DNA of 64,000 bases from an uncultured Dehalococcoidia bacterium (GTDB lineage Bacteria; Chloroflexota; Dehalococcoidia; Lucifugimonadales; UBA1123): contig OY282441.1 of NCBI GenBank assembly GCA_958296105.1, positions 2,873,800-2,937,799 of the forward strand, in the 5' to 3' direction. The translations under genes and the position numbers were made by a program. This document shows positions 1 through 64,000 of the stretch, one piece after another (position 1 is the first letter of the stretch; each line of letters starts with the position of its first letter). The notes under the pieces are model-generated. The model did no database searches and had not been told where the DNA came from. It saw only the letters and a program-made list of their open reading frames with translations.

Positions 1-305
1 TTCCGCAGGACGACGAGGAGATGGGCTGGCAGATCATACGCAGGGTGCAGTCGCTGAGCGTGGTCGGAAAGTTCCTGTGGCCCATCCCCGACAAGGGCTT
101 GGCGCGCCGCGCGCGCCGAATCAAGTCTCCCACCCTCGTGGTGGTGGGAGACTGCGACAAGGTCGTGCCGCCCGAATACGCGGACGTTCTGACTAGCCTG
201 ATCCCCAGCTCGCGCTCGCTCGTGATGGAAGATTCCGGCCACATGTTCCCACACGAACACCCCGCCAAATTCGCAGAGGCTGTCCTGGAGTTTCTGCGAG
301 AGTAG
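1..305 (+). CDS. alpha/beta hydrolase, C-terminal part
   Basis: The reading frame enters from the left edge (codons from base 3) and ends at a TAG, so only about 100 C-terminal residues are present. The end of an alpha/beta-hydrolase fold is recognisable: a strand followed by VVGDCDKVVPP, where the Asp is the usual acid position, and then SGHMFPHEHP carrying the catalytic His near the C-terminus. The nucleophile elbow lies outside the window, so the substrate cannot be inferred. It converges on the CocE-type hydrolase, with 3 bp between the stop codons. Confidence 0.8.
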   Translation, partial: PQDDEEMGWQIIRRVQSLSVVGKFLWPIPDKGLARRARRIKSPTLVVVGDCDKVVPPEYADVLTSLIPSSRSLVMEDSGHMFPHEHPAKFAEAVLEFLRE

Positions 306-308
306 CGG

Positions 309-2066
309 TTAGAGCGGCTGCCTCGCCACCACCGGCAGATCTATGCGAGACGGGTATTCGGAAGTGTGGTGGATGGTCTGGAGCGCGGGGACGAACGAGG
401 CTTCGGAGCCGATCACGTCGCCGCTGTTGGTGTTGCGGTCGAAGCGCGGGAAGTTGGAGCTGGATATCTCCAGCCTGATCTGATGTCCCTTCCTGAACAG
501 GTTGGACGTTGCCCAAAGGTCGATGGTGTACTCGTACACCGTGCCGGGCTGGATGTAGGATGCAGGCTGGCGAACGTTTCGGTATCTCGCGCGTATGATC
601 CCGTCCGTAAGGTTCCTCGCGTAGCCGGACGGCTCCACGTCCACCAGCTTGGCGGTGAAGTCCGTATCTGGGGCGCTGCTCGACGCGAACAGGGAGACAC
701 TGACCGGGCCGGTCACCTCCGTATCCTCTGCGAGCGGCGGCGTGGAGTAGACCAGCACGTCCTCGCGCCCCTCCACCCAGCGCTGATCGAACGCGCCGTT
801 CGCCATGAACGCCGGGTCGCAGCACAGACCGCCTCCAACGGTGGGAACGGGGGCGATGGGATTGTACACGTACACGTCCGGCCGCTCGTCTCCCGGCTGC
901 TCTAGGCTGAGCGCGCCATCGCCGTTCAGGGAGTTGGCGCGTCCGCCGCTGCGAAGGTAGTAGCTGGCGATCTCCGATCTGGACAGCGGCCACTCGTCTT
1001 CCCGCCGCCACACGTTCTCCCCCATTACGAAGATACGCACCGGCTTGTCCTCGCTGAAGCCGTTGTCCTCGCCCAGCAGCATGTAGTCGTAGAAGCGCAG
1101 CATGTCGCCCATGAGGTCTATGGCGGCTCCGGCGGCGCGGGTGCCGAAGTTGTACTCGCCGGACACCGACGGCGGCGCGCCGCCATGCACCCAGGGGCCT
1201 ATGGTCAGCCGCTGACCGCTGCGCGCGAGGTCAGACGCCCCCATCTGGCGCATTCTGGAGTAGTTCCTGATGGTGCCGCCCAGGAATATGTCGTACCAGC
1301 CGCCGAAGTTGTAGGCCGGTATTGCGATATCGGCGTGCGACTCCTCGATCGAGATGCGCTTCCAGTAGTCATCGTACTCCGGATGTTCTAGCCAGTCGTA
1401 GTAGTAGGGAGCCAGCCCGTTCTTGAGGTGCGGCATCTCGCTCATCGGCAGGTACTGGAACCACTGCGTGAGGTCGTCCTTGGCGGAGATTAGCCGTTCG
1501 GCGTCAGCTTGGTGCAGGTGGAGACGCTGCGATAGGTTGCCCCAGTTGGCGGCGGTCAGCGCGCCGACCGCCCACGACAGGTTGAACCCAAGCTCGAACG
1601 CTCCCCCCTGCCACGCCCAGCCCTCGTGATAGTCTGACGCAGTCACTCCGGGAGCTATGCCCGCCAGACAGGGCGCGCCGGACTTGGCGGCGAGCCACTG
1701 GGTCGCGCCCACGTATGACACCCCGAACATGCCCACCTTGCCATCGCACCACTCCTGAGATGCGACCCACTCGATGGAGTCGTAGCCGTCCTCGATCTCG
1801 TTGAAGAACGTGTAGAAGTCGCCCTCCGATGTGTAGCGCCCCCTGACGTCCTGTATGACCACCGCGAATCCGTGGCTGGCGGCGCGAATGGCGTCGAGCG
1901 TCCCCGTGCGGTTCATGGGCGCGGACTTGTCGTAGGGCGTGCGCTGGAGCAGGGCTGGGACGCGACCTCTCGCGCTCGGTCTGAACACGTCTGCGTAGGT
2001 GGTGACTCCGTCCCGCATGAGAATCGGAACGTTGTAGTCGAATGTCACTGAGTAAGGTCTGGGCAT
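309..2066 (-). CDS. CocE/NonD family hydrolase (Xaa-Pro dipeptidyl-peptidase-like)
   Basis: 585 residues, the usual length for CocE/NonD serine hydrolases (cocaine esterase, glutaryl-7-ACA acylase, PepX-type S15). The N-terminal half is an alpha/beta-hydrolase domain: DVRGRYTSEG around residue 73, then the nucleophile elbow GVSYVG with Ser117. The C-terminal third (from about residue 370) has the beta-rich sequence of the jelly-roll domain typical of this family, including DTDFTAKLVDVEPSG. The ATG start is preceded by GGGAGG with 7-nt spacing. No signal peptide is visible, so it is probably cytoplasmic. Substrate unknown: the family cleaves esters, amides and Xaa-Pro peptides. Confidence 0.9.
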   Translation of the reverse strand: MPRPYSVTFDYNVPILMRDGVTTYADVFRPSARGRVPALLQRTPYDKSAPMNRTGTLDAIRAASHGFAVVIQDVRGRYTSEGDFYTFFNEIEDGYDSIEWVASQEWCDGKVGMFGVSYVGATQWLAAKSGAPCLAGIAPGVTASDYHEGWAWQGGAFELGFNLSWAVGALTAANWGNLSQRLHLHQADAERLISAKDDLTQWFQYLPMSEMPHLKNGLAPYYYDWLEHPEYDDYWKRISIEESHADIAIPAYNFGGWYDIFLGGTIRNYSRMRQMGASDLARSGQRLTIGPWVHGGAPPSVSGEYNFGTRAAGAAIDLMGDMLRFYDYMLLGEDNGFSEDKPVRIFVMGENVWRREDEWPLSRSEIASYYLRSGGRANSLNGDGALSLEQPGDERPDVYVYNPIAPVPTVGGGLCCDPAFMANGAFDQRWVEGREDVLVYSTPPLAEDTEVTGPVSVSLFASSSAPDTDFTAKLVDVEPSGYARNLTDGIIRARYRNVRQPASYIQPGTVYEYTIDLWATSNLFRKGHQIRLEISSSNFPRFDRNTNSGDVIGSEASFVPALQTIHHTSEYPSRIDLPVVARQPL

Positions 2067-2572
2067 ACGTATGCCTCCCTCGCAAGAATCGAGAATCGCA
2101 GCCGCTCCCCTCGTTCAGTGAATGTAGCACAGGGAATAGGCGCTGGCTAGTGGTCGGCTGCCGCTGCGCCGTCCAGCGCGCGCTGGGAATCCGAAGCTCC
2201 CCCTCTCCCATCGAAGCGGAGAGCAGCTGTTCGCGTTTCTACATTCGGCGCGAGCGTGTTACCCTTCCCGCTGAAATGTTTTGTCGCCGCGCGTGTGGGA
2301 ATCGCGCTCGGTGCGATGCGCGCCGGTGAGTGGGCGTTCACGCCGTAGAGGAATCGGCTGACGCCGCCCGCGCGTATAAGTACATGAGCTTGGTCGAACT
2401 ACGCCCCGAACATCCTGACCAGCCCCGTGGAGCTGGTCGGGTCTGCCCGCGCCTGCCGTCATAGCGGTCAGAGCTTGTCCGATGACGGGGAGAATGGGAT
2501 CGGAGACGGAGGCGGTGAATCCTCAGTGCTGATACGTGCTACAATCGCCATATACCCGCTTGGAGTTTGGGG
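2067..2572. other. intergenic region between divergent genes
   Basis: About 500 bp separate the divergent CocE-type and first M20 genes. Short open frames on both strands lack recognisable protein character or a convincing ribosome binding site, so I call no gene. It presumably holds both promoters. A TACAAT hexamer at 2540-2545 sits suitably for the rightward gene but has no good -35 box. No repeat or clear hairpin stands out. Confidence 0.5.
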
Positions 2573-3904
2573 ATGTCCACCGTTGACGAGTTGAAATCGA
2601 AGGCCGCAGCCGAGATCGAGCGGCGCGGCGAGTATCTGATCGGGATTGCGCGGACGATTCTGAACAGACCCGAGCCCGGCTTCAGGGAGTTCGAGACCGC
2701 GCGCGCAGTCGGCGAGGCGTTCGCGGGCTTGGGAATAGCCTACAGAGACCGCATCGGAATAACCGGGCTGAGGGGCGACCTCCACGGCGGCGCGCGCGGC
2801 CCTACCGTGGCTGTGATGGGCGAGCTGGACTCGCTGAAGGTTCTCGGACACCCGCACGCCGACCCCGAAACCTCCGCCGCCCACGCCTGCGGCCACCACT
2901 GCCAGATCGGAATGATGCTCGGCGCGGCGGTGGGTCTGCTCGCCGAGGGCGTGCTGGACGCGCTCTCCGGCCGCGTCGCGCTCATGGCAGTTCCCGCCGA
3001 GGAGTACATAGAAGTAGAGTATCGGGACGACCTTCGCAGGGCGGGCAAGCTCGAATTCATCGGCGGCAAGCCCGAATTCATCAGGCTCGGCGAGCTCGAC
3101 GACGTGGACGTGGCTATGATGACCCACACGTCCAGCGTGGATTCCGATTCGGGCATGATCGCCTTCGGCGGCAGCAACAACGGCATGGTGGCGAAGCGAA
3201 TTCGCTTTCTCGGCAGGGCGGCGCACGCCGGCGGCGCGCCCCATATGGGCATAAACGCCCTCAACGCCGCTATGATCGCCATGAGCGCAATCCACGCGCA
3301 GCGCGAGACGTACCAGGATCCCCACACCATCCGCGTCCACCCCATAATCACACAGGGGGGCGTGGCGGTAAGCTCGGTGCCGGCGGACGTTCGTATGGAG
3401 ACCTACGTCAGAGGCGCGCGCGCGGATGCGTTCCTAGACGCTTCCGAGAAGGTGGATCGCGCCCTGCGCGCTGGCGCGATGGCAGTGGGAGGATCCGTCG
3501 AGATCACCACCCTTCCCGGATACCTGCCCATACGCTCGGACGAGTCCATGCTGTCGCTGTACGCCGAGAACGCCGCCAGTCTCGTCGGCAGGTCGAACCT
3601 GCGCCGTCTGAGCCACCGCACAGGCTCGACCGACATGGGCGACGTGTCTCAGCTGATGCCCGTCATCCACCCCTACGTCAACGCCGCGACCGGCAGCGGA
3701 CACGGCATAGATTACGTAGTGCAGGACTACGAGCTTGGCGTTCTGACCGGCGCGAAGGCGATGGCGATGACCGTTATAGACCTGCTCGCCAACGGCGGCG
3801 AGCAGGCGCGCCGCATCGCCGGCGAGTACCGGCCGCCGCTGAGCAAGGATTCGTACCTAGACCTCATGCGCTCGATGCTGAGCGAGAGGACTTACCAGAA
3901 GTGA
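2573..3904 (+). CDS. M20-family amidohydrolase/peptidase (first of a tandem pair)
   Basis: 443 residues from ATG 2573, with GGAG 7 nt upstream; a TTG six bases earlier is in frame but would crowd that site. This is an M20-type dinuclear metal hydrolase: a GELDSL strand near residue 84, HACGHHC at about 104-110 where IAA-amino-acid hydrolases have HACGHD, PAEE at about 141-144 (catalytic Glu region), and AAHAGGAPHMGINALNAA marking the lid/dimerisation domain. Length and domain order fit the AbgB/IAA-hydrolase group, which cleaves N-acyl or p-aminobenzoyl amino acids. His in place of Asp after HACGH is unusual and shared with the downstream paralog. Substrate unknown. Confidence 0.88.
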   Translation: MSTVDELKSKAAAEIERRGEYLIGIARTILNRPEPGFREFETARAVGEAFAGLGIAYRDRIGITGLRGDLHGGARGPTVAVMGELDSLKVLGHPHADPETSAAHACGHHCQIGMMLGAAVGLLAEGVLDALSGRVALMAVPAEEYIEVEYRDDLRRAGKLEFIGGKPEFIRLGELDDVDVAMMTHTSSVDSDSGMIAFGGSNNGMVAKRIRFLGRAAHAGGAPHMGINALNAAMIAMSAIHAQRETYQDPHTIRVHPIITQGGVAVSSVPADVRMETYVRGARADAFLDASEKVDRALRAGAMAVGGSVEITTLPGYLPIRSDESMLSLYAENAASLVGRSNLRRLSHRTGSTDMGDVSQLMPVIHPYVNAATGSGHGIDYVVQDYELGVLTGAKAMAMTVIDLLANGGEQARRIAGEYRPPLSKDSYLDLMRSMLSERTYQK

Positions 3905-3921
3905 GGCTTGCAGAAGTGAGG
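3896..3921 (+). repeat. 11-bp direct repeat over the stop codon of the first M20 gene
   Basis: CAGAAGTGAGG occurs at 3896-3906, where it includes the TGA stop of the upstream gene, and again at 3911-3921, where its GAGG serves as the probable ribosome binding site of the second M20 gene. Confidence 0.85.
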
Positions 3922-3932
3922 AAACACGCGAA

Positions 3933-5276
3933 ATGCCTAATCTCGAAGAGCTGAAGGCAAAGGCGCAGGCGGCGATAGACGACCGCGCCGAGTGGCTCAT
4001 AGACGCCGCCAAGACGATCCTCGACAGCCCGGAGCCCGGGTTCACCGAGCTTAGAACCTCGCGCTTCGTGAGCGAAAAGATGGCAGAGCTTGGCATAGCC
4101 CACCAGTCCGGAATCGCGCTCACCGGTCTAAAGGGCGTCGTTCGAGGAGGCGCCAGCGGTCCCACCGTCGCCGTCATTGGCGAGCTCGATTCGCTGCGAG
4201 TGCTCGATCACCCGCACGCCGACCCCGACACCGCCGCCGCCCACGCCTGCGGCCACCACTGCCAGACGCCCATGATGCTGGGAGCCGCCGTCGGCTTGCT
4301 CGTCCCCGAAGTGCTGGAGTCGCTGGCGGGAAACATAGCCTTCATAGCCGTCCCCGCTGAGGAGTTCATAGACGTCGAGTTCAGGTGGGGCCTCCACAAG
4401 GCGGGCAAGCTCGGCATGATGGCGGGCAAGCAGGAGTTCATAAGGCTGGGAGCGTTCGATGACGTGGACGTGGCGATGATGGTTCATACCGCGTCCAGCT
4501 CGCAGGAGACGGCAAAGTTCTCGGTCGGCGGAACCTCGAACGGCCACGTGGTAAAGTACGTGAAATTCATCGGCAGAGCCGCGCACGCCGGCGGATCGCC
4601 CCATATGGGCGTCAACGCGCTTCAGGCGGCGATGGTCGCCCTCGTCGCGCTCAACACACAGCGCGAAACCCTGCGAAACGAGGACAACGTGAGACTGCAC
4701 GGCATCATGACGCGCGGCGGCGCGGCGGTCAACTCGGTGCCGGCGGACGTGCGCTACGAGGGTCGAGTCAGAGGGCGGACGGCAGAGGCGATAGAGGACG
4801 CCAGCGCCAAGATGGACCGCTGCCTGAGAGCGGGCGCGCTCAGCATGGGAGGCAGCGTCGAGATCGTCACCATACCCGGCTACCTGCCCATGAAGAACGA
4901 CGAGCCGATGATGGAGATGTTCGAGACCAACGCCGCCCAGATCGTGGGCGCTGACAGCGTGGCGAGACATCCGCCCGACCTGAATCGGGGCGGCTCCACC
5001 GACATGGGAGACCTCAGCCAGCTTATGCCCGTCATCCACCCATACACCAGCGCGGCAGTCGGCGCCGGTCACAGCGTGGACTACGTGATCGAAGACTACG
5101 TTCAGGCAGTCGTCAACCCCGCGAAGGCAATGGCAATGACCGTCATAGACCTGCTGAGCGAAGACGCGCAGGCAGCCAAGAGTGTGATCGAATCGAGCCG
5201 GCCAGCCATGAGCAGGGGACAGTATCTCTCGTTCCAGCGCTCGCGGCTGGTCGAAGAGCTGTACGAGGGCAGATAG
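3933..5276 (+). CDS. M20-family amidohydrolase/peptidase (second of a tandem pair)
   Basis: 447 residues, clearly paralogous to the preceding gene along its whole length (shared ELDSL, HPHADP, AHACGHHCQ, AEEFID, RAAHAGGSPHMGVNAL, GGSTDMGDLSQLMPVIHPY). It lies 28 bp downstream on the same strand, so the pair is probably co-transcribed and arose by tandem duplication. The His-His variant of the metal-binding motif is kept. Two diverged copies with intact motifs suggest either different acyl-amino-acid substrates or a heteromeric enzyme such as AbgA/AbgB, but nothing in the sequence decides this. Confidence 0.88.
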   Translation: MPNLEELKAKAQAAIDDRAEWLIDAAKTILDSPEPGFTELRTSRFVSEKMAELGIAHQSGIALTGLKGVVRGGASGPTVAVIGELDSLRVLDHPHADPDTAAAHACGHHCQTPMMLGAAVGLLVPEVLESLAGNIAFIAVPAEEFIDVEFRWGLHKAGKLGMMAGKQEFIRLGAFDDVDVAMMVHTASSSQETAKFSVGGTSNGHVVKYVKFIGRAAHAGGSPHMGVNALQAAMVALVALNTQRETLRNEDNVRLHGIMTRGGAAVNSVPADVRYEGRVRGRTAEAIEDASAKMDRCLRAGALSMGGSVEIVTIPGYLPMKNDEPMMEMFETNAAQIVGADSVARHPPDLNRGGSTDMGDLSQLMPVIHPYTSAAVGAGHSVDYVIEDYVQAVVNPAKAMAMTVIDLLSEDAQAAKSVIESSRPAMSRGQYLSFQRSRLVEELYEGR

Positions 5277-5295
5277 CCTCAGCGTGGAGAGTGGA

Positions 5296-6288
5296 ATGGA
5301 GCTGAGCAGCATCCGGGATCTCAACGAGCATGTCCAGCGGGAATCGGCTTTCCTGAACCGCCTTCTGGACGAAATCCGCAAGGTGATGGTGGGGCAGGAC
5401 GCCTTGGTCGAGCGCGTGCTGGTCGGCATGTTGGCGGATGGCCACATTCTCCTAGAAGGCGTTCCGGGGCTGGCGAAGACGCTGCTGGTCAAGACAGTCT
5501 CGCAGGCAGTGGACGCCGACTTTTCGAGGTTGCAGTTCACCCCCGACCTTCTGCCAGCTGATCTGGTCGGAACGCAGATATACAACCCGCGCACTACGGA
5601 GTTCACCGTCCACAGAGGCCCGATCTTCGCCAACTTGGTGCTGGCGGACGAGGTGAACCGCGCCCCCGCCAAGGTGCAGAGCGCACTTCTGGAGGCGATG
5701 CAGGAGCGACAGGTGACGATTGGCGACACGACCTACCTGCTCGAAGACCTGTTCTTGGTTCTGGCGACTCAGAACCCGATAGAGCAGGAGGGAACCTACC
5801 CCCTTCCCGAAGCGCAGATAGACCGCTTCATGCTGAAGGTTCTCGTGGACTACCCGATCAGGTCGGAGGAGCGGATGATCATAGACCGCATGACCGGCGC
5901 TGAGCTGCCCGAGATCATGCCTGTGGTGAGTCCGGAAGACATCCTGCGCGCGCGCGCTACCGTGCGCTCCGTGTACGTGGACGACAAGATAAAGGAGTAC
6001 ATCCTAGATCTGGTGATGGCAACCCGCCGCCCCGGCGAGAACGGGCTGTCCGCTCTGAGCGCGATGATAGCGTATGGCGCATCGCCGCGCGCCAGCATCT
6101 ACTTGGTGAGCGCCGCCCGCGCTCGCGCGTTCCTTCAGGGGCGCGGGTACGTCTCCCCTGAAGACATCAAGCACATCGCGCCGGACGTGCTGCGCCACAG
6201 AATCATTCCCACCTACGAGGCGGAGGCGGAATCGGTCTCTTCGACCGACATCGTTCAAGACATCCTAGACCACGTCGAAGTCCCCTGA
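5296..6288 (+). CDS. MoxR-family AAA+ ATPase
   Basis: 330 residues from ATG 5296, with GGAG 6 nt upstream; an in-frame GTG at 5284 lacks a comparable site. All MoxR landmarks are present: Walker A GVPGLAKT, Walker B LVLADEVNRAP followed by the helix-2 insert region ALLEAMQERQVTIG, and sensor-1 ATQNPIEQEGTYPLPEAQIDRF. MoxR ATPases act as chaperones for vWA-domain partners. Here the gene is followed directly by a DUF58 protein and Bat-type vWA genes, the classical arrangement. It heads an operon running to about 13.76 kb. Confidence 0.95.
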   Translation: MELSSIRDLNEHVQRESAFLNRLLDEIRKVMVGQDALVERVLVGMLADGHILLEGVPGLAKTLLVKTVSQAVDADFSRLQFTPDLLPADLVGTQIYNPRTTEFTVHRGPIFANLVLADEVNRAPAKVQSALLEAMQERQVTIGDTTYLLEDLFLVLATQNPIEQEGTYPLPEAQIDRFMLKVLVDYPIRSEERMIIDRMTGAELPEIMPVVSPEDILRARATVRSVYVDDKIKEYILDLVMATRRPGENGLSALSAMIAYGASPRASIYLVSAARARAFLQGRGYVSPEDIKHIAPDVLRHRIIPTYEAEAESVSSTDIVQDILDHVEVP

Positions 6289-6297
6289 AGCGTCGCT

Positions 6298-7185
6298 ATG
6301 CTTACGCCGGAGCTAGTCGAACAGATCAAGCGAATCGAGATCGTGGCGAAGCATCTCGTCGTGGACGTGTTCGCGGGTGAGTACCAGTCCCTGTTCAAGG
6401 GAAGGGGAATGGAGTTCGAAGACGTGCGCCCATACTTCCCCGGAGACGACGTCAGGCGCATAGACTGGAACGTCACCGCGAGAATGGCAGCCCCATACGT
6501 CCGCCGCTATCAGGAGGAGCGCGAGCTTACCGTCATGCTCTTGGTAGATGCCAGCGGCTCGTCCGACTTCGGCACGGAGGGACGCTTCAAGCGCGAGCTT
6601 TCGGCGGAGCTTGCCGCCGTTCTTTCCATCGCCGCCACCAGCAGCAACGACAGGGTGGGAATGCTGATGTTCACCGACACGGTGGAGCTGATCGTCCCCC
6701 CCAGAAAGGGGCGCAGGCACGTATTGCGCATGGTGCGCGATCTGCTGGTGTTCGAGCCGCAGAACACCGGCACGGACATCGGCTTGGCCATCGAGACGGC
6801 AAGCCTGCTCCTGAAGCGGCGGAGCATCGCGTTTCTGATCTCCGACTTCATCGCGCCCTCGGAGTCTTACAGACCCGCCCTGTCCGCCGCGGCGCGCCGA
6901 CACGACCTGATAGCGTTCGATCTTCACGACCCCGCCGAGCGCGAGCTGCCCAACGTGGGCATCATCGCGCTCGAAGACGCCGAGACGGGCGAGCTGGTTT
7001 GGGTGGACACCGGCAGCGCCGATTGGCGACGCTCGTTCGAGGCGCGGACGCAGGCGCGAGAATCCGAAAAAGTCCAGATGATGAACTCGCTCGGAGTCGA
7101 CAGGATTCCCGTTGCGACCGGAGAGGAGTACGCGGCGAGCCTGAACGGCTTCTTCAGGCGAAGGGCGAGGAGGCGGACGAGATGA
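6298..7185 (+). CDS. DUF58 domain protein (vWA-like fold)
   Basis: 295 residues, 9 bp after moxR. It carries the DUF58 signature GRGMEFEDVRPYFPGDDVRRIDWNVTAR split over two stretches near residues 35-65, followed by a vWA-like domain with LLVDASGSSDFG (a degenerate MIDAS, DASGS) and SDFIAPSE. DUF58 proteins accompany MoxR ATPases and are presumed targets or adaptors in envelope or metalloprotein maturation. No transmembrane segment is visible, so it is probably cytoplasmic. The C-terminus is strongly basic (RRRARRRTR). Confidence 0.92.
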   Translation: MLTPELVEQIKRIEIVAKHLVVDVFAGEYQSLFKGRGMEFEDVRPYFPGDDVRRIDWNVTARMAAPYVRRYQEERELTVMLLVDASGSSDFGTEGRFKRELSAELAAVLSIAATSSNDRVGMLMFTDTVELIVPPRKGRRHVLRMVRDLLVFEPQNTGTDIGLAIETASLLLKRRSIAFLISDFIAPSESYRPALSAAARRHDLIAFDLHDPAERELPNVGIIALEDAETGELVWVDTGSADWRRSFEARTQARESEKVQMMNSLGVDRIPVATGEEYAASLNGFFRRRARRRTR

Positions 7186-7228
7186 TTTCGCCAGAATCCA
7201 AGATATCCGAATTCGAGGGGGCGCAGCC

Positions 7229-8188
7229 GTGCTGAAGCGCGGTATCATCATAGCGGCGCTTGCTGCGGCTGTTTGGGCGCACGCCGCCGCAGTCGCGCAG
7301 GCGCAGGCTACGCCCGTGGGCGTGGGTCTGAGCGTGGAGCCGCCATCCGTGAGCATGGGAGAGGTGTTCAGAATAACGCTGTCCGCCGCCCACCCGCGCG
7401 ATCATCACGTGGTATTCCCACAGCTCCCCGCGCAGTGGCAAAACTCGCAGGGAACCATCTTCGAGGTCAGAAGCCAGATCCCCATACCAGCCTCCGAGAA
7501 CGCCGACGGAACGCTGACGTCTTCCATGCTGATCGAGGCGGCGCTGTTCGGCATTGGCGATCACACGACCCCCGCGCTCAGCGTTGGCGTCAGGCGTCCC
7601 GATGGAAGCGTGGTGTACAAGCCTGCCAGACCCGCCACCGTCACCGTGGAGCCGCTGGCTCGGCGTGAGGAGGTAGCGGACATACAGCCGCAGGCGCAAG
7701 TCCCCGTGCCTCCGCTGTGGCCATGGATGGCGGGAGGAGGGGTAGCGTTCGCGGCGCTGGCAGTCGCCGCAGGCTCGTACTGGCGCAGAAAGATAGCGCC
7801 GGGTTCGATCCTCATGGGGCGACAGGCGAAGAGTCCCAGAGAGGCAGCCATGCTGGAGCTGGACAGAATAGAGAGCTTGGCGCTCCCTTCGAGAGGTCGG
7901 GTCACGGAGCATTACGTACTGCTGTCCGACTGCCTGAGAGCATTCATGCACAGCCAGCACGGAATCCGCGCGCAGGAGATGACCACTGCCGAGATCGTCA
8001 GCGAGATGCGCGCGACGGCGGCCCCAGCCTCCGACGTGCGAGACGCGGGCGGCGTTCTGGAAGAGTCCGATCTGGTGAAGTTCGCCGGCCTCACGCCCAG
8101 CGCAAGCGAGGCTGCGGACTCGCTCGCGGCGTTTCGGGACGTGATCGGCGCGCTGGCAGCCGAAGCGGACACGGCGGGCGCGGCGTGA
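7229..8188 (+). CDS. membrane-anchored Bat-operon protein (DUF4381/BatD-like)
   Basis: 319 residues from a GTG start with GAGGGGG upstream. A cleavable signal sequence (about residues 5-25) precedes a beta-rich extracytoplasmic domain, then a transmembrane helix (about 168-188: WPWMAGGGVAFAALAVAAG) and a cytoplasmic helical tail. This topology and position between DUF58 and vWA genes match the DUF4381 or short BatD-like proteins of MoxR/Bat loci. Its end overlaps the next start (GTGA), implying translational coupling. Function is inferred from context only. Confidence 0.75.
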   Translation: MLKRGIIIAALAAAVWAHAAAVAQAQATPVGVGLSVEPPSVSMGEVFRITLSAAHPRDHHVVFPQLPAQWQNSQGTIFEVRSQIPIPASENADGTLTSSMLIEAALFGIGDHTTPALSVGVRRPDGSVVYKPARPATVTVEPLARREEVADIQPQAQVPVPPLWPWMAGGGVAFAALAVAAGSYWRRKIAPGSILMGRQAKSPREAAMLELDRIESLALPSRGRVTEHYVLLSDCLRAFMHSQHGIRAQEMTTAEIVSEMRATAAPASDVRDAGGVLEESDLVKFAGLTPSASEAADSLAAFRDVIGALAAEADTAGAA

Positions 8189-9168
8189 ACAGCATAGAGT
8201 TCGCCACCCCCGCCCTGCTGCTGCTTCTGCCCGTTGTGCTGGCGCTCGCCCTCATGCCGCTGTACGCTGGAAGGAGAATGCGCCCGGCGGCAATGCGCTT
8301 TGCCCACGTCGCGCCCGCGCGCCCGCCAAGCCGCAGCTGGAAGCTGAAGATTCGCCCTTGGCTGTCCTCGCTCAGGTGGATCGCATTGGCGCTGCTGGTG
8401 GTCGCGGCGGCAAGACCGCAGACCAGCGAGGCGAGCGAGATAGTGCGCGGCGAGGGAGTGGACATAGCCCTGGCGCTGGACATCTCCGGCTCGATGGCGG
8501 CGTTCGACTTCGACCCAGACAATCGCCTGGAGGCGGCGAAGGATGTGATAGCCGAGTTCATAGAGCAGAGAGAGTACGACAGAATCGGGCTGGTGGTGTT
8601 CGCAAGCGACTCGTTCATCCACAGCCCGCCCACCATAGACCACGATGCCCTTCTCTTCCTGCTGGAAGAGGTGGAGCTTGCGGGACAGCTGGGCTTGATG
8701 GACGGAACCGCCATAGGCTCCGGCCTCGCGTCCGCCGCCAACATGCTCAAAGATTCCGAAACCAAGAGCAGAATCGTAGTGCTTCTCACGGACGGAGACA
8801 ACAACAAGGGCGAGATAGACCCGATGACGGCGGCGATAGCCGCTGAGACGCTTGGAATTCGCGTCTATACTATAGGAGTGGGCAAGCCCCGAGGAACCTT
8901 CACCGGTGGGTTCGGCTTGTCGTCCAATCTGGACGAGGAGACGCTGAAGCGAATCGCCCAGCGCACCAACGGCAAGTATTTCTTGGCAACGGATACCGAA
9001 GCCCTGCGCGGCATATACGATGAGGTCAACAAGCTGGAGAAGTCGGAGATAGAAGTGTCGGTATTCACACAGCACGAGGAGCTTGGAGGGTGGCTGATCA
9101 TCCCCGCTTCCGCGCTCATCCTGCTGGAAGTATTGGCGCAGAGTACGCTGTTCAGGTCCACGCCGTGA
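8185..9168 (+). CDS. batA: BatA-like vWA-domain membrane protein
   Basis: 327 residues from GTG 8185, which overlaps the previous stop as GTGA. Two N-terminal hydrophobic helices (TPALLLLLPVVLALALMPLY and a second near residue 65) flank a short loop. The vWA domain follows with an intact MIDAS, LALDISGSM, and LLTDGDNNKGEIDP. A C-terminal hydrophobic segment near residues 305-320 completes the Aerotolerance-A layout. BatA/BatB proteins form a membrane complex linked to MoxR ATPases and oxidative or envelope stress tolerance in Bacteroides and Leptospira; the role here is by analogy. Confidence 0.88.
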   Translation: MNSIEFATPALLLLLPVVLALALMPLYAGRRMRPAAMRFAHVAPARPPSRSWKLKIRPWLSSLRWIALALLVVAAARPQTSEASEIVRGEGVDIALALDISGSMAAFDFDPDNRLEAAKDVIAEFIEQREYDRIGLVVFASDSFIHSPPTIDHDALLFLLEEVELAGQLGLMDGTAIGSGLASAANMLKDSETKSRIVVLLTDGDNNKGEIDPMTAAIAAETLGIRVYTIGVGKPRGTFTGGFGLSSNLDEETLKRIAQRTNGKYFLATDTEALRGIYDEVNKLEKSEIEVSVFTQHEELGGWLIIPASALILLEVLAQSTLFRSTP

Positions 9169-10187
9169 CGTTCGCCAGCCCCCAGTACCTGCTTCTTCTC
9201 GCCGCGCTGCCGCTGGCAGTGGGCGCGGTCTATTGGGCAGTGCGCAGCCGCGAAGCGGCGCTGGCGCGCATCGGAAACCCGGATCTGGTGCGCAGGCTCA
9301 CCGCAAGCGTGAACACACGCGGACGCCTGACGGCAAGCGCGCTCACCATAGCCGCGCTCGGACTGGCGATCCTCGCGCTGGCTCGTCCGCAGTGGGGCGA
9401 GAGTATGCAGGTGGTCGAGCGCAGGGGCATACAGATGATGGTCGCCATCGACGTATCCAAGTCCATGCTCGCCGAGGACGTGAGGCCCAACCGCCTCGCG
9501 CGCGCCAAGCTGGAGGTGTTCGACCTGATGCGCCTGCTTCGCGGAGACGAGATGGGGCTGGCTCTTTTCGCCGGATCCGCGTTCGTGCAGTTCCCGCTGA
9601 CATTCGATTTCGCCACCGCGCGCGCGTTCCTCGAATACGCCGGCCCCGATGCGATCCGAAGGCAGGGTACGGCCATGGAGCAGGCGATCAGGGTCTCCAT
9701 GAGAGGGCTGGCAGACGACCAGCCGAGCCAGAAGGTGATTCTCATAGTCTCGGACGGAGAGGAGCAGGAGGGAGACGCGGTCAGCGCGGCGCGGGAGGCA
9801 GCCGAATCGGGCGTCGTCGTCTATACGCTGGGCATAGGAACGGCGGAGGGGGAGCCGATCCCGACGACCGACAGGTTCGGAAACGACGCCGGCTACCTCC
9901 AAGACAAGCAGGGAAACGTGGTTCTGTCTCGCATAGACGAGCAGACGCTGCAAGCGGTGGCGGAGGCGGGAGGCGGCAAGTACATTCGCGGAGGAGACGG
10001 AATCAACGCCGCCGAGCAGATAGCCGTCGAGCTGAGCCAGCTGCAAAGAACCACTATGGAACACGAGCTGGAAAGCATCAGAGTCGAGCGATTTCAGCTG
10101 TTCGCGGGCGCGGCAATCGCGCTGCTGATAGTCGGAGAGCTGGTATCCGCCCGAAGACGCGATGCCGCGCGCGGAGCGGCCGCATGA
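9165..10187 (+). CDS. batB: BatB-like vWA-domain membrane protein
   Basis: 340 residues from GTG 9165 (GTGA overlap with batA). Like BatA it begins with membrane helices (FASPQYLLLLAALPLAVGAVY and one near residue 60), has a vWA domain with the MIDAS MVAIDVSKSM and ILIVSDGEEQEGD, and ends with a hydrophobic segment (FAGAAIALLIVGELVS). The two tandem vWA proteins presumably heterodimerise in the membrane with the vWA domains on the outer face. Coupled to the TPR gene through ATGA. Confidence 0.88.
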   Translation: MTFASPQYLLLLAALPLAVGAVYWAVRSREAALARIGNPDLVRRLTASVNTRGRLTASALTIAALGLAILALARPQWGESMQVVERRGIQMMVAIDVSKSMLAEDVRPNRLARAKLEVFDLMRLLRGDEMGLALFAGSAFVQFPLTFDFATARAFLEYAGPDAIRRQGTAMEQAIRVSMRGLADDQPSQKVILIVSDGEEQEGDAVSAAREAAESGVVVYTLGIGTAEGEPIPTTDRFGNDAGYLQDKQGNVVLSRIDEQTLQAVAEAGGGKYIRGGDGINAAEQIAVELSQLQRTTMEHELESIRVERFQLFAGAAIALLIVGELVSARRRDAARGAAA

Positions 10188-11083
10188 GCGCCGCCCGCCG
10201 CGCCGCCGCCGCGCTCCTCGCCATCGCACTTCTGGCAGCCGTCGCCTGCGCGGACGGCGGCGCGATCTCCGCAGTAGTCCCCAGCCGCGCGGGGCCCGAG
10301 GCGATGCGCGAGGGCAACCAAGCCTTCAGCGCAGGCTCCGACGCCTATCAGGAGCGCGACTACGACCGCGCCGCACTCCAGTTCAAAGACGCCGTCGCCG
10401 CCTACGACCGCGCCGCCGAAGCCATGCCCGAGAGCGTGGAGCCGCTCTTCAACTCCGGCAACGCCCTGTACATGCAGAACCGCATGTTCGAGGCGATCGA
10501 CAAGTACGAAGAGGCGCTCAAGGGAGCGGACGCGCAGCTGGCGTCGAACATCTACGCCAACCTGTGCCGCGCCGTCCTCGAATCCGGAGACCCGCAGGGC
10601 GCTGTCGAATCCTGCAATTCCGCCATAGAGATAGACCCGAACAACGACGTGGCGAAGCGCGCCCTGGAGGAGGCTCTGGAGGAGCAGGAGCGCCGCGATC
10701 GTCGCGAGGAGCAAGGCGAAATTCCGGGACAGGGCGAGGACGAACAACCCGACCCGACCGCCGATCAGCCGCAGCCGCCGCAGCCGGGACAGCAGCAGCC
10801 CGCGCCCACCGATCAGCCGGGACAGCAGCAGCCCGCGCCCACCGATCAGCAGGATCAGCAAGGCGAGCAGTCCCCCGGCGACCAGCAGCCCACAGACGCC
10901 GAGCCGGGCGATCAGCCCTCGTCCGCCGATCAGCAGCCGCTGGCGGAAGTTCCGCCCACCGGCCTAACCGAGGAGCAGGCGCGCCAGCTGCTCGAATCGG
11001 TCGGAGACAGGACTAGGGCGCTGCCGAGAACCGGATGGAGCGATGGCACGTCCCGCGGCTCTCCTCCGGAACGCGATTGGTGA
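10184..11083 (+). CDS. batC: BatC-like TPR lipoprotein with Pro/Gln-rich tail
   Basis: 299 residues from ATG 10184, overlapping the batB stop as ATGA. The N-terminus is a lipoprotein signal (LLAIALLAAVAC, Cys22), so the protein is probably membrane-tethered on the outside. TPR-type helices cover about residues 40-165. The C-terminal third is low complexity, rich in Pro, Gln and Asp, with an 11-residue unit QPGQQQPAPTD repeated exactly twice. TPR proteins of this position (BatC) are thought to scaffold the vWA partners. Confidence 0.8.
   Translation: MSAARRAAAALLAIALLAAVACADGGAISAVVPSRAGPEAMREGNQAFSAGSDAYQERDYDRAALQFKDAVAAYDRAAEAMPESVEPLFNSGNALYMQNRMFEAIDKYEEALKGADAQLASNIYANLCRAVLESGDPQGAVESCNSAIEIDPNNDVAKRALEEALEEQERRDRREEQGEIPGQGEDEQPDPTADQPQPPQPGQQQPAPTDQPGQQQPAPTDQQDQQGEQSPGDQQPTDAEPGDQPSSADQQPLAEVPPTGLTEEQARQLLESVGDRTRALPRTGWSDGTSRGSPPERDW
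10781..10846 (+). repeat. 33-bp tandem repeat, two exact copies, inside batC
   Basis: 10781-10813 and 10814-10846 are identical and in frame, encoding two QPGQQQPAPTD units of the disordered BatC tail. A unit of 11 codons keeps the frame, so copy-number changes alter only tail length. Confidence 0.9.
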
Positions 11084-11097
11084 GTGGGGAGACTGCC

Positions 11098-12858
11098 ATG
11101 AGTAAGACGACCATCGCCCTGCTGCCCATCGTCCTGCTGCCCATCGTCCTGATGGCTGTTACAGCTACAGCCCTTGTCGCGCCGCGCGTTTCGCTCGCCC
11201 AGTCCAGCCCGGTGAATGTGGACGTGGACAGCGTCGACATCACCACCAACGACGTTCTCACGGTGACGGTGACGGTGGTCGAGCATAGCGTATCGCACCT
11301 TCCGGAGTTCCCGAACATAGACGGACTGACGCTTGTCGGCAGCAGTCGCTCGTTCACGCGCACTTACGAGAACGGCTCCTTCACCACGAGGGCAAAGTTC
11401 ATCTACAGATTCCAGCCCACGCGCGCGGGTCGGATAGAGATAGACCCCGTCACCGTCAGGCTGGACAGCGGCGTCTACACCTCCAGCCCCATCACGATCA
11501 CGGTGACTCGCGCCCCCATCCCCCCCATGCCTATGGCGCCCCGCGCGCGCGACACCCTGCCGAGGCTGCCCGATCTGCTCGGACAGAACTACTTCGCAGA
11601 GGCGGAAGTGGATGACGAGACCCCCTACATAGGCGAGCAGATTACACACACGTTCAAGTTCTACTCCACCGACAGCCTGAGCAGGCCCACGTATCGCGCG
11701 CCCGACTTCGCGGGATTCTGGAACGCCGGCGAACGCCCCGAGACCACCGACTCGGCTACCAATTCGGGCCGCCGCTATCTCGTCACCGAGATAGATACCA
11801 TACTCTTCCCCGCCGTCGCGGGAGACACCGAGATCGAACCCGGCCTGATGATCGTGCCGGCGGGCATGTTCGGCTCGATCAGGGCGGAGTTCCGTTCGGA
11901 TCCGGTGAAGCTCGCAGTCAGGCCCCTTCCCCCGAACGAACCCGCCACCTTCGGAGGAGCGGTGGGCAGGTACGACATCGCGGCGGGCGTGGACGTGAAG
12001 ACGACCGAGATCGGAGATCCCGTAAAGCTGACGGTGGTCGTCTCCGGACATGGCAACTTCAGCGCGCTGCCAGAGCCGATCTGGACGGACGCCCCGGGCT
12101 GGCGCGCCTATGATGGCGAGGTGTCCACGCGCGCTTCGGTCTCCGATGGCAAGCTGCTCGGCGTCAAGAGCTACGAACGGGTGCTGATTCCCGAAGTAGC
12201 GGGCGTACTCGAGACGCCCTCCGTGGAGTTCTCGTACTTCGACCCTGATCTGGAGGAGTACGTGACAGTGGCGGCAGACCCTATCTCGGTGTTCGTGGAG
12301 CCGGGCGCGAGCGGCGCGGCGAGTCCGCTTCCGACCGAAGGAGCGGCGGATCAGTCCGCCATAACAGACATCAGGCACATCAAGCCAGCTCCGGGCAGGC
12401 TGGGCGCGCGCCGCGAAGCGCTCGTCTCGAACCCGCTGTACCTGACGCTGTGGGGACTGCCGCTGATTGCGGTGGGCGGACTGCTCGGCTGGCGCGCCGC
12501 GCAGAGGAGAAGAGCGGCGCGAGAGGCGGCGCGAGGCCCTGCCAGAGCCAGAGAGATGGCGCTGGCGCGCCTGTCGAGCGCGACCTCTGAAGACTCCATA
12601 GCAGACGTTGCCGCGCTCGCGCTTCACGGCTACCTGAGCGCGGCGCTGGGCAGGCAGACGTCCGGGCTTCCTGCAAGTGAAATCCTCTCGCTGGTCGAAG
12701 ATCGCGGAGCGGCCCACGAGACTTCCGCTATGCTCGCGCAGACTCTCGGCATTCTGGACGAGATGCGATTCGCGCCCCCCGAACTGGAGAGAGACGCATC
12801 TATGGCGCGTGACGTGGCGGAGGTGGTGAGGAGACTCGGCGCGGAGATGCGCCAGTGA
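11098..12858 (+). CDS. batD: BatD-like membrane protein (aerotolerance/oxygen tolerance family)
   Basis: 586 residues from ATG 11098, with GGGGAG 6 nt upstream; longer in-frame starts overlap batC and lack such a site. A signal peptide (residues 1-36) contains the doubled LLPIV caused by a 15-bp tandem duplication at 11119-11148. A long beta-rich extracytoplasmic region with repeated Ig-like segments follows, then a transmembrane helix (PLYLTLWGLPLIAVGGLLGW, about 444-463) and a basic helical cytoplasmic tail. Position and topology match BatD, the largest periplasmic-side Bat component. Coupled to the next gene by GTGA. Confidence 0.85.
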   Translation: MSKTTIALLPIVLLPIVLMAVTATALVAPRVSLAQSSPVNVDVDSVDITTNDVLTVTVTVVEHSVSHLPEFPNIDGLTLVGSSRSFTRTYENGSFTTRAKFIYRFQPTRAGRIEIDPVTVRLDSGVYTSSPITITVTRAPIPPMPMAPRARDTLPRLPDLLGQNYFAEAEVDDETPYIGEQITHTFKFYSTDSLSRPTYRAPDFAGFWNAGERPETTDSATNSGRRYLVTEIDTILFPAVAGDTEIEPGLMIVPAGMFGSIRAEFRSDPVKLAVRPLPPNEPATFGGAVGRYDIAAGVDVKTTEIGDPVKLTVVVSGHGNFSALPEPIWTDAPGWRAYDGEVSTRASVSDGKLLGVKSYERVLIPEVAGVLETPSVEFSYFDPDLEEYVTVAADPISVFVEPGASGAASPLPTEGAADQSAITDIRHIKPAPGRLGARREALVSNPLYLTLWGLPLIAVGGLLGWRAAQRRRAAREAARGPARAREMALARLSSATSEDSIADVAALALHGYLSAALGRQTSGLPASEILSLVEDRGAAHETSAMLAQTLGILDEMRFAPPELERDASMARDVAEVVRRLGAEMRQ

Positions 12859-13760
12859 ATCCCCCAGTGAAGTCGCCAGTGAAGCCCTCAGTGAAGTCGA
12901 TAGCGAAGCCGCCAGCGAAGTCGCCAGCGAAGCCCCCAGCGAAGCCCCCAGTGAAGTCCATAGTTGGCGCTGCGCTCGTCCTGATGGCTGTCCTTTCACT
13001 CCCATATGGCGCGTCCGCAGACGAGGCGGACGATCTCGACGCCTTCAAGACAGCCAACCAGCTGTACGACGAGCAGAGCTACGAGGAGGCGGCGCAGAGC
13101 TACCAGCGCCTTGTTGGGCTGGGCAGCGAGGACGCTACGCTGTACTACAACCTCGCCAACGCCCACTACAAGACGGGCGACCTGGGCCGCGCGATTCTCA
13201 ACTACACCAGAGCGCGGCGGCTCGCGCCGTTCGACGAGGACATAGCCGCGAACCTTGCGCTCGCCATGCGCGAGGCGGAGACCTCGACATACGAGCGTGA
13301 GCCTGTTCCAGCGCTGGCGCAGCTCGCTGAGCAGACGCCCTTCGACCTTGCCGTTCAGCTCGCCGCGCTCGGCTGCTGGCTGGCGCTCGGAGCGACGGCG
13401 GCGGCGTGGGTGTGGAGCCGCCGCGCGCGCGCGTCCCCTGCGCTCAGACGGACGGCGGCCGCGCTTGCCGTGTGCGCCGCGCTTGCCGGGTCGCTTGCCG
13501 TGGGCGACTACCTCGCCGTCCGCCACTGGGAATCCGTGGGGATAGTCACCGCAGAGTCTGCGGACGTATTCAGCGGGCCCGGCTCGCGCTACGCCGCCAG
13601 ATTCAGCATCGGCGCAGGCCACGAGGTCAGGATACTGGAGTCACGCGGGGGGTGGTCGAAAGTGGCTGTACCTCGCTCCGATCTGGAGGGGTGGATACAG
13701 GCATCGGACGCCGAGACCGTTCTGCCTGCCGAGTGGAGAGCGGCGAAGCCCCGTTTATGA
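12855..13760 (+). CDS. BatE-like TPR and SH3 membrane protein with repeat-bearing N-terminus
   Basis: 301 residues from GTG 12855 (GTGA overlap with batD). Before the signal/anchor helix (about 36-55) lies a 35-residue Pro/Lys tract made of eight four-residue units of the form x-P-(V/A)-K. TPR-like helices follow (LYYNLANAHYKTGDLGRAI), then two transmembrane helices near 165-215, and a C-terminal bacterial SH3 domain (ESADVFSGPGSRYAARFSIGAG...). TPR plus SH3 architecture is that of BatE, last gene of many Bat operons. The cationic repeat tract may be an unusual n-region or the start may lie further in; no better start was found. Confidence 0.75.
   Translation: MNPPVKSPVKPSVKSIAKPPAKSPAKPPAKPPVKSIVGAALVLMAVLSLPYGASADEADDLDAFKTANQLYDEQSYEEAAQSYQRLVGLGSEDATLYYNLANAHYKTGDLGRAILNYTRARRLAPFDEDIAANLALAMREAETSTYEREPVPALAQLAEQTPFDLAVQLAALGCWLALGATAAAWVWSRRARASPALRRTAAALAVCAALAGSLAVGDYLAVRHWESVGIVTAESADVFSGPGSRYAARFSIGAGHEVRILESRGGWSKVAVPRSDLEGWIQASDAETVLPAEWRAAKPRL
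12861..12956 (+). repeat. 12-bp tandem repeat, eight units
   Basis: Eight 12-nt units of the type CCNCCAG(T/C)GAAG encode x-P-(V/A)-K at the N-terminus of the BatE-like protein. Unit size is a multiple of three, so gain or loss changes tract length without frameshift. Confidence 0.85.
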
Positions 13761-13791
13761 ACGCCTGAATTCCCCTTTCGCATAGGGCTGG

Positions 13792-15114
13792 ATGGGGTTA
13801 GAATCCCGATTCATGTCTCTACCTTCATACCTGCGCCCCAGCCACGCGAAGCTGCCTCCCACCCTCGACGCCTTCAGGAATCCCGGATTCCGCCTGCTCT
13901 GGCCCGCCAACTACTTCTCGTACGTCTCGCGCTGGATGCAGATGGCGCTGCTGATGTGGCTGGTGCTGGACCTCACCGACTCCTCCCCGTCCCGCGTGGC
14001 GCTGGTCGGCTTCTTCGGGATGATCCCTCTGCTGGTGTTCGGAGCGTTGGGCGGCGTCATCGCAGACCGCGCTGATCGGCGCAAGGTGCTGCTCATGTCG
14101 CAGCTGCTGAACTTGGTGGCGTCCCTTGTAATGAGCGCGCTGCTGCTGTTCGATCTCGCGCAGTTCTGGCACGCATACCCCATCATGCTGGTCAGCGGCT
14201 TGGGGTGGGCTTTGGACATGCCATCGCGCCGGGCGATAGTCCGTGACTCGGTAGGATACTCGGGCGTCACCAACGCCATGGCGCTGGATTCGGTGGGAAT
14301 GCACAGCAGCCGCATGACAGGGCCCATACTCGCGGGCGGACTGACCGCGCTCGTGGGAGTGGAGGGAGCCTACTTCTCCGTCCCTGCGCTGTATCTGGTG
14401 GCGATAGCCTTCCTGACCATTATGAAATCGCCTCCCAGGGGCGCGCCCGCGCCGCAGGCGGCGAGCATCGTCAAGAACCTGCTGGAGGGGTTCGCCTACC
14501 TCCGCGCCAGCCGCATCATCTTGGCAACGGTGATAATCACCGTGCTGATGAACCTGCTGCTGTTTCCATACATGCAGATGGTGCCGGTGATCGCGCGCGA
14601 GACGCTCGGAGTAGTCCCCGGGCTGCGGATGGGCATGATGATGGGCGCGGACGGGCTGGGCGCGATCGTCGGCTCCATGGCGATTGCGTCGTTCGGGCAG
14701 CTGAAGTATCACGGAAGGGTGTACGTCGCAGGCTCGCTGATAGGGCTTTGCATGGTGCTGCTGTTCGCCGCCTCGCAGTGGTTCTGGGTATCCCTGCTCG
14801 TGCTGACCCTGCTCGGACTCGGCACCGCGGGGTTCGGAACCATGCAGTCCACGATAGTAGTCATCTCCGCGTCTGACGAGATGCGAGGGCGCGCGCTCGG
14901 CGTGATCTCGATTGCAATAGGCGCGGGACCCATCGGCGCGCTGCTGATCGGCGTGCTGGCTGAGCTGCTGTCCCCTGCGGCTGCCATAGCCGTCTTCGCG
15001 GTATTGGGCATAGTCTCCCTGCTGACCGTCAGCGCGCTGATGCCGGAGATACGCGCTCGCATGGGGCAGTCGGTCGAGCGGTCCGCGCCCGGAAGCGGCG
15101 CAAGTGGCTCATAG
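13792..15114 (+). CDS. MFS transporter
   Basis: 440 residues with about twelve hydrophobic segments. GGVIADRADRRKVLL is the MFS loop 2-3 signature, preceded by FRNPGFRLLWPANYFSYVSRWMQ, typical of the EntS/TetA-like group of major facilitator exporters. The start is uncertain: ATG 13792 or ATG 13813 (MSLPSYL). It follows the Bat operon by 31 bp on the same strand but is unrelated in function. Substrate cannot be predicted; this subgroup exports siderophores, drugs or macrolides. Confidence 0.85.
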   Translation: MGLESRFMSLPSYLRPSHAKLPPTLDAFRNPGFRLLWPANYFSYVSRWMQMALLMWLVLDLTDSSPSRVALVGFFGMIPLLVFGALGGVIADRADRRKVLLMSQLLNLVASLVMSALLLFDLAQFWHAYPIMLVSGLGWALDMPSRRAIVRDSVGYSGVTNAMALDSVGMHSSRMTGPILAGGLTALVGVEGAYFSVPALYLVAIAFLTIMKSPPRGAPAPQAASIVKNLLEGFAYLRASRIILATVIITVLMNLLLFPYMQMVPVIARETLGVVPGLRMGMMMGADGLGAIVGSMAIASFGQLKYHGRVYVAGSLIGLCMVLLFAASQWFWVSLLVLTLLGLGTAGFGTMQSTIVVISASDEMRGRALGVISIAIGAGPIGALLIGVLAELLSPAAAIAVFAVLGIVSLLTVSALMPEIRARMGQSVERSAPGSGASGS

Positions 15115-15158
15115 TCCGTAAAGGGCGATGGGCAAGAGATGGGCAGTGGTGGACGCGA

Positions 15159-15716
15159 CTACGCGCCGTATGAAGCCCTGAAACGGTGCAGCGTAAGCTC
15201 AGGCTCGTTTGGGGCGACGGGCATGGACTCCGCCTCTTCCCGTATCTTGGCGACTATGAACCAGGGCCCGTCTTGTTCCAGCGCCTGCATGAGCGCGGAT
15301 TCCAGCTCTTCCTCGTCCGTGACCGTCGCCGTCTTCTCTATCCCGCAGCCCTCCGCCACGCGCGCGAGGTCCGTGCCGAACGCGGTGTGGCTGGCTTGGT
15401 TTCCCGTCTGCGCCCACTGCTCGTTGTCCCACACCACCACTATCAGGTTGGCGGGGCTTTCTCGGCTTATCGTGGCTATCGCGCCCATGTTCATCAGCAG
15501 CGATCCGTCCCCGTCCAGCGAGATGACCTTGTCATCGGTGGATAGCGCCACGCCTAGCGCGATGGACGAACACAGCCCCATCGAGCCGTAGGTGTAGAAG
15601 TTCCTGTCGCGGTGTCCTGCGTGCCAAAGCTCATCGGTGGTCGGCCCTAGGTTGGACACCACAGGCAGGTCTCCGATGAGGTCTAGCAGACGCTTCGTTG
15701 CCGAGAACCTATGCAA
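15159..15716 (-). CDS. sulfopyruvate decarboxylase-like, TPP-binding (beta) subunit
   Basis: 185 residues from a TTG start with GGAGG 5 nt upstream. It has the C-terminal thiamine-diphosphate domain of the ComE/phosphonopyruvate-decarboxylase family: YGSMGLCSSIALGVAL, then ISLDGDGSLLMNMGAIATI with the GDG..N metal/TPP motif, and VVVWDNEQWAQTG. Its start overlaps the end of the alpha-subunit gene by 8 bp, so the two are translated together. The reaction would be decarboxylation of a sulfo- or phosphonopyruvate-like 2-oxo acid; exact substrate unknown. Confidence 0.82.
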   Translation of the reverse strand: MHRFSATKRLLDLIGDLPVVSNLGPTTDELWHAGHRDRNFYTYGSMGLCSSIALGVALSTDDKVISLDGDGSLLMNMGAIATISRESPANLIVVVWDNEQWAQTGNQASHTAFGTDLARVAEGCGIEKTATVTDEEELESALMQALEQDGPWFIVAKIREEAESMPVAPNEPELTLHRFRASYGA

Positions 15717-16233
15717 GTTTCCCTCCGTGCAGCATCGGCGTGAGGCAGAGCGCGAGGGGCTGGCGGGATGCGTAGCACAGCTTCAGCGCTCCGGACACGC
15801 GCAGGCCTAGGCGGTCGTCCGTGTCCAGCGTGTAGTGTTGGATGCCCAGCGTGTCCAGTATCGGACGGGTCGAGCGGCCCATCGCCACCTGCGCGATGTT
15901 GAACTCGCCCACCTCGCCGCGCAGGTTGATGAACATTGGTATCGGCACGCGCGCGGGCAGGCACAGGCTGGCGAGCGCGTTGACGCAGTTGCCGAATCCG
16001 CTCGACTGCATGAACACGGCGGCGTTGCGCCCGGCGGCGTATGCTCCGCTGGCTATCCCCAGCGCCTCCTCCTCGCGGGTCGCCGATACCACGTGGAAGT
16101 AGCCGTCCCGCTCCATCAGGCTGGTCACTTGGTGGATGCTCACGTCAGGCACGTAGGCTATCAGCGATACTTCCGCCCCCTTGAGCGATTCGACTATGGT
16201 TTCGGCCCAGCTTGGACTGTTCGGACTGTTCAG
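15709..16233 (-). CDS. sulfopyruvate decarboxylase-like, PYR-domain (alpha) subunit
   Basis: N-terminal pyrimidine-binding domain of a split TPP decarboxylase (ComD-like): VSATREEEALGIASGAYAAGRNAAVFMQ with the Glu that activates TPP, and MQSSGFGNCVNALASL. The first in-frame GTG (16152) would cut off a conserved N-terminal helix. Reading further back gives SWAETIVESLKGAEVSLIAY, and the only well-placed signal is GGAGG 7 nt before a CTG at 16231-16233, so I place a CTG start there (174 residues). It lies 27 bp downstream of fabI on the same strand. Confidence 0.78.
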   Translation of the reverse strand: MNSPNSPSWAETIVESLKGAEVSLIAYVPDVSIHQVTSLMERDGYFHVVSATREEEALGIASGAYAAGRNAAVFMQSSGFGNCVNALASLCLPARVPIPMFINLRGEVGEFNIAQVAMGRSTRPILDTLGIQHYTLDTDDRLGLRVSGALKLCYASRQPLALCLTPMLHGGKLA

Positions 16234-16260
16234 CGTCTTGCCTCCGACTCTCTCTCGCGC

Positions 16261-17037
16261 TCAGATACCCATGACGTGATAGCCAGTGTCCACGTGGACG
16301 ATCTCGCCGGTGATGCCCGAAGACATGTCGCTGCACAGGAACAGCGCGGTGTTCGCAACCTCCTCGTGCGTGATGTTGCGTCCCATCGGCGAGCGCTCGG
16401 CGTGGGCGCGCTTCATGTCCCGATACCCGCTTATTACGCGCGAAGACAGAGTATCGACAGGCCCGGCGCTCACGGCGTTGATGCGGATACCGTCCCGCCC
16501 CAGATCCCACGCCAGCTGTCTGACCTCGTTCTCCAGCGCGGCTTTGGCTGTGCCCATGACGTTGTAGCCGGGAAAGACGCGGCTGGAAGCCTGAAAGGTC
16601 ATCGTGACGATGCTGCCCCCGTTTCGCATCAGCGGCGCGGCGCGCTTGGCGACCGACACCAGCGAGTAGGCGCTGATGTCGAGCGCGAGCCGAAAGCCCT
16701 CGCGCGGGGTGTCTATGAACGCGCCTCCGAGGTCTTCTCGGTTGGCGAACGCGATCGAGTGGACGATGACGTCCAAGCCGCCGAGCGTGGAAGCCGTCTC
16801 CTCGAAGGCGCGCTCCAAGCTGTCGTCATCGCTCACGTCGCACTCGATCAGCGCCGGCGCGGTGGACAGCCTGGCTGCGAGCCGCTCGACCCCGGGGCGG
16901 ATGCGCTCGTTCAGGTACGAGAGCGCGACTCGCGCCCCCGCGCCGTCGAGAGCCTGCGCGATGTGCCACCCTATGCTGCGCTGGTTCGCCACGCCAAAGA
17001 CGAGGGCGTTCTTGCCTTCGAGATCTATCGCGTACAA
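16261..17037 (-). CDS. fabI: enoyl-[acyl-carrier-protein] reductase, FabI type
   Basis: 258 residues from TTG 17037, with GGAGG 6 nt upstream; the longer frame from 17091 runs through leader repeats. FabI features: VFGVANQRSIGWHIAQAL near the N-terminus, the pattern Y-x6-K in YNVMGTAKAALE (catalytic Tyr and Lys), and HVDTGYHVMG at the end. It reduces trans-2-enoyl-ACP in the last step of fatty acid elongation. The window also encodes FabL (32033-32782), so this organism carries two unrelated-motif enoyl reductases. Confidence 0.93.
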   Translation of the reverse strand: MYAIDLEGKNALVFGVANQRSIGWHIAQALDGAGARVALSYLNERIRPGVERLAARLSTAPALIECDVSDDDSLERAFEETASTLGGLDVIVHSIAFANREDLGGAFIDTPREGFRLALDISAYSLVSVAKRAAPLMRNGGSIVTMTFQASSRVFPGYNVMGTAKAALENEVRQLAWDLGRDGIRINAVSAGPVDTLSSRVISGYRDMKRAHAERSPMGRNITHEEVANTALFLCSDMSSGITGEIVHVDTGYHVMGI

Positions 17038-17056
17038 ACTCCGCCTCCGCGCTCGC

Positions 17057-17089
17057 TCGATGTATCCTCGATGTATCCTCAGTGTATCC
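17057..17089 (-). repeat. 11-bp tandem repeat, three units, in the fabI leader
   Basis: TCGATGTATCC at 17057-17067 and 17068-17078, with a variant TCAGTGTATCC at 17079-17089. On the transcribed strand these are three GGATACA-type units just upstream of the fabI ribosome binding site. They might be a protein-binding site or merely replication slippage. Confidence 0.8.
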
Positions 17090-17094
17090 AAGAT

Positions 17095-17114
17095 GGGCGG
17101 TTCACGAGCCGCCC
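17095..17114. terminator. GC-rich hairpin upstream of fabI
   Basis: GGGCGG (17095-17100) and CCGCCC (17109-17114) flank an 8-nt loop. It lies between the liaF-like stop and the fabI leader and may end the upstream transcript. No T-run follows, so a structured or repetitive intergenic element is equally possible. Confidence 0.4.
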
Positions 17115-17172
17115 CCGCATCCTGCCCGTCCTGACTCTGACAGTTTACGCAGACGCTGGATTCTAGGCAAGC

Positions 17173-18195
17173 TCAGCCGACCGTCAGGTCGACCGCGCCG
17201 CCGCGTATGTGGACGTCCACCCTGTTTCTGGCACTGTCGTACCGCGCCGACTGGTGGACTCGTTGGGGAAGACGTGCGGGGAACTCGTATCCTGAGTTTC
17301 TGGCGCTGTCGTACCGCGCCGACTGATGGACGCCGCCAGTTCGAGGGAAGCGCGCGGAGTCTATCCTCGTCGAGCTGAGCGCCGATTCGGTGACGATGCG
17401 CGCGGCAACTCCGCGAGGCACCGCGATCTCTATGTTCGACGCCCCGGCGCTGATCACAACCTGCGTCCGCCCCGCATTTTCCGGCAGCTGGATGCGGATG
17501 TCCGACGCGCCCGCTCCGATGTCGACCCGGTCGACGTCGAGATCGCGCAGGTCTAGGTCTATGTCAGCCGCGCCCGCATCTATGTCGATGCCCAGCGCGA
17601 CCTGTGAGGACACCACCACTTCCCAGTCCACCGCCTCGCAGGATCCCCAAATCCCGACGCAGAGGGCGAAGCTCGCCGTGTCCATCGAGAAGTCGATCCG
17701 CGTATGAGAACCGGATCGCTCATGCCGCACACTGGCGCGATCATCGTCGAAGTACGCCGACAGCATGTTGTTGGGAGACTCGTCCCCACGCGCCACCGAC
17801 GCAAGCGCGACCCTGCCGCCGCCCATCTCCATGTTCAGCTGGAGCGTCTCCGTCATCCCGATCGGCGTCGAGTACGAAGCGGCTTCCCCCATCCCGACTT
17901 GGCGCAGGTATGGCGCGTCCCAGTCTCGGCTTGCCCATCGGTCCGGCATGTCGAAGAAGGCTAGGGAGATGGTGGCTGCCAGTATCAGAGCAGCCACGCC
18001 GGAGCAGATCAGCGGGCGGCGTCCAAGCAGCGCTGCCACGCCGACGAGTATCAATAGGACAGGCCATAGCTCGATAAGCTCCAGCCAGATCCGCGCCCCC
18101 GCGAGTCCGGTGGCATCGAGAAGCAGCACCACGCCGAACGCGACCAGAAGCAGCGCGGCTAGGGAGAATCTGGAGCGTCGAGAGCGTTCGCGCAT
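17173..18195 (-). CDS. LiaF-like membrane protein with duplicated C-terminal segment
   Basis: 340 residues. Three N-terminal hydrophobic segments (about 10-30, 38-55, 62-80) form a LiaI/LiaF-type membrane domain. A repetitive beta-rich soluble domain follows with short repeats of the GAGASDI / SAGASNI type, as in DUF2154/DUF4097 proteins. Near the C-terminus HQSARYDSARN occurs twice, 24 residues apart, from a 72-bp-period duplication. It lies 7 bp behind the pspC gene and is surely co-transcribed. PspC/LiaF pairs respond to membrane damage and antibiotics in Gram-positives; that role is inferred. Confidence 0.75.
   Translation of the reverse strand: MRERSRRSRFSLAALLLVAFGVVLLLDATGLAGARIWLELIELWPVLLILVGVAALLGRRPLICSGVAALILAATISLAFFDMPDRWASRDWDAPYLRQVGMGEAASYSTPIGMTETLQLNMEMGGGRVALASVARGDESPNNMLSAYFDDDRASVRHERSGSHTRIDFSMDTASFALCVGIWGSCEAVDWEVVVSSQVALGIDIDAGAADIDLDLRDLDVDRVDIGAGASDIRIQLPENAGRTQVVISAGASNIEIAVPRGVAARIVTESALSSTRIDSARFPRTGGVHQSARYDSARNSGYEFPARLPQRVHQSARYDSARNRVDVHIRGGAVDLTVG
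17224..17331 (-). repeat. 72-bp-period duplication at the 3' end of the liaF-like gene
   Basis: About 36 bp starting at 17224 recur starting at 17296 with few mismatches, giving two HQSARYDSARN motifs. Ordinary LiaF-type C-termini have a single such segment before the final beta strands. Confidence 0.8.
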
Positions 18196-18202
18196 GATTC
18201 GC

Positions 18203-18673
18203 CTACCCTCTCAGGCGTGTCAGCAGTACGGCCAAGCCGACGGCGATCATGCCGATTGGCACGACGATGTCCCAGCGCACCAAGTAGAAGATGGGTATGC
18301 CGAGATTGTCGATGAGCAGCGCGCAGCCCACCACGATGAGCGCGGATGCAAGCCATATGCCCGCCCTGTGCCTGCGCTCGCGCCTCGTCTCTTCCCAATC
18401 GGCGGCGCGCTCCGATGAGTCTGCGTCATACTCGGAAGCCTCGTCCGATCTGCGAGATTCGTTCCATGCGTATCTTGGGTCGCCGTACTTGGGCATGATT
18501 ATCGCCATAGCGATGTAGGCGATGATCGCCACCCCCCCGGACACTATGGCAGCTGCGACCCACGCGGCGCGAGCCAGTACCGGGTCTATGTCGAAGTACT
18601 CCGCCATGCCCCCGGAGACGCCGGAGATCATCTTGTCGTCCACACTCTTGTAGAGCCTGCGAGCTTGGGTCAT
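18203..18673 (-). CDS. PspC-domain protein
   Basis: 156 residues, ATG with GGAGG 7 nt upstream. Residues 1-65 form the PspC domain: RRLYKSVDDKMISGVSGGMAEYF, then a transmembrane helix (VAAAIVSGGVAIIAYIAMAIIMP). An acidic and basic linker and two more hydrophobic segments (about 105-150) follow, resembling DUF5668/LiaI modules. It is probably an inner-membrane stress component acting with the next gene. An inverted repeat 30 bp upstream (18703-18727) may control the pair. Confidence 0.88.
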   Translation of the reverse strand: MTQARRLYKSVDDKMISGVSGGMAEYFDIDPVLARAAWVAAAIVSGGVAIIAYIAMAIIMPKYGDPRYAWNESRRSDEASEYDADSSERAADWEETRRERRHRAGIWLASALIVVGCALLIDNLGIPIFYLVRWDIVVPIGMIAVGLAVLLTRLRG

Positions 18674-18702
18674 CTTGCCGCCTCCTGCGCCCCCTTCGAC
18701 TG

Positions 18703-18727
18703 CTGCATATACATGTAGTATATACAG
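18703..18727. promoter_or_regulatory. AT-rich inverted repeat upstream of pspC
   Basis: Arms CTGCATATAC (18703-18712) and GTATATACAG (18718-18727) are inverted with one mismatch around a 5-bp centre. This AT-rich palindrome stands out from the GC-rich surroundings and sits directly upstream of the pspC ribosome binding site, as expected for an operator of a dimeric regulator. Confidence 0.45.
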
Positions 18728-18791
18728 TGTGGACTCATAGAGTACGCCCAGCCCGCTGCGGGGGGATTTTTCGCGCTGATTTCCGCGCAGG

Positions 18792-19628
18792 CTAGAGCGC
18801 GCGCCAGTAGCGCCGTCCCTCTAACCGGGCCAGCCTGCCGAAGCCGGGCGCGGGGTAGTGGCCCGACACTACGAGCGAATGGTCTCTCTCCATCCTGTCG
18901 AACAGCTCCGCGCGGCTCTGTCTGGAAAGATTGGGGTTGGTATCGGCCCTCGGGCTCCAGTCGGTATGATGCGCCTGAATCGGAAGGTGGGAGGCGTCCC
19001 CCAGCACGATGGCGTTCTCGCCCGCGGATGTTATCAGCACGCTGGTATGTCCCGGAGTGTGGCCCGGCGTGGGAAGCGCGGTCAGATGCCCCGTGATGGC
19101 TTGCTCCCCCTCGATCAGCTCCAGCGCCCCCATCTCCATCAGCGGCATGACCTGTTCCCTTATGTAGGCGAACATGCTCATGCCCGCCCTGCGCGTGAAG
19201 GTGTCCCAGTCCGCCTTTGGAACGTAGTAGCGCGCGTTGGGAAAGTACGGAACGATCCCCCCCGCCTCGCTGATGGTGTTCCAGCCCACGTGATCGCGGT
19301 GCAGGTGGGTAATTATCACCGCGTCTATCTCTTCCCTGCCGATACCCTTGCTCGCCATGTCCGAAGCCAGCAGACCCCACTCCGAGTTGTCGAATGGGTG
19401 GTCTCCCTCGCCCAGTCCGGTGTCTATGAGAGCCGTCTTGCCCCCTGCGTGGACTGCGAACGAGCCTATATTCATTCTGATGAGTCCGCCCGGCGCCAGC
19501 TGATCGGCGTGTGTTTCCCACTCCCCCGCGTCTATGGACGGGAAGAAGTCGGATGGCTGGAAGTGGATGTGGCCATCCGAGAGGGAGACGATCTCGGCAT
19601 CGCCGATTTTGGTCGTGTGGCTTGGCAT
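18792..19628 (-). CDS. metallo-beta-lactamase fold hydrolase (lactonase-like)
   Basis: 278 residues. The dinuclear zinc signature HLHRDHVGW (H-x-H-x-D-H) lies near residues 109-117, with GHTPGHTS and GDASH further on, and a final GHYPAPGFG His. The arrangement resembles the AHL-lactonase and related MBL hydrolases, which open lactone rings. No signal peptide is visible. It precedes nothing obviously linked; the LLM oxidoreductase gene lies just upstream on the same strand (16 bp), so the two are probably co-transcribed. Confidence 0.85.
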   Translation of the reverse strand: MPSHTTKIGDAEIVSLSDGHIHFQPSDFFPSIDAGEWETHADQLAPGGLIRMNIGSFAVHAGGKTALIDTGLGEGDHPFDNSEWGLLASDMASKGIGREEIDAVIITHLHRDHVGWNTISEAGGIVPYFPNARYYVPKADWDTFTRRAGMSMFAYIREQVMPLMEMGALELIEGEQAITGHLTALPTPGHTPGHTSVLITSAGENAIVLGDASHLPIQAHHTDWSPRADTNPNLSRQSRAELFDRMERDHSLVVSGHYPAPGFGRLARLEGRRYWRAL

Positions 19629-19644
19629 GGGTCTTGTTCGCTCC

Positions 19645-20568
19645 TCAGTGGTACGACGGCAGAACGTCCGCGCCGAGCGCGTGCAGCTGCTCCATCATCA
19701 TTTCGGGCGGGCAGGCGGGGCGCGCAACGAACTTCGTCGCGCCCGCGTCTATGTAGGCGTCGATCAGCCCGCGCACCCTGTCCGCGCTGCCGAATGCGGA
19801 GAAGCCGTCGTAATCCACGTCCGCGCGGCGGCGGAGCATGTACGGCTCGGCTGTGCGGCGCGCTTCCTCGTATGAGTCTGCGATGCAGAAGCTGAACAGC
19901 GCGCCGTAGTGGTCGTCCTCGATCTCGTTGCCGTACTCCGCTGCCATCGCCTTGATCCGCGAGACGCCGTCACCGACCTCCTCCGGCGTAGCCTGCGACA
20001 CCAGCCAGCCGTCCCCGATCTTAGCCGTCCTCCTTATGGCGAACTCGCTGCGCCCGCCGATCCATATTGGCGGCAGCTCTGCCTGAACCGGCTTGGGCTG
20101 GACGGTGACGTTGTTGAGCGTGAAGTATCTTCCGTGGAACGTCACGTCGTCTCCCGACCAGAGCAGGCGCATGACCTCGATGGCTTCGTCCGTCCTGCCC
20201 CCGCGCTGGCGCTTGAGCGTTCCGCAGGCTTCGTACTCGCTCGCCTCCCCAGTGCCGAGCCCGACGGCGGGCAGCGAGCGGCCGCCGGACAGAAAGTCCA
20301 GCGTGGCGATCTCCTTCGCCAGAACCGTCGGATTCCTCAGCGGAAGCGCGATTACGTTGGTGCCGAACTTGAGATTCTTCGTCCGCGCCGCTATGAACGA
20401 CAGCGCCACCACCGCCTCCATGCTGACGACATCGGATACGATCCTGTCGCTCAGCCAGAGCGAATCTATGCCGATGCGCTCGCACTCGTCCGTATAGTCC
20501 CAGAGATGATCCGGGTCCTGCGAAGCGAAGGGCCATCCGCCAAAGCCTATGCCTATCTTGACCGACAT
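19645..20568 (-). CDS. LLM-class flavin/F420-dependent oxidoreductase
   Basis: 307 residues, ATG with AGGAGG closely upstream. It has the bacterial luciferase-like fold: DSLWLSDRIV near residue 35, FGTNVIALPLRNPTVLAKEIATLDFLSGGR split around residues 68-98, and a conserved PPIWIGG stretch. Such enzymes use FMN or F420. The sequence has no feature that decides between the two. The pairing with an MBL-fold hydrolase and a haloacid dehalogenase suggests catabolism of small organic compounds. Confidence 0.9.
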   Translation of the reverse strand: MSVKIGIGFGGWPFASQDPDHLWDYTDECERIGIDSLWLSDRIVSDVVSMEAVVALSFIAARTKNLKFGTNVIALPLRNPTVLAKEIATLDFLSGGRSLPAVGLGTGEASEYEACGTLKRQRGGRTDEAIEVMRLLWSGDDVTFHGRYFTLNNVTVQPKPVQAELPPIWIGGRSEFAIRRTAKIGDGWLVSQATPEEVGDGVSRIKAMAAEYGNEIEDDHYGALFSFCIADSYEEARRTAEPYMLRRRADVDYDGFSAFGSADRVRGLIDAYIDAGATKFVARPACPPEMMMEQLHALGADVLPSYH

Positions 20569-20624
20569 TCGAGCCTCCTAGTGGACGTTTTGGTGTCGAG
20601 TTTCAGAGTACCACAGCCGAGCGC

Positions 20625-20659
20625 GAGATATATGAGAAATATAAGAGAGATATATGAGA
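20625..20659. repeat. 13-bp direct repeat, AT-rich
   Basis: GAGATATATGAGA at 20625-20637 and 20647-20659, period 22 bp, in the gap between the haloacid dehalogenase stop and the LLM start. It is an AT-rich island in GC-rich DNA and may contain the LLM promoter. Confidence 0.7.
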
Positions 20660-20673
20660 GCCGTCTGGCGGCG

Positions 20674-21390
20674 TCACCCGCCTTCGCCAAGCAGAGAGTC
20701 CGCCAGCTCGCTGAAGTCTGCGACCACGATATCAGGAGCGTACTGAGTCGTGTCCTCGTAGGGCAGCCCGTAGCGGTTGACGTATGCGCCCCTGAACCCG
20801 CAGGCTCTCGCGCCCATGATGTCGAACGAGTGCGCCGCGACCATGAGGATGTCCGAAGGCTCTGCGCCAAGAATCCGAGCGGCGGCGCGATATACCCCGG
20901 GGTGCGGCTTGAACGCGCCCGCTTCCTCCACGGATATTATCCCGTCGAAGTCGAAGCGGATGCGGTTCTCCGCCAGATGGCGCAGGAACTCCGGCTCCCC
21001 GTTGGAGAGCGCGACCAGCCTGAACTTCTCCGACAGCCGCCCCAGCCCCTCTGCGGAGTCCGGATACGGTCTCAGGTCTTGCCACACCTCCATGAATCGA
21101 ACGACCTGCTCGGCGTCGAACTCGATTCCGTTGGCGCGAAGAGTGTAGGCGAGCGCGCGCCTGCACGTCTCCAGATAGCCGCTGTGTCCGAGCATCAGCA
21201 GCGAGTCTTGAAACTGCTCTATCCGCTGTCGAGCGCGCCACTGCGCATACAGCTCAGCACCGCTCATGTCCGATCCCAGCTCGGCGAGAAACATGCCCGT
21301 CGGCGCTTCGAGGCTGCCCGTCAGATCGAGTACAGTTCCGAACACGTCGAAGGTGAGCGTTGTAACAGAGTCGAGCGGCTGGCTTTTCAT
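20674..21390 (-). CDS. haloacid dehalogenase, type II (HAD superfamily)
   Basis: 238 residues from ATG 21390 with AGAGGA about 10 nt upstream; a longer frame lacks a site. HAD motif I is LTFDVFGTVLDL with the nucleophilic Asp, motif II ALSNGEP, and motif III KPHPGVY. The helical cap and length match the L-2-haloacid dehalogenase / haloacetate group, which hydrolyses carbon-halogen bonds, but related phosphatases share these motifs, so halogen specificity is not proven. Confidence 0.85.
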   Translation of the reverse strand: MKSQPLDSVTTLTFDVFGTVLDLTGSLEAPTGMFLAELGSDMSGAELYAQWRARQRIEQFQDSLLMLGHSGYLETCRRALAYTLRANGIEFDAEQVVRFMEVWQDLRPYPDSAEGLGRLSEKFRLVALSNGEPEFLRHLAENRIRFDFDGIISVEEAGAFKPHPGVYRAAARILGAEPSDILMVAAHSFDIMGARACGFRGAYVNRYGLPYEDTTQYAPDIVVADFSELADSLLGEGG

Positions 21391-21733
21391 CGTAATCCAA
21401 TCCTCTTCTCGGCTGCGCCGTGCGAGTCGGCTGGAGGAGGCCACGCCTTCCCCAGCCGTGCGCCTGCGCGTGCGCCTTGTGCCTGTGCCGTGCGCCTGTG
21501 GGCGCTTGTGGACGATGGGGATTAGTCGTCCGCCACCGCCAAGCCCACGCGCCCGACGCCCATCGCCTTTGCTGTCTGCGCCGTGCGCGTGCGCCTTATG
21601 CCTGTGGACGATGGGGATTAGTCGTCCGCCATCGCCAAGCCCACGCGCCCGACGCCCATCGCCTTTGCTGTCTGCGCCGTGCGCCGTGCGCGTGCGCCTT
21701 ATACCTGTGCCGTGCGCCTGTGGACGATGGGGA
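21391..21733. other. gene-free region filled by duplicated 3' ends of the aldolase gene
   Basis: 343 bp without a gene. Most of it is two extra copies of the last 58 bp of the neighbouring dihydrodipicolinate-synthase-like gene separated by GTGCGCC-rich filler. Open frames on the plus strand here are by-products of the repeats. A 6-bp stem GGACGA/TCGTCC around each stop codon could act as a weak terminator. Confidence 0.7.
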
Positions 21734-21780
21734 TTAGTCGTCCGCCACCGCCAAGCCCACGCGCCCGACGCCCATCGCCT
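21511..21780 (-). repeat. three tandem copies of a gene 3' end
   Basis: A 58-bp block starts at 21511, 21607 and 21723 (periods 96 and 116 bp). The right-hand copy is the true 3' end of the aldolase gene including its TAA stop (21734-21736); the other two are downstream duplicates with one or two substitutions. Confidence 0.9.
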
Positions 21781-22639
21781 CCGCCCTTGCGATGACCTCT
21801 TCGCGCTGATCTGCCGTAAGCGGCTGAGTGGGCGCGCGCGGGTCGCCTACGTCTATGCCGAGCCTGTAGCTGAGCAGCCCCTTTATGACCGCGTGCATCC
21901 CGAATTCACGCACCAGCATCGTCAGCCTCGTCGCCTGCCGCTGCGCTTGCTCCGCCCTGACCAGATCCCCCGCTTGGTAGGCGTCCCATATCTCCACCCA
22001 CATTTCGGGCGCGATGTTCGGAGGTCCGTCCACGCATCCACTCGCCCCGATGGTCAGCGCGGGCAGCATGAGCGCGCTGCTTCCGATCAGGCATTCCAGC
22101 CCCATGTCGACCCAGCTGTATACGTTGGTGAAGTTGATGGACGAGTGTTTAAGCCCCTTCAGCTGCGGCACCCCGTCCTGTATCTTCGCCATCAGCTCGG
22201 GGGTGATCTCCACGCCCGTAGACTGCGGCAGGTTGTATACGAACAGCGGCAGGTCGGCTGCGGCGGCAACCGTGCGATAGTGTTCGACGATGTTGTCGTC
22301 CGTCTGTCGGTAGAAGAACGGCGGCACGCAGCAGATCGCCTCCACGCCGCGCGCGGCGGCGTTTTCCGCCAGACGCGCCGCCCTCAGCGTGGTTGCCGCG
22401 CCAACGTGCATTATGTTCTTGACGCGCCCCCTGTTCTGGTCTGCGGCGGCTCTGGCGATTGCCATGTTCTCATCGTCATCGAGAAGAACACTCTCGCCGG
22501 TGCCGCCCGCTACCCAGAAGCCATCGACCCCCGCCTGAATGTTGAACTCCATCACCTCCCTGAACGCCGCCTCGTCGAAGCGTCCATCGCTTCCCATCGG
22601 CGTCGCTATGGCTGGAAGTATTCCTTCGAAGTCTGCCAT
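21734..22639 (-). CDS. dihydrodipicolinate synthase family aldolase
   Basis: 301 residues from ATG 22639, with GGAGGG 5 nt upstream. A TIM-barrel class I lyase: GGTGES near residue 45, FVYNLPQ with the conserved Tyr (about 137), and LKGLKHSS with the Schiff-base Lys (about 165). The family includes DapA, N-acetylneuraminate lyase and 2-keto-3-deoxy-gluconate aldolases. No lysine-pathway genes are nearby, so a sugar-acid aldolase or lyase role is as likely as DapA. Confidence 0.88.
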   Translation of the reverse strand: MADFEGILPAIATPMGSDGRFDEAAFREVMEFNIQAGVDGFWVAGGTGESVLLDDDENMAIARAAADQNRGRVKNIMHVGAATTLRAARLAENAAARGVEAICCVPPFFYRQTDDNIVEHYRTVAAAADLPLFVYNLPQSTGVEITPELMAKIQDGVPQLKGLKHSSINFTNVYSWVDMGLECLIGSSALMLPALTIGASGCVDGPPNIAPEMWVEIWDAYQAGDLVRAEQAQRQATRLTMLVREFGMHAVIKGLLSYRLGIDVGDPRAPTQPLTADQREEVIARAEAMGVGRVGLAVADD

Positions 22640-22758
22640 CTCGTCCCTCCCTCGTGTGCTGGGCGCAAGCCTTTCGCCACATTCTATCACGCGGCGGGGC
22701 ATGTGCGCGTGAAGGCGTTCGGACACGGCGCAGACGCCCTTTCGCGGCTGTCCCCGAA

Positions 22759-22784
22759 GCCCGCTGGGGTTGCCCGCTGGGGTT
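22759..22784 (+). repeat. 13-bp perfect tandem repeat
   Basis: GCCCGCTGGGGTT at 22759-22771 and 22772-22784, abutting the -35 box of the promoter for the binding lipoprotein. Confidence 0.85.
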
Positions 22785-22812
22785 GACGGATTTGCGAGCG
22801 CTGTACTACAAA
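22783..22812 (+). promoter_or_regulatory. promoter of the substrate-binding lipoprotein gene
   Basis: TTGACG (22783-22788) and TACAAA (22807-22812) are separated by 18 bp and lie 60 bp before the start codon, facing right. Confidence 0.6.
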
Positions 22813-22872
22813 CGGAGCGAGCGTTCGCCTGTCTCGAACGCGGGTCATGGAACCGAGAGGGGGAGATCGCGT

Positions 22873-24717
22873 ATGCGTCCCAAAGTACAGTACATGCGAT
22901 TGGCGATCTCGTTCGCGCTTCTGGCGCTGGCGTTCGCCTGCGGCTCTACGGAGCGGGTCGAAGACTCCCCGACCCCGCCCGCGCAGGCGCAGGCTCCAGC
23001 CCCACAGGTGCAGACCCCGACGCCGCCAGCTCCGACGGCGCAGCCTCGCCCCGCGCCCGATCGCGCGGCGACGGTCGAGCCGTCCGGTACGCTGACCATC
23101 GCAGTCGCCGCCGTAGGCTCTCCGAGCGGGCTGCCCCGCTTCTGCGCGGCTGGCTGCTCGGAGAACATCTACATGTCCGGAGCTACGGAGACCCTGTTCG
23201 GCTCGAAGGCGAGCGAGGGCGGCGCGGTCATTGCCGATCCGATGCTGGCGCTGGACTTCGTTCTGTCCCCAACTCTGGAGTTCGGCGACTTTACACTGCG
23301 GCAAGGCGTTCAGTTTCACCACGCCTTCGGCGAGATGAGCGCCGATGACGTGGCGTTCTCCTACAACGACGCCAACTCCGTAACCAACCCCGAGTCGATT
23401 CATGGACAGGCTGGCGACTTCGCCCCGCTGATCGAGTCCATCGAAGCCATCGAACCCCACAAGGTCCGTCTGAACTACCGAAGCTACGACTCTCGCGGAG
23501 TCCTTCACCGCTTCTCCATGTTCTGGCAGACCGCCGGGATCGTGTCCAAGTCCGTGTACGACGTGAAGGGCGCTGACGCCATGCGCAACGACTACACTGG
23601 CGTAGGCCCCTTCGTCATCGACAGGTGGACTCCGGGAGACGGCATATTTATGACCGCGTTCACAGACTACTACGGCGCTCCGCTGGGGCTGGGTCCACAC
23701 GTGGAGCGGGTCGAGTGGCGAGTGGCGGGGGAGAGCGTGGCGCGGCGCGCGATGCTCGAATCCGGCCCTGCCCAGATCGCGCAGGCAGCCGCCAGCGACT
23801 ACGCCGATCTCGAAGCCGGCGGATTCGAGCTTCAGAAGGGCGGGCTTTTCGACACCATCAACAACATCTCGTTCGTGGGCAACTACTGGGAATCCCACAG
23901 CGGGCTTACGGGCGAAGCCCTAGACCGCGAGCGCGACATCAGCAGACCGTGGATCGGAAACCCGTTCGAGAACGGCCCCGACTACGACGAGACCACCGAT
24001 TCGATGGAGCGCTCCCGCAAGGTGCGCGAGGCTCTGGCTTGGTCCATCGAGCGCCAGTCGCTGGTCGACGACCTGATGGGCGGCTTGGGAGTCGTCAACC
24101 ACCAGCCCTACCTGTCGACTCGAAACCCCCACTACATGCAGGAGTGGAGCTGGGGTACGGACTTCGACAGAGCAAGAGAGCTGATGGCGGAGGCGGGCTA
24201 CGAGGACGGCTTTGGAATGGCGCTGTGGGTCGGCGGCGAGCTGGACGCCGCAGTTGGCGCGAAGATCGGCGCAGACTGGAAAGAGCGTCTGGGCGTGGAT
24301 GTCAGCCTGATCAGGACGTCCTATCTGGAATACCGCCCCGGCCTCGTGGCGCGCACCAACAAGATGGCGGGGCTGGGAATCTGCGGAGACGAGAACAAGT
24401 CGAACTTCCCATACGACTGGGCGCGCGGCTTCGTGGTGAGCAGCTTCAGCGCGGGCGGCTACGGCGTGGGCCAGGAGATCCCATACGCCACCGAAGTCTA
24501 CTCGCAGATGGCGGGCGAGCCGGACAAGGCGAGACGCGAGGAGCTGGCGGCGCGATTCTACACCGAAAACCGAAAGTGGGCGAACTGCGTAGGCTTGTAC
24601 GAGCAGCCGATCTGGCCGGTGTACGACCCCAGCAGGATAGCGAAGTGGGACATGCGCCCGATGGCGAACGGAAACCTGGGAACCATCAACAACGTCCGCA
24701 GCATCGAGCTGAAGTAG
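22873..24717 (+). CDS. ABC transporter substrate-binding lipoprotein (SBP family 5)
   Basis: 614 residues from ATG 22873, with GGAG 7 nt upstream. A lipoprotein signal (LLALAFAC, Cys25) is followed by a 45-residue Pro/Ala/Gln linker and a family-5 binding domain, shown by GTLTIAVAAVGSP near the N-terminus, LRQGVQFHHAFGEMSADDVAFSYNDA split over two stretches, and EALAWSIERQSLVDDL. The family binds peptides, nickel, opines or glycosides. It converges on two ABC ATPase genes; no permease genes lie nearby. Its last 51 bp and following 33 bp are duplicated downstream. Confidence 0.9.
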   Translation: MRPKVQYMRLAISFALLALAFACGSTERVEDSPTPPAQAQAPAPQVQTPTPPAPTAQPRPAPDRAATVEPSGTLTIAVAAVGSPSGLPRFCAAGCSENIYMSGATETLFGSKASEGGAVIADPMLALDFVLSPTLEFGDFTLRQGVQFHHAFGEMSADDVAFSYNDANSVTNPESIHGQAGDFAPLIESIEAIEPHKVRLNYRSYDSRGVLHRFSMFWQTAGIVSKSVYDVKGADAMRNDYTGVGPFVIDRWTPGDGIFMTAFTDYYGAPLGLGPHVERVEWRVAGESVARRAMLESGPAQIAQAAASDYADLEAGGFELQKGGLFDTINNISFVGNYWESHSGLTGEALDRERDISRPWIGNPFENGPDYDETTDSMERSRKVREALAWSIERQSLVDDLMGGLGVVNHQPYLSTRNPHYMQEWSWGTDFDRARELMAEAGYEDGFGMALWVGGELDAAVGAKIGADWKERLGVDVSLIRTSYLEYRPGLVARTNKMAGLGICGDENKSNFPYDWARGFVVSSFSAGGYGVGQEIPYATEVYSQMAGEPDKARREELAARFYTENRKWANCVGLYEQPIWPVYDPSRIAKWDMRPMANGNLGTINNVRSIELK

Positions 24718-24834
24718 ACGCCCGCCCCAGCGCCGCCCCCACTGACGAACAACGGAAACCTGGGAACCATCAACAACGTTCGCAGCATCGAGCTGAAGTA
24801 GACGCCCACCCCAGCGCCGCCCTCACGGACGAAC
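24667..24834 (+). repeat. 84-bp tandem duplication of a gene 3' end
   Basis: 24667-24750 (end of the binding-protein gene with its TAG stop plus 33 bp) recurs as 24751-24834 with about five substitutions, including a second copy of the codons for GNLGTINNVRSIELK and stop. Confidence 0.92.
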
Positions 24835-24876
24835 AGCGAGGCGCTCCGCACTATTGGCGCGGAGCGCCCCCTCGCT
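24835..24876. terminator. bidirectional terminator-like hairpin
   Basis: GGCGCTCCGC (24840-24849) pairs perfectly with GCGGAGCGCC (24859-24868) around a 9-nt loop; AGCGAG and CTCGCT extend the stem. It sits exactly between the convergent binding-protein and ATPase genes. Confidence 0.75.
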
Positions 24877-24893
24877 CATAGCTGGACGCTGGG

Positions 24894-25877
24894 CTAGTAC
24901 AGGTGGCAGACCACCCGATGGTCCGGCACAGGGTGAGACTCGACCGGAGCGTTGTCTTCGCACGGCTCGAATCTGGACGGACAGCGCGGATGGAAGTGGC
25001 AGCCTTCGGGCGGGTTCACGGGCGAGGGCACCTCGCCCGTGAGGATGATCTCCTCGCGGTCGATGTCCGGATGCGACGGCAGGGCAGCCGACATCAATGC
25101 GCGCGTGTACGGATGAAGCGGGTTGTCGTACAGCTCCTCCGTCTCCGCCTCCTCGACTATCCTGCCCAGATACATCACCCCGACCTTGTCGCACATGTAC
25201 CGCACGGTGGCGAGGTGGTGGGCGATCAGCAGGTAGGTCAGGTTATGCTCGTCTTGGAGGTCTTCCAGCAGGTTCATTATCTGCGCGCGGATGGAGACGT
25301 CCAGGGCGGAAACCGGCTCGTCCAGGATGATGAGCTTGGGGTTGAGCGCGAGCGCGCGAGCAACGCCTATCCTCTGTCGCTGCCCGCCGGAGAACTCGTG
25401 CGGAAAGAGGTTGGCTTGGTACTGCTGAAGCCCGACCTCCTCCAGCAGGTCGCCGACGCGCGACTTGATAGCCCCTTTGGTCATCGTGCTGTTGACTTCG
25501 AGCGGCTCGCCGATGATGCCGCCCACCCTCATTCTGGGGTTGAGGGATGCCCATGGGTCTTGGAAGACGGCTTGGACACTCGCCTTGTAGTTTCGCATAC
25601 CCTCTCGATTGAACTCGGTGGCGTCTTGACCCTCGAAGAAGAATGTCCCCTCCGTCGGCTCCTCCAAGTGCAGGATCAGCTTGGCGGTGGTTGACTTCCC
25701 ACAGCCGGACTCGCCGACCAGCCCGTAGGTCTTGCCGGTTTCGATCTCGAAATTGATCCCGTCGACCGCCTTCAGCATAGCCTTGTTGCGGGACAGAAAC
25801 CCCGAACCCACCGGGAAGTGCTTCTTCAGATTCTGAACCCGTAGCAGCGCGCTATTCGAGCCGTTCTGTGTGCTCAT
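24894..25877 (-). CDS. oligopeptide-type ABC transporter ATP-binding protein (OppF/DppF-like)
   Basis: 327 residues from ATG 25877. Walker A GESGCGKST, signature [15 protein letters not shown], Walker [13 protein letters not shown], and the C-terminal oligopeptide-transporter extension ending in GCHFHPRCPSRFEPC, with the spaced Cys typical of the iron-sulfur-like tail of Dpp/Opp ATPases. It follows OppD by 15 bp. With the convergent binding protein it could complete an importer, but permeases are not in the neighbourhood. Confidence 0.92.
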   Translation of the reverse strand: MSTQNGSNSALLRVQNLKKHFPVGSGFLSRNKAMLKAVDGINFEIETGKTYGLVGESGCGKSTTAKLILHLEEPTEGTFFFEGQDATEFNREGMRNYKASVQAVFQDPWASLNPRMRVGGIIGEPLEVNSTMTKGAIKSRVGDLLEEVGLQQYQANLFPHEFSGGQRQRIGVARALALNPKLIILDEPVSALDVSIRAQIMNLLEDLQDEHNLTYLLIAHHLATVRYMCDKVGVMYLGRIVEEAETEELYDNPLHPYTRALMSAALPSHPDIDREEIILTGEVPSPVNPPEGCHFHPRCPSRFEPCEDNAPVESHPVPDHRVVCHLY

Positions 25878-25892
25878 CGCTCGACCTCTCAA

Positions 25893-26918
25893 TCAGTCAC
25901 TGGCAGCCACGCCAAGCGCGGCCCCTTCGGATTCTCTGAGCCAACATGCCGCGTGCTGCCCTTGGTCGACAGCGAAATCAGGGGGGAACTCTTCCAGACA
26001 CTTGTCGAAGCTGTATCTGCACCTCGGCGCGAACGAGCAGCCTTGAGGCAGGTCCCACAGCGCGGGCGGCTGTCCGGGTATCGAGTACAGCCGCTCCTCC
26101 GTCTCCTCCATCTTGGGCACCGACTGTATCAGTGCCTCCGTGTAGGGGTGGGACGGGTTGTTGAATATCTGGCGCACGTCCCCCTGTTCTACGATCTTGC
26201 CCGCGTACATCACGGCGACCCGGTCGCACATCTTGGCGACTATTCCGAAATCGTGTGTGATGAATATGATGCCCACGCCGGTGGACTCCTGAAGCTCCCG
26301 CAGAAGTCTCAGGTACTGCGCCTGAATGGTGGCGTCCAAGGACGTGGTCGGCTCATCGGCGATCAGCACGACCGGGTCGCATGAGATCCCTATGGCGCCG
26401 ACCACGCGCTGCCTCATGCCGCCCGATAGCTGGTGGGGATAGTCCTTGATCCGCACGTCCGGGGCGGGGATCCTCACCTTCCTGAGCATGTCGATCACGG
26501 TGTCCTTCAGCGCCTGGCCGCCGAGTCCCTTGTGGATCTTGAGCGCCTCCCCCACCTGATCCTCGATGTCGAACACGGGGTTGAGCGCCGTCATCGGGTC
26601 TTGCAGAACCATTCCGATGCGGCTGCCGCGCACCTGTTCCATCTCGCCTTCGTCCAGCGTGAGGATATCTTCGCCCTCCAGCAGAACCTGACCGCCCACG
26701 ATGTGGCCCGGCGGCGAAGGAACGAGGCGCATTATCGACAGCGTGGTGACGGACTTGCCGGAGCCGGACTCGCCCACGATGCCCAGAGTCTCGCCCCTTC
26801 TGATGTTGAAGTTCACGCCGTCGACCGCCTTGACCACGCCCCAGCGGGTTACGAAGTAGGTGCGCAGATCCTTGACTTCGAGGACCACCTCGCCAATTCT
26901 TTCATCGGAGGTCGTCAT
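25893..26918 (-). CDS. oligopeptide-type ABC transporter ATP-binding protein (OppD/DppD-like)
   Basis: 341 residues. Walker [10 protein letters not shown], signature [13 protein letters not shown], Walker [13 protein letters not shown], and the C-terminal [15 protein letters not shown] Cys-containing tail. It is the first gene of a two-gene ATPase operon. A promoter at 27042-27070 shares a 14-bp element with the promoter of the complete opp operon at 58.6 kb. Substrate unknown. Confidence 0.92.
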
Positions 26919-27033
26919 AGCGCTATGCTCCTTCCATTATCGGAGTTTGGCGCGGCAGCGATGCCGCAGACCCTCGCGGGAGATTCGACCCGTTCACGGC
27001 GGCCGCCTGCCGTTAGAATGAAGCCGATTCAAG

Positions 27034-27070
27034 CTCGCCCAAATATAGCCAATAGATGCGGAAAACGCAA
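27034..27070 (-). promoter_or_regulatory. promoter of the orphan oppDF pair, with shared 14-bp element
   Basis: On the minus strand TTGCGT (27065-27070), a 17-bp spacer and TATATT (27042-27047) form a sigma-70-like promoter. The -10 and next bases read TATATTTGGGCGAG (27034-27047), identical to the oppA promoter at 58651-58664. Confidence 0.6.
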
Positions 27071-27182
27071 CCCTGCCGAAGAATTTGCGAAAGCGCGAAT
27101 TTCGACAAATTTCAAGAAGATGGGAGGCAGAACCGCCCCTTTTCCTATTCTCGCGCTTCGTGGCATTATATACTGCATAGCC

Positions 27183-28673
27183 ATGTATATACCCCCTCCC
27201 CCGCTGTCCAAGATTACATTCGCCGCCTCGCTCATCGCTCTGGCATTTGCCGCCACCTACACGTCATCCACGGCGGCATTTTCCAGCTTGGACTTTAGAA
27301 ACATCCTTCTGCTCGGCGGCGCGGCAAGCGCCGTTCTTCTGCTCGCCACGCTGCTTATCCGCTCCGATCTCATAGCGAACGCGGCACTGTCGCTGATCAC
27401 TCTGGCAAGCGTTGGGACGGCGTACATCATCCACACCGATCTGTACCTCTCGGGCAGCTGGGCTGTCCTCGCTCTGCTGTGCGCCGCGTCCGCAGCCGGG
27501 CTGTTCGTCGCCTTTCGGATCATGGACGAGACGCGCTGGAGCGGCGCGGCGCTTTCCGCCTCTGCGCTCTTGGCGCTGGGGATCGTCGTCGGCGCGCATC
27601 TGGCGGGCGGCGACGACCCCGTGAGAGGCGATGTATCGAACATACGGGACATCTCCTTCGAGCAGACGCCGAACCTCTATTTCGTATCTTTCGATGCAGC
27701 GGCGCCCAGGGCGATACTTGACAGATACCTAGACGTGGAAACAACGGAGTTCCACGACCTGTTCGACGCGAGCTTCCGATCCTTCCCCAACTTCTTCACC
27801 AACTCCGTCTACACCGGCCACTCTCTCAACACGCTTTTGGCGTTGGACGTGGACATATACACCTCTCAGCGAACGGAGCTGTCGGAGATGGGCAGAGACC
27901 CCGACCCGCGTATGTTCTCGGGTCAGAATCCCAGTCCGCTGCTCGGCATCCTTCAGAAGAACGGCTACGAGACCACCTCGATCTACGTCGACACCTTCTT
28001 TGGGAGACGCAAAGGCCCCTTCATAGACCGCTACGTCACTTTCGAGAGACATACCCTCTGCAATCTGCTGGACGCCGGCATACGAGACATCTCGTTCTGG
28101 GGCTACTGCCGCCTGTTCGACGGGAGCTACGAATGGGACAACATGCTTACTGCCGAGCGGATCACGAAAGCGAGCGCCAACGACGGCCCTCAGTTCGTGA
28201 TAGCGTACCTGTACTCGCCGGGACACACGGACAACTCTTTCAGGTGGGGAGATGCGGAGCAGCTCGAAAGATTCAAGTCGCAGTACATCGAAAATAGCGA
28301 AGAGGCGGCTCGATACCTTGAGACGATCATTCGCCACCTGAAAGAAAACGACCCCAGCGCCATCCTGCTGGTGTTCGGCGACCACGGCATGTTTCTGTCC
28401 AGAGCGCTGAGCTTCGAGGACGACCGCGAATTCGTCTTACAGGACAACTACGCCGTTATAGGCGGCATCTATCCACCCAGCGCGTGCGCCTCCTATTTCG
28501 ATCAGGCGTCGGCGCAAGGCTACATGACCATTTTGGACGCGGCTCAAACCGTGCTTCGCTGCATGTCCGGCGGGGAAAGCCCGCTGATCGAGCCGCGAAA
28601 GTACACACGCCCAGCGTATGGCGTAGTTCCATGGAACGCCAATGCCGAATTCGAGGAGTTTCTCTATGAATAG
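27183..28673 (+). CDS. membrane-bound alkaline-phosphatase-superfamily protein (sulfatase/phosphoglycerol transferase-like)
   Basis: 496 residues from ATG 27183. Five or so hydrophobic segments fill residues 8-150, as in LTA synthase and phosphoethanolamine transferases. The extracytoplasmic domain begins at NLYFVSFDAAAPRAILDRYL and has FFTNSVYTGHSLNTLLA in the nucleophile position (Thr or Ser, no CxPxR) and LLVFGDHGMFLSR, the metal-binding DHG motif. Two small genes follow, the next overlapping its stop. The trio (phosphatase-fold membrane enzyme, small YVDPG protein, methyltransferase) suggests envelope polymer modification. Confidence 0.78.
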   Translation: MYIPPPPLSKITFAASLIALAFAATYTSSTAAFSSLDFRNILLLGGAASAVLLLATLLIRSDLIANAALSLITLASVGTAYIIHTDLYLSGSWAVLALLCAASAAGLFVAFRIMDETRWSGAALSASALLALGIVVGAHLAGGDDPVRGDVSNIRDISFEQTPNLYFVSFDAAAPRAILDRYLDVETTEFHDLFDASFRSFPNFFTNSVYTGHSLNTLLALDVDIYTSQRTELSEMGRDPDPRMFSGQNPSPLLGILQKNGYETTSIYVDTFFGRRKGPFIDRYVTFERHTLCNLLDAGIRDISFWGYCRLFDGSYEWDNMLTAERITKASANDGPQFVIAYLYSPGHTDNSFRWGDAEQLERFKSQYIENSEEAARYLETIIRHLKENDPSAILLVFGDHGMFLSRALSFEDDREFVLQDNYAVIGGIYPPSACASYFDQASAQGYMTILDAAQTVLRCMSGGESPLIEPRKYTRPAYGVVPWNANAEFEEFLYE

Positions 28674-28989
28674 ACCACTGATAGGCGCGCTGTTTGCGGC
28701 GCTGGTGATAGGCGCGGTCGCAGCCCTGCCCGAAGCGGCGTGGGCATACGGCGACGCTGTCGCGCATTCGTCAGACGCGGCGGCGGCGCGGATCGTCCTT
28801 GCCTACGTAGACCCGGGCGCGGCGGGTTTCGTCATCGTATCGGTACTCGGCTTCCTGACCGCAATCGGGTACACGATGCGCATGTATCTAAGCCGCATGA
28901 AGCAGCTCGTCTTCCGCAGAGGACAGACGGCGCGGGCTCCTCGCAGAAGAGCGCAGCGAAGAGCGCGGCGGCGCGGATCGTCCCTGTAG
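28666..28989 (+). CDS. small membrane protein with AYVDPGAAGF motif
   Basis: 107 residues from ATG 28666, overlapping the upstream stop by 8 bp and with GGAG 7 nt before it. A signal peptide (to about AWA at 27) is followed by an Ala-rich stretch, the motif LAYVDPGAAGFVIVSVLGFLTAIGY merging into a transmembrane helix, and a strongly basic C-terminus of Arg/Ala. Small proteins with a Y-(L/V)-D-P-G motif before a single helix recur next to sulfatase-like and methyltransferase genes in other bacteria (from memory). Function unknown. Confidence 0.75.
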   Translation: MNRPLIGALFAALVIGAVAALPEAAWAYGDAVAHSSDAAAARIVLAYVDPGAAGFVIVSVLGFLTAIGYTMRMYLSRMKQLVFRRGQTARAPRRRAQRRARRRGSSL

Positions 28990-29010
28990 AAGAGATGGAA
29001 TCATAGAACA

Positions 29011-30438
29011 GTGAGCGGGATGATGAACGCGGACGGCGGATCTTTCAGAGACCCGTCCGGGCGGGTGTACCGGATTCCACTGGAATCGGGCGACGAGCGC
29101 ATCGTTCGCGGACTGAACAGCGCCGCCTGCGCCAACATGGAGAGGCTTCTAGCCGAGCCGTTCTTCCACGATCTGGCTACAGATGGCCACGTGGTCGAGA
29201 CCGCCCTCATGGAAGCCTCGGATCCTGACGCTCGGCGCGTAGCGGATGAGGGTTGGAGCGGCGCGGCTGAGCATGAGGCGGTCGATTTCGTCACATGGCC
29301 CTACGAGTGGCCCTTCACGATGCTCAAAGATGCGGCGCTGCTTCATCTGCGTCTGCTGGAAACGAGCGTGCAGAACGGCTGGATACTCAAAGACGCCACG
29401 CCGTTCAACATCCAGTGGAACGGGGCGCGTCCAGTATTCATAGATACGCCGTCCTTCGTCCCTTGGGATGGCGGCGAGTACTGGCAGGGATATCGGCAGT
29501 TCTGCGCCATGTTCCTGACGCCGCTTCTGCTGACCGCCCATCTTGGAATCCCGTTCCAGCCCCTGCTCCGCTCGCAGCTAGAGGGCATACCGCCCGAAGA
29601 GGCGCTGAAGTATTTCTACGGACTGCGGCGATTCAAGCGAGGCGTGCCGTCTCACGTCTGGTTTCCGGCCAGGGCGGAAGCCAGGATGAGGCGCAGGTCG
29701 GGAGACGGAGCGCGACAGCCCGCCAGCCCGATGCGGCGTCAGCCAAAGACCCACCTGCTCGCCCTTCTCGACAGCCTGAAGCGGCTGATAGGCGGCTTGC
29801 GCTGCGGCTCTCCAAGCTCGGACTGGTCCGGATACGCCGCCGCCCACTCTTACGGAGATGACGACTTCGAGCGGAAAAGGGATTTCGTCCGAAGACACAC
29901 TTCGGCTAGGCGTCCGCGCCTCACGTGGGACATCGGCGCCAACACTGGCGTGTTCTCACGCATAGCGGCGCGCAGCTCGCAGACCGTCGTCGCCGTGGAT
30001 TCGGACCATGACACCGTGGAGACGCTCTACCGCGAGGCGCGCGCCGACGAGCATAGCGGCATAATCCCCTTGCTGATGGATATGTCCAACATTTCGCCGG
30101 GTCAGGGCTGGGCGGGCCGTGAGCGCGCGGCATTCGACCAGCGGCGAAGCCCTGATATGGTTCTATGCCTCGCTCTTGTCCATCACGTGCGCGTCTCGGC
30201 CAACATACCCCTGCCGATGTTCGTCGAGTGGCTGCGCAGCCTGAACGCCACTGTCGTACTGGAATTCATCGCGCGCAGCGACGAGATGTTCCAAACGCTC
30301 ATCGAGAACAAACGCGAGAGCTACGCGGACTACACGGCGGAGCGCTTCGAGTACGAGATCGGCAGGCGCTTCTCGATCACCGAGCGACTGGAGCTGAAGG
30401 ACGGCAGGCGTGAGATGTTCGCCTTGGATCCGATATGA
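29011..30438 (+). CDS. kinase-like domain fused to class I SAM methyltransferase
   Basis: 475 residues from GTG 29011. The N-terminal half resembles an aminoglycoside-phosphotransferase/kinase fold: ILKDATPFNIQWNGARPVFIDTPSF has the D-x4-N and a later D in the places of the catalytic and metal-binding residues. The C-terminal half is a Rossmann methyltransferase with WDIGANTGVFSRIAA (motif I, about 309-323) and VVAVDSDHDTV (motif II acidic residue). It follows the small membrane protein by 21 bp. The combination suggests modification of a surface polymer or lipid head group, by inference from neighbours. Confidence 0.75.
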   Translation: MSGMMNADGGSFRDPSGRVYRIPLESGDERIVRGLNSAACANMERLLAEPFFHDLATDGHVVETALMEASDPDARRVADEGWSGAAEHEAVDFVTWPYEWPFTMLKDAALLHLRLLETSVQNGWILKDATPFNIQWNGARPVFIDTPSFVPWDGGEYWQGYRQFCAMFLTPLLLTAHLGIPFQPLLRSQLEGIPPEEALKYFYGLRRFKRGVPSHVWFPARAEARMRRRSGDGARQPASPMRRQPKTHLLALLDSLKRLIGGLRCGSPSSDWSGYAAAHSYGDDDFERKRDFVRRHTSARRPRLTWDIGANTGVFSRIAARSSQTVVAVDSDHDTVETLYREARADEHSGIIPLLMDMSNISPGQGWAGRERAAFDQRRSPDMVLCLALVHHVRVSANIPLPMFVEWLRSLNATVVLEFIARSDEMFQTLIENKRESYADYTAERFEYEIGRRFSITERLELKDGRREMFALDPI

Positions 30439-30503
30439 TTCGTCCTGCCGTCCTCGCCTGCGCGCCGCCTATGTAGATGTCTTTCTTTCATCCCTGCCTT
30501 AAA

Positions 30504-30532
30504 TTGACGCTAGCCAGCCCACATAGTAGAAT
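30504..30532 (+). promoter_or_regulatory. promoter of the hesB/iscA-type gene
   Basis: TTGACG (30504-30509), a 17-bp spacer and TAGAAT (30527-30532), about 50 bp before the start codon. This is one of the best sigma-70-like matches in the window. Confidence 0.75.
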
Positions 30533-30583
30533 TCAAGACAGGATTCGGCAGTGAGCGCTTTCAGGAGCGAAGAGGTAAGAAGA

Positions 30584-30934
30584 ATGACACAGACGGCACC
30601 GGCCCCGCTGACCATCAGTATCGACAGAGAAGCTGCCAATCATGTACAGGTATTTGCCGAGCAGTCCGGTAGGCCCGGCGCGAACCTGCGGGTGGCTGTC
30701 AAGGGCGGCGGCTGCGCGGGCATGACCTACGTCTTGGATCTGGTGAACGATCCGCGAGAGGACGACAAGATCATCGAAGATCACGGCATGGAGCTGTACG
30801 TAGACCGCAAGTCGTACATCTTCTTGGCGGGGACGACGCTCGAATACTCCGGCGGACTCAACGGCAAGGGCTTCGTGTTCAACAACCCCAACGCAAAGAC
30901 GACCTGCGGCTGCGGCACGTCTTTCAGCGTCTAG
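30584..30934 (+). CDS. iron-sulfur cluster insertion/assembly protein (HesB/IscA family)
   Basis: 116 residues from ATG 30584 with AGAGG 8 nt upstream; a GTG at 30551 is in frame but lacks a site. The A-type carrier signature is complete: VKGGGCAGMTY supplies the first Cys and the C-terminal TTCGCGTSFSV the other two. Such proteins carry and deliver Fe-S clusters. The next gene is a YgfZ-like protein, which also acts in Fe-S enzyme maintenance, so the pair is functionally coherent. Confidence 0.95.
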   Translation: MTQTAPAPLTISIDREAANHVQVFAEQSGRPGANLRVAVKGGGCAGMTYVLDLVNDPREDDKIIEDHGMELYVDRKSYIFLAGTTLEYSGGLNGKGFVFNNPNAKTTCGCGTSFSV

Positions 30935-30966
30935 CCCCATACCCGAAAGTACAGATGCCATAGAAC

Positions 30967-30998
30967 GCAAGCGCCGCGCCATCGAGTGCGGCGCTTGC
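30967..30998 (+). terminator. strong hairpin between hesB and ygfZ genes
   Basis: GCAAGCGCCGC (30967-30977) and GCGGCGCTTGC (30988-30998) form a perfect 11-bp stem with a 10-nt loop, ending 6 nt before the GGAGG of the next gene. No T-run follows. It may end or attenuate transcription, or stabilise the upstream mRNA. Confidence 0.6.
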
Positions 30999-31015
30999 AC
31001 TTCAGGAGGATGGGC

Positions 31016-31987
31016 ATGACCACCCAGACGATCTCGGAGTCCACCGTAACTCGCAGGCTGTCGGCGGGGGCGGCAGTGTTCGACGTGTCCCACTTCGGAA
31101 GGCTGAGGATATCGGGAGCGGACGCCATAGACCTTCTGAACAGGCTGACTACGAACGACCTAGAGAAGCTGCGTCCCGGCATGGGGATGGGCGCCGCGCT
31201 GACGACTAACAAGGGACGGATAATCGATCTGCTGCGAGTGCTGCGCCGAGGGGAAGACCTGCTCGCTCTCACCAGCCCGGACGTCCAAGATAGAGTGAGC
31301 GAGTGGATCGACTTCTACACATTCTCGGAGGACGTGGCAGTCGCCGACGTCACGCCCGATACCAAGCAGTATCTGATCGTTGGATCCAACGCCTCCGAGC
31401 AGTTGGCGCGCTCGGGATACTGCGTGGACGCTCTCGGCGAGGCGGATCTGAGCCATGCGACTGAGAGCGAGGGTGATGGAGAGTACACACTGGCGCGAAC
31501 GTCTTTCGGCGAGCTTCCCGCGTTCGAGCTGGTGGTGTCCGGCAGCCGCGCTCCGGCGCGGATCGTGGCCGAGACGCTCGGACAGACCGAGCTGGCAAGA
31601 CTCAGAATCGAACAGGGAACGCCCGCCTACCCAGACGAGCTGAACGAGCGGCGCAACCCGCTGGAAGCCAACCTGAAGCCCTACATCAGCTTCAACAAGG
31701 GGTGCTACATTGGGCAGGAGGTCGTGGCGCGGCTCGACACCTATGATCGAGTCCAGAGGTTCCTGTGCCAGCTCAGCGTGCGCGGCGATACGGAGGTGGA
31801 GCCAGGGTCGGCGGTGATCGTGGACGGAAACGAAGTCGGAGAGGTGACGTCCTCAGCGCCGGGCTTGGCGCTGGCATACTTGCGAAAGCGGTTCTACGAG
31901 GACGGCGCGGCGGTGGATGTGGCGTCTGGCGGAGGCTTGGTCTCAGCGAAAGTGCGGGACATAAGGCCCCCAGCGTACTTCGAGTAG
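31016..31987 (+). CDS. ygfZ: YgfZ/GcvT-domain folate-binding protein
   Basis: 323 residues from ATG 31016, with GGAGG 6 nt upstream (an ATG at 31010 would abut it). The diagnostic YgfZ motif KGCYIGQEVVAR is present around residues 228-239, with GcvT-like folate-binding sequences before it (FDVSHFGRLRISGADAIDLLNRL in parts). YgfZ uses tetrahydrofolate to help repair or maintain Fe-S enzymes such as MiaB. Context with a HesB/IscA protein agrees. The stop codon is embedded in a small repeat. Confidence 0.92.
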   Translation: MTTQTISESTVTRRLSAGAAVFDVSHFGRLRISGADAIDLLNRLTTNDLEKLRPGMGMGAALTTNKGRIIDLLRVLRRGEDLLALTSPDVQDRVSEWIDFYTFSEDVAVADVTPDTKQYLIVGSNASEQLARSGYCVDALGEADLSHATESEGDGEYTLARTSFGELPAFELVVSGSRAPARIVAETLGQTELARLRIEQGTPAYPDELNERRNPLEANLKPYISFNKGCYIGQEVVARLDTYDRVQRFLCQLSVRGDTEVEPGSAVIVDGNEVGEVTSSAPGLALAYLRKRFYEDGAAVDVASGGGLVSAKVRDIRPPAYFE

Positions 31988-32009
31988 CGTACTTCGACCG
32001 TACTTCGAG
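31974..32009 (+). repeat. 10-11-bp repeat, three units, over the ygfZ stop codon
   Basis: CGTACTTCGA(G) occurs at 31974-31984, 31988-31997 and 31999-32009. The TAG stop (31985-31987) follows the first unit. Confidence 0.85.
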
Positions 32010-32032
32010 TGATTGGCTGTCTCATCGGCGTC

Positions 32033-32782
32033 TCAGCTTGCTTCGAGGGTAGCGCCGCCATCGACCACCAGAACTTGGCCTCTTATCATTTCCGCGTCCG
32101 GCGAGCATAGGAAGGCGACCGCCTTGGCTATGTCGGCTGCGGTGACCATTCTGCCGGCGGGTATGTTCCTGCCGGCTTCCAGCATATCCTGTTTGGTTGG
32201 GAAGTGGTCGAGCGCTTGGGTATCCACGTATCCTCCCGATACCGCGTTTACCGATATGCCTCTTGGGGCAAGCTCCACGGCCAAGTAGCGAGTCACCGCT
32301 TCGAGAGCGGATTTGGATACGCCGACCGAGAAGTAGAAGGGCAAGACGCGGCGCGACCCTTCGCTGGTGATATTGACGATATGCCCGCCGTCGCGCATGA
32401 GTTCGCACGCCTCGACAGAGCAGAGCCAAGCGGCCTTGGCGTTGACGTTGAGAGTCCAGTCCCAGTGTTTGGCTTCCAATTCGAGAGCCGGACGCTGGAC
32501 GCCCGTGGCAGCGTTGTTGACGAGGATATCCAGCCTGCCGAACTCCGTATCCACAGCCTCGAACAGCGCTGAAATCTTGGACTGGTCGCCGAGATGTGCG
32601 CGCGTCCGGAGACATCGGACGCCGAGCGACTCGATCTCTTCGGCGGTCTCAGCGGCGGCGCGGTGGTTTCTGAGGTAGTTGAAAGCGACGTCCGCCCCGC
32701 GCCCGGCCAGGTCCATAGCGATTGCCTTGCCGATTCCGCGCGATCCGCCGGTGACGAGGGCTACTTTGCCGTCGAGTCTCAA
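32033..32782 (-). CDS. fabL: enoyl-[acyl-carrier-protein] reductase III, FabL type
   Basis: 249 residues from TTG 32782, with GGGAGG about 8 nt upstream. Although it looks like a general SDR (VTGGSRGIGKA, NNAATG), it carries FabL hallmarks: HWDWTLNVNAKA, Y-x6-K in YFSVGVSKSALEAVTRYLAVEL (given in parts), NAVSGGYVDTQALDHFP and AGRMV, closely resembling my recollection of Bacillus FabL. It reduces enoyl-ACP with NADPH and is insensitive to triclosan in Bacillus. It is the gene downstream of the coiled-coil array and completes the plsX-fabG fatty-acid block. Confidence 0.88.
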   Translation of the reverse strand: MRLDGKVALVTGGSRGIGKAIAMDLAGRGADVAFNYLRNHRAAAETAEEIESLGVRCLRTRAHLGDQSKISALFEAVDTEFGRLDILVNNAATGVQRPALELEAKHWDWTLNVNAKAAWLCSVEACELMRDGGHIVNITSEGSRRVLPFYFSVGVSKSALEAVTRYLAVELAPRGISVNAVSGGYVDTQALDHFPTKQDMLEAGRNIPAGRMVTAADIAKAVAFLCSPDAEMIRGQVLVVDGGATLEAS

Positions 32783-32798
32783 AATCCAACCCTCCCGA

Positions 32799-32817
32799 AC
32801 GGGGACTCCTGCCCCGT
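32799..32817 (-). terminator. hairpin directly after the coiled-coil array
   Basis: ACGGGG (32799-32804) and CCCCGT (32812-32817) flank a 7-nt loop, starting 3 nt after the stop codon of the last array gene and ending 17 nt before the fabL start. Without a T-run it may be a processing or partial termination site that separates array from fabL expression. Confidence 0.5.
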
Positions 32818-32819
32818 CG

Positions 32820-33161
32820 TCATCCGTTGATCGTCAGCGTGACTATGGCGGCGATCAGCGCGGCGATGATGACGAACATGCCCGCGCCGACCATGATAGC
32901 CATGGCCTTCAGCCACCCTTCCAGCCTGTCCATACGCCCGCCCAGCTCGTTGATGCGCCCACTTAATTCTTCGTGGTTGGCCTGAGCCAGAGCATGATTG
33001 GCCTGAATCAGCTCACGATTGGCTTGAATGAGAGCGTTCGTTGCCTCGTGGTTGGCTTGAATGAGAGCGAGCGCCGCCTCGTGGTTAGCTTGAACCAGAT
33101 CGCGCAGAGCCTCGACCGATTCTCGCGTTGCGACTTCGCGCTCGACTGTGGGCATTGTCAT
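32820..33161 (-). CDS. array gene 9: tail-anchored coiled-coil protein, 113 aa
   Basis: Last gene of the array. Module order in residues: 11-11-7-7-7 (43 in all), beginning LVQANHE instead of LIQANHE, then LIQANHEATNA, LIQANRE, LIQANHA, LAQANHE. Full junction with INELGGR, then the membrane helix. It is the only copy ending in TGA rather than TAA, because the last codons read AAC GGA TGA where the others have AAC GGG TAA; a hairpin follows 3 nt later. Confidence 0.85.
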   Translation of the reverse strand: MTMPTVEREVATRESVEALRDLVQANHEAALALIQANHEATNALIQANRELIQANHALAQANHEELSGRINELGGRMDRLEGWLKAMAIMVGAGMFVIIAALIAAIVTLTING

Positions 33162-33167
33162 GTTACG

Positions 33168-33617
33168 TTACCCGTTGACTGTCAGCGTGACTATGGCGGC
33201 GATCAGCGCGGCGATGATGACGAACATGCCCGCGCCGACCATGATGGCCATGGCCTTCAGCCACCCTTCCAGCCTGTCCATGCGCCCACCCAGTTCGTTG
33301 ATGCGTCCACTTAATTCTTCGTGGTTGGCCTGAATCAGAGTGAGCGCCGCCTCATGGTTGGCCTGAGCCAGAGCATGGTTGGCCTGAATCAGTTCACGGT
33401 TGGCTTGAATGAGAGCGTTCGTTGCCTCGTGGTTGGCCTGAATCAGTTCACGGTTGGCCTGAATCAGAGCGTGCGTCGCCTCGTGATTGGCTTGAATCAG
33501 TTCACGGTTGGCTTGAATGAGAGCGTTCGTTGCCTCGTGGTTGGCCTGAATCAGATCGCGCAGAGCCTCGACCGATTCTCGCGTTGCGACTTCGCGCTCG
33601 ACTGTGGGCATTGTCAT
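33168..33617 (-). CDS. array gene 8: tail-anchored coiled-coil protein, 149 aa (longest)
   Basis: Longest copy: modules 11-7-11-7-11-7-7-11-7, 79 residues. The first six modules repeat the 11-7 alternation seen in gene 7, and the last ones (LIQANHA, LAQANHEAALT, LIQANHE) recall genes 5 and 9. So it looks like a fusion of the two neighbouring designs. At 0.15 nm per residue the variable rod would be about 12 nm. Full junction with INELGGR and a VNG terminus. Confidence 0.85.
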   Translation of the reverse strand: MTMPTVEREVATRESVEALRDLIQANHEATNALIQANRELIQANHEATHALIQANRELIQANHEATNALIQANRELIQANHALAQANHEAALTLIQANHEELSGRINELGGRMDRLEGWLKAMAIMVGAGMFVIIAALIAAIVTLTVNG

Positions 33618-33623
33618 GTTTCG

Positions 33624-33998
33624 TTACCCGTTGATCGTCAGCGTGACTATGGCGGCGATCAGCGCGGCGATGATGACGAACATACCCGCGCCGACCATGA
33701 TCGCCATGGCCTTCAGCCAGCCTTCCAGCCTGTCCATGCGCCCGCCCAGTTCGTTGATACGCCCACTTAGTTCTTCGTGGTTGGCCTGAATCAGAGTGTT
33801 CGTTGCCTCATGGTTGGCCTGAATCAGTTCACGGTTGGCTTGAATGAGAGCGTTCGTCGCCTCGTGGTTAGCCTGAATCAGTTCACGGTTGGCTTGAATG
33901 AGAGCGTGCGTCGCCTCGTGATTGGCTTGAATCAGATCGCGCAGAGCCTCGACCGATTCTCGCGTTGCGACTTCGCGCTCGACTGTGGGCATTGTCAT
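33624..33998 (-). CDS. array gene 7: tail-anchored coiled-coil protein, 124 aa
   Basis: Modules 11-7-11-7-11-7 (54 residues), a strict alternation giving an 18-residue superrepeat (18 residues over five helical turns). The 11-mers differ at two positions: ATHA, ATNA, ATNT. Full INELGGR junction, ING terminus. It shares its first 54 variable residues almost exactly with gene 8, which points to a recent neighbour duplication. Confidence 0.85.
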   Translation of the reverse strand: MTMPTVEREVATRESVEALRDLIQANHEATHALIQANRELIQANHEATNALIQANRELIQANHEATNTLIQANHEELSGRINELGGRMDRLEGWLKAMAIMVGAGMFVIIAALIAAIVTLTING

Positions 33999-34004
33999 GT
34001 TACG

Positions 34005-34292
34005 TCACCCGTTGACTGTCAGCGTGACTATGGCGGCGATCAGCGCGGCGATGATGACGAACATGCCCGCGCCGACCATGATGGCCATGGACTTCAGCCA
34101 CCCTTCCAGCCTGTCCATGCGCCCGCTCAGTTCCTCATGGTTGGCCTGAATCAGTTCACGGTTGGCTTGAATGAGAGCGAGCGTCGCCTCGTGGTTGGCC
34201 TGAGCCAAAGCATGGTTGGCCTGAATCAGATCGCGCAGAGCCTCGACCGACTCTCGCGTTGCGACTTCGCGCTCGACTGTGGGCATTGTCAT
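34005..34292 (-). CDS. array gene 6: tail-anchored coiled-coil protein, 95 aa (shortest)
   Basis: Shortest copy: modules 7-11-7-7 (32 residues), and the only one that starts with a 7-mer (LIQANHA). The INELGGR heptad of the junction is missing, so ELSGR joins MDRLEGW directly. The last helix before the membrane reads WLKSM rather than WLKAM, the only substitution in this stretch among the nine. Confidence 0.85.
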   Translation of the reverse strand: MTMPTVEREVATRESVEALRDLIQANHALAQANHEATLALIQANRELIQANHEELSGRMDRLEGWLKSMAIMVGAGMFVIIAALIAAIVTLTVNG

Positions 34293-34298
34293 GTTACA

Positions 34299-34631
34299 TT
34301 ACCCGTTGATCGTCAGCGTGACTATGGCGGCGATCAATGCGGCGATGATGACGAACATGCCCGCGCCGACCATGATAGCCATGGCCTTCAGCCACCCTTC
34401 CAGCCTGTCCATGCGCCCGCTCAATTCTTCGTGGTTGGCCTGAATCAGAGCGAGCGCCGCCTCATGGTTGGCCTGAGCCAGAGCATGGTTGGCCTGAATC
34501 AGATCGTGGAGAGCCTCGTAGTTGGCTTGAATGAGAGCGTTCGTCGCCTCGTGGTTAGCTTGAATCAGATCGCGCAGAGCCTCGACCGATTCTCGGGTTG
34601 CGACTTCGCGCTCGACTGTGGGCATTGTCAT
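34299..34631 (-). CDS. array gene 5: tail-anchored coiled-coil protein, 110 aa
   Basis: Modules 11-11-7-11-7 (47 residues), including the distinctive 11-mer LIQANYEALHD shared with gene 4. It differs from gene 4 by exactly one inserted 11-residue step (LAQANHEAALA plus LIQANHE instead of LAQANHE). Junction lacks INELGGR. Confidence 0.85.
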   Translation of the reverse strand: MTMPTVEREVATRESVEALRDLIQANHEATNALIQANYEALHDLIQANHALAQANHEAALALIQANHEELSGRMDRLEGWLKAMAIMVGAGMFVIIAALIAAIVTLTING

Positions 34632-34637
34632 GTTACA

Positions 34638-34937
34638 TTACCCGTTGATCGTCAGCGTGACTATGGCGGCGATCAGCGCGGCAATGATGACGAACATGCC
34701 CGCGCCGACCATGATCGCCATAGCCTTCAGCCATCCTTCCAGCCTGTCCATGCGCCCACTTAATTCTTCGTGGTTGGCCTGAGCCAGAGCATGGTTGGCC
34801 TGAATCAGATCGTGGAGAGCCTCGTAGTTGGCTTGAATGAGAGCGTTCGTCGCCTCGTGGTTAGCCTGAATCAGATCGCGCAGAGCCTCGACCGATTCTC
34901 GGGTTGCGACTTCGCGCTCGACTGTGGGCATTGTCAT
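34638..34937 (-). CDS. array gene 4: tail-anchored coiled-coil protein, 99 aa
   Basis: Modules 11-11-7-7 (36 residues): LIQANHEATNA, LIQANYEALHD, LIQANHA, LAQANHE. Junction lacks INELGGR, as in genes 5 and 6, so these three adjacent copies share one ancestral deletion of a whole heptad. Confidence 0.85.
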   Translation of the reverse strand: MTMPTVEREVATRESVEALRDLIQANHEATNALIQANYEALHDLIQANHALAQANHEELSGRMDRLEGWLKAMAIMVGAGMFVIIAALIAAIVTLTING

Positions 34938-34943
34938 GTTACA

Positions 34944-35252
34944 TTACCCGTTGACTGTCAGCGTGACTATGGCGGCGATCAGCGCGGCGATGATGACGAA
35001 CATGCCCGCGCCGACCATGATAGCCATGGCCTTCAGCCATCCTTCCAGCCTGTCCATGCGCCCGCCCAGTTCGTTGATGCGCCCGCTTAATTCTTCATGG
35101 TTGGCCTGAGCCAACTCACGGTTAGCCTGAATCAGTTCACGGTTGGCTTGAATGAGAGCGTGCGTCGCCTCGTGGTTGGCTTGAATCAGATCGCGCAGAG
35201 CCTCGACCGATTCTCGGGTTGCGACTTCGCGCTCGACTGTGGGCATTGTCAT
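34944..35252 (-). CDS. array gene 3: tail-anchored coiled-coil protein, 102 aa
   Basis: Modules 11-7-7-7 (32 residues): LIQANHEATHA, LIQANRE, LIQANRE, LAQANHE. It is gene 2 minus one LIQANRE heptad. The junction has INELGGR, so total length exceeds gene 6 by seven although the variable part is equally long. Confidence 0.85.
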   Translation of the reverse strand: MTMPTVEREVATRESVEALRDLIQANHEATHALIQANRELIQANRELAQANHEELSGRINELGGRMDRLEGWLKAMAIMVGAGMFVIIAALIAAIVTLTVNG

Positions 35253-35258
35253 GTTACG

Positions 35259-35588
35259 TTACCCGTTGACTGTCAGCGTGACTATGGCGGCGATCAGCGC
35301 GGCGATGATGACGAACATGCCCGCGCCGACCATGATCGCCATGGCCTTCAGCCACCCTTCCAGCCTGTCCATGCGCCCGCCCAGTTCGTTGATGCGCCCG
35401 CTTAATTCTTCATGGTTGGCCTGAGCCAACTCACGGTTGGCCTGAATCAGTTCACGGTTGGCCTGAATCAGTTCACGGTTGGCCTGAATGAGAGCGTTCG
35501 TTGCCTCGTGGTTGGCCTGAATCAGATCGCGCAGAGCCTCGACCGATTCTCGGGTTGCCACTTCGCGCTCGACTGTGGGCATTGTCAT
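35259..35588 (-). CDS. array gene 2: tail-anchored coiled-coil protein, 109 aa
   Basis: Modules 11-7-7-7-7 (39 residues), with three consecutive LIQANRE heptads after LIQANHEATNA and a final LAQANHE. INELGGR present. Three identical 21-bp units in a row are an obvious substrate for slippage, giving gene 3 by loss of one. Confidence 0.85.
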   Translation of the reverse strand: MTMPTVEREVATRESVEALRDLIQANHEATNALIQANRELIQANRELIQANRELAQANHEELSGRINELGGRMDRLEGWLKAMAIMVGAGMFVIIAALIAAIVTLTVNG

Positions 35589-35594
35589 GTTACG

Positions 35595-35981
35595 TTACCC
35601 GTTGATTGTAAGTGTGACTATGGCAGCGATCAATGCGGCGATGATGACGAACATGCCCGCGCCGACCATGATCGCCATGGCCTTCAGCCATCCTTCCAGC
35701 CTGTCCATGCGCCCGCCCAGTTCGTTGATGCGCCCGCTTAACTCTTCGTGGTTGGCCTGAATCAGATCGTGGAGAGCCCCGTAGTTGGTCTGAATCAGAG
35801 TGTTCGTCGCCTCACGGTTGGCTTGAATCAGGGCGAGCGTAGCCTCGTGGTTAGCCTGAGCCTGAGCTTGGTTGGCTCGAATGAGAGCGTTCGTCGCCTC
35901 GTGGTTGGCCTGAATCAGATCGCGCAGAGCCTCGACCGATTCTCGCGTTGCCACTTCTCGCTCGACTGTGGGCATTGTCAT
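35595..35981 (-). CDS. array gene 1: tail-anchored coiled-coil protein, 128 aa (promoter-proximal)
   Basis: First transcribed copy. Modules 11-7-11-11-11-7 (58 residues), the most degenerate set: LIRANQA, QAQANHEATLA, LIQANREATNT and LIQTNYGALHD occur only here. Greater divergence at the end of the array is what unequal crossing-over predicts. Its ATG has no strong ribosome binding site (GGTAG 5 nt before). INELGGR and ING terminus are present. Confidence 0.85.
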   Translation of the reverse strand: MTMPTVEREVATRESVEALRDLIQANHEATNALIRANQAQAQANHEATLALIQANREATNTLIQTNYGALHDLIQANHEELSGRINELGGRMDRLEGWLKAMAIMVGAGMFVIIAALIAAIVTLTING

Positions 35982-36225
35982 GTTTCACTACCAATTTCGC
36001 GCCTGCCTCGCGCCGGAGGGTCGCACGTCGGCATTGTACCACATCCGCCAAAGGTCACTTGCTCGCCATGAGATCCGCGTTCCACGTCGTACTCGGGCTG
36101 AGTCAGCAGTGTGAGACGGTTGGCATCGGCCGGAACGCCGCAGTTGGCGAAGCCGAAACTGGGAGATCCTCGGAACCGGATCCACGGGAGAAGTAGGCTG
36201 GCGGGAATGCTCCGAAAGCGCCTTC
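35982..36225 (-). promoter_or_regulatory. 244-bp leader of the array with candidate -10 element
   Basis: Gap between fabG and array gene 1. On the minus strand TGTGGTACAAT gives an extended -10-like TACAAT at 36033-36038, about 50 nt before the first array ATG; no good -35 box was found 16-18 bp upstream. No coding sequence, repeat or terminator is evident, so it is unclear if the array has its own promoter or is read through from fabG. Confidence 0.4.
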
Positions 36226-36978
36226 TCAGATGGCCATTCCGCCGTCGACGCTGACGATCTGGCCAGTCATGTACTTGGCCTTCTGGCTGGCGATGAACGC
36301 GACGAGATGGGCTACGTCGTCCACTTCCCCGAAGTGTCCCTGCGGGATCCACGTCATAATCGTATCTTTGGTCTTTTGCGGCAGCACGTCAACGGTGTCG
36401 GTGCTGATGTAGCCGGGAGTCACGGTGTTTACGGTAATGCCGCGAGTGGCGACCTCTTTGGCGAGCGCCTTGGTGAAGCCGATCATTCCGGCCTTGGACG
36501 CAGAGTAGTTGACCTGCCCGATGTTGCCCCTAATCCCGACCACAGAGCCTATGTTGATGATCCTGCCCCATCGCCTTCGGATCATCTGGCGGACGACGGC
36601 TCTGGTGCAGTAGAACATGCCGTTAAGGTTCGTGGCGATTACGCTGTCCCACGCTTCATCCGACATCCGCACCAGCAGACTGTCGCTGATTATGCCGGCG
36701 TTGTTGACCAAGATGTCTATGCGGCCGAAGCGCTTCGAGACTTGCTCGACCATGCTGGACACTTGGCCCAAGTCGCTGACGTCTGCCTGCACCGCGAACG
36801 CCTCCACGCCCTGGGATTCGAGCGTATCGACGGTGATGGCGGCTTGGTCAGGCGAGCTGTTGTAGTTGACAGCCACATGTACGCCCATCTCGCCAAGACG
36901 CAGCGCCACCGCCCTGCCAATACCTTTCGACGCGCCCGTGACCAGCGCGAAGCGTCCGTCGATGTCAGACTTGCCCAA
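36226..36978 (-). CDS. fabG: 3-oxoacyl-[acyl-carrier-protein] reductase
   Basis: 250 residues from TTG 36978, with GGAGG 4-5 nt upstream. SDR with VTGASKGIGRA (cofactor), NNAGI, the Ser at about 141 (NIGSVVG) and YSASKAGMIGFTKALAKE with Y-x3-K. The strict FabG-like sequence, NTVTPGYI and the position 12 bp after plsX identify the fatty-acid elongation ketoreductase. No acpP follows; instead the coiled-coil array begins 244 bp further on. Confidence 0.93.
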   Translation of the reverse strand: MGKSDIDGRFALVTGASKGIGRAVALRLGEMGVHVAVNYNSSPDQAAITVDTLESQGVEAFAVQADVSDLGQVSSMVEQVSKRFGRIDILVNNAGIISDSLLVRMSDEAWDSVIATNLNGMFYCTRAVVRQMIRRRWGRIINIGSVVGIRGNIGQVNYSASKAGMIGFTKALAKEVATRGITVNTVTPGYISTDTVDVLPQKTKDTIMTWIPQGHFGEVDDVAHLVAFIASQKAKYMTGQIVSVDGGMAI

Positions 36979-36990
36979 GGTTCCTCCTGA

Positions 36991-38010
36991 TCACGCCCCA
37001 AGCCTGGATTCCAGCGCTTCGAGCTGTCGATTCATTTCGGGGATGAAGTCGGCGCGCACGGTGAGAGCGGCGGTTTCGATGGCTCGCTCCACGGCGTCGG
37101 CGCGCGCGGATCCGTGTCCCACCACGCTGACGCCGTTGACGCCGAACAACGGCCCGCCGCCCCTCGTCTCCACCACGTTGCTCACGGCGTAGATCTCTTG
37201 CAGCAGGCGGTCGAGGCCATCCGCCGGCAGCATGTCCGACAGTCTGGCGCGGAGGTGCGCCTCCATCTGCTGCCCCAGCCCTTCGGTCAGCTTCATGACG
37301 ATGTTTCCCACGAATCCGTCGCAGACGACCACTTCAGCCGCGCCTTTCGGAACATCGTTCGCCTCCACGTTGCCGATGAAGTTGAGTCCGCTCTTCTCGA
37401 ACATCTCTGTAGTTTCCTGAACCTGCCTGTTGCCCTTGCCCACCTCCGCGCCAACGCTCAAGAGCGCCACTCTGGGGTTTTCCACCCCCCAGAACGATCG
37501 GGCGAACACGTCTCCGATAGCGCCGAAGTTGAGCAGCTGTCTGGGGCGGCAGTCCACGTTCGCGCCGAGATCGAGTATACAGGTGTGGGGGGCTACTCCC
37601 ACTACGGGCCCGCCCAGCGCGGGGCGCTCCACGCCTTTGGCGAGGCCAAGCACTATGGCGGCGGCGGCCATGGCCGCTCCGGTGGATCCCATCGAGACGC
37701 AGGCGTCGGCGTGGCCCTGTTTGACCATGCCTGTCGAGACGAGGACGGACGCCCTCGGCTTTCGGCGCAGCGCCAGCGCGGGCGACTCGTCCTCTTCGAT
37801 GACGCCTTCGCTGGGAATGACCGCTATGGGCAGGCGGGACGTGTCGTACTCCGAAAGCTCGCGGCCAACCGCTTCTGGGTCGCCGACCAAGAGTATGTGT
37901 CCTTCCCCCCTCGCCGCGAACTGCGCCGCTCCCCTGACGACTTCGGACGGAGCGTTGTCTCCGCCCATGGCATCTACGGCTATCCTAACTGGCTTGGAAT
38001 GTGAGTCCAA
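36991..38010 (-). CDS. plsX: phosphate acyltransferase PlsX
   Basis: 339 residues from TTG 38010 with AGAGG 8 nt upstream. PlsX signatures: RIAVDAMGGDNAPSEVVRGA at the start (in parts), SMGSTGAAMAAA, CDGFVGNIVMKLTEG and GGGPLFGVNGVSVVGHG. It makes acyl-phosphate from acyl-ACP for phospholipid synthesis. Together with fabG, the dehydratases and fabL it forms a fatty acid and membrane lipid block on this strand. Confidence 0.96.
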   Translation of the reverse strand: MDSHSKPVRIAVDAMGGDNAPSEVVRGAAQFAARGEGHILLVGDPEAVGRELSEYDTSRLPIAVIPSEGVIEEDESPALALRRKPRASVLVSTGMVKQGHADACVSMGSTGAAMAAAAIVLGLAKGVERPALGGPVVGVAPHTCILDLGANVDCRPRQLLNFGAIGDVFARSFWGVENPRVALLSVGAEVGKGNRQVQETTEMFEKSGLNFIGNVEANDVPKGAAEVVVCDGFVGNIVMKLTEGLGQQMEAHLRARLSDMLPADGLDRLLQEIYAVSNVVETRGGGPLFGVNGVSVVGHGSARADAVERAIETAALTVRADFIPEMNRQLEALESRLGA

Positions 38011-38044
38011 AATCTGCGCCTCTCCAAATGTATGGCAGTGGAAT

Positions 38045-38443
38045 TCAGGCGACCGTGAGCTCGGTCTGCCCGGCTATGGCAGTCTCCCCATCGTCCTTCG
38101 TCACGGATACGGAGCATACGATTCTGCGCGCGTTCCCCGACTCGGTGACGGACCTGACGCTCCCTCGCGCCGTGACGCGCTGGCCGGGCTTGACCGGAGA
38201 CCGAAACCTGATCTTCATTTTGCCGCTTTCCGCCCAGTCTCGACCGAACGCGGACGTCATCATCTCCGAGATAGTCGCGGCGACCATCATCCCGTGCGCG
38301 ATCGTGCCGCCGAACTGACTCCGCGCCGCGAATTCGTGATCTACGTGAATGGGGTTGAAGTCGCCGGACGCTCGGGCGTACTGCTCGATCCGCGCCTGAT
38401 CTATCGACTTTTCGACCGTCGGCAGAGCGTCTCCCTTCCGCAT
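38045..38443 (-). CDS. MaoC-like (R)-hydratase/dehydratase
   Basis: 132 residues from ATG 38443, which overlaps the previous stop as TGATG. Hot-dog fold with the hydratase-2 motif: ASGDFNPIHVDHEFA (catalytic Asp and His) and GTIAHGMMVAATISEM. The family hydrates or dehydrates acyl-thioesters; in mycobacterial FAS-II a pair HadA/HadB forms the 3-hydroxyacyl-ACP dehydratase. The coupled partner upstream and plsX/fabG downstream suggest the same job here, replacing FabZ. Confidence 0.88.
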   Translation of the reverse strand: MRKGDALPTVEKSIDQARIEQYARASGDFNPIHVDHEFAARSQFGGTIAHGMMVAATISEMMTSAFGRDWAESGKMKIRFRSPVKPGQRVTARGSVRSVTESGNARRIVCSVSVTKDDGETAIAGQTELTVA

Positions 38444-38874
38444 CAGCAGCCCGCCTCTCGCGGCCCCAGTCCGGCGGGAATCATTATGGTACTCTTGCCA
38501 GTCATAACCTCGCTCCCATCTTCGGCGGCAACTCGGCAGTCTACTACCAGGAACCTCCACCCACCGCGCAGCGAGTTCTGAGCCAGCGTCGCTTCGCAGT
38601 CCAGAGAGTCTCCGACGCGCGCGGCGGAACGAAACTCGAACTCCTGGCCCACGTGAAGAGTGCCGCCCGGTATCCGCAGATCCTGGACGACTCCCCTGAT
38701 GCTCAGCGCCGCCACCGCCATCGCGGGAACCAGCTCGCGCCCGCTCGCGTCCGAGGCGCGCGCGCTCCGATCCTGAACGGCCTCCGCGTAGTCGGACAGC
38801 ATTTCGGAATCCAGCGTGCGCCTGTGCGCGGAGACCTGCTGACCAGGCTCCAGCTCTGCGTAATCTTCGACCAT
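38443..38874 (-). CDS. FAS1-like/HadA-type hot-dog dehydratase subunit
   Basis: 143 residues from ATG 38874 with GAGGG upstream. The sequence fits a MaoC N-terminal-like hot-dog (LVPAMAVAALSIRGVV, LHVGQEFEFRSAARVGDSLDC) without the catalytic Asp-His motif. This is how the non-catalytic subunit of HadAB-type dehydratases looks. It is translated in tandem with the catalytic MaoC protein (TGATG). A consensus promoter lies 35 bp upstream. Confidence 0.78.
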   Translation of the reverse strand: MVEDYAELEPGQQVSAHRRTLDSEMLSDYAEAVQDRSARASDASGRELVPAMAVAALSIRGVVQDLRIPGGTLHVGQEFEFRSAARVGDSLDCEATLAQNSLRGGWRFLVVDCRVAAEDGSEVMTGKSTIMIPAGLGPREAGC

Positions 38875-38908
38875 CAGTCCCTCGAACCGCCCAAGCGAAT
38901 TCGCAAAG

Positions 38909-38937
38909 ATTATAGTGCCGAACGGGGGGCAAATCAA
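38909..38937 (-). promoter_or_regulatory. promoter of the dehydratase-plsX-fabG operon
   Basis: On the minus strand TTGATT (38932-38937), a 17-bp spacer and a perfect TATAAT (38909-38914), 35 bp before the first start codon. Confidence 0.8.
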
Positions 38938-38977
38938 CGCGGCTCTCCCAAGAGACGAGAGGCGGATCGCGCGGCTT

Positions 38978-39343
38978 TCACTCGGACAGATTGGTGGCGC
39001 CCCTCTGCATCTGCGCCTCTTCCAGCAGCCTGCCCAGAACCACGTAGGACGCCTCTTCCGAGTAGTCGAGCTGACATACTCCCAGCGCGCGATAGAGAAC
39101 GCCGGTGGAGACTCTGGCAAGCGCGGACTGTCCAAGAGGCGGCAGTCTCACCCCCAGCGCCTGCGCCACGAATCCACCTGCCAGCATTCCGTTCGGAGTC
39201 AGGTAGCACCTGAGTATCTCGCGGCCCTGATATGTCAGCGCCAAGCCCTGCTCGTCCTGCGCCAGGGTCATCCGCAGATGCGCTCTGGGAGTTTCGATAA
39301 GCTCGTTCCCGTAGTCGGATACCCAAACATCTTTCTCTGGCAA
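38978..39343 (-). CDS. hypothetical protein
   Basis: 121 residues if translation starts at TTG 39343, which has GGAG 8 nt upstream; a GTG at 39352 is the alternative. No signal peptide, membrane helix or recognised motif. Composition is that of a folded soluble protein (two Tyr-rich and Leu-rich stretches, YVVLGRLLEEAQ at the end). It precedes the dehydratase operon, which has its own promoter. I do not recognise a family. Confidence 0.6.
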   Translation of the reverse strand: MPEKDVWVSDYGNELIETPRAHLRMTLAQDEQGLALTYQGREILRCYLTPNGMLAGGFVAQALGVRLPPLGQSALARVSTGVLYRALGVCQLDYSEEASYVVLGRLLEEAQMQRGATNLSE

Positions 39344-39376
39344 TGCGCTCACTCCATGCACGATACTTATTACAGA

Positions 39377-39409
39377 GGCTATTATAGCCTGTGTTCGCTG
39401 CCTGTGTTC
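39377..39409 (-). promoter_or_regulatory. palindrome with TATAAT and a 10-bp direct repeat
   Basis: GGCTATTATAGCC (39377-39389) is a perfect 13-bp palindrome whose minus strand reads TATAAT. Overlapping it, GCCTGTGTTC is repeated at 39387-39396 and 39400-39409. Placed 35-60 bp before the hypothetical gene, it may be its promoter plus an operator; no -35 consensus was seen. Confidence 0.5.
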
Positions 39410-39495
39410 TCTAACAGTCACCCCGCTTGCCCGCCGCCAGTCGCCAGAATAGAATAGGCTTGCAGTTGTAATCCGAAGCAGAAGGATCTGTCCGA

Positions 39496-40098
39496 ATGGC
39501 GAAGAAGTGGAGCAGGCGAGAGTTCGAGCTGCCAAGAACGCACGGCTGGCGGACGACTCGGCCCGGCAACAAGATATTCGTGGCTGACAGGGGCGCGGTG
39601 CAGTTCGAGTTCCCAGCCAGCTGGATAGTCGATCCCGGACCGGAGGGGTCCATCAGACTGCGCGACAAGCCGGAGCCCGATGACAGCCTGCGGCTGGAGG
39701 TCTCCGTCATCCAGCACCACGTACAGGACGACCGAGCGCCGCGCGGGTACAGAGCGGCGAACATAGACTGGAGCGATCTGCCCCTCGCCAAGCTGCTCCT
39801 AGACGTTACGGCGAGGAGCGAAAGGCGAGACGTAACGGAGCGCGGACAGATCAGCGAGGCGCGCAGGCGCGACTTGGAAGTGGCGTGGTACCAGATCGAG
39901 TTCATGGACCCCGGCGAGAAGCGCAAGGCGTACTCGCGCCTGTGCCTTGCCAGAGGGCGCGGAGTCCATTCGTTCATCACCCTGGAATTCTGGCCCGAAG
40001 ACGCATCACTGGCGAACCGTGTCTGGCGGGGCGTACTCGCCACACTCAAGCTGGGCGAGTACATATCCGACCCGACCCAAGTCTCTCGGATGAACTGA
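39496..40098 (+). CDS. hypothetical protein
   Basis: 200 residues, soluble, rich in Arg and Asp. It contains a beta-rich central part (GAVQFEFPASWIVDPGPEGSIRL) that resembles the start of small uncharacterised stress or lipoprotein-associated domains, and ends with ASLANRVWRGVLATLKLGEYI. No catalytic motif is recognisable. It lies 97 bp before the SelA-fold enzyme on the same strand. Confidence 0.65.
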   Translation: MAKKWSRREFELPRTHGWRTTRPGNKIFVADRGAVQFEFPASWIVDPGPEGSIRLRDKPEPDDSLRLEVSVIQHHVQDDRAPRGYRAANIDWSDLPLAKLLLDVTARSERRDVTERGQISEARRRDLEVAWYQIEFMDPGEKRKAYSRLCLARGRGVHSFITLEFWPEDASLANRVWRGVLATLKLGEYISDPTQVSRMN

Positions 40099-40195
40099 CC
40101 AACGGAGCAGGCAAGCAGCGATCCAAGCGCGAACCGCGACCGACCAACCGCCCCATCTCCCAACAGCGGGAGAGGGCCGATATGAAGGGGAGAAG

Positions 40196-41317
40196 ATGGC
40201 AAGCATATTCGAGGAGCTGGGCGTGCGTCCCGTGATCAACGCACAGGGCAACAGAACGCTCTTGGGAGGCGGCACGCCCGCGCCGGATATCCGCGCGATG
40301 ATGGACGCCGCCGAAGACCACTACGTGAACATGAGCGAGCTTATGGACGCGGTGGGCGAGCGCATCGCCGGAATGCTCGGCGTCGAGGCGGCGCTGGTCA
40401 CTTCCGGCTGCTCCGCCGCGCTCGCATACGCGGCGGCGGCGTGCATGACCGGCGACGACGCAGACAAGATCGAGCGCATTCCCGACACGACCGACATGCC
40501 CAACGAGTTCATAATCCAGCGCCAGCTGCGCGTGAAGTACGACCGCTGCATGACGATACCCGGCGGCAGGCTGGTCGAGATCGGAGACGAGGACAGGACC
40601 ACCGCAGACCAGCTCGAAGCCGCCATTGGGCAGCGCACCGCTGGCATCCACTACCTCGCCCCCGGAGACCGATCCCCCGGCGCGCTCCCGCTGGAGCAGG
40701 TCATCGAGATCGGACACGCGCGCGGCGTCCCCATCGTGGTCGATGCCGCCGGTCAGGTGTACCCGACCGATCTGCTGAGCAAATACGTCAAGATGGGCGC
40801 GGACCTCGTAGCCTACGGCGCAAAGTACTTCGGCGCGGTCAACTCCAGCGGCATACTCACCGGCGCGAGCGATCTGGTCGAAGTGGCGCGCTCGCACAGC
40901 TTCGTGGGCTTCGAGGCATCGCCCATACGCTCCTTCGGACGCCCCATGAAGGTGGACAGGCAGGAGGTGGTCGCCGTCTACGGCGCGCTCAGAGCGTGGC
41001 TGACGATGAACCACGAGGACAGAATCGCCGGATACGAGGCGAGAGTCGCCGCCATGAAGCCAATGCTCGCAGACATAGACGGCATCTCGTTCGAGGACCT
41101 TCAGGACGACGGATTTCTGGAGGGGCTTACCATCGTCGTGGACGAAGACGCCGCAGGCATGAGCGGGGCGGACGTGGTCGAAGAGCTGAGAAACGGCAAT
41201 CCGAGCGTGTGGGTGCGCGAACACGAAACCGCAGACAGATTTTCCCTCCGCCTGCTGACACTGCCGCAGAGCGCGGAGAGCGCCATCGTCGACCGGCTTC
41301 ATCAGATTCTGGGGTAG
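40196..41317 (+). CDS. SelA-fold PLP-dependent enzyme (aminotransferase class V superfamily)
   Basis: 373 residues, ATG with GGGGAG just upstream. Fold type I PLP enzyme of the SelA/DgaE group: the opening GVRPVINAQGNRTLLGG, LVTSGCSAALAYAAAACM (phosphate-binding loop), VVDAAGQVYP (Asp for the pyridine N) and the Lys in DLVAYGAKYFGA. No selenocysteine genes are near, so it is more likely a lyase or racemase-like enzyme (D-glucosaminate-6-phosphate ammonia-lyase type) than selenocysteine synthase. Confidence 0.8.
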   Translation: MASIFEELGVRPVINAQGNRTLLGGGTPAPDIRAMMDAAEDHYVNMSELMDAVGERIAGMLGVEAALVTSGCSAALAYAAAACMTGDDADKIERIPDTTDMPNEFIIQRQLRVKYDRCMTIPGGRLVEIGDEDRTTADQLEAAIGQRTAGIHYLAPGDRSPGALPLEQVIEIGHARGVPIVVDAAGQVYPTDLLSKYVKMGADLVAYGAKYFGAVNSSGILTGASDLVEVARSHSFVGFEASPIRSFGRPMKVDRQEVVAVYGALRAWLTMNHEDRIAGYEARVAAMKPMLADIDGISFEDLQDDGFLEGLTIVVDEDAAGMSGADVVEELRNGNPSVWVREHETADRFSLRLLTLPQSAESAIVDRLHQILG

Positions 41318-41327
41318 ACGCTTCTCT

Positions 41328-42587
41328 ATGATCTCGATAGACCTGATCCGCCGCGATCCCGACGCCATACGCGAGGCGATGCGCAGGAGGGGCGCGGACG
41401 TGTCCATAGAAGACATCCTCTCGCTCGACGAGGAGCGCCGCTCCCTGATCGCAGAGACAGACACGCTGCGCGCCAGACGCAACGAGGCGAGCCGCGAGAT
41501 GGGGCGCTCCAAGACGCGCCCCCAAGAGCTGATAGACGAGATGCGCCGCGTGGGTGGGCGCATACGGGAGCTGGAGGAGCGGCTTCGATCCGCGGACGAG
41601 CGCCTAGATGCCCTCCTGCTCAGCACGCCCAACATTCCGCACGAGAGCGCGCCCACCGGCCCGGACGAGAGATCGAACGTGGAGGTCAGGCGGGTGGGTC
41701 AGCCGCCGTCCTTCGATTTCGAGCCGCAAGCCCACTGGGACATCGCCGAGCGGCTGGGGATCATAGACTTCGAGCGCGGCGTGCGACTGGCGGGGTCTCG
41801 ATTCTTCGTTCTCAGGGGCGTGGGCGCGAAGCTCCAAAGGGCGCTCATCTCGTTTATGATCGACATGCACGTCGAGAAGCACGGATATACGGAGGTATAT
41901 CTTCCGTACATGGTGAACCGCGACACCGCGCTGGCGAGCGGTCACCTTCCGGGCTTTCAGGAGGAGATGTACCACGACGAGGAGGACGACCTCTGGATGC
42001 TGCCCACAGCGGAGGCGGCGATAACCGGCCTGCACAGGAACGAGATACTGGCGGCGGAAGACCTGCCCCTGTACTACGTGGCGCACACCCCCTGCTGGAG
42101 GCGTGAAAAGGCGTCTGCCGGACGGGACACGCGCGGCATCATGCGCGTTCACCAGTTCGACAAGGTGGAGATGTACAAGTTCGTCGAACCCTCCCGCTCC
42201 TACGAGGAGCTGGAGACGCTGACAGCCGCCGCCGCCGACGTGGTCGAGGCTCTGGAGATACCGTACAGGGTGCTGGAGCTGGCTACGGGCGACATGTCAT
42301 CGCCGGCCGTGAAGGCTTTCGACGTGGAGATGTGGGCGCCCGGCGCGAACAGGTGGCTGGAAGTCAGCTCATGCTCCAACTGCACCGACTATCAGGCGCG
42401 TCGAGGCCGCATCCGCTTCAGACCAGAGCGCGGATCGAGGCCGCGTCTCGTCCACACCCTCAACGGCTCCGGCCTCGCCCTGCCCAGAGTGATCATCTCC
42501 ATTCTGGAAAACTGCCAGCAGGCGGACGGCAGCGTCTCCGTCCCAGAGGCGCTGAGACCTTATACCGGCTTCGACAGGATTGGCTGA
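41328..42587 (+). CDS. serS: seryl-tRNA synthetase
   Basis: 419 residues. An N-terminal antiparallel coiled-coil arm (about 30-100) precedes the class II catalytic core: motif 2 around CWRREKASAGRDTRGIMRVHQF (in parts) and motif 3 LNGSGLALPRVIISILEN. TxE serine-binding sequence LPTAEAAITGLH is also present. Standard length. It starts 10 bp after the SelA-fold gene and its stop codon lies in a small repeat. Confidence 0.97.
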   Translation: MISIDLIRRDPDAIREAMRRRGADVSIEDILSLDEERRSLIAETDTLRARRNEASREMGRSKTRPQELIDEMRRVGGRIRELEERLRSADERLDALLLSTPNIPHESAPTGPDERSNVEVRRVGQPPSFDFEPQAHWDIAERLGIIDFERGVRLAGSRFFVLRGVGAKLQRALISFMIDMHVEKHGYTEVYLPYMVNRDTALASGHLPGFQEEMYHDEEDDLWMLPTAEAAITGLHRNEILAAEDLPLYYVAHTPCWRREKASAGRDTRGIMRVHQFDKVEMYKFVEPSRSYEELETLTAAAADVVEALEIPYRVLELATGDMSSPAVKAFDVEMWAPGANRWLEVSSCSNCTDYQARRGRIRFRPERGSRPRLVHTLNGSGLALPRVIISILENCQQADGSVSVPEALRPYTGFDRIG

Positions 42588-42603
42588 TGATGATTGGCTG
42601 ATG
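42578..42603 (+). repeat. 12-bp direct repeat over the serS stop codon
   Basis: GATTGGCTGATG at 42578-42589 (contains the TGA stop, 42585-42587) and again at 42592-42603. Confidence 0.85.
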
Positions 42604-42709
42604 GCAGTATGCGGGAGGGTCGGAAGCAGCGTGCCGCGCTGAACGGCTTGGCGATCTTCCGCTCGGCCATCAGCGGAAGGGCGAAAGGAACGACGAAAAC
42701 GCCCGCCTC

Positions 42710-44272
42710 CTAAACTTCCACAGGGGCGCTGTGATCCTCTTTGAGGATGCGCTTGAGTATCTTGCCCATGGGGTTGCGCGGCAGCTCGTTCACCACCACC
42801 ACCGACTCGGGTTTCTTGAAGCTGGCAAGACGCTGACGGCAGTATTCGATTACGTCGTCCTCGTCTATTTCGTGTCCGCTGCGCGCCACCACCACGGCGC
42901 GCACACGCTCGCCCCAGTCTATGTCCGATACGCCGATGATGGCGGCCTCCTCTATATCGGGGTGGGAGTTGAGTACCTGCTCCACCTCTTCGGGCGAGAT
43001 CATCTCGCCGCCCCGCTTGATGAAGTCTCTGGCTCGTCCGGCGAGGAATATGTAGCCGTCCTCGTCCCAGTAGCCCAGGTCGCCGGTGTACAGCCAGCCG
43101 CCTTTGATCGTCTCGGCTGTGGCGGATTCCTGGTTCCAGTAGCCCTTCATAAGACGCTGACCGCGAGCGGCGATCTCGCCCACCTCCCCAGCTGCCACGT
43201 CCTCCCCCTCCTCGTTGACGATCCTCACCTCCACGTCGTCTATGGGCTTGCCGATGGAAGTCAGCCGCTTGAGCTTGCGCTCGATCTCGTCCGCGTCTCC
43301 GCTCAGAACGTGGTCGTCGGGCGGCAGCATGGTTATCGTGGCGGCGGTCTCGGTCTGCCCGAATGCGTTGATGAACTGCGCGCCGGGAAACTCGACTATG
43401 GCGCGCCTGATCACTTCCAGCGGCATGGGCGCGGCGCCGTAGGTGATTACGCGCAGGCTTCTCAGGTCATGTTGGCGAAAGTCCTCGTGATCCATCAGCA
43501 TCTTGAGCATGGTGGGAACCATCATGGCGCGGTCCACGCGCTCCCGCTCCACGAGGTCCATCCACTGCGCAGGCTCGAACTGGCGCTGGATGATCAGCGT
43601 GCGCCCCCCGTACATCGCGCTGATCATCGCCTGCATACCCGCGATGTGGTACAGCGGCACGGTGAGGATATTGCGCTCCGCCACGTCGGGGTCGGCGGGC
43701 GTTACTTGGCTCAGAATGTAAGACGAGAAGCTGTTGTGGCTGAGCATGACCCCTTTGGGAAAGCTGGTCGTGCCGGACGTGAACAGCAGAACGGCGAGGT
43801 CGTCCTCGGCCGTCGTGGGCCACAGGTCATCGTCTCGTGAGCCGTCTATCAGGTCGGAGTACGACAGCCAGCCGTCGCGAGGCTCGTCCAGCGCGATGCG
43901 GCTCTCCACGCAGTCCAGATCGTCCGAGATCGACTCTATCATGTCGACGTAGCGATCTCCCGCCATCAGGACTCTCAGCCCCGAGTCGCGCACCATGAAC
44001 GACATCTCGTCCGCCCGCGCGCGGAAGTTGAGCGGCACGAACACGGCGTCTATCTTGGCAGCCGCGAAGTAGGTCTCGACGACCGCGTCCGTGTTGACCT
44101 GAACGATTCCGATGCGGTCTCCCGGCTGAACCCCGATAGACAGCAGACCGTGAGCGAGACGGTTGACCCTAGACTGAAGCTCCTCGAAAGTCGTTCGCTT
44201 GCCCTCGAACACCAGCGCATGGCGATCGGGAACGATCGAGGATGCAATGGTCAGAAACTCCGATGTGTTCAT
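42710..44272 (-). CDS. AMP-dependent acyl-CoA synthetase/ligase
   Basis: 520 residues with adenylate-forming enzyme motifs: LLFTSGTTSFPKGVMLSH (P-loop-like A3), INAFGQTETAATITML (A5), GWLYTGDLGYWDEDGYIFLAGRARDFIKRGGE (A7/A8, in parts) and the final Lys in NPMGKILKRIL (A10). Long-chain or aryl acids would be activated to CoA esters. Two enoyl-CoA hydratase genes follow upstream on the same strand, fitting a fatty or aromatic acid degradation set. Confidence 0.92.
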   Translation of the reverse strand: MNTSEFLTIASSIVPDRHALVFEGKRTTFEELQSRVNRLAHGLLSIGVQPGDRIGIVQVNTDAVVETYFAAAKIDAVFVPLNFRARADEMSFMVRDSGLRVLMAGDRYVDMIESISDDLDCVESRIALDEPRDGWLSYSDLIDGSRDDDLWPTTAEDDLAVLLFTSGTTSFPKGVMLSHNSFSSYILSQVTPADPDVAERNILTVPLYHIAGMQAMISAMYGGRTLIIQRQFEPAQWMDLVERERVDRAMMVPTMLKMLMDHEDFRQHDLRSLRVITYGAAPMPLEVIRRAIVEFPGAQFINAFGQTETAATITMLPPDDHVLSGDADEIERKLKRLTSIGKPIDDVEVRIVNEEGEDVAAGEVGEIAARGQRLMKGYWNQESATAETIKGGWLYTGDLGYWDEDGYIFLAGRARDFIKRGGEMISPEEVEQVLNSHPDIEEAAIIGVSDIDWGERVRAVVVARSGHEIDEDDVIEYCRQRLASFKKPESVVVVNELPRNPMGKILKRILKEDHSAPVEV

Positions 44273-44426
44273 TCTTGCGTGATTCCCTTTGGCTCGTTTC
44301 TTTATAGAGAGTCCGCGCCCGTTGCAGTCTTTCCGGCAGACAGTTTCGACCCCCCAAGAGGCACAGCACAGATTACCACCATTGAGCGGCTAATTCTACT
44401 CGAAAAGGGGCAGAGCGGCTGCGCGT

Positions 44427-45155
44427 TCAGGCGCGCTGGAGCAGCAGGCTTATGGCTAGGCGTTCTTCGAGATCCAGGCCCTGTTGCAGGGTCGAATCCA
44501 TACCCTCCAAGACAGCGCGCTTGACGGCGGCGGCGCACGCGGGCGGGATTCGGGCTAGGCGCTCCGCCAGCAGCGTAGCCGCGTCATCGAGATCATCGCG
44601 CGGTACTACGCGGTGAACGAGTCCCAGCCGAAGCGCGCGCTCGGCTGTCAGCACCTCGTTGGCGAGCAGCGCCTTCATCGAAGGGCCTATCCCTATGGCG
44701 CGCGGCAGCGTCTGGCTGCCGCCGGCCGCCGGCACCATGCCCAATGCCGTTTCCGGCATCCTGAATACGGTGTCGTCCGATGCCACTCTGAGGTCGCACA
44801 GACAGGCTATCTCCACGCCCGAGCCTATCGCGTAGCCGTGAAGGGCGGCGACCAAGGGCTTGGGAATGGACAGGAAGAGACCCCACAGGTCGCGCTCCCA
44901 GCGCACTTGGCGCGCGATGTCCTGAGATGGCGCGCTGCCGAACTCGGTCAGGTCCGCGCCCGCGCAGAAGCCGCGCTCGCCCGCGCCTCGCACCAGTACG
45001 GCGTTGACGTCCGGGTCGTCTCTGACAGACTCCAAAGCGGCGAACAGATCGTCTCGCATCTGAACGTTGAATGCGTTGATTACGCCCGGCCTGTTCAGCG
45101 TCAGCGTGGCGACGCCGCCCTGTTTGTCCATCAGCACCGTCGGAGCTTCGGGCAT
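44427..45155 (-). CDS. enoyl-CoA hydratase/isomerase family protein
   Basis: 242 residues. Crotonase fold: VATLTLNRPGVINAFN, RGFCAGADLTEF (oxyanion hole), HGYAIGSGVEIACLCDLRVASDD (in parts) and ALGMVPAAGGSQTLPRAIG. The Glu-Glu catalytic pair of true hydratases is not clearly complete, as AAGG follows the position of the second Glu, so the exact reaction is open. It starts 5 bp after the paralogous gene. Confidence 0.88.
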   Translation of the reverse strand: MPEAPTVLMDKQGGVATLTLNRPGVINAFNVQMRDDLFAALESVRDDPDVNAVLVRGAGERGFCAGADLTEFGSAPSQDIARQVRWERDLWGLFLSIPKPLVAALHGYAIGSGVEIACLCDLRVASDDTVFRMPETALGMVPAAGGSQTLPRAIGIGPSMKALLANEVLTAERALRLGLVHRVVPRDDLDDAATLLAERLARIPPACAAAVKRAVLEGMDSTLQQGLDLEERLAISLLLQRA

Positions 45156-45160
45156 GGGCG

Positions 45161-45916
45161 CTACTCGCCGCCGTATCGCGCGCGGCGTCTTTCGAGGAAC
45201 GAGGCGATCCCCTCGCGCCTGTCATCGGTGGACTGGAGGAGAAAGCTGAGGTCGGCTTCCAGCCTGAGACCGCGCTCAAGGGTGCCGTCCAGCCCGCTGT
45301 TGACGGCTTCCTTCAGGTATCTCAGCGCTATCGGGCCGTGACGGGCGATGTCGGACGCAAGCTCCATTGCGCGGCTCGCCGCCTCGCCCGCTCCGACCAC
45401 CTCGTTCACCAGACCGTACTCCAGTGCCTGCCCAGACTCGATCTCTCTGCCCGTGAGCAGCATTTCGACAGCCCTAGACCTGCCCACGAGTCTGGGCAGC
45501 CGCTGCGTCCCTCCGTCCCAGGGCATGGATCCGAACAGAGCCTGCGACAGGCTGAAGGTGGCAGTGGAGTCGGCGACGCGCAGATCGCAGGCGAGCGCGA
45601 TTTCCATGCCCTGATCGCGCGCCGCGCCCTGAATGGCGCACACCACCGGCTTCTCGATCTCCGCGATGGCGCGAGCCACTCTGAGCGAGTCCAGGCGCGC
45701 GCTGTCCTGCGAGACGGCGCGCAGAGAGTCGGGGCTTGTTCCAGCGCAGAAGTCGCCTCCCAGAGCGTCTACCACCACCACCCATACGTCTCGGTTCTGC
45801 CTCGCCTCCACGGCCTGATCGCACAGCGCGTATGCTAGATCGAAGTCGATCAGGTTGCGCTCTTCCGGCTTGGACAGCGTGATTACGGCTATGTGGTTGG
45901 ACGGTTGGATTGGAAT
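45161..45916 (-). CDS. enoyl-CoA hydratase/isomerase family protein, unusual start codon
   Basis: Crotonase-fold paralog of the next gene (DFCAGTSPDSL, QGAARDQGMEIALACDLRV, LFGSMPWDGGTQRLPRLVG). The first standard start (GTG 45811) would remove a conserved strand. Reading on upstream in frame gives NHIAVITLSKPEERNLIDFD, a normal crotonase N-terminus, before an in-frame TAG. No ATG, GTG or TTG lies there; ATT at 45916 or ATC at 45910, with AGAGGA near, are the likely starts. The 5' boundary given is therefore approximate. Confidence 0.72.
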   Translation of the reverse strand: MPIQPSNHIAVITLSKPEERNLIDFDLAYALCDQAVEARQNRDVWVVVVDALGGDFCAGTSPDSLRAVSQDSARLDSLRVARAIAEIEKPVVCAIQGAARDQGMEIALACDLRVADSTATFSLSQALFGSMPWDGGTQRLPRLVGRSRAVEMLLTGREIESGQALEYGLVNEVVGAGEAASRAMELASDIARHGPIALRYLKEAVNSGLDGTLERGLRLEADLSFLLQSTDDRREGIASFLERRRARYGGE

Positions 45917-45954
45917 ATTCCTCTGCTGAATGCCGCGTGTTCCCAGCGTCTAGC

Positions 45955-46102
45955 CTCTCACCCAGCCCTCTCCCGTCAGGGGAGAGCGGGTATGTCGTAT
46001 CCCGATGTCGGCGGATCGTCTCAGTCTCTCACCCAGTCCTCTCCCGTCAGGTGAGAGCGGGTATGTCGTATCCCGATGTCGGCGGATCGCCTCAGTCTCT
46101 CA
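45955..46102. repeat. 71-bp tandem repeat, two copies and a partial third
   Basis: Units start at 45955, 46026 and 46097 (CTCTCA). Each full unit contains the hairpin CTCTCCC...GG(G/T)GAGAG and the phrase TATGTCGTATCCCGATGTCG. The last bases of jag including its stop (46092-46094) belong to the repeat. Confidence 0.88.
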
Positions 46103-46742
46103 GCTGTACGACCACCTGCCGCGAGCTGCCCATTCCGTCGCTCTCCGTGGTGACTTCGGGGTGGTCGGACAGCGCAAGATGCACGATTCTGCGCTCGTTG
46201 GGGGGCATGGGTTCCAGTGAGATGGAGCGCCCCGTGTCGGACACTCGATCCGCCACCCTGCGCGCCATGTTTCTCAGCGCGAGGTGTCGACGCTCCTGAT
46301 AGCCTTCGACGTCCACCATGAGGTTGACGCGGTCGCCCAGCTTTCGGCTGACCATGTACCTGACCATGAACTGAAGGGTCTTGAGAGTCTCGCCCTTGCG
46401 CCCGATCAGCAGGCCCGCGTCCTCGCCCGCTATGTCGAAGAGCGGGCCGTCCAGGTCTTCGTTGTGCGCCTGCTTGAGAGTCAGCGTCACCTCTACGTCC
46501 AGATAGTGTATGAGAGATTCGATGACTTCGGAGGCAGTCTTGACGCTGTCGGGTGGAGAGGAGAGCTGAGCCACCCTGACTCTGGCGGGTTCGGATCCTA
46601 TCCCAAGTATGCCCGCCTTGCCTCGGCTAACGACGTCTATTTCTACGTCGCTGCGATCTGCGTCTAGCTCCTTTAGAGCGAGTTCTACCGCCTCTTCCAC
46701 CGTTTTGGCGCTCATCTCTATCTCTGTTTCCCGCTCTTGCAT
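46092..46742 (-). CDS. jag: Jag/SpoIIIJ-associated RNA-binding protein (KhpB)
   Basis: 216 residues from ATG 46742, with GGAGG 6 nt upstream. Three parts: an N-terminal Jag domain (SAKTVEEAVELALKELDA, with GILGIG), a KH domain carrying LLIGRKGETLKTLQFMVRYM (GRKG in place of GxxG), and an R3H domain with RRHLALRNMARRVADRV and MPPNERRIVHLAL. It binds RNA and is normally next to yidC. Its first 116 nt overlap the end of yidC in another frame. Confidence 0.93.
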   Translation of the reverse strand: MQERETEIEMSAKTVEEAVELALKELDADRSDVEIDVVSRGKAGILGIGSEPARVRVAQLSSPPDSVKTASEVIESLIHYLDVEVTLTLKQAHNEDLDGPLFDIAGEDAGLLIGRKGETLKTLQFMVRYMVSRKLGDRVNLMVDVEGYQERRHLALRNMARRVADRVSDTGRSISLEPMPPNERRIVHLALSDHPEVTTESDGMGSSRQVVVQLRD

Positions 46743-47604
46743 CACTCGCCTCCTCGACGGCGGGGACCGACGCGGCTGAGGGAGTGGCGGCCGCCACTGC
46801 CACCGGCTCCTCCTCCTCCACCTCTATGCCCCTGAGCCTCTTGTAAAGATTCATGGTTGGGGTCAGCACCGGGTCCCAGCCGGTCACGAATCCCTGTATC
46901 ACAAGGCCGACCACGTTCGACACCACCCAGTACAGCGCCAAGCCGCTCGGGAAGTTCAGCGTAAAGAAGCCGAACATCGCCGGCATCATCCACAGCATCA
47001 TCCTGTTGGTGGACGCTTGGCGCTCGTCGGCGGTCGGCATCGTGGTCATCTTCTGCATGACCCACATCGACACGCCAACCATAATCGGCATAACGAACGG
47101 AGAGGGATCGGGGACGGACAGATCCATCCACAGGAAGCGACTGTCTATGGGTATTACGCTGTGAACCTGCGGCAGCCAGTCGTACAGGTGCCGAGACAGG
47201 CCAACCAGACTCTCGGGTTTGGATGGCACCGTCTGGAGAATGGCTTGGTACAGCCCAATCCAGATTGGGAACTGGATGAACATGGGGCCGAGGCAGCCGA
47301 GCGGGTTCACCCCCTGCTCGCGGTAGAGGCGCATCGTCTCCTGAGATGCCTTCTGCCTGTCGCCTTTGTGCTTGTTCTGAATCTCCTTCATGCGCGGCTG
47401 AAGCTGGCTCATGGCTTTGATCTGGCGGCTCTGCTTGATGGTCAGGGGGACCATTATGAGACGCACGATCATCGTGAAGGCTATGATGGCAAGACCGAAG
47501 TTCGAGAACGACCAAGAGTAGAGCAGCACCAGCCCGTTGATCATCGGCTGGATGATCAGGAGATTCCAAATGTCGAAGAAGAAGCTGAAGTCCACGAAGT
47601 CCAC
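46627..47604 (-). CDS. yidC: membrane protein insertase YidC/Oxa1
   Basis: 325 residues from GTG 47604, with AGGAG 5 nt upstream. Short Gram-positive-type YidC with helices at about 20-45 (PMINGLVLLYSWSFSNFGLAI), 95-115, 170-190 and 200-230, and the conserved Arg of the hydrophilic groove (LTIKQSRQIKAM region). The C-terminal tail from about 265 is acidic, then extremely Arg-rich, and is encoded over the first 116 nt of jag. Basic tails of YidC/Oxa1 bind ribosomes, so the tail may be functional in spite of the overlap. Confidence 0.93.
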   Translation of the reverse strand: MDFVDFSFFFDIWNLLIIQPMINGLVLLYSWSFSNFGLAIIAFTMIVRLIMVPLTIKQSRQIKAMSQLQPRMKEIQNKHKGDRQKASQETMRLYREQGVNPLGCLGPMFIQFPIWIGLYQAILQTVPSKPESLVGLSRHLYDWLPQVHSVIPIDSRFLWMDLSVPDPSPFVMPIMVGVSMWVMQKMTTMPTADERQASTNRMMLWMMPAMFGFFTLNFPSGLALYWVVSNVVGLVIQGFVTGWDPVLTPTMNLYKRLRGIEVEEEEPVAVAAATPSAASVPAVEEASDARAGNRDRDERQNGGRGGRTRSKGARRRSQRRRNRRR

Positions 47605-47616
47605 TCTGGCTCCTGT

Positions 47617-48789
47617 CTAGCAAGCCTTCGCCCAGTCCGGAGGGTATGGGTCGTCCGCGTCTGTGACGTACACCCACTCCTCATCCGGGTTGCCGTTTGG
47701 CTTGATCCGAAGCGCCCTTATCGTGTGGTCGGTCGCTCCAAAGTATATCAGGTCATCCGATACCGCGAGCGAGGTTCGGATGTCGGAGCCTATCCGGCAA
47801 GCCTGCTGCTCGCTCCCGTTGGTCTCTACCAGAGCCACCTTCGAGTCGTTCCCGTCCGCCACCGGCACCGCTATGAGATCGTTAACGAAGGTCGGAGAGC
47901 CGATTATCTGCCCCTCGGTGGCGAACACCCACTTCAGATCGCCGCTCCTCGCGTCTATGGCGTAGAGGTTCCCATCGAGTGACGGGGCGTAGACCACGCC
48001 GTCTTGCACGAGCGGGGTCGACCAGTACCAGCGCGAGGACCCATTGAACACCCATACGGGATCGCCCGTGTCCACGTCCAGCGCGTAGAGCCTGCTGTCG
48101 AACCCGCCGAATATGACCAGTCCGCCGTGAACGACCGCGCCGGACACGATCGCGCCTCCGGAGACGTAGCGCCACTTTTCGCTTCCGTCCGAGACGTCCA
48201 CCGCGTAGAGGCTGTGATCGAGAGAGCCCACGTATGCCACCCCGTCGTCGACTACGGGGGACGACCAGATGGGGCCGCGCGCGTCGTGCTTCCACACCTC
48301 ATCGTTGGTCTCTAGGTCGATGGCGCGCAGCGTCCCAGCCGCCCCGCTGGACGATGAGACATCGCCGGTGCCCACCAGAACCAGCCCCTCGTGAACAGTG
48401 GGACCGCCCACGATACGGCCCGGGAAGGGCTCCTGCCAGAGCAGATCCCCGCCTTTGCCATAGGCGTAGAGACGCCCATCGTATCCGCCCACCAGCACGG
48501 CGTCTTTGGTGACCGCCGGGCGTCCGTATATGGCGCGGTCGGAGTCTTCCGGCGCCGGCAGCGCGCGCCGCCAGAGAGTATCGCCGTTGGACTTGTCCAG
48601 AGCCAGCACGTCGCCCTCCATGGTGCCGATGTAGATGGCGTCGTCTCCCACCGATCCGGCAGACCAGCCTTGAGGGGTGGCTATGCGAGTGCATCCGACC
48701 AGCAGCGCGAGCGCGAGCGCCGCGAACAAGATCGAGACCCATGAAGGAGCCGGCTCGAATATCTTGGCTCGGCTGTGTATCGGTTTCAT
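47617..48789 (-). CDS. PQQ-like beta-propeller lipoprotein
   Basis: 390 residues from ATG 48789 (a longer frame would overlap yidD). Lipoprotein signal ILFAALALALLVGC (Cys33) and seven or eight blades with the PQQ-repeat pattern VYVGSLDHSLYAVDVSDGSEKW (in parts), VYAPSLDGNLYAIDARSGDLKW and so on. This is BamB-like in architecture. Insertion between yidD and yidC suggests a part in membrane protein biogenesis or simply shared expression. No quinone-binding residues can be asserted. Confidence 0.85.
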   Translation of the reverse strand: MKPIHSRAKIFEPAPSWVSILFAALALALLVGCTRIATPQGWSAGSVGDDAIYIGTMEGDVLALDKSNGDTLWRRALPAPEDSDRAIYGRPAVTKDAVLVGGYDGRLYAYGKGGDLLWQEPFPGRIVGGPTVHEGLVLVGTGDVSSSSGAAGTLRAIDLETNDEVWKHDARGPIWSSPVVDDGVAYVGSLDHSLYAVDVSDGSEKWRYVSGGAIVSGAVVHGGLVIFGGFDSRLYALDVDTGDPVWVFNGSSRWYWSTPLVQDGVVYAPSLDGNLYAIDARSGDLKWVFATEGQIIGSPTFVNDLIAVPVADGNDSKVALVETNGSEQQACRIGSDIRTSLAVSDDLIYFGATDHTIRALRIKPNGNPDEEWVYVTDADDPYPPDWAKAC

Positions 48790-48835
48790 AGGAGCGATGC
48801 CCTTTTCGAGGGCATACGGATCGGATGAGATGGCG

Positions 48836-49048
48836 CTATGGAACAGGGTCGTACCCCCGTGTGCCGAGCGGGCGACAGCGCCCAAGCCGTTTGACCGTCA
48901 GCCAAGAGCCTCTGGCAAAGCCGTGCATGGATATCGCCTCGTAGGCGTAGTTCGAGCATGAGGGAGTGTGCCTGCACATGCCCGAAATGTATGGTGAAAC
49001 TGTCAGCTGGTAGAGCCTGATGGCCCCCAGCGCCAGTCTGCTAATCAC
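48836..49048 (-). CDS. yidD: membrane protein insertion efficiency factor YidD
   Basis: 70 residues from GTG 49048. The full signature is there: IRLYQLTVSPYISGMCRHTPSCSNYAYEAI (in parts) with the conserved Cys pair, followed by RLGRCRPLGTRGYDPVP. The small peripheral protein assists YidC-dependent insertion. It sits between rnpA and the propeller gene in the expected order. Confidence 0.95.
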   Translation of the reverse strand: MISRLALGAIRLYQLTVSPYISGMCRHTPSCSNYAYEAISMHGFARGSWLTVKRLGRCRPLGTRGYDPVP

Positions 49049-49065
49049 TTTTGCCCCGTTTCGAT

Positions 49066-49431
49066 TCAGTTTGGCTTCGCTTGCTTCGATTGTCTGGGCG
49101 CGGTCACCCCGGCCCTGTCCAGCAGTCGGTTCAAAGATCGCCTCAGCTGCCAGAAGTCGGCGTTCCTCGCCCCTTGCCGAGCGATGAACACCAGATCCCA
49201 GCCATCCTTGACGTCCGCTTCCGAAGCGGCTGACTTCAACCTTCTGCGAATGCTGTTTCTGGCGACGGCGTTCCCCAGTCGCTTGCTCACCGAGAAGCCG
49301 AACCGGGTTGCGTGGGAGCGTCTCCGCTTGGCTATCAGTACCAGCCTCCGATCCGACCAGCTTTTGCCCTCGCGTCTTGCCGTCACGAAGTCGGCGGTCT
49401 TTCTCAGGCGGCGCTCTCTGGGCATGGACAT
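49066..49431 (-). CDS. rnpA: ribonuclease P protein component
   Basis: 121 residues from ATG 49431 (ATG 49425 is possible). The RNase P protein motif FGFSVSKRLGNAVARNSIRRRLKSA (in parts) contains the conserved RNxxRR basic helix. It is highly basic and follows rpmH by 82 bp. It helps RNase P RNA to cleave pre-tRNA leaders; the RNA gene is not in this window. Confidence 0.94.
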   Translation of the reverse strand: MSMPRERRLRKTADFVTARREGKSWSDRRLVLIAKRRRSHATRFGFSVSKRLGNAVARNSIRRRLKSAASEADVKDGWDLVFIARQGARNADFWQLRRSLNRLLDRAGVTAPRQSKQAKPN

Positions 49432-49513
49432 CGGATTCTGCCTGTGGCGAGCTTGCCCCTCATGGCGATTGTCGTTCGGTATGGAGCGGCTTCGAAACAG
49501 CCGCGCCCGCCGC

Positions 49514-49651
49514 TCAGACAGTCAGCTTGTGTCTGCCTTTGAACATCCGCCTCTTGATGACGTTGCGGCCCGCTTTCGTCCTCATTCTGGACCTGAATCC
49601 ATGAACTCTGGCGCGGCGCCTCTTTCGTGGTTGGTATGTTCTCTTGGGCAT
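49514..49651 (-). CDS. rpmH: 50S ribosomal protein L34
   Basis: 45 residues, read directly from the minus strand: [19 protein letters not shown] at the start, then [20 protein letters not shown] and HKLTV. This is a typical L34 with its TYQP and HGFRSRM features. It heads the rpmH-rnpA-yidD-propeller-yidC-jag operon. dnaA, often upstream of rpmH, is absent here; the sulfatase operon ends there instead. Confidence 0.97.
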
Positions 49652-49677
49652 CTTAAGCGCAACCTCTCGTACCGTGA

Positions 49678-49707
49678 ATTATAGTCACTGGCAGAAATGA
49701 GTGTCAA
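49678..49707 (-). promoter_or_regulatory. strong promoter of the rpmH operon
   Basis: Perfect TTGACA (49702-49707) and perfect TATAAT (49678-49683) with an 18-bp spacer, 26 bp before the rpmH start. The best consensus promoter in the window. Confidence 0.9.
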
Positions 49708-49749
49708 TTTGACGTCGGCTCTCGCCAGAGTCGCAGAAGCGCCATTCCG

Positions 49750-49775
49750 TAGGGGCGGTTCGCCAACCGCCCCTA
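49750..49775. terminator. terminator-like hairpin after the sulfatase operon
   Basis: TAGGGGCGGTT (49750-49760) and AACCGCCCCTA (49765-49775) form a perfect 11-bp stem with a 4-nt loop, 25 bp beyond the sulfatase stop. The form is also that of dispersed intergenic repeats; a related stem occurs at 17095-17114. Confidence 0.65.
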
Positions 49776-49799
49776 GCTTCGTGAACCGCTCCCTGCGCC

Positions 49800-51287
49800 C
49801 TATGTAGTCGGCAGCGGGGCTGTGTCTCCCGTCTGGTGCTGCCAGATGCGGATTCTGGCTGCCATGTCGCGCACTCGGTCGCGCTGAGACGGGTCATCGA
49901 ACAGGTTGTTGGTCTCGTGCGGGTCGTTGTCGAGGTCGTACAGCTCGCACTGGTCGCCGGCGCACAGGTTCAGCTTCCAGCGGTCGGGCGTCACTACCGA
50001 TCTCCACGGCAGCGCCAGCATCCTGTTGATCTCGGCAGATCCGAGGAACCTGTCCGGAATCTCCGCGCTCGTTCCGTTCCACTGGATGAATACGTCGTTG
50101 GCGCTCAGGTCGGACTCGCCGCACATGACAGGCGTCAGACTCTTGCCTTGCAGGTTCGCAGGCGCGCTCTGTCCGGCGAGATCGAGCAGAGTCGGCGCAA
50201 GGTCTATGTGGCCCACGCTGCCGCGCACGCGAGTGGACTCTGTGGACAGCCAGGGGACGCGCATCAGCAGCGGCACTCTGGACGCCTCCTCGAAGAACGA
50301 GCGCTTTTCCAGCATACCGTGATCGCCCATCATATCGCCGTGTTCGCTGGTGAACACCACTACGGTATTGTCTGCCACGCCTGCGCGTTCCAGCGCGGCG
50401 GTGATCTTGCCAACCATGCGGTCCACCAGCGTTATGTTCGCCATGTAGTGCGCGCGCAGGGTTCGCCAGCCCAGCTCGGTGGATACGTCCTCGCGCGGCG
50501 CGGCGTAGCGCGTCATGTATTCGTCCTCGCTCTGCTCCACCCCGTCCAGCATGAACTGGAGGAAGTAGTTTGCCCTGACCCTGTTGACCAGAGAGGCAGA
50601 CTCCGGCTTCTGCAAGAACGCGGGGCCAACGGGCAGCGTGGCGGGGTCGTACATGTCCATGAACGGACCGTGATATGGAGAGTGCGGCTCGAACGTGCTT
50701 ACGTACAGCGCGAACGGCCTGTCGCTGTTGGCTTCTATGAACTCGGCGGCGCGCTCGCCGAGGAAAGACGCCATCTGATGCTCCTCCGGCATGTCGTAGT
50801 GCGCGTCCGAGCTGAACACGCCGACCCCGTTGCGAACGCGGTCAGGCTCGTATCCCTGTTCCACGAGGTAGCGGTTGTAGTCGGATACGAGGTATCGCTG
50901 CTCGCGCTTGGCGAAGCGGTGCGCGTCTTCTGCGGACACCCATACGTCGAAGCCGCGCTGAGCCACGAGATCGCTCCCCAGATGCCACTTGCCCATGTAG
51001 CCTTTGTAGTAGTCGTCCGACAGCATCTCGGATACGACAGGCACGCTCTCGTCCAGATGTATCTGGTTGACGATGGGCCCCGCCGTGTGCGGATACAGCC
51101 CGGTCATTATCGTGGCGCGCGCGGGCGTACACACAGGCTGAGCCACGTAAGCGTTCTCGAACACGAAGCTCTGATCGGCCAGCGCGTTCAGATTGGGAAC
51201 GTTCATCCAGTCCGCGCCGTAGCAGGCGAGAGTATCCTGACGCTGCTGGTCGCTCATTATGAATACGATGTTGGGGTTTTCCGGCAT
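49800..51287 (-). CDS. sulfatase (Cys-type, arylsulfatase family), second of a tandem pair
   Basis: 495 residues from ATG 51287. Metal and catalytic motifs: NIVFIMSDQQRQDTL (metal Asp pair), PVCTPARATIMTG with the C-x-P-x-R site whose Cys becomes formylglycine, YMGKWHLG (Lys and His) and FTSEHGDMMGDHG (metal Asp-His). No signal peptide, so it would act in the cytoplasm, which fits a substrate imported by the adjacent opp system. A formylglycine-generating enzyme is not in the window. Confidence 0.93.
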   Translation of the reverse strand: MPENPNIVFIMSDQQRQDTLACYGADWMNVPNLNALADQSFVFENAYVAQPVCTPARATIMTGLYPHTAGPIVNQIHLDESVPVVSEMLSDDYYKGYMGKWHLGSDLVAQRGFDVWVSAEDAHRFAKREQRYLVSDYNRYLVEQGYEPDRVRNGVGVFSSDAHYDMPEEHQMASFLGERAAEFIEANSDRPFALYVSTFEPHSPYHGPFMDMYDPATLPVGPAFLQKPESASLVNRVRANYFLQFMLDGVEQSEDEYMTRYAAPREDVSTELGWRTLRAHYMANITLVDRMVGKITAALERAGVADNTVVVFTSEHGDMMGDHGMLEKRSFFEEASRVPLLMRVPWLSTESTRVRGSVGHIDLAPTLLDLAGQSAPANLQGKSLTPVMCGESDLSANDVFIQWNGTSAEIPDRFLGSAEINRMLALPWRSVVTPDRWKLNLCAGDQCELYDLDNDPHETNNLFDDPSQRDRVRDMAARIRIWQHQTGDTAPLPTT

Positions 51288-51306
51288 TTCGAGCTTTCTC
51301 CTCTTG

Positions 51307-52794
51307 CTAAACTCCCGGCAGCGGTGCCGTGTCGCCGTTCTTGTGCTGCCATAGGCGGATGCGCGCGGCAAGGTCGCGGACGCGGCGACGCTGCGCCGGG
51401 TCGTCGAACAGGTTGGTCTGCTCGTATGGGTCGTTGGCTAGATCGAACAGCTCGCACTGGTCGGACGCGCACAGAGCCAGCTTCCAGCCGTCTCGTACTA
51501 TCGTCCGCCACGGCTGAGTGTTGCGAAGATCTATCTCCTCGCTCCCCAGGTGGCGGTCGTCTATGTCGCTGACGCCGTTCCACTGCACGAACACTTCGTT
51601 TCCGTCCAGTCCTCGCTCGCCCCGCAAGACGGGCGCGAGAGACTTGCCCTGAAGGTGCGCCGGAACGCCGCCGCCCATCAGATCCAGGATGGTTGGAACC
51701 AGATCTATATGTCCCACTGCGCCGCCAACCATCCGCTGGGACTCGGACAGCCACGGCGCCCGCATCAGAAGCGGAACGCGCGCCGACTCCTCGTACATCG
51801 AGCGCTTCTCCAGCATACCATGATCCCCCGCCATCTCGCCGTGTTCGCTGGTGAATACCACTAGAGTGTTGCCCGCCGCGCCGCATCGCTCCAGCGCGTC
51901 CACTATCCTGCCCACCATGTCATCGACCAGCGTAATGTTGGCGAAGTATCTGGCGCGCAGAGTTCGCCAGCCCGATTCGGATGTGAGGTCGTGTCCGCGC
52001 GCCGCGTTGGTCTGAAGGTATCGGTCTATCTCCGCGTCCGGACTGTCGAGGTACTGCGTGCAGTACTGCGCCCTGACCGTGTTGTGCAGCGAGCCGCCTT
52101 CTGGAACTTGGAGGAACGCGGGCCCCGCCGGAAGCTCTTCTGGATCGTAGAGATCATCGTATGGCCCGTGATATGGCGGGTGCGGCTCGAAGGTGCTGAC
52201 GTACAGCATGAACGGGCTGCCGCTGTTTCGCTCTATGAAGTCCACAGCCCTGCCCGCCAAGAAAGATGCCATCTGATGCTCGGCGGGCAGCTTGGCGCGC
52301 CGCATCGCCGAGAACATCATCGTTCCGTCCTCCATCTCCGCGTCCGGCTCGAATCCGTTTTCCAACAGATGCTGGTGGTAGTCGCTCATCTGCGTGCGGT
52401 ACTCGCGGCGGGTGTACTCTGGACGATGTCCGTCCTCCGTACTGACCCACTCGTCGAAGCCGTGCTGACGTATGACGTCGTCGCCGAGGTGCCACTTGCC
52501 GAACCACGCCGTGCGGTACTCCTCCGGCGCCATCTCCGCAACACTCAGCCTGTCCGGCGGGAGCGTCATCTTGTTCACGATCGGCCCTGCGGCGTGCGGG
52601 TACAGCCCCGTGACTATGGACGCGCGCGCCGGCGTACACACCGGCTGAGCCACGTATGCGCGCTCGAATACGAAGCTCTGGTCTGCCAGAGCGTTGAGGT
52701 TCGGAACCTGAATCCAGTCGTTGCCGTAGCAGCGGAGGGTGTCGTATCGCTGCTGATCGGAGAATATGAATACGATGTTCGGTCGGTCGGACAT
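51307..52794 (-). CDS. sulfatase (Cys-type, arylsulfatase family), first of a tandem pair
   Basis: 495 residues from ATG 52794, with GGAG 7 nt upstream, the same length as its neighbour and alike throughout (NIVFIFSDQQRYDTL, PVCTPARASIVTG, GKWHLGDD, FTSEHGEMAGDHG). The two lie 19 bp apart. Cytoplasmic by lack of signal. Differences cluster in the middle, around residues 120-180, where substrate loops usually lie, so the two may serve different sulfate esters. Confidence 0.93.
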   Translation of the reverse strand: MSDRPNIVFIFSDQQRYDTLRCYGNDWIQVPNLNALADQSFVFERAYVAQPVCTPARASIVTGLYPHAAGPIVNKMTLPPDRLSVAEMAPEEYRTAWFGKWHLGDDVIRQHGFDEWVSTEDGHRPEYTRREYRTQMSDYHQHLLENGFEPDAEMEDGTMMFSAMRRAKLPAEHQMASFLAGRAVDFIERNSGSPFMLYVSTFEPHPPYHGPYDDLYDPEELPAGPAFLQVPEGGSLHNTVRAQYCTQYLDSPDAEIDRYLQTNAARGHDLTSESGWRTLRARYFANITLVDDMVGRIVDALERCGAAGNTLVVFTSEHGEMAGDHGMLEKRSMYEESARVPLLMRAPWLSESQRMVGGAVGHIDLVPTILDLMGGGVPAHLQGKSLAPVLRGERGLDGNEVFVQWNGVSDIDDRHLGSEEIDLRNTQPWRTIVRDGWKLALCASDQCELFDLANDPYEQTNLFDDPAQRRRVRDLAARIRLWQHKNGDTAPLPGV

Positions 52795-52862
52795 CTGATC
52801 TCTCCCTGAGTTCGCGTAAGTATGCGGAATGTCACGGGGTTGGAGCCGCGCCCGCTCTCGCC

Positions 52863-53882
52863 CTAGCCCCCGTAGCCTTGCGCGCGGATGCAGCCTGCCC
52901 AGTGTCCGGGCGAGACTTCCCTAAGCTCCGGAACGTCTCGAGAGCAGTCGGGGATTGCGATTGGACAGCGCGGATGGAAGGAGCAGCCCGCGGGCGGGTC
53001 GAGCGGGCTGGGGACTTCCCCCGTCAGCGGGATCCTCTCCCTGCCCGCCTCCAGATCCGGGTCCGGGATCGGTATGGCGGACAGCAGCGCGCGAGTATAC
53101 GGATGGCGCGGGTCTTCGTACAGCTCGTCCTGTCCCGCTATCTCCACGATTCGCCCGAGGTACATTACGGCGATCCTGTCGCTGACGTGCCTGACGACCG
53201 AAAGATCGTGAGACACGAACAGATACGCGAAGCCGAAGGTCTGCTGAAGCTCTTGGAGCAGGTTGATGATCTGGCCCTGAATGGAGACGTCCAGCGCGGA
53301 AACGGGTTCGTCGCACACGATGAACTCTGGGCCGACAGCCAGCGCCCTTGCGATTCCGATGCGCTGCCGCTGTCCGCCGCTGAACTCGTGCGGAAAGCGT
53401 CCGGCCATGTTGGGGTTGAGGCCGACCGTCTGGAGCAGACGCGCCACCTCGTCCCGATACTCGGCGCGGCTGCCCGCCAGCCCATGCACCTTGAGCGGCT
53501 CGCCGATGCAGTCGCCCGCCGTCTGGCGAGGATCCAGCGAGGTGTAGGGGTCTTGGAAGATTATCTGCGCGCGCCTTCGCAGGCTGCGCAGCTCGCCGCG
53601 GCTCATCTCGTTCAGGCTCTGGCCGCCGAAGTATATCTCGCCGGATTCGGCCTTTTCGAGATGGAGAATCGCGCGGCCGAGCGTCGTCTTGCCGCACCCG
53701 CTCTCCCCCACCAGCCCGAGCGTCTCGCCGCGCGCCACCGAGAAGCTGACGTCGTCCACAGCCTTTATCTCACCCACTCGGCGCGGTATGAAGGATCCAG
53801 ACCTTACGGGAAAGCTCACTTTGAGGTTGCGCACCTCCACCAGAGGGGCGTCCACCGTCGGCCGCGCGGTCATGTCCGTCAT
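52863..53882 (-). CDS. oppF: oligopeptide-type ABC transporter ATP-binding protein OppF
   Basis: 339 residues from ATG 53882, overlapping the oppD stop as ATGA. Walker [10 protein letters not shown], signature [15 protein letters not shown], Walker [13 protein letters not shown] and the C-terminal [15 protein letters not shown]. Last ATPase of a complete oppABCDF order; the sulfatase genes follow 68 bp later on the same strand. Confidence 0.94.
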
Positions 53883-54889
53883 GCGCGCGCCCCCTCGTCG
53901 AGGTCGGCGGCGACCCAGCACGCCGAGCGGTGAGTTTCGCTGATGGCGGTCTCGTCCGGGAAGCCGTCCGCGCATCGCTCCATCGCGTAGCCGCATCTGG
54001 GCATGAACGGGCATCCGTCCGGCAGGTCTATCAGGTCCGGCGGCTGCCCCTCGATGGTCTCCAGCATCTGCCCGCGCGCCTGATCTACGCGCGGTATCGA
54101 GCGCAGCAGCCCTCTGGTGTACGGGTGTCTTGGGTCGCGGAATATCTCCCGCGTAGCTCCGCGCTCTATGATGCGCCCCGCGTACATTATGTTGATCCGG
54201 TCCGCGTAGCGCGCCACCACGCCGAGGTTGTGGGTTATCAGGATGAGCGTAACACCCAGCTGGCTTGCGAGTCCCTTCAGAAGGTCCAAGATCTGAGACT
54301 GTATGGTCACGTCCAGCGCGGTGGTCGCCTCGTCCGCGATTATCAGCTTGGGCGCGCAGCTCATCGCTATGGCGATCATCACGCGCTGGCGCATTCCGCC
54401 GCTGAACTCGTGCGGATACTGGCTCAGCCTGCGCTCCGGCTCTGGTATGCCCACCTGTTCGAGCAGCTCGGTAGCGCGCTCTCGCGCCTGTCTCCGCGTC
54501 AGCCCCTGGTGCCACGTGACCGATTCCGAAAGCTGATCTTCGATGGTCAGCACCGGGTTCAGCGAAGACATAGGCTCTTGGAAGATCATGGCGATCTCCC
54601 TGCCCCGCGTGTTCCTGAGCGCGACGTCGTCCATCAGCAGCAGGTCTTCGCCTCGGAACATCACCTCGCCGGAGACGATCTTGCCCGGCGGATCCGAGAT
54701 CAGGCGCATGATCGAAAGCGAAGTGACCGACTTTCCGCAGCCGCTCTCGCCCACCAGCGCCACGGTCTCCCCCTCCATGGCGTCGAACGACACCCCGTTG
54801 ACCGCCTGCACCACGCCCTCATGCGTATAGAAGTACGTGCGAAGGTCTCGGACTTCTATCAGGGGCGCGCTGGCGGCTTCGGCTGTCAC
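53879..54889 (-). CDS. oppD: oligopeptide-type ABC transporter ATP-binding protein OppD
   Basis: 336 residues from GTG 54889 (GTGA overlap with oppC). Walker A GESGCGKSV, signature [13 protein letters not shown], Walker B LIIADEATTALD (Ala where most have Pro), and the tail GCPFMPRCGYAMERC. Paralogous to the orphan OppD at 25893-26918. Confidence 0.94.
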   Translation of the reverse strand: MTAEAASAPLIEVRDLRTYFYTHEGVVQAVNGVSFDAMEGETVALVGESGCGKSVTSLSIMRLISDPPGKIVSGEVMFRGEDLLLMDDVALRNTRGREIAMIFQEPMSSLNPVLTIEDQLSESVTWHQGLTRRQARERATELLEQVGIPEPERRLSQYPHEFSGGMRQRVMIAIAMSCAPKLIIADEATTALDVTIQSQILDLLKGLASQLGVTLILITHNLGVVARYADRINIMYAGRIIERGATREIFRDPRHPYTRGLLRSIPRVDQARGQMLETIEGQPPDLIDLPDGCPFMPRCGYAMERCADGFPDETAISETHRSACWVAADLDEGARA

Positions 54890-55803
54890 TGTCTCCCCCG
54901 CAGGCGAGGGTCTATCATGTCTCGGACGGCGTCTCCCACCAGATTCATAGCCAAGACCGTCACCGAGATCATCACGCCCGGCACGACCGCGAGGTGTGGC
55001 CCCAGATCGAACCTGTTCTGCGCGCCGCTGAGCATGTTGCCCCAAGACGGCGTCGGCGGCGTGATGCCGATTCCGAGGAAGCTGAGCTGCGCCTCCGCTA
55101 CTATCGCCCCCGCGATGCCCACCGCCACCAGCACTATCGACACGGGCAGCGTGTTCGGCACCAGATGGAGCATCACGATCCTGAGCGGCGACGAGCCGAT
55201 GGAGCGCTGCGCCTCGATGAACAGCGACTGCCTGAGCGAAAGCACGTGCGAGCGGATTATCCTGATGGAGCCGATGGCGCTGAACAGCGCGAGCGCGAAT
55301 ATGACCACCGTCATGGTGAACCCGAACGCCACCGCTATGGTGATGACGATGACCAGCCCGGGCAAGACCAGCAGCGTATCCACGAAGCGCTGGAGTATCA
55401 GATCGACCAGCCCGCCGAAGTACGCGCTCGATATGCCGATGAGCGTGCCGACCGCCACTCCCAGTAGCGGCGCGAGGAAGCCCACCATCAGCGAAACGCG
55501 CCCGCCGTAGAGTATGCGGCTGAACTCGTCCCTTCCCAGCTGATCCGACCCGAAGAGCAGCGGCCCGCCGTCCGTAGCCGTTTCCAGCATCCCCAGATAG
55601 CGAGTCGCAACGAAGCTGGTGGGGTCGTGTGGGGCGACCAGCGGCGCGCCCAGCGCGAGGACGACCAGGACGACCATGAACGCCGCCCCCAGCGCGCCCG
55701 CAGGGTTGAGCCGAGCGAACGTCCCGATCTTGCCCGCGGCCACGGACAGCCCGCGCCCCCACGACTGCCCGGACAGTGAGCGCGTCTCTACCGGACTACT
55801 CAT
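54886..55803 (-). CDS. oppC: ABC transporter permease OppC
   Basis: 305 residues with six hydrophobic segments. The N-terminal OppC feature HPLG-type sequence appears as LLFGSDQLGRDEFSRILYGGRVSL, and the EAA loop reads EAQRSIGSSPLRIVMLHLVPN. Overlaps oppB by 8 bp. Forms the membrane channel with OppB. Confidence 0.94.
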   Translation of the reverse strand: MSSPVETRSLSGQSWGRGLSVAAGKIGTFARLNPAGALGAAFMVVLVVLALGAPLVAPHDPTSFVATRYLGMLETATDGGPLLFGSDQLGRDEFSRILYGGRVSLMVGFLAPLLGVAVGTLIGISSAYFGGLVDLILQRFVDTLLVLPGLVIVITIAVAFGFTMTVVIFALALFSAIGSIRIIRSHVLSLRQSLFIEAQRSIGSSPLRIVMLHLVPNTLPVSIVLVAVGIAGAIVAEAQLSFLGIGITPPTPSWGNMLSGAQNRFDLGPHLAVVPGVMISVTVLAMNLVGDAVRDMIDPRLRGRQ

Positions 55804-56749
55804 ACGTCACCCTCGGGTCCAGAACCTTGTACGACAGATCTATCAGCAGTATCCACACCATCATGAACACGCCTATCAGCAGCACCATTCCCAGCACCAT
55901 CGATGCGTCTCTGCCGCGCACCGATTCGATGAGATGCAGCCCGATGCCCGGCAGGTTGAACACCGTTTCGAGAACCACAGCGCCATCTATGAGCGAGGCG
56001 AACAGCATACCGAGCATCGTCACCACAGGCAGCAGCGCGTTTCTCAGCGCGTGCTTGATGATCACCACTCGCGGGAGCAGCCCCTTCGACCACGCCGTGC
56101 GCACGTAGTCTTCGTTCAGCACCTCCAGCATCATCGAGCGTATCATCCTGCTGATCACGGCGGCGGATCGGAAGCCGAGTATGAGCGCCGGGAACATGAA
56201 CCGCTGAAGCGCGGACCAGGGGTTGTCCAAGATGCCCGAGTGCTGAGCGGGCGGCGCCCAGCCCACTATGCGCGAGAGGACGAGCAGAATCAGGATTCCA
56301 AGCCAGAACGCCGGCACCGCCATCCCCACCGCGCTGAGCGCGCGCACCCCCTGATCGAACAGGCTCCCCCTGAAGAGCGCCGACAGCACCCCCGCCGGTA
56401 TGGACAGGACGATGGCGACCAGTACCCCGAGCAGGGCGAGAGTGACCGTCACGTCTATCTTGGGCCTGATCGCGTCCCATACAGACTGGTTGAAGTAGGC
56501 GGAGTAGCCGAGATCGCCGCGAATCATCTTGCCCAGCCAGCGGAAATACTGGATGTACAGCGGATCCGCCAAGCCAAGCTCCTTGCGCAGCTTCTCTATG
56601 GCTTCAGGCGATGCCGCCGACTCTTCCCCCGCCAGCATGGTGGAGGCGACGTCGCCGGGAATCGCCTGAAGCATGAAGAACAGGAGCGTTCCGAGCAAGA
56701 GCAGCGTCGGCAAGATCAGGAGCAGCCGTCGGACGATGTATCCCTTCAA
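55796..56749 (-). CDS. oppB: ABC transporter permease OppB
   Basis: 317 residues from TTG 56749. OppB/DppB hallmarks: YIVRRLLLILPTLLLLG at the start, PGDVASTML, FWLGILILLVLS and the EAA loop YVRTAWSKGLLPRVVIIKHALRNALLP (in parts). Six helices. The first gene after oppA, with a small tandem repeat between them. Confidence 0.94.
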   Translation of the reverse strand: MKGYIVRRLLLILPTLLLLGTLLFFMLQAIPGDVASTMLAGEESAASPEAIEKLRKELGLADPLYIQYFRWLGKMIRGDLGYSAYFNQSVWDAIRPKIDVTVTLALLGVLVAIVLSIPAGVLSALFRGSLFDQGVRALSAVGMAVPAFWLGILILLVLSRIVGWAPPAQHSGILDNPWSALQRFMFPALILGFRSAAVISRMIRSMMLEVLNEDYVRTAWSKGLLPRVVIIKHALRNALLPVVTMLGMLFASLIDGAVVLETVFNLPGIGLHLIESVRGRDASMVLGMVLLIGVFMMVWILLIDLSYKVLDPRVTYE

Positions 56750-56759
56750 GTCTGCACCC

Positions 56760-56787
56760 CTGATCTAGCCTGACTGATCTAGCCTGA
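56760..56787. repeat. 14-bp perfect tandem repeat between oppA and oppB
   Basis: CTGATCTAGCCTGA at 56760-56773 and 56774-56787, in the 75-bp gap between the oppA stop and the oppB start. Confidence 0.88.
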
Positions 56788-56824
56788 CGCCGCATCCGTC
56801 CCCTCTCGCCTCTCGGAGGCGAGC

Positions 56825-58594
56825 CTATCTGCCCGGCGCGCCCGCGTCCAGCCATGCGTCCACGAACCTGGACTGAATGAACTTGGATGTGGCGATCGGG
56901 TCCACGTTCTTGACGTAGTTCCACCTGATCTGAAACTCGTCCGGACGGCGAATCGGAACCTTCGGGTTCCACTCTTCGCGCATTATGGTATCCATCTGCT
57001 TGGTGATGGCTTTCTCTTCTGCGGAGCCGAGACCAACGCGGTCGAGGTCCGCGAGCAGGTCGAGCCACTTCTGCGGCGGCTCCGCTTGGCACATGTCGAA
57101 GCCGGCGCCGGGCCTGAATACTTGGTTGATGATCTCGACCGGGCTTTTGCTCGCCACTGCCTGCCCGAACCAGAACAGCTCGTAGTCGCAGGCGTAGGCT
57201 TGCTCTCTGGCGGATGTCAGCTCGGTGACGACTATCTCGATCTCCACGCCGAGCGGCTCCATCTGCTGCTGAATGATCAGCACGATCTCCGGCTCGGCCT
57301 CCTCCGTGAGGAACTCTATCTTGTTGATGCCCTTCTCCTCGAAGACCTGCTTGGCCATCTCCTGCTGCTGAGCCTTCTGGTCCCAGTCTAGGCAGGGGTA
57401 GTCGAATATGTCTTCGTAGTTGGGGTCTGCCGTGCCGAAGAAGCTGATCTGGCGCATGTTGGGCGGCTCCACGTCCGGCACGCTCGTAAGCTCCACTATC
57501 TGCCTCGTGTCTATGGCGCAGCGGAACGCCTTCCTGACTTCGGGATCGTCCAGCGGCGGCGCGGATCCGTTCAGAGCGATTCCCTGAAATCCCGGGCTGT
57601 CCCAGCGGATTACAGATACCTCGTTCGGAAAGTCCGCCTGTATCGGATAGGCTTTGGAGGGAGTGAACGTGATGTACTGATCTATCTGCTTGGTGGTGAA
57701 CGCGGCGGCGGCAAGCTCGTTGTTGGCGAAGGCGATGCCCGTTATCTTGTCGAGCAGCGGGTAGGGGCTGCCGTCAGGCGCGTCCACGAAGTAGTCGGGG
57801 TTGGCGCTCGTGATGACGCTGTTGCCCACCTCGTGGCTCTCCATCTCGAACGCGCCCGTGCCGATCACGTGCTCGGCGTCCGTCAGCCTGCCGCCGTTGG
57901 CTGAAAGTACGTGTTCCGGCAGCATGATGTGCCACGAGTCCGCGAGCGCGGCGAGAATCCGGCTGGTGGGGTTGGTCATGGATATGGTCATGGTCAGATC
58001 GTCGATCTTCTCCATGTCGTCCACCAGCAGAAAGCCTGCCACGCGCGGCTGGGGCGTGCCTTCCGGCGGGTTTATCCATCTGTTTATCGTGTACACCACG
58101 TCGTCCACCGTGAACGGCTCGCCGTCGTGCCACGTCACCCCCTCGTTGAAGTCGAGCGTCACCTGTGAGAAGTCTTCGTTGAACTCCCACGAGTGGGCGA
58201 GGTCGGGCGTCACCGTCAGCCCGTCTCTCGGCGAAAACTGGAGAACGCCGGAGTACATGCGGTTGAGGCCCTGCGTGGATGACCAGTGCGAGCGCGTGGT
58301 CATGTCCCAGCGGTCGAACCACACCCCGGTGGCGATCCGCATGTTCCCGCCGCGAGTCCCGTCGGTAAACTCGTTGTCCACCTTCGCCTCGGTGGGCTTG
58401 GGCTGCGCGGCGACCATCACTGTGGGCTGAGGCGCCGCCGGGGCAGACGCCGCCACTGTCGGAGCGACGACGGGCGCCGCCGGGGCGGCCTCCGGCTCCT
58501 CCGCGGAGCTGCACGCGAGCGTAGCCGCAATAGCGATTGCCAGCGCCGCGATGGGAAACAGAGTCGCAAATCGGAAATTCAGGAGAGCAGCCAT
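56825..58594 (-). CDS. oppA: ABC transporter substrate-binding lipoprotein OppA (SBP family 5)
   Basis: 589 residues from ATG 58594, with GAGGA 5 nt upstream. Lipoprotein signal (LAIAIAATLAC, Cys28) and an Ala/Pro linker, then a family-5 domain with DLAHSWEFNEDFSQVTLDFNEGVTWHDGEPF (in parts) and FTVDDVVYTINRW. It heads a complete oppABCDF-sulfatase operon. The sulfatases suggest that a sulfated compound, such as a glycan fragment or peptide, is the ligand; this is inference. Confidence 0.93.
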   Translation of the reverse strand: MAALLNFRFATLFPIAALAIAIAATLACSSAEEPEAAPAAPVVAPTVAASAPAAPQPTVMVAAQPKPTEAKVDNEFTDGTRGGNMRIATGVWFDRWDMTTRSHWSSTQGLNRMYSGVLQFSPRDGLTVTPDLAHSWEFNEDFSQVTLDFNEGVTWHDGEPFTVDDVVYTINRWINPPEGTPQPRVAGFLLVDDMEKIDDLTMTISMTNPTSRILAALADSWHIMLPEHVLSANGGRLTDAEHVIGTGAFEMESHEVGNSVITSANPDYFVDAPDGSPYPLLDKITGIAFANNELAAAAFTTKQIDQYITFTPSKAYPIQADFPNEVSVIRWDSPGFQGIALNGSAPPLDDPEVRKAFRCAIDTRQIVELTSVPDVEPPNMRQISFFGTADPNYEDIFDYPCLDWDQKAQQQEMAKQVFEEKGINKIEFLTEEAEPEIVLIIQQQMEPLGVEIEIVVTELTSAREQAYACDYELFWFGQAVASKSPVEIINQVFRPGAGFDMCQAEPPQKWLDLLADLDRVGLGSAEEKAITKQMDTIMREEWNPKVPIRRPDEFQIRWNYVKNVDPIATSKFIQSRFVDAWLDAGAPGR

Positions 58595-58650
58595 CACTTT
58601 CCTCGACTTTCGGCTGTTGCACGCGCCCAGTAGCGCAAAAGATGCCAAAT

Positions 58651-58686
58651 CTCGCCCAAATATACCCTAATGGGCGCAAAAGTCAA
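58651..58686 (-). promoter_or_regulatory. promoter of the oppA operon, with shared 14-bp element
   Basis: On the minus strand TTGACT (58681-58686), a 16-bp spacer and TATATT (58659-58664). The -10 region reads TATATTTGGGCGAG (58651-58664), exactly as in front of the orphan oppDF pair. Confidence 0.7.
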
Positions 58687-58761
58687 GACTGCCGCAGGTT
58701 CACGGGCGGCATGTATCCCGACGAGCCAGATATGCTCTCCATGCGATGCCATGCCATGCCC

Positions 58762-60921
58762 CTATCCTCCGTCCCAAAACTCCAGCGTGTAGCTTGCGGG
58801 GTGGCGCGTGCCTTCGGTCGTCGGCGATACCACTATCGCCACCGTCCCCACCTCCGAGCCGAGCCTGTCTAGGCGCGCCTCTCCTCGGTTCAGATCGTCC
58901 AGACCCATGCGCGAGACGGTGTAGGATCCGTCCAACCCGATCTCGACTATCTGAACCGCGAACTCCTGAGCCAGCGGCGGCCCAGCCAGCTCGAACCCTT
59001 CGGCTTCCCACGCTTGGGGAGATTCCGTCTCGTCGCTGAATCCGATCTGCGGAATGGATACGTCGTCTATCAGCAGACCGTCCAGATAGATGGCGTCGTC
59101 CGTCACGTACTCGAACCTGACCAGTATCGGCTTGCCCGCGAACGGAGTCAGGTCTATCGCCTCGCGCTTCCAGCCGCGCGCCTCGCCGGTGTATCCGGGT
59201 CCGTAGGCGTTGCCGCTCGGGTTGCTGTCTGTGGTGTGAGCGCCCGCGAGGATGCGCCACGACTGCCCGCCGTCTTCGGACACCTGAACGTAGCCGTAGT
59301 CCCAGCCCTTCTCGATATCGTGCCAGATCGAGAACTCCAGCGTGGCTTCGTACACCCCCGACAGGTCGAAGGCGCGCGTCAGCCGAGTGTCTATCCCGTC
59401 TCCGCGCCCTCCCCACCAGCACGTCGGCCCCGCCGCGCACTCCGTCCCCACCTGTCGCGTTTCCGTATCGCCCTCGAACCTGACCACTCCCCCCTGATAT
59501 CCGTCCGCGATTTCGTAGTAGCGCGCGGAGAACTGGGGAAGATGATCGCTGCGCCCGACGCCCGAATTCAGCGTTCGGACGGGGCCGACTCGCATCTCTC
59601 GGTCTCGGTAGCCGTATCGGTCGTCATCCGCGTCCAGATAGTTGGCGACCGTCCAGTCCGCGAATACCTGTTCGAACGTCATGCCGCGCGGTCTCAGGAA
59701 GGAATCCACCCCGTCTATGCCGTCAAGAGGCTCGCGCGCCAGCTGAGCGAGGCTGTCGAATCCGCCGATTCGCTGGGCGAGATAGATGAAGAACCAAGCC
59801 GATGCGCTGTAATGCGCCGCCCTCTTGTAGGGCGCGTCCGCCCAGTAGTTGAGCTGAGTATGCGGACGCCGCTGGAAGGCGCGGAGCGACAGTATCCGAT
59901 ACCCCGCCACCTCCACCGCCAGCTCGGACATGCCCTCGTTGACCCAAGACTCCTCTCCCACGTCCTGCTCGAAGTGGATGGCGTGTTGAAGCTCGTGGGC
60001 GAGGACAGCCATGTACAAGTCGCTCCCCACGCCGAGTACGTTCGCGTCCATATACACCATCTCGCGCTCGTTGCTGTGGGGATGCACTTCTTTGGAGAAC
60101 GAGTCCTTAGAGCCGAAGTATCCAGCCGCGCCGTCCAGCGCAGAGTGCAAGACTACGATGCGCTCGTCCCCGTCTATGCCGGGCTTGCGCACGTCTCCGA
60201 ATGCGCTCACCAGAGCGGGCCTCACCGTCTCCTCGAATCGTTCCGCCGCCTTTTCGATGCCGTCCTGCGCCACCGCCGCCGCCTCGTCCACGAACCAGTA
60301 GGCGTTGTCGCTGACCGCCCTGAGCGTGGCGGTGATGGACCTCGCGCTTCCGTCGTTCAGATTCGTCAGCCAGAAGTCTCTCGCGTCTCCCACGCTCAGA
60401 GGCGCAGCGTCGCCGGGGGCAGGCTCGGAGCTTGCCGCGCCTCTCAGCCGCTCGGCAAGCTCCGCAAGATCGCGGTCCGGCGCGCGCTGACGTCGCGCAG
60501 TCCGGACGGGCGCGGGTTCGCCGCCCGTGTCGGCAGTGTCGGCAGCGCTGAGCGTCGGCGGCGGTTCGGGGCTGGCGACAGGTCGAGCGGTGGCAAGAGG
60601 CGACGGCTCGCCGCCCGTGTCGGCAGCGTCGGCAGCGCTGAGCGGCGGCGGTTCGGGGCTGGCGACAGGTCGAGCGCTGGCAAGAGGCGGCGGCTCGCCG
60701 AGCGCTGGGGTCCCTGTCGGGTTCGGGGCGATAGCGACAGGCGAGGGCGCGCCATCGCCTGCGGGTTCCCCTGTCGGGTTCGGGGCGATAGCGACAGGCG
60801 AGGGCGCGCCATCGTTCTGAGACGCGCCCCCGCACGCCGCCGCCAGCAGAGAGAGCGCGAGCAAGACGCCCGCAGCGGCGCGGCGTCCAGTGCGACTCGG
60901 TATGAGAAGAAGAGATTTCAC
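58762..60921 (-). CDS. secreted lipoprotein metalloprotease, immune inhibitor A-like
   Basis: 719 residues from GTG 60921. Lipoprotein signal LALSLLAAAC (Cys30). Residues 35-150 are a Pro/Ala-rich linker with internal repeats (DGAPSPVAIAPNPTG twice; ARPVASPEPPP twice with SAADTADTGGEP). The protease core has the zinc motif HELQHAIH at 309-316 and WVNEGMSE (third ligand Glu about 329). The C-terminal part (about 480-650) matches the immune-inhibitor-A beta domain: WWGGRGDGIDTRLTRAFDLSG followed in family style by DYGYVQVSEDGGQSW. Probably cell-surface proteolysis. Confidence 0.85.
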   Translation of the reverse strand: MKSLLLIPSRTGRRAAAGVLLALSLLAAACGGASQNDGAPSPVAIAPNPTGEPAGDGAPSPVAIAPNPTGTPALGEPPPLASARPVASPEPPPLSAADAADTGGEPSPLATARPVASPEPPPTLSAADTADTGGEPAPVRTARRQRAPDRDLAELAERLRGAASSEPAPGDAAPLSVGDARDFWLTNLNDGSARSITATLRAVSDNAYWFVDEAAAVAQDGIEKAAERFEETVRPALVSAFGDVRKPGIDGDERIVVLHSALDGAAGYFGSKDSFSKEVHPHSNEREMVYMDANVLGVGSDLYMAVLAHELQHAIHFEQDVGEESWVNEGMSELAVEVAGYRILSLRAFQRRPHTQLNYWADAPYKRAAHYSASAWFFIYLAQRIGGFDSLAQLAREPLDGIDGVDSFLRPRGMTFEQVFADWTVANYLDADDDRYGYRDREMRVGPVRTLNSGVGRSDHLPQFSARYYEIADGYQGGVVRFEGDTETRQVGTECAAGPTCWWGGRGDGIDTRLTRAFDLSGVYEATLEFSIWHDIEKGWDYGYVQVSEDGGQSWRILAGAHTTDSNPSGNAYGPGYTGEARGWKREAIDLTPFAGKPILVRFEYVTDDAIYLDGLLIDDVSIPQIGFSDETESPQAWEAEGFELAGPPLAQEFAVQIVEIGLDGSYTVSRMGLDDLNRGEARLDRLGSEVGTVAIVVSPTTEGTRHPASYTLEFWDGG

Positions 60922-60970
60922 ATACTCTACAACGCCGGCTGTGCGCGATTGGATAGGATTGGAAACTCGT

Positions 60971-61861
60971 TCACCACTTCGCAGCTGGAGCGGCTCGGCC
61001 CATCGGTATCGGCGTCCCCGCCGTCTTCATTCTCATGCTGTACACAGATGTGTTCGCAGTGAAGAACATGGTGCGGTTGTCTGGCCCGCCCCAGGCGCAG
61101 TTGGCGGGAAACTCCGGCAGGCGTATGATCCCCATGAGCGCGCCGCTCGGCTCGAACACCCAGCAGCCGCCCGGCCCGGTGCAGTAGACCCGTCCCTCCG
61201 CGTCCACCTTCATACCGTCTGGAACGCCGTTCGTATCCGTCTCCGATGGCATGTCCGCGAAGTGGCGCGCCCTTCCAACGCCGCCTTCGGCGTCCACGTC
61301 ATAGGCGATTATGTACTGACCGGGGCGCGTGTTGGCTACGTACAGCGTCCTCTCGTCCGGCGAGAACGCCAATCCGTTCGGATACTCGAATCCTGGAACC
61401 ACGACCTCCACCCCGCCGTCCGGAAAGATGCGGTGAACGCTGTTGAAAGACATCTCCACGTCTGCGGGGTCGAGCCGCTGGCGGCCCGGATTGGTGAAGT
61501 ACAGGCTGCCGTCCGACTTCAGAGCCACGTCGTTGGGGCGGTTGAGCCGCTGCCCGTTGTAGCTGTCCGCCAGCGTGGTGTATGAGCCGTCGTCCTCGCG
61601 CCGCGTCACTTGGCGGTTGACCATCTCGCAGATGACCATGCGCCCCTGCGAGTCGAACGCCATGCCGTTGGACTCGCCGCTGTCTTCGCGCACTATCTCC
61701 GGCTCGCCCCCGGGCTCCAGCCGATATATGCGGCTGGTTCGGATGTCCACGAACAGCAGATAGCCGTCCGGATGCCAGAGCGGGCCTTCTGTGAAGACGA
61801 AGCCCGTAGCCAGCCGCTCCGCTTCCGGCGACTCGATGATTTCGGAAAGCCTGTCCGCCAT
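60971..61861 (-). CDS. SMP-30/gluconolactonase-like beta-propeller hydrolase
   Basis: 296 residues from ATG 61861, with GAGGGG 8 nt upstream. Six-bladed propeller features: FTEGPLWHPDGYLLFVDI (metal Glu), RLNRPNDVALKSDGSLYFTNPG (in parts, metal Asn) and VPDGMKVDAEGRVYCTGPGG with the catalytic or metal Asp. The family opens sugar-acid lactones. It starts 5 bp after the Rieske-protein stop, so the two are a unit. Confidence 0.9.
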   Translation of the reverse strand: MADRLSEIIESPEAERLATGFVFTEGPLWHPDGYLLFVDIRTSRIYRLEPGGEPEIVREDSGESNGMAFDSQGRMVICEMVNRQVTRREDDGSYTTLADSYNGQRLNRPNDVALKSDGSLYFTNPGRQRLDPADVEMSFNSVHRIFPDGGVEVVVPGFEYPNGLAFSPDERTLYVANTRPGQYIIAYDVDAEGGVGRARHFADMPSETDTNGVPDGMKVDAEGRVYCTGPGGCWVFEPSGALMGIIRLPEFPANCAWGGPDNRTMFFTANTSVYSMRMKTAGTPIPMGRAAPAAKW

Positions 61862-61866
61862 GTCGC

Positions 61867-63615
61867 CTACCCCTCCCTGAATATCTCGTCCCCGCGCTGG
61901 AGCCTGACCGCGATGTTGAACGTCTGGTTGACCGCTCTGGGAGTGGGGTAGTGCGCGGCGAGGAAGCGCGCCATGCCTATGAGCGCGTGGCGCGCCGCGT
62001 CCGATCCCTTGCGCGCTTGGTACTGCTTCAGCGCGGCGTCCACTATCTGGAAGTGGTGGAACGTCGAGTCCTCGCGCAGCATCGCGTGCGCCAGAACGCC
62101 GAGTATGGAATCCGGCTCGTCCGCGCTGGCGGCGTAGTCGCTCACCAGCTTGGCTGACTGCTCCACCTGCTGCTGAGAGTTCATCGCGTCCAGTATGCGC
62201 TGTCCCAGCTCGTCCGCCCGCCCCGCCGCGCCGTTCGGCTCGGGAATGCGCTGAGCGGGCATGTTCAGGAACCTGTCCAGATAGACACTGATGGCGGTGT
62301 CGAACACCGCTCGCAGAAGCTCCACTGACGGCGCCCGTATCAGCGCTTGGTGCAGCGCGTTGGCTGCGGTGAGCGTGTTGTGAACGGTGTCCCAGTCTCC
62401 GAACTCGTTGGACGTGTGGAAGCGCGCCATTCTCAGGAACGCCGAGTACGCCACCGCCGCGCCCATCTGCTCCGCGCTCGCCCCGCCTCTGATCGCGTCT
62501 TTCATCGCGTCCAGCGTGGCGGCGGGGTCGTCTTCGAGGATCGTTCCCACGAGCGCCCCCTCGTCGTCCCACTCGCCGCGCCTGTCCGCCCCCTCGTCCC
62601 ACAGCGCGGGCAGCGCGTTTCTCGCGTCCCAGACCATCGAGGAAAGGTCTATTGGGTTGCGCCACGAATTCAGCTCCTCGCTGCGCCGCGCGGACGCCAT
62701 GCCGTGAACGAGGCTGGTTAGAACCTGCCCCGCGTGTTCCCAGCCGATATGGTCGAGCAGCTCGAACGCCTTGTTGCAGAAATCTACCACGTGGCCCGCA
62801 TCCAGATATATACGGTCCGTGGCGGCGGCGAACACCATGTCCGCTATCTCGCGCTGTGAGACGCCCAGCTCGATGGCAGTGCGAAGGCAGCGCTCCGCGC
62901 CCTCGTCGTCTCGCACTTCTATGAAGCTGCGCAGCCACTGCTTGAACACCTCCGGCCTCGTCTCCCCTGTGGGCAGCGGATCGACCATGAAGCGCGGCGG
63001 ACGTCCGGCGCACTCCGCCGCCACGTGCCTGATGCCCTGATACAGCGCGAGCGCCCTGTCCTGCGGGTACAGGTATTCGAGCATGTTGGCGGAGCAGGTC
63101 ATCATGCTCAGCGCCTGCCCCCAGCCCTGCGCCGAGTAGGTCGTACCGAAGCGCGCCGCTATCGTCAGCGGCGCTCGGTAGTCCGCGCCCGCCGAGCTCA
63201 GCCCCAAGACAGACTTGGCTGTCACCAGCCTGATGTTGTGTTCCATCCCGTCTTCGAGCCGCTTCGACCAGCGCTGTAACGGGTCCTCTTCCTGCGGATT
63301 GGGATTCACCCACACCGCGCCGTCCGCCACCGAGACGGGAAAGCCGCGCACGTCGTCCGCGAACGGGTCGAAGGTGCCGCCGCTCGACAGATCGAACCTC
63401 GCGTGGTGCCAGTGGCAGGTGAGTATGCCGCCGCTTACCGTTCCCCTGTCCAGCGGAAAGCCCATGTGCGGACATCGGTTGTCCACCGCCGCGAAGCCCT
63501 CTCCGTGCGCGAACACCGCAATCGCATGACCCGCGCCCGTGACCACCGTACAGCCGCGCTCCCTCACCTCCTCGACCGCGCCCGCCCTCAGCAGTCCGTT
63601 CGCCGTCGTGACCAT
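61867..63615 (-). CDS. Rieske 2Fe-2S protein with large unknown C-terminal domain
   Basis: 582 residues from ATG 63615, with GGAGG 6 nt upstream. Residues 1-110 are a Rieske ferredoxin-like domain: CPHMGFPLDRGTVSGG and CHWHHARFDLSSG supply the C-x-H ... C-x2-H ligands of a [2Fe-2S] cluster. The remaining 470 residues are helical, without the mononuclear iron site of Rieske oxygenases (no H-x4-H with distal Asp that I can see). Sequences such as GIRHVAAECAGRP and AFELLDHIGWEHAGQVL are not known to me. Operon partner: SMP-30 lactonase. Confidence 0.82.
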   Translation of the reverse strand: MVTTANGLLRAGAVEEVRERGCTVVTGAGHAIAVFAHGEGFAAVDNRCPHMGFPLDRGTVSGGILTCHWHHARFDLSSGGTFDPFADDVRGFPVSVADGAVWVNPNPQEEDPLQRWSKRLEDGMEHNIRLVTAKSVLGLSSAGADYRAPLTIAARFGTTYSAQGWGQALSMMTCSANMLEYLYPQDRALALYQGIRHVAAECAGRPPRFMVDPLPTGETRPEVFKQWLRSFIEVRDDEGAERCLRTAIELGVSQREIADMVFAAATDRIYLDAGHVVDFCNKAFELLDHIGWEHAGQVLTSLVHGMASARRSEELNSWRNPIDLSSMVWDARNALPALWDEGADRRGEWDDEGALVGTILEDDPAATLDAMKDAIRGGASAEQMGAAVAYSAFLRMARFHTSNEFGDWDTVHNTLTAANALHQALIRAPSVELLRAVFDTAISVYLDRFLNMPAQRIPEPNGAAGRADELGQRILDAMNSQQQVEQSAKLVSDYAASADEPDSILGVLAHAMLREDSTFHHFQIVDAALKQYQARKGSDAARHALIGMARFLAAHYPTPRAVNQTFNIAVRLQRGDEIFREG

Positions 63616-63665
63616 ATCGCGCCTCCTCGCCTTGCCCAAAAGCCCTGAAAACTCATCGTATCCAT

Positions 63666-64000
63666 TCAGATTAGCAGAGGTTGGGCGCGCTTGCGCGAGC
63701 AGTCTTCAGGCCACACCCTCACCGTCCCGTACTTGCCATCGAATCCGGGGACGACGTGGACGTCTCCGCAGCGGATTCTGCCCACCCCCTCCGCCAGCCG
63801 CTCGCCGTGTACGGGCAGAGCGCGAGCGACGTCCGCGAGCGGCGCGTTCAGCAGTATGTAAAGCTCGCTGCCGAGAGACTCCACGAGACGCATGTACGCC
63901 GACGTGACCCGCTTCGCGCCGACTCCCACGCCCATCACTTCGGACAGCGCCTGTCGAAGCGATACCAGCGACCTGTACGGCGGACGCCCGCCGTCGGGCG
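63666..64000 (-). CDS. C-terminal part of a probable PHP-domain phosphoesterase/endonuclease Q-like protein
   Basis: Reads in from the right edge; about 110 C-terminal residues. PYRSLVSLRQALSEVMGVG is followed by a helical part (LGSELYILLNAPLADVARAL) and a final IRCGDVHVVPGFDGKYGTVRVW. An ending of the type I-x-G-x-V-x-(I/V)-x-PG-(Y/F)-DG-x-YG is characteristic, as I recall, of the TIGR00375/endonuclease Q-like PHP family. The catalytic N-terminal domain lies outside the window, so the call is tentative. Confidence 0.5.
   Translation of the reverse strand, partial: PDGGRPPYRSLVSLRQALSEVMGVGVGAKRVTSAYMRLVESLGSELYILLNAPLADVARALPVHGERLAEGVGRIRCGDVHVVPGFDGKYGTVRVWPEDCSRKRAQPLLI

Follow-up and report, generated by a model that had tools for sequence, protein, structure and literature searches.

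A lineage-specific tandem array of nine predicted tail-anchored coiled-coil stalk genes of unequal length in a Dehalococcoidia genome

To our knowledge, bacterial tail-anchored beta-layer stalks have no established function. The described proteins closest in layout to those considered here are the CCDC90-like/DUF1640 proteins (PF07798; MCUR1, CCDC90B, and prokaryotic relatives, e.g., PDB 6h9l), which combine an ATK-type beta-layer motif, a coiled-coil stalk, and a C-terminal membrane anchor. The DUF1640 stalk begins with the beta-layer consensus [aliphatic]-A-T-K-[polar]-[DE], trimeric stalks contain layers with isoleucine at position a and asparagine at position d (I@a/N@d), and units of 7 and 11 residues correspond to heptads and hendecads, which in combination give a mean period close to that of a straight helix (PMC4786415). 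Heptads of the I@a/N@d type and beta-layer motifs also occur in the alpha-beta coiled coils of trimeric autotransporter stalks and Tcar0761 (DUF3782) (PMC4786415), which the neck and rods described below resemble; these proteins differ in having no tail anchor, and the autotransporter stalks are surface-exposed.

Here, a 64,000-nucleotide stretch of an uncultured Dehalococcoidia genome (hereafter, the window) was analyzed; the genome is a single 3.18-Mb contig of 97% estimated completeness. Positions 32820-35981 of the window hold, on the minus strand, nine intact ORFs that each run from ATG to stop, in agreement with the original prediction of complete, unbroken, head-to-tail paralogs with near-identical ends and different middles. 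In transcription order, and with the residue counts of their successive rod units, they are stalk gene 1 (35595..35981, 128 aa; 11, 7, 11, 11, 11), gene 2 (35259..35588, 109 aa; 11, 7, 7, 7), gene 3 (34944..35252, 102 aa; 11, 7, 7), gene 4 (34638..34937, 99 aa; 11, 11, 7), gene 5 (34299..34631, 110 aa; 11, 11, 7, 11), gene 6 (34005..34292, 95 aa; 7, 11, 7), gene 7 (33624..33998, 124 aa; 11, 7, 11, 7, 11), gene 8 (33168..33617, 149 aa; 11, 7, 11, 7, 11, 7, 7, 11), and gene 9 (32820..33161, 113 aa; 11, 11, 7, 7). No two ORFs are equal in length within the range of 95-149 aa, and all eight spacers between them measure 6 bp. The Borrelia Bdr proteins, with their C-terminal membrane helix, provide an analog. 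Bdr paralogs are likewise numerous and vary in repeat number (PMC3303823). They are, however, dispersed over cp32 and linear plasmids, whereas the window genes lie head to tail; the earlier comparison with Bdr is one of organization.

The nine proteins share an anatomy that matches the original prediction. The invariant N-terminus comprises 22 residues (shared start MTMPTVEREVATRESVEALRDL). The VATRES neck follows after just 9 residues. The shared C-terminus extends over ~37-44 residues and ends in RMDRLEGWLK[A/S]MAIMVGAGMFVIIAALIAAIVTLT[I/V]NG, and its final 37 residues vary at these two positions only, A/S and I/V. A 7-residue RINELGG unit immediately ahead of these 37 residues is missing from three copies (genes 4, 5, and 6), and the hydrophobic helix stops ~6 residues short of the protein end. 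Between the ends, the coiled-coil rods are built from two kinds of unit, one of 7 residues (typified by IQANREL) and one of 11 (typified by IQANHEATNAL), with 18 of the former and 21 of the latter among 39 complete units and no exceptions. Asparagine occupies unit position 4 in all 39, while position 1 is usually isoleucine. The hydrophobic periodicity of the rods is 3.62-3.68 (significant in 8/9), and an AlphaFold monomer model consists of a single unbroken helix over residues 5-101 (pLDDT 87); the monomer model has no beta-layer, a structure that forms only in a trimer.

The window proteins resemble the CCDC90-like/DUF1640 proteins in two respects, namely, the coiled-coil stalk, as indicated by unit structure, periodicity, and the helix model, and the predicted C-terminal membrane anchor. 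They differ in lacking an N-terminal head, in escaping the PF07798 profile, which was unmatched at E 1 for four copies and at E 0.05 for two more, and in forming a nine-gene tandem array. Compared with the beta-layer consensus, the VATRES neck has R in place of K and S in place of D/E, thus deviating at two of six positions. The best PDB match was 6h9l (E 0.0017), a structure from the work of Adlakha et al. 2019 on CCDC90; window EVATRESVEALR aligns with EMATKEDIEALR of 6h9l. The match lies in low-complexity coil, and coil-biased matches of this sort are weak. Since the profile missed, the head is absent, and the neck motif agrees only in part, the window family was not filed as CCDC90/DUF1640; in architecture, it fits a headless CCDC90/DUF1640-like stalk, membership being unproven by profile searches.

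Searches for relatives of the stalk proteins found no homolog among 250 genomes of the order, 400 genomes of the phylum, named genome contigs, viral contigs, or phages, and a plasmid search gave one match, weak and of low complexity, to a collagen-like protein. Weak single-sequence matches in three genomes (G010, G028, and G051) were rejected, with a full-length homolog seen in none of the three; the protein matched in G010 is a longer coil protein that looks soluble. Pfam, NCBIfam, PHROGs, and PADLOC held no family for the window proteins, and no curated family was matched at cut-off. These searches bear on the idea that the genes are a phage-derived accessory of lysis (akin to XhlA or another holin partner) or of membrane defense. 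Such an origin would account for the XhlA-like layout and for weak PHROG matches to a hemolysin (phrog_1193, E 0.08-0.4), but it appears the least probable of the readings considered, given that phages, viral contigs, and PADLOC yielded no homolog and that phage genes are absent from the neighborhood. XhlA (PF10779) itself is not among the profile matches of the window proteins, and the analogy with XhlA drawn in the original prediction gives way to a closer one with the CCDC90 (DUF1640) beta-layer stalks.

Arginine and lysine precede the C-terminal helix and no charge follows it, for which reason the N-terminus is predicted to be cytoplasmic (N-in). With a chance somewhat better than even, the array is best explained by a tandem expansion, specific to this lineage, of genes for small tail-anchored coiled-coil stalks that would act as oligomeric, probably trimeric, cytoplasmic scaffolds or spacers on the inner membrane. 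Because the spacers are only 6 bp long, the nine genes probably share one message, on which their translation starts are coupled. Each protein would then be inserted post-translationally via its tail, leaving its N-terminus in the cytoplasm, and would oligomerize in parallel, probably as a homotrimer, given that VATRES resembles the beta-layer motif and that isoleucine at position 1 and asparagine at position 4 recall I@a/N@d layers. With a rise of 0.148 nm per residue, the calculated stalk height is ~8.1 to 16.1 nm, such that the stalks could project ~8-16 nm from the inner membrane as membrane-bound scaffolds or spacers. Gain or loss of 21- and 33-bp repeats would alter stalk length while preserving the hydrophobic seam, and recombination has probably amplified the genes and diversified their lengths.

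The same features could suit a mixture of unequal copies, joined through their common neck and anchor into staggered or bulged stalks in many combinations. Neck and membrane segments are identical in all nine copies, and the tandem order suggests co-translation; in a parallel coil, rods of unequal length between identical ends would nonetheless lose register, making mixed oligomers quite unlikely. Alternatively, the array might serve as a reservoir that supplies one expressed copy with new variants through recombination, in the style of antigenic variation. The shuffling of modular middles between near-identical ends would be in keeping with this idea, which is nevertheless very improbable: all nine copies are complete with start and stop, no single expression site is present, and the predicted N-in topology would conceal the rod from the outside.

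Variation among the copies indicates that the nine genes are real proteins kept by purifying selection, as they differ almost solely by synonymous changes. Over the 59 alignable codons (177 nt) of the shared ends, the copies differ by 3.6%, or 2-12 nt from copy to copy, and the variable codons comprise 15 synonymous and 2 conservative cases (A/S and I/V), where random change would be synonymous in ~26% (P ~1e-7). Mean pairwise pS and pN in the ends are 0.124 and 0.006 (pN/pS 0.047), and variable sites at codon positions 1, 2, and 3 number 3, 0, and 15 across both ends in the minus frame. The synonymous excess of 15:2 lends support to the earlier proposal that selection keeps all nine copies. 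Plus-strand ORFs across the array, one of them 328 aa long, mirror the coding repeat, with variation falling at minus-frame third positions. Judged from the assembled sequence, there is no obvious assembly collapse; the single contig and the differences between copies at 2-12 of 177 nt argue against a fresh duplication made during assembly.

The array interrupts a MaoC-PlsX-SDR-SDR cluster, the gene order being MaoC-PlsX-SDR-[array]-SDR with the whole cluster on the minus strand. The upstream neighbor is a SDR/FabG-like gene (36226..36978), and the downstream neighbor is a second such gene (32033..32782), the start of which is now TTG. A 244-bp leader that is unique in the genome (35982..36225, minus strand) separates the upstream SDR stop from gene 1, and a consensus scan of it revealed no promoter of the array's own. 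A terminator-like hairpin 3′ of gene 9 was considered and rejected, since it folds no better than shuffled sequences (z 0.6). In related genomes, the site was found empty and the two SDR genes directly adjacent in 8/8 relatives (three congeners and five more distant; one of these contigs, L034, stops within the downstream SDR gene). Two of the congeners, G002 and G003, have an overlap between the ATG of the downstream SDR gene and the stop of the upstream one (ATATGAGG). Comparison with the empty site of congeners delimits a lineage-specific insertion of 3,447 bp (32778..36228, minus strand), which has TGAG as a 4-bp direct repeat at its two edges (36228-36225 and 32781-32778); the junctions in the window read GGCCATC[TGAG]AAGG... 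and ...GGATTT[TGAG]ACTCGACGG. A mobile-element origin is not claimed, as the repeat is of 4 bp only and terminal inverted repeats were not seen on inspection.

A search of the same genome with the CCDC90-like Pfam model gave no match within the nine-gene array and pointed to another array, of four paralogs (86, 82, 89, and 111 aa), which is unrelated to the first in sequence. Its proteins have common ends (MTTQTDDRPSTEERVSRLEGAYDHLATKADV) and a C-terminal helix, and its genes are flanked by an MFS gene on one side and an amidase gene on the other. One congener (G001) has a few hundred bp and no array between the two flanking genes, and in another (G003) the gap is 715 bp without a match to the four-gene-array proteins. 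A broader profile of this type (A3), representing small EER.SRLEG..HLATKAD tail-anchored Chloroflexota proteins that occur in the window genome as well, matches 48 of the order's 247 genomes searched, along with many Chloroflexota and Latescibacterota MAGs. Members of A3 are like the window proteins in size, 7/11-unit rod, C-terminal helix, and tandem arrays with near-identical ends, but the arrays observed contain 3-5 genes instead of nine and their ends are unrelated by profile comparison. In hhalign, the window family scored 0.3% probability against the four-gene-array family (A2) and 7% against A3; with both comparisons negative, common descent of the window array and the other arrays is unproven, and convergence on one design is possible.

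At least five other Chloroflexota genomes possess arrays of 3-5 genes with near-identical ends and length-varied rods. The Caldilineaceae genome G250 (OY282381.1) has a five-gene array (145, 211, 156, 145, and 185 aa), a pair, and some twelve dispersed copies; G199 has a three-gene array (97, 130, and 101 aa) and a pair; and three-gene arrays are found in G192 (79, 72, and 86 aa), G016 (C-terminus divergent in one gene), and G020 (N-terminus different in one gene). Rods of the G250 five-gene array consist almost wholly of 7- and 11-residue units, those of G199 divide into 11-residue units, and the G250 pair contains 14-residue pieces besides. The combination of tandem paralogs, near-identical ends, and unequal 7/11-unit rods is common to the window array and L230, L232, L233, and L051. 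One protein of the G250 five-gene array scores above the PF07798 cut-off (43.8 vs 33.5 bits), and the other Chloroflexota arrays appear to belong to, or to resemble, tail-anchored beta-layer stalk proteins of the CCDC90/DUF1640-like kind. The earlier statement that no described system of this sort was known needs qualification, since related genomes carry smaller arrays of the same design. A search of open papers found no report of such arrays. The kind of protein, a membrane-anchored coiled-coil stalk, is known, and what is new is its occurrence in large tandem sets of stepped lengths, recurrent in one phylum. Recurrence with unrelated end sequences argues that the design is useful or easily generated, a point that can be surveyed across genomes, and suggests that arrays are a recurring way of building a membrane stalk family in related bacteria. 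Arrays that vary only in stalk length, with neck and anchor frozen, amount to a natural experiment on stalk function and on the evolution of coiled-coil length by steps of 7 and 11 residues that leave the seam intact.

Whether the lengths themselves matter is the point on which the remaining readings divide. In a true height series, homo-oligomeric stalks with stepped lengths of ~8 to 16 nm would be expressed together and would fix or sense how far cytoplasmic structures lie from the inner membrane; such series would have evolved repeatedly in Chloroflexota by expansion of unrelated tail-anchored stalk genes. Nine different lengths in nine genes, the strict unit grammar, and the frozen ends count in its favor. 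In the genus of G199, a family related to the arrays is present in one copy in three genomes (G189, G193, and G195), two in a fourth (G200), and about seven in G199, with varying lengths; the relatives with one or two copies indicate that a complete length series is not a general requirement, and such single copies weaken the height series, which is considered unlikely. Ranked clearly above it, at a little under an even chance, is the possibility that selection acts on the protein and its copy number, with rod lengths drifting neutrally through recombination of 21/33-bp repeats and gradation arising as a by-product. The uneven copy numbers in that genus are consistent with selection on dose, as are the equal lengths of two of the five copies in the Caldilineaceae array, the suitability of 7/11-residue units (21/33 bp) as ideal substrates for recombination, and the absence of both window-genome arrays from matching sites of the congeners examined. 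Against neutral drift stand the unequal lengths of all nine window copies and the retention of unit size and of asparagine at position 4 throughout the rods; because this retention is without exception, the rods appear to be constrained as to the kind of unit, even if not as to how many.

The window's own genome carries a second array of tail-anchored coiled-coil proteins, comprising four genes (L051:8782-9999, equivalent to G000:C1:660781-661998) and unrelated in sequence to the nine-gene array of the window. It is flanked by an MFS gene and an amidase gene; in the congeners G001 and G003, the MFS-amidase gap is shorter and lacks the array. Intergenic repeat elements at L051:14550-15094 and 11764-12092 (CACCCTCACCCTAGCCCTCTCCC...GAGGGAGAGGGG) show internal dyad symmetry and occur in many copies. 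At the edge of the insertion carrying the nine-gene array, the apparent start codon of the downstream SDR gene, as a result of the insertion, is now a TTG (window position 32782); the equivalent start in congeners G002 and G003 is an ATG overlapping the upstream stop.

On the Caldilineaceae chromosome OY282381.1, CCDC90-like stalk proteins of 145-211 aa are encoded by a five-gene array with spacers of ~230 bp (L230:3011-6483). The chromosome also has two tandem paralogues (L231), and roughly a dozen more are dispersed. A three-gene array (L233:5731-6819) and a tandem pair (L234) of genome G199 are built on the 11-residue unit RLEGKIDAMNE, and one or two copies are present in congeneric genomes. 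A single gene adjoining a histidine-kinase-like gene (L052:4386-5108) encodes a similarly designed protein of 240 aa, whose long rod repeats LRSEMNANIEG units.

Beta-layer motifs were also found elsewhere. Three tandem genes at L242:5174-7137 (249, 111, and 262 aa) share the N-terminus MPRSAPVVSL and contain several internal ATKDD motifs, with the middle product differing from the other two at its end. In another protein (L071:1492-2112), the same kind of neck repeat (LATKDD) is fused to a C-terminal domain of nuclease-like appearance (compare DUF3782/PD-(D/E)XK), suggesting that the neck module is common to other systems; Pfam gave no match above the cut-off for this protein.
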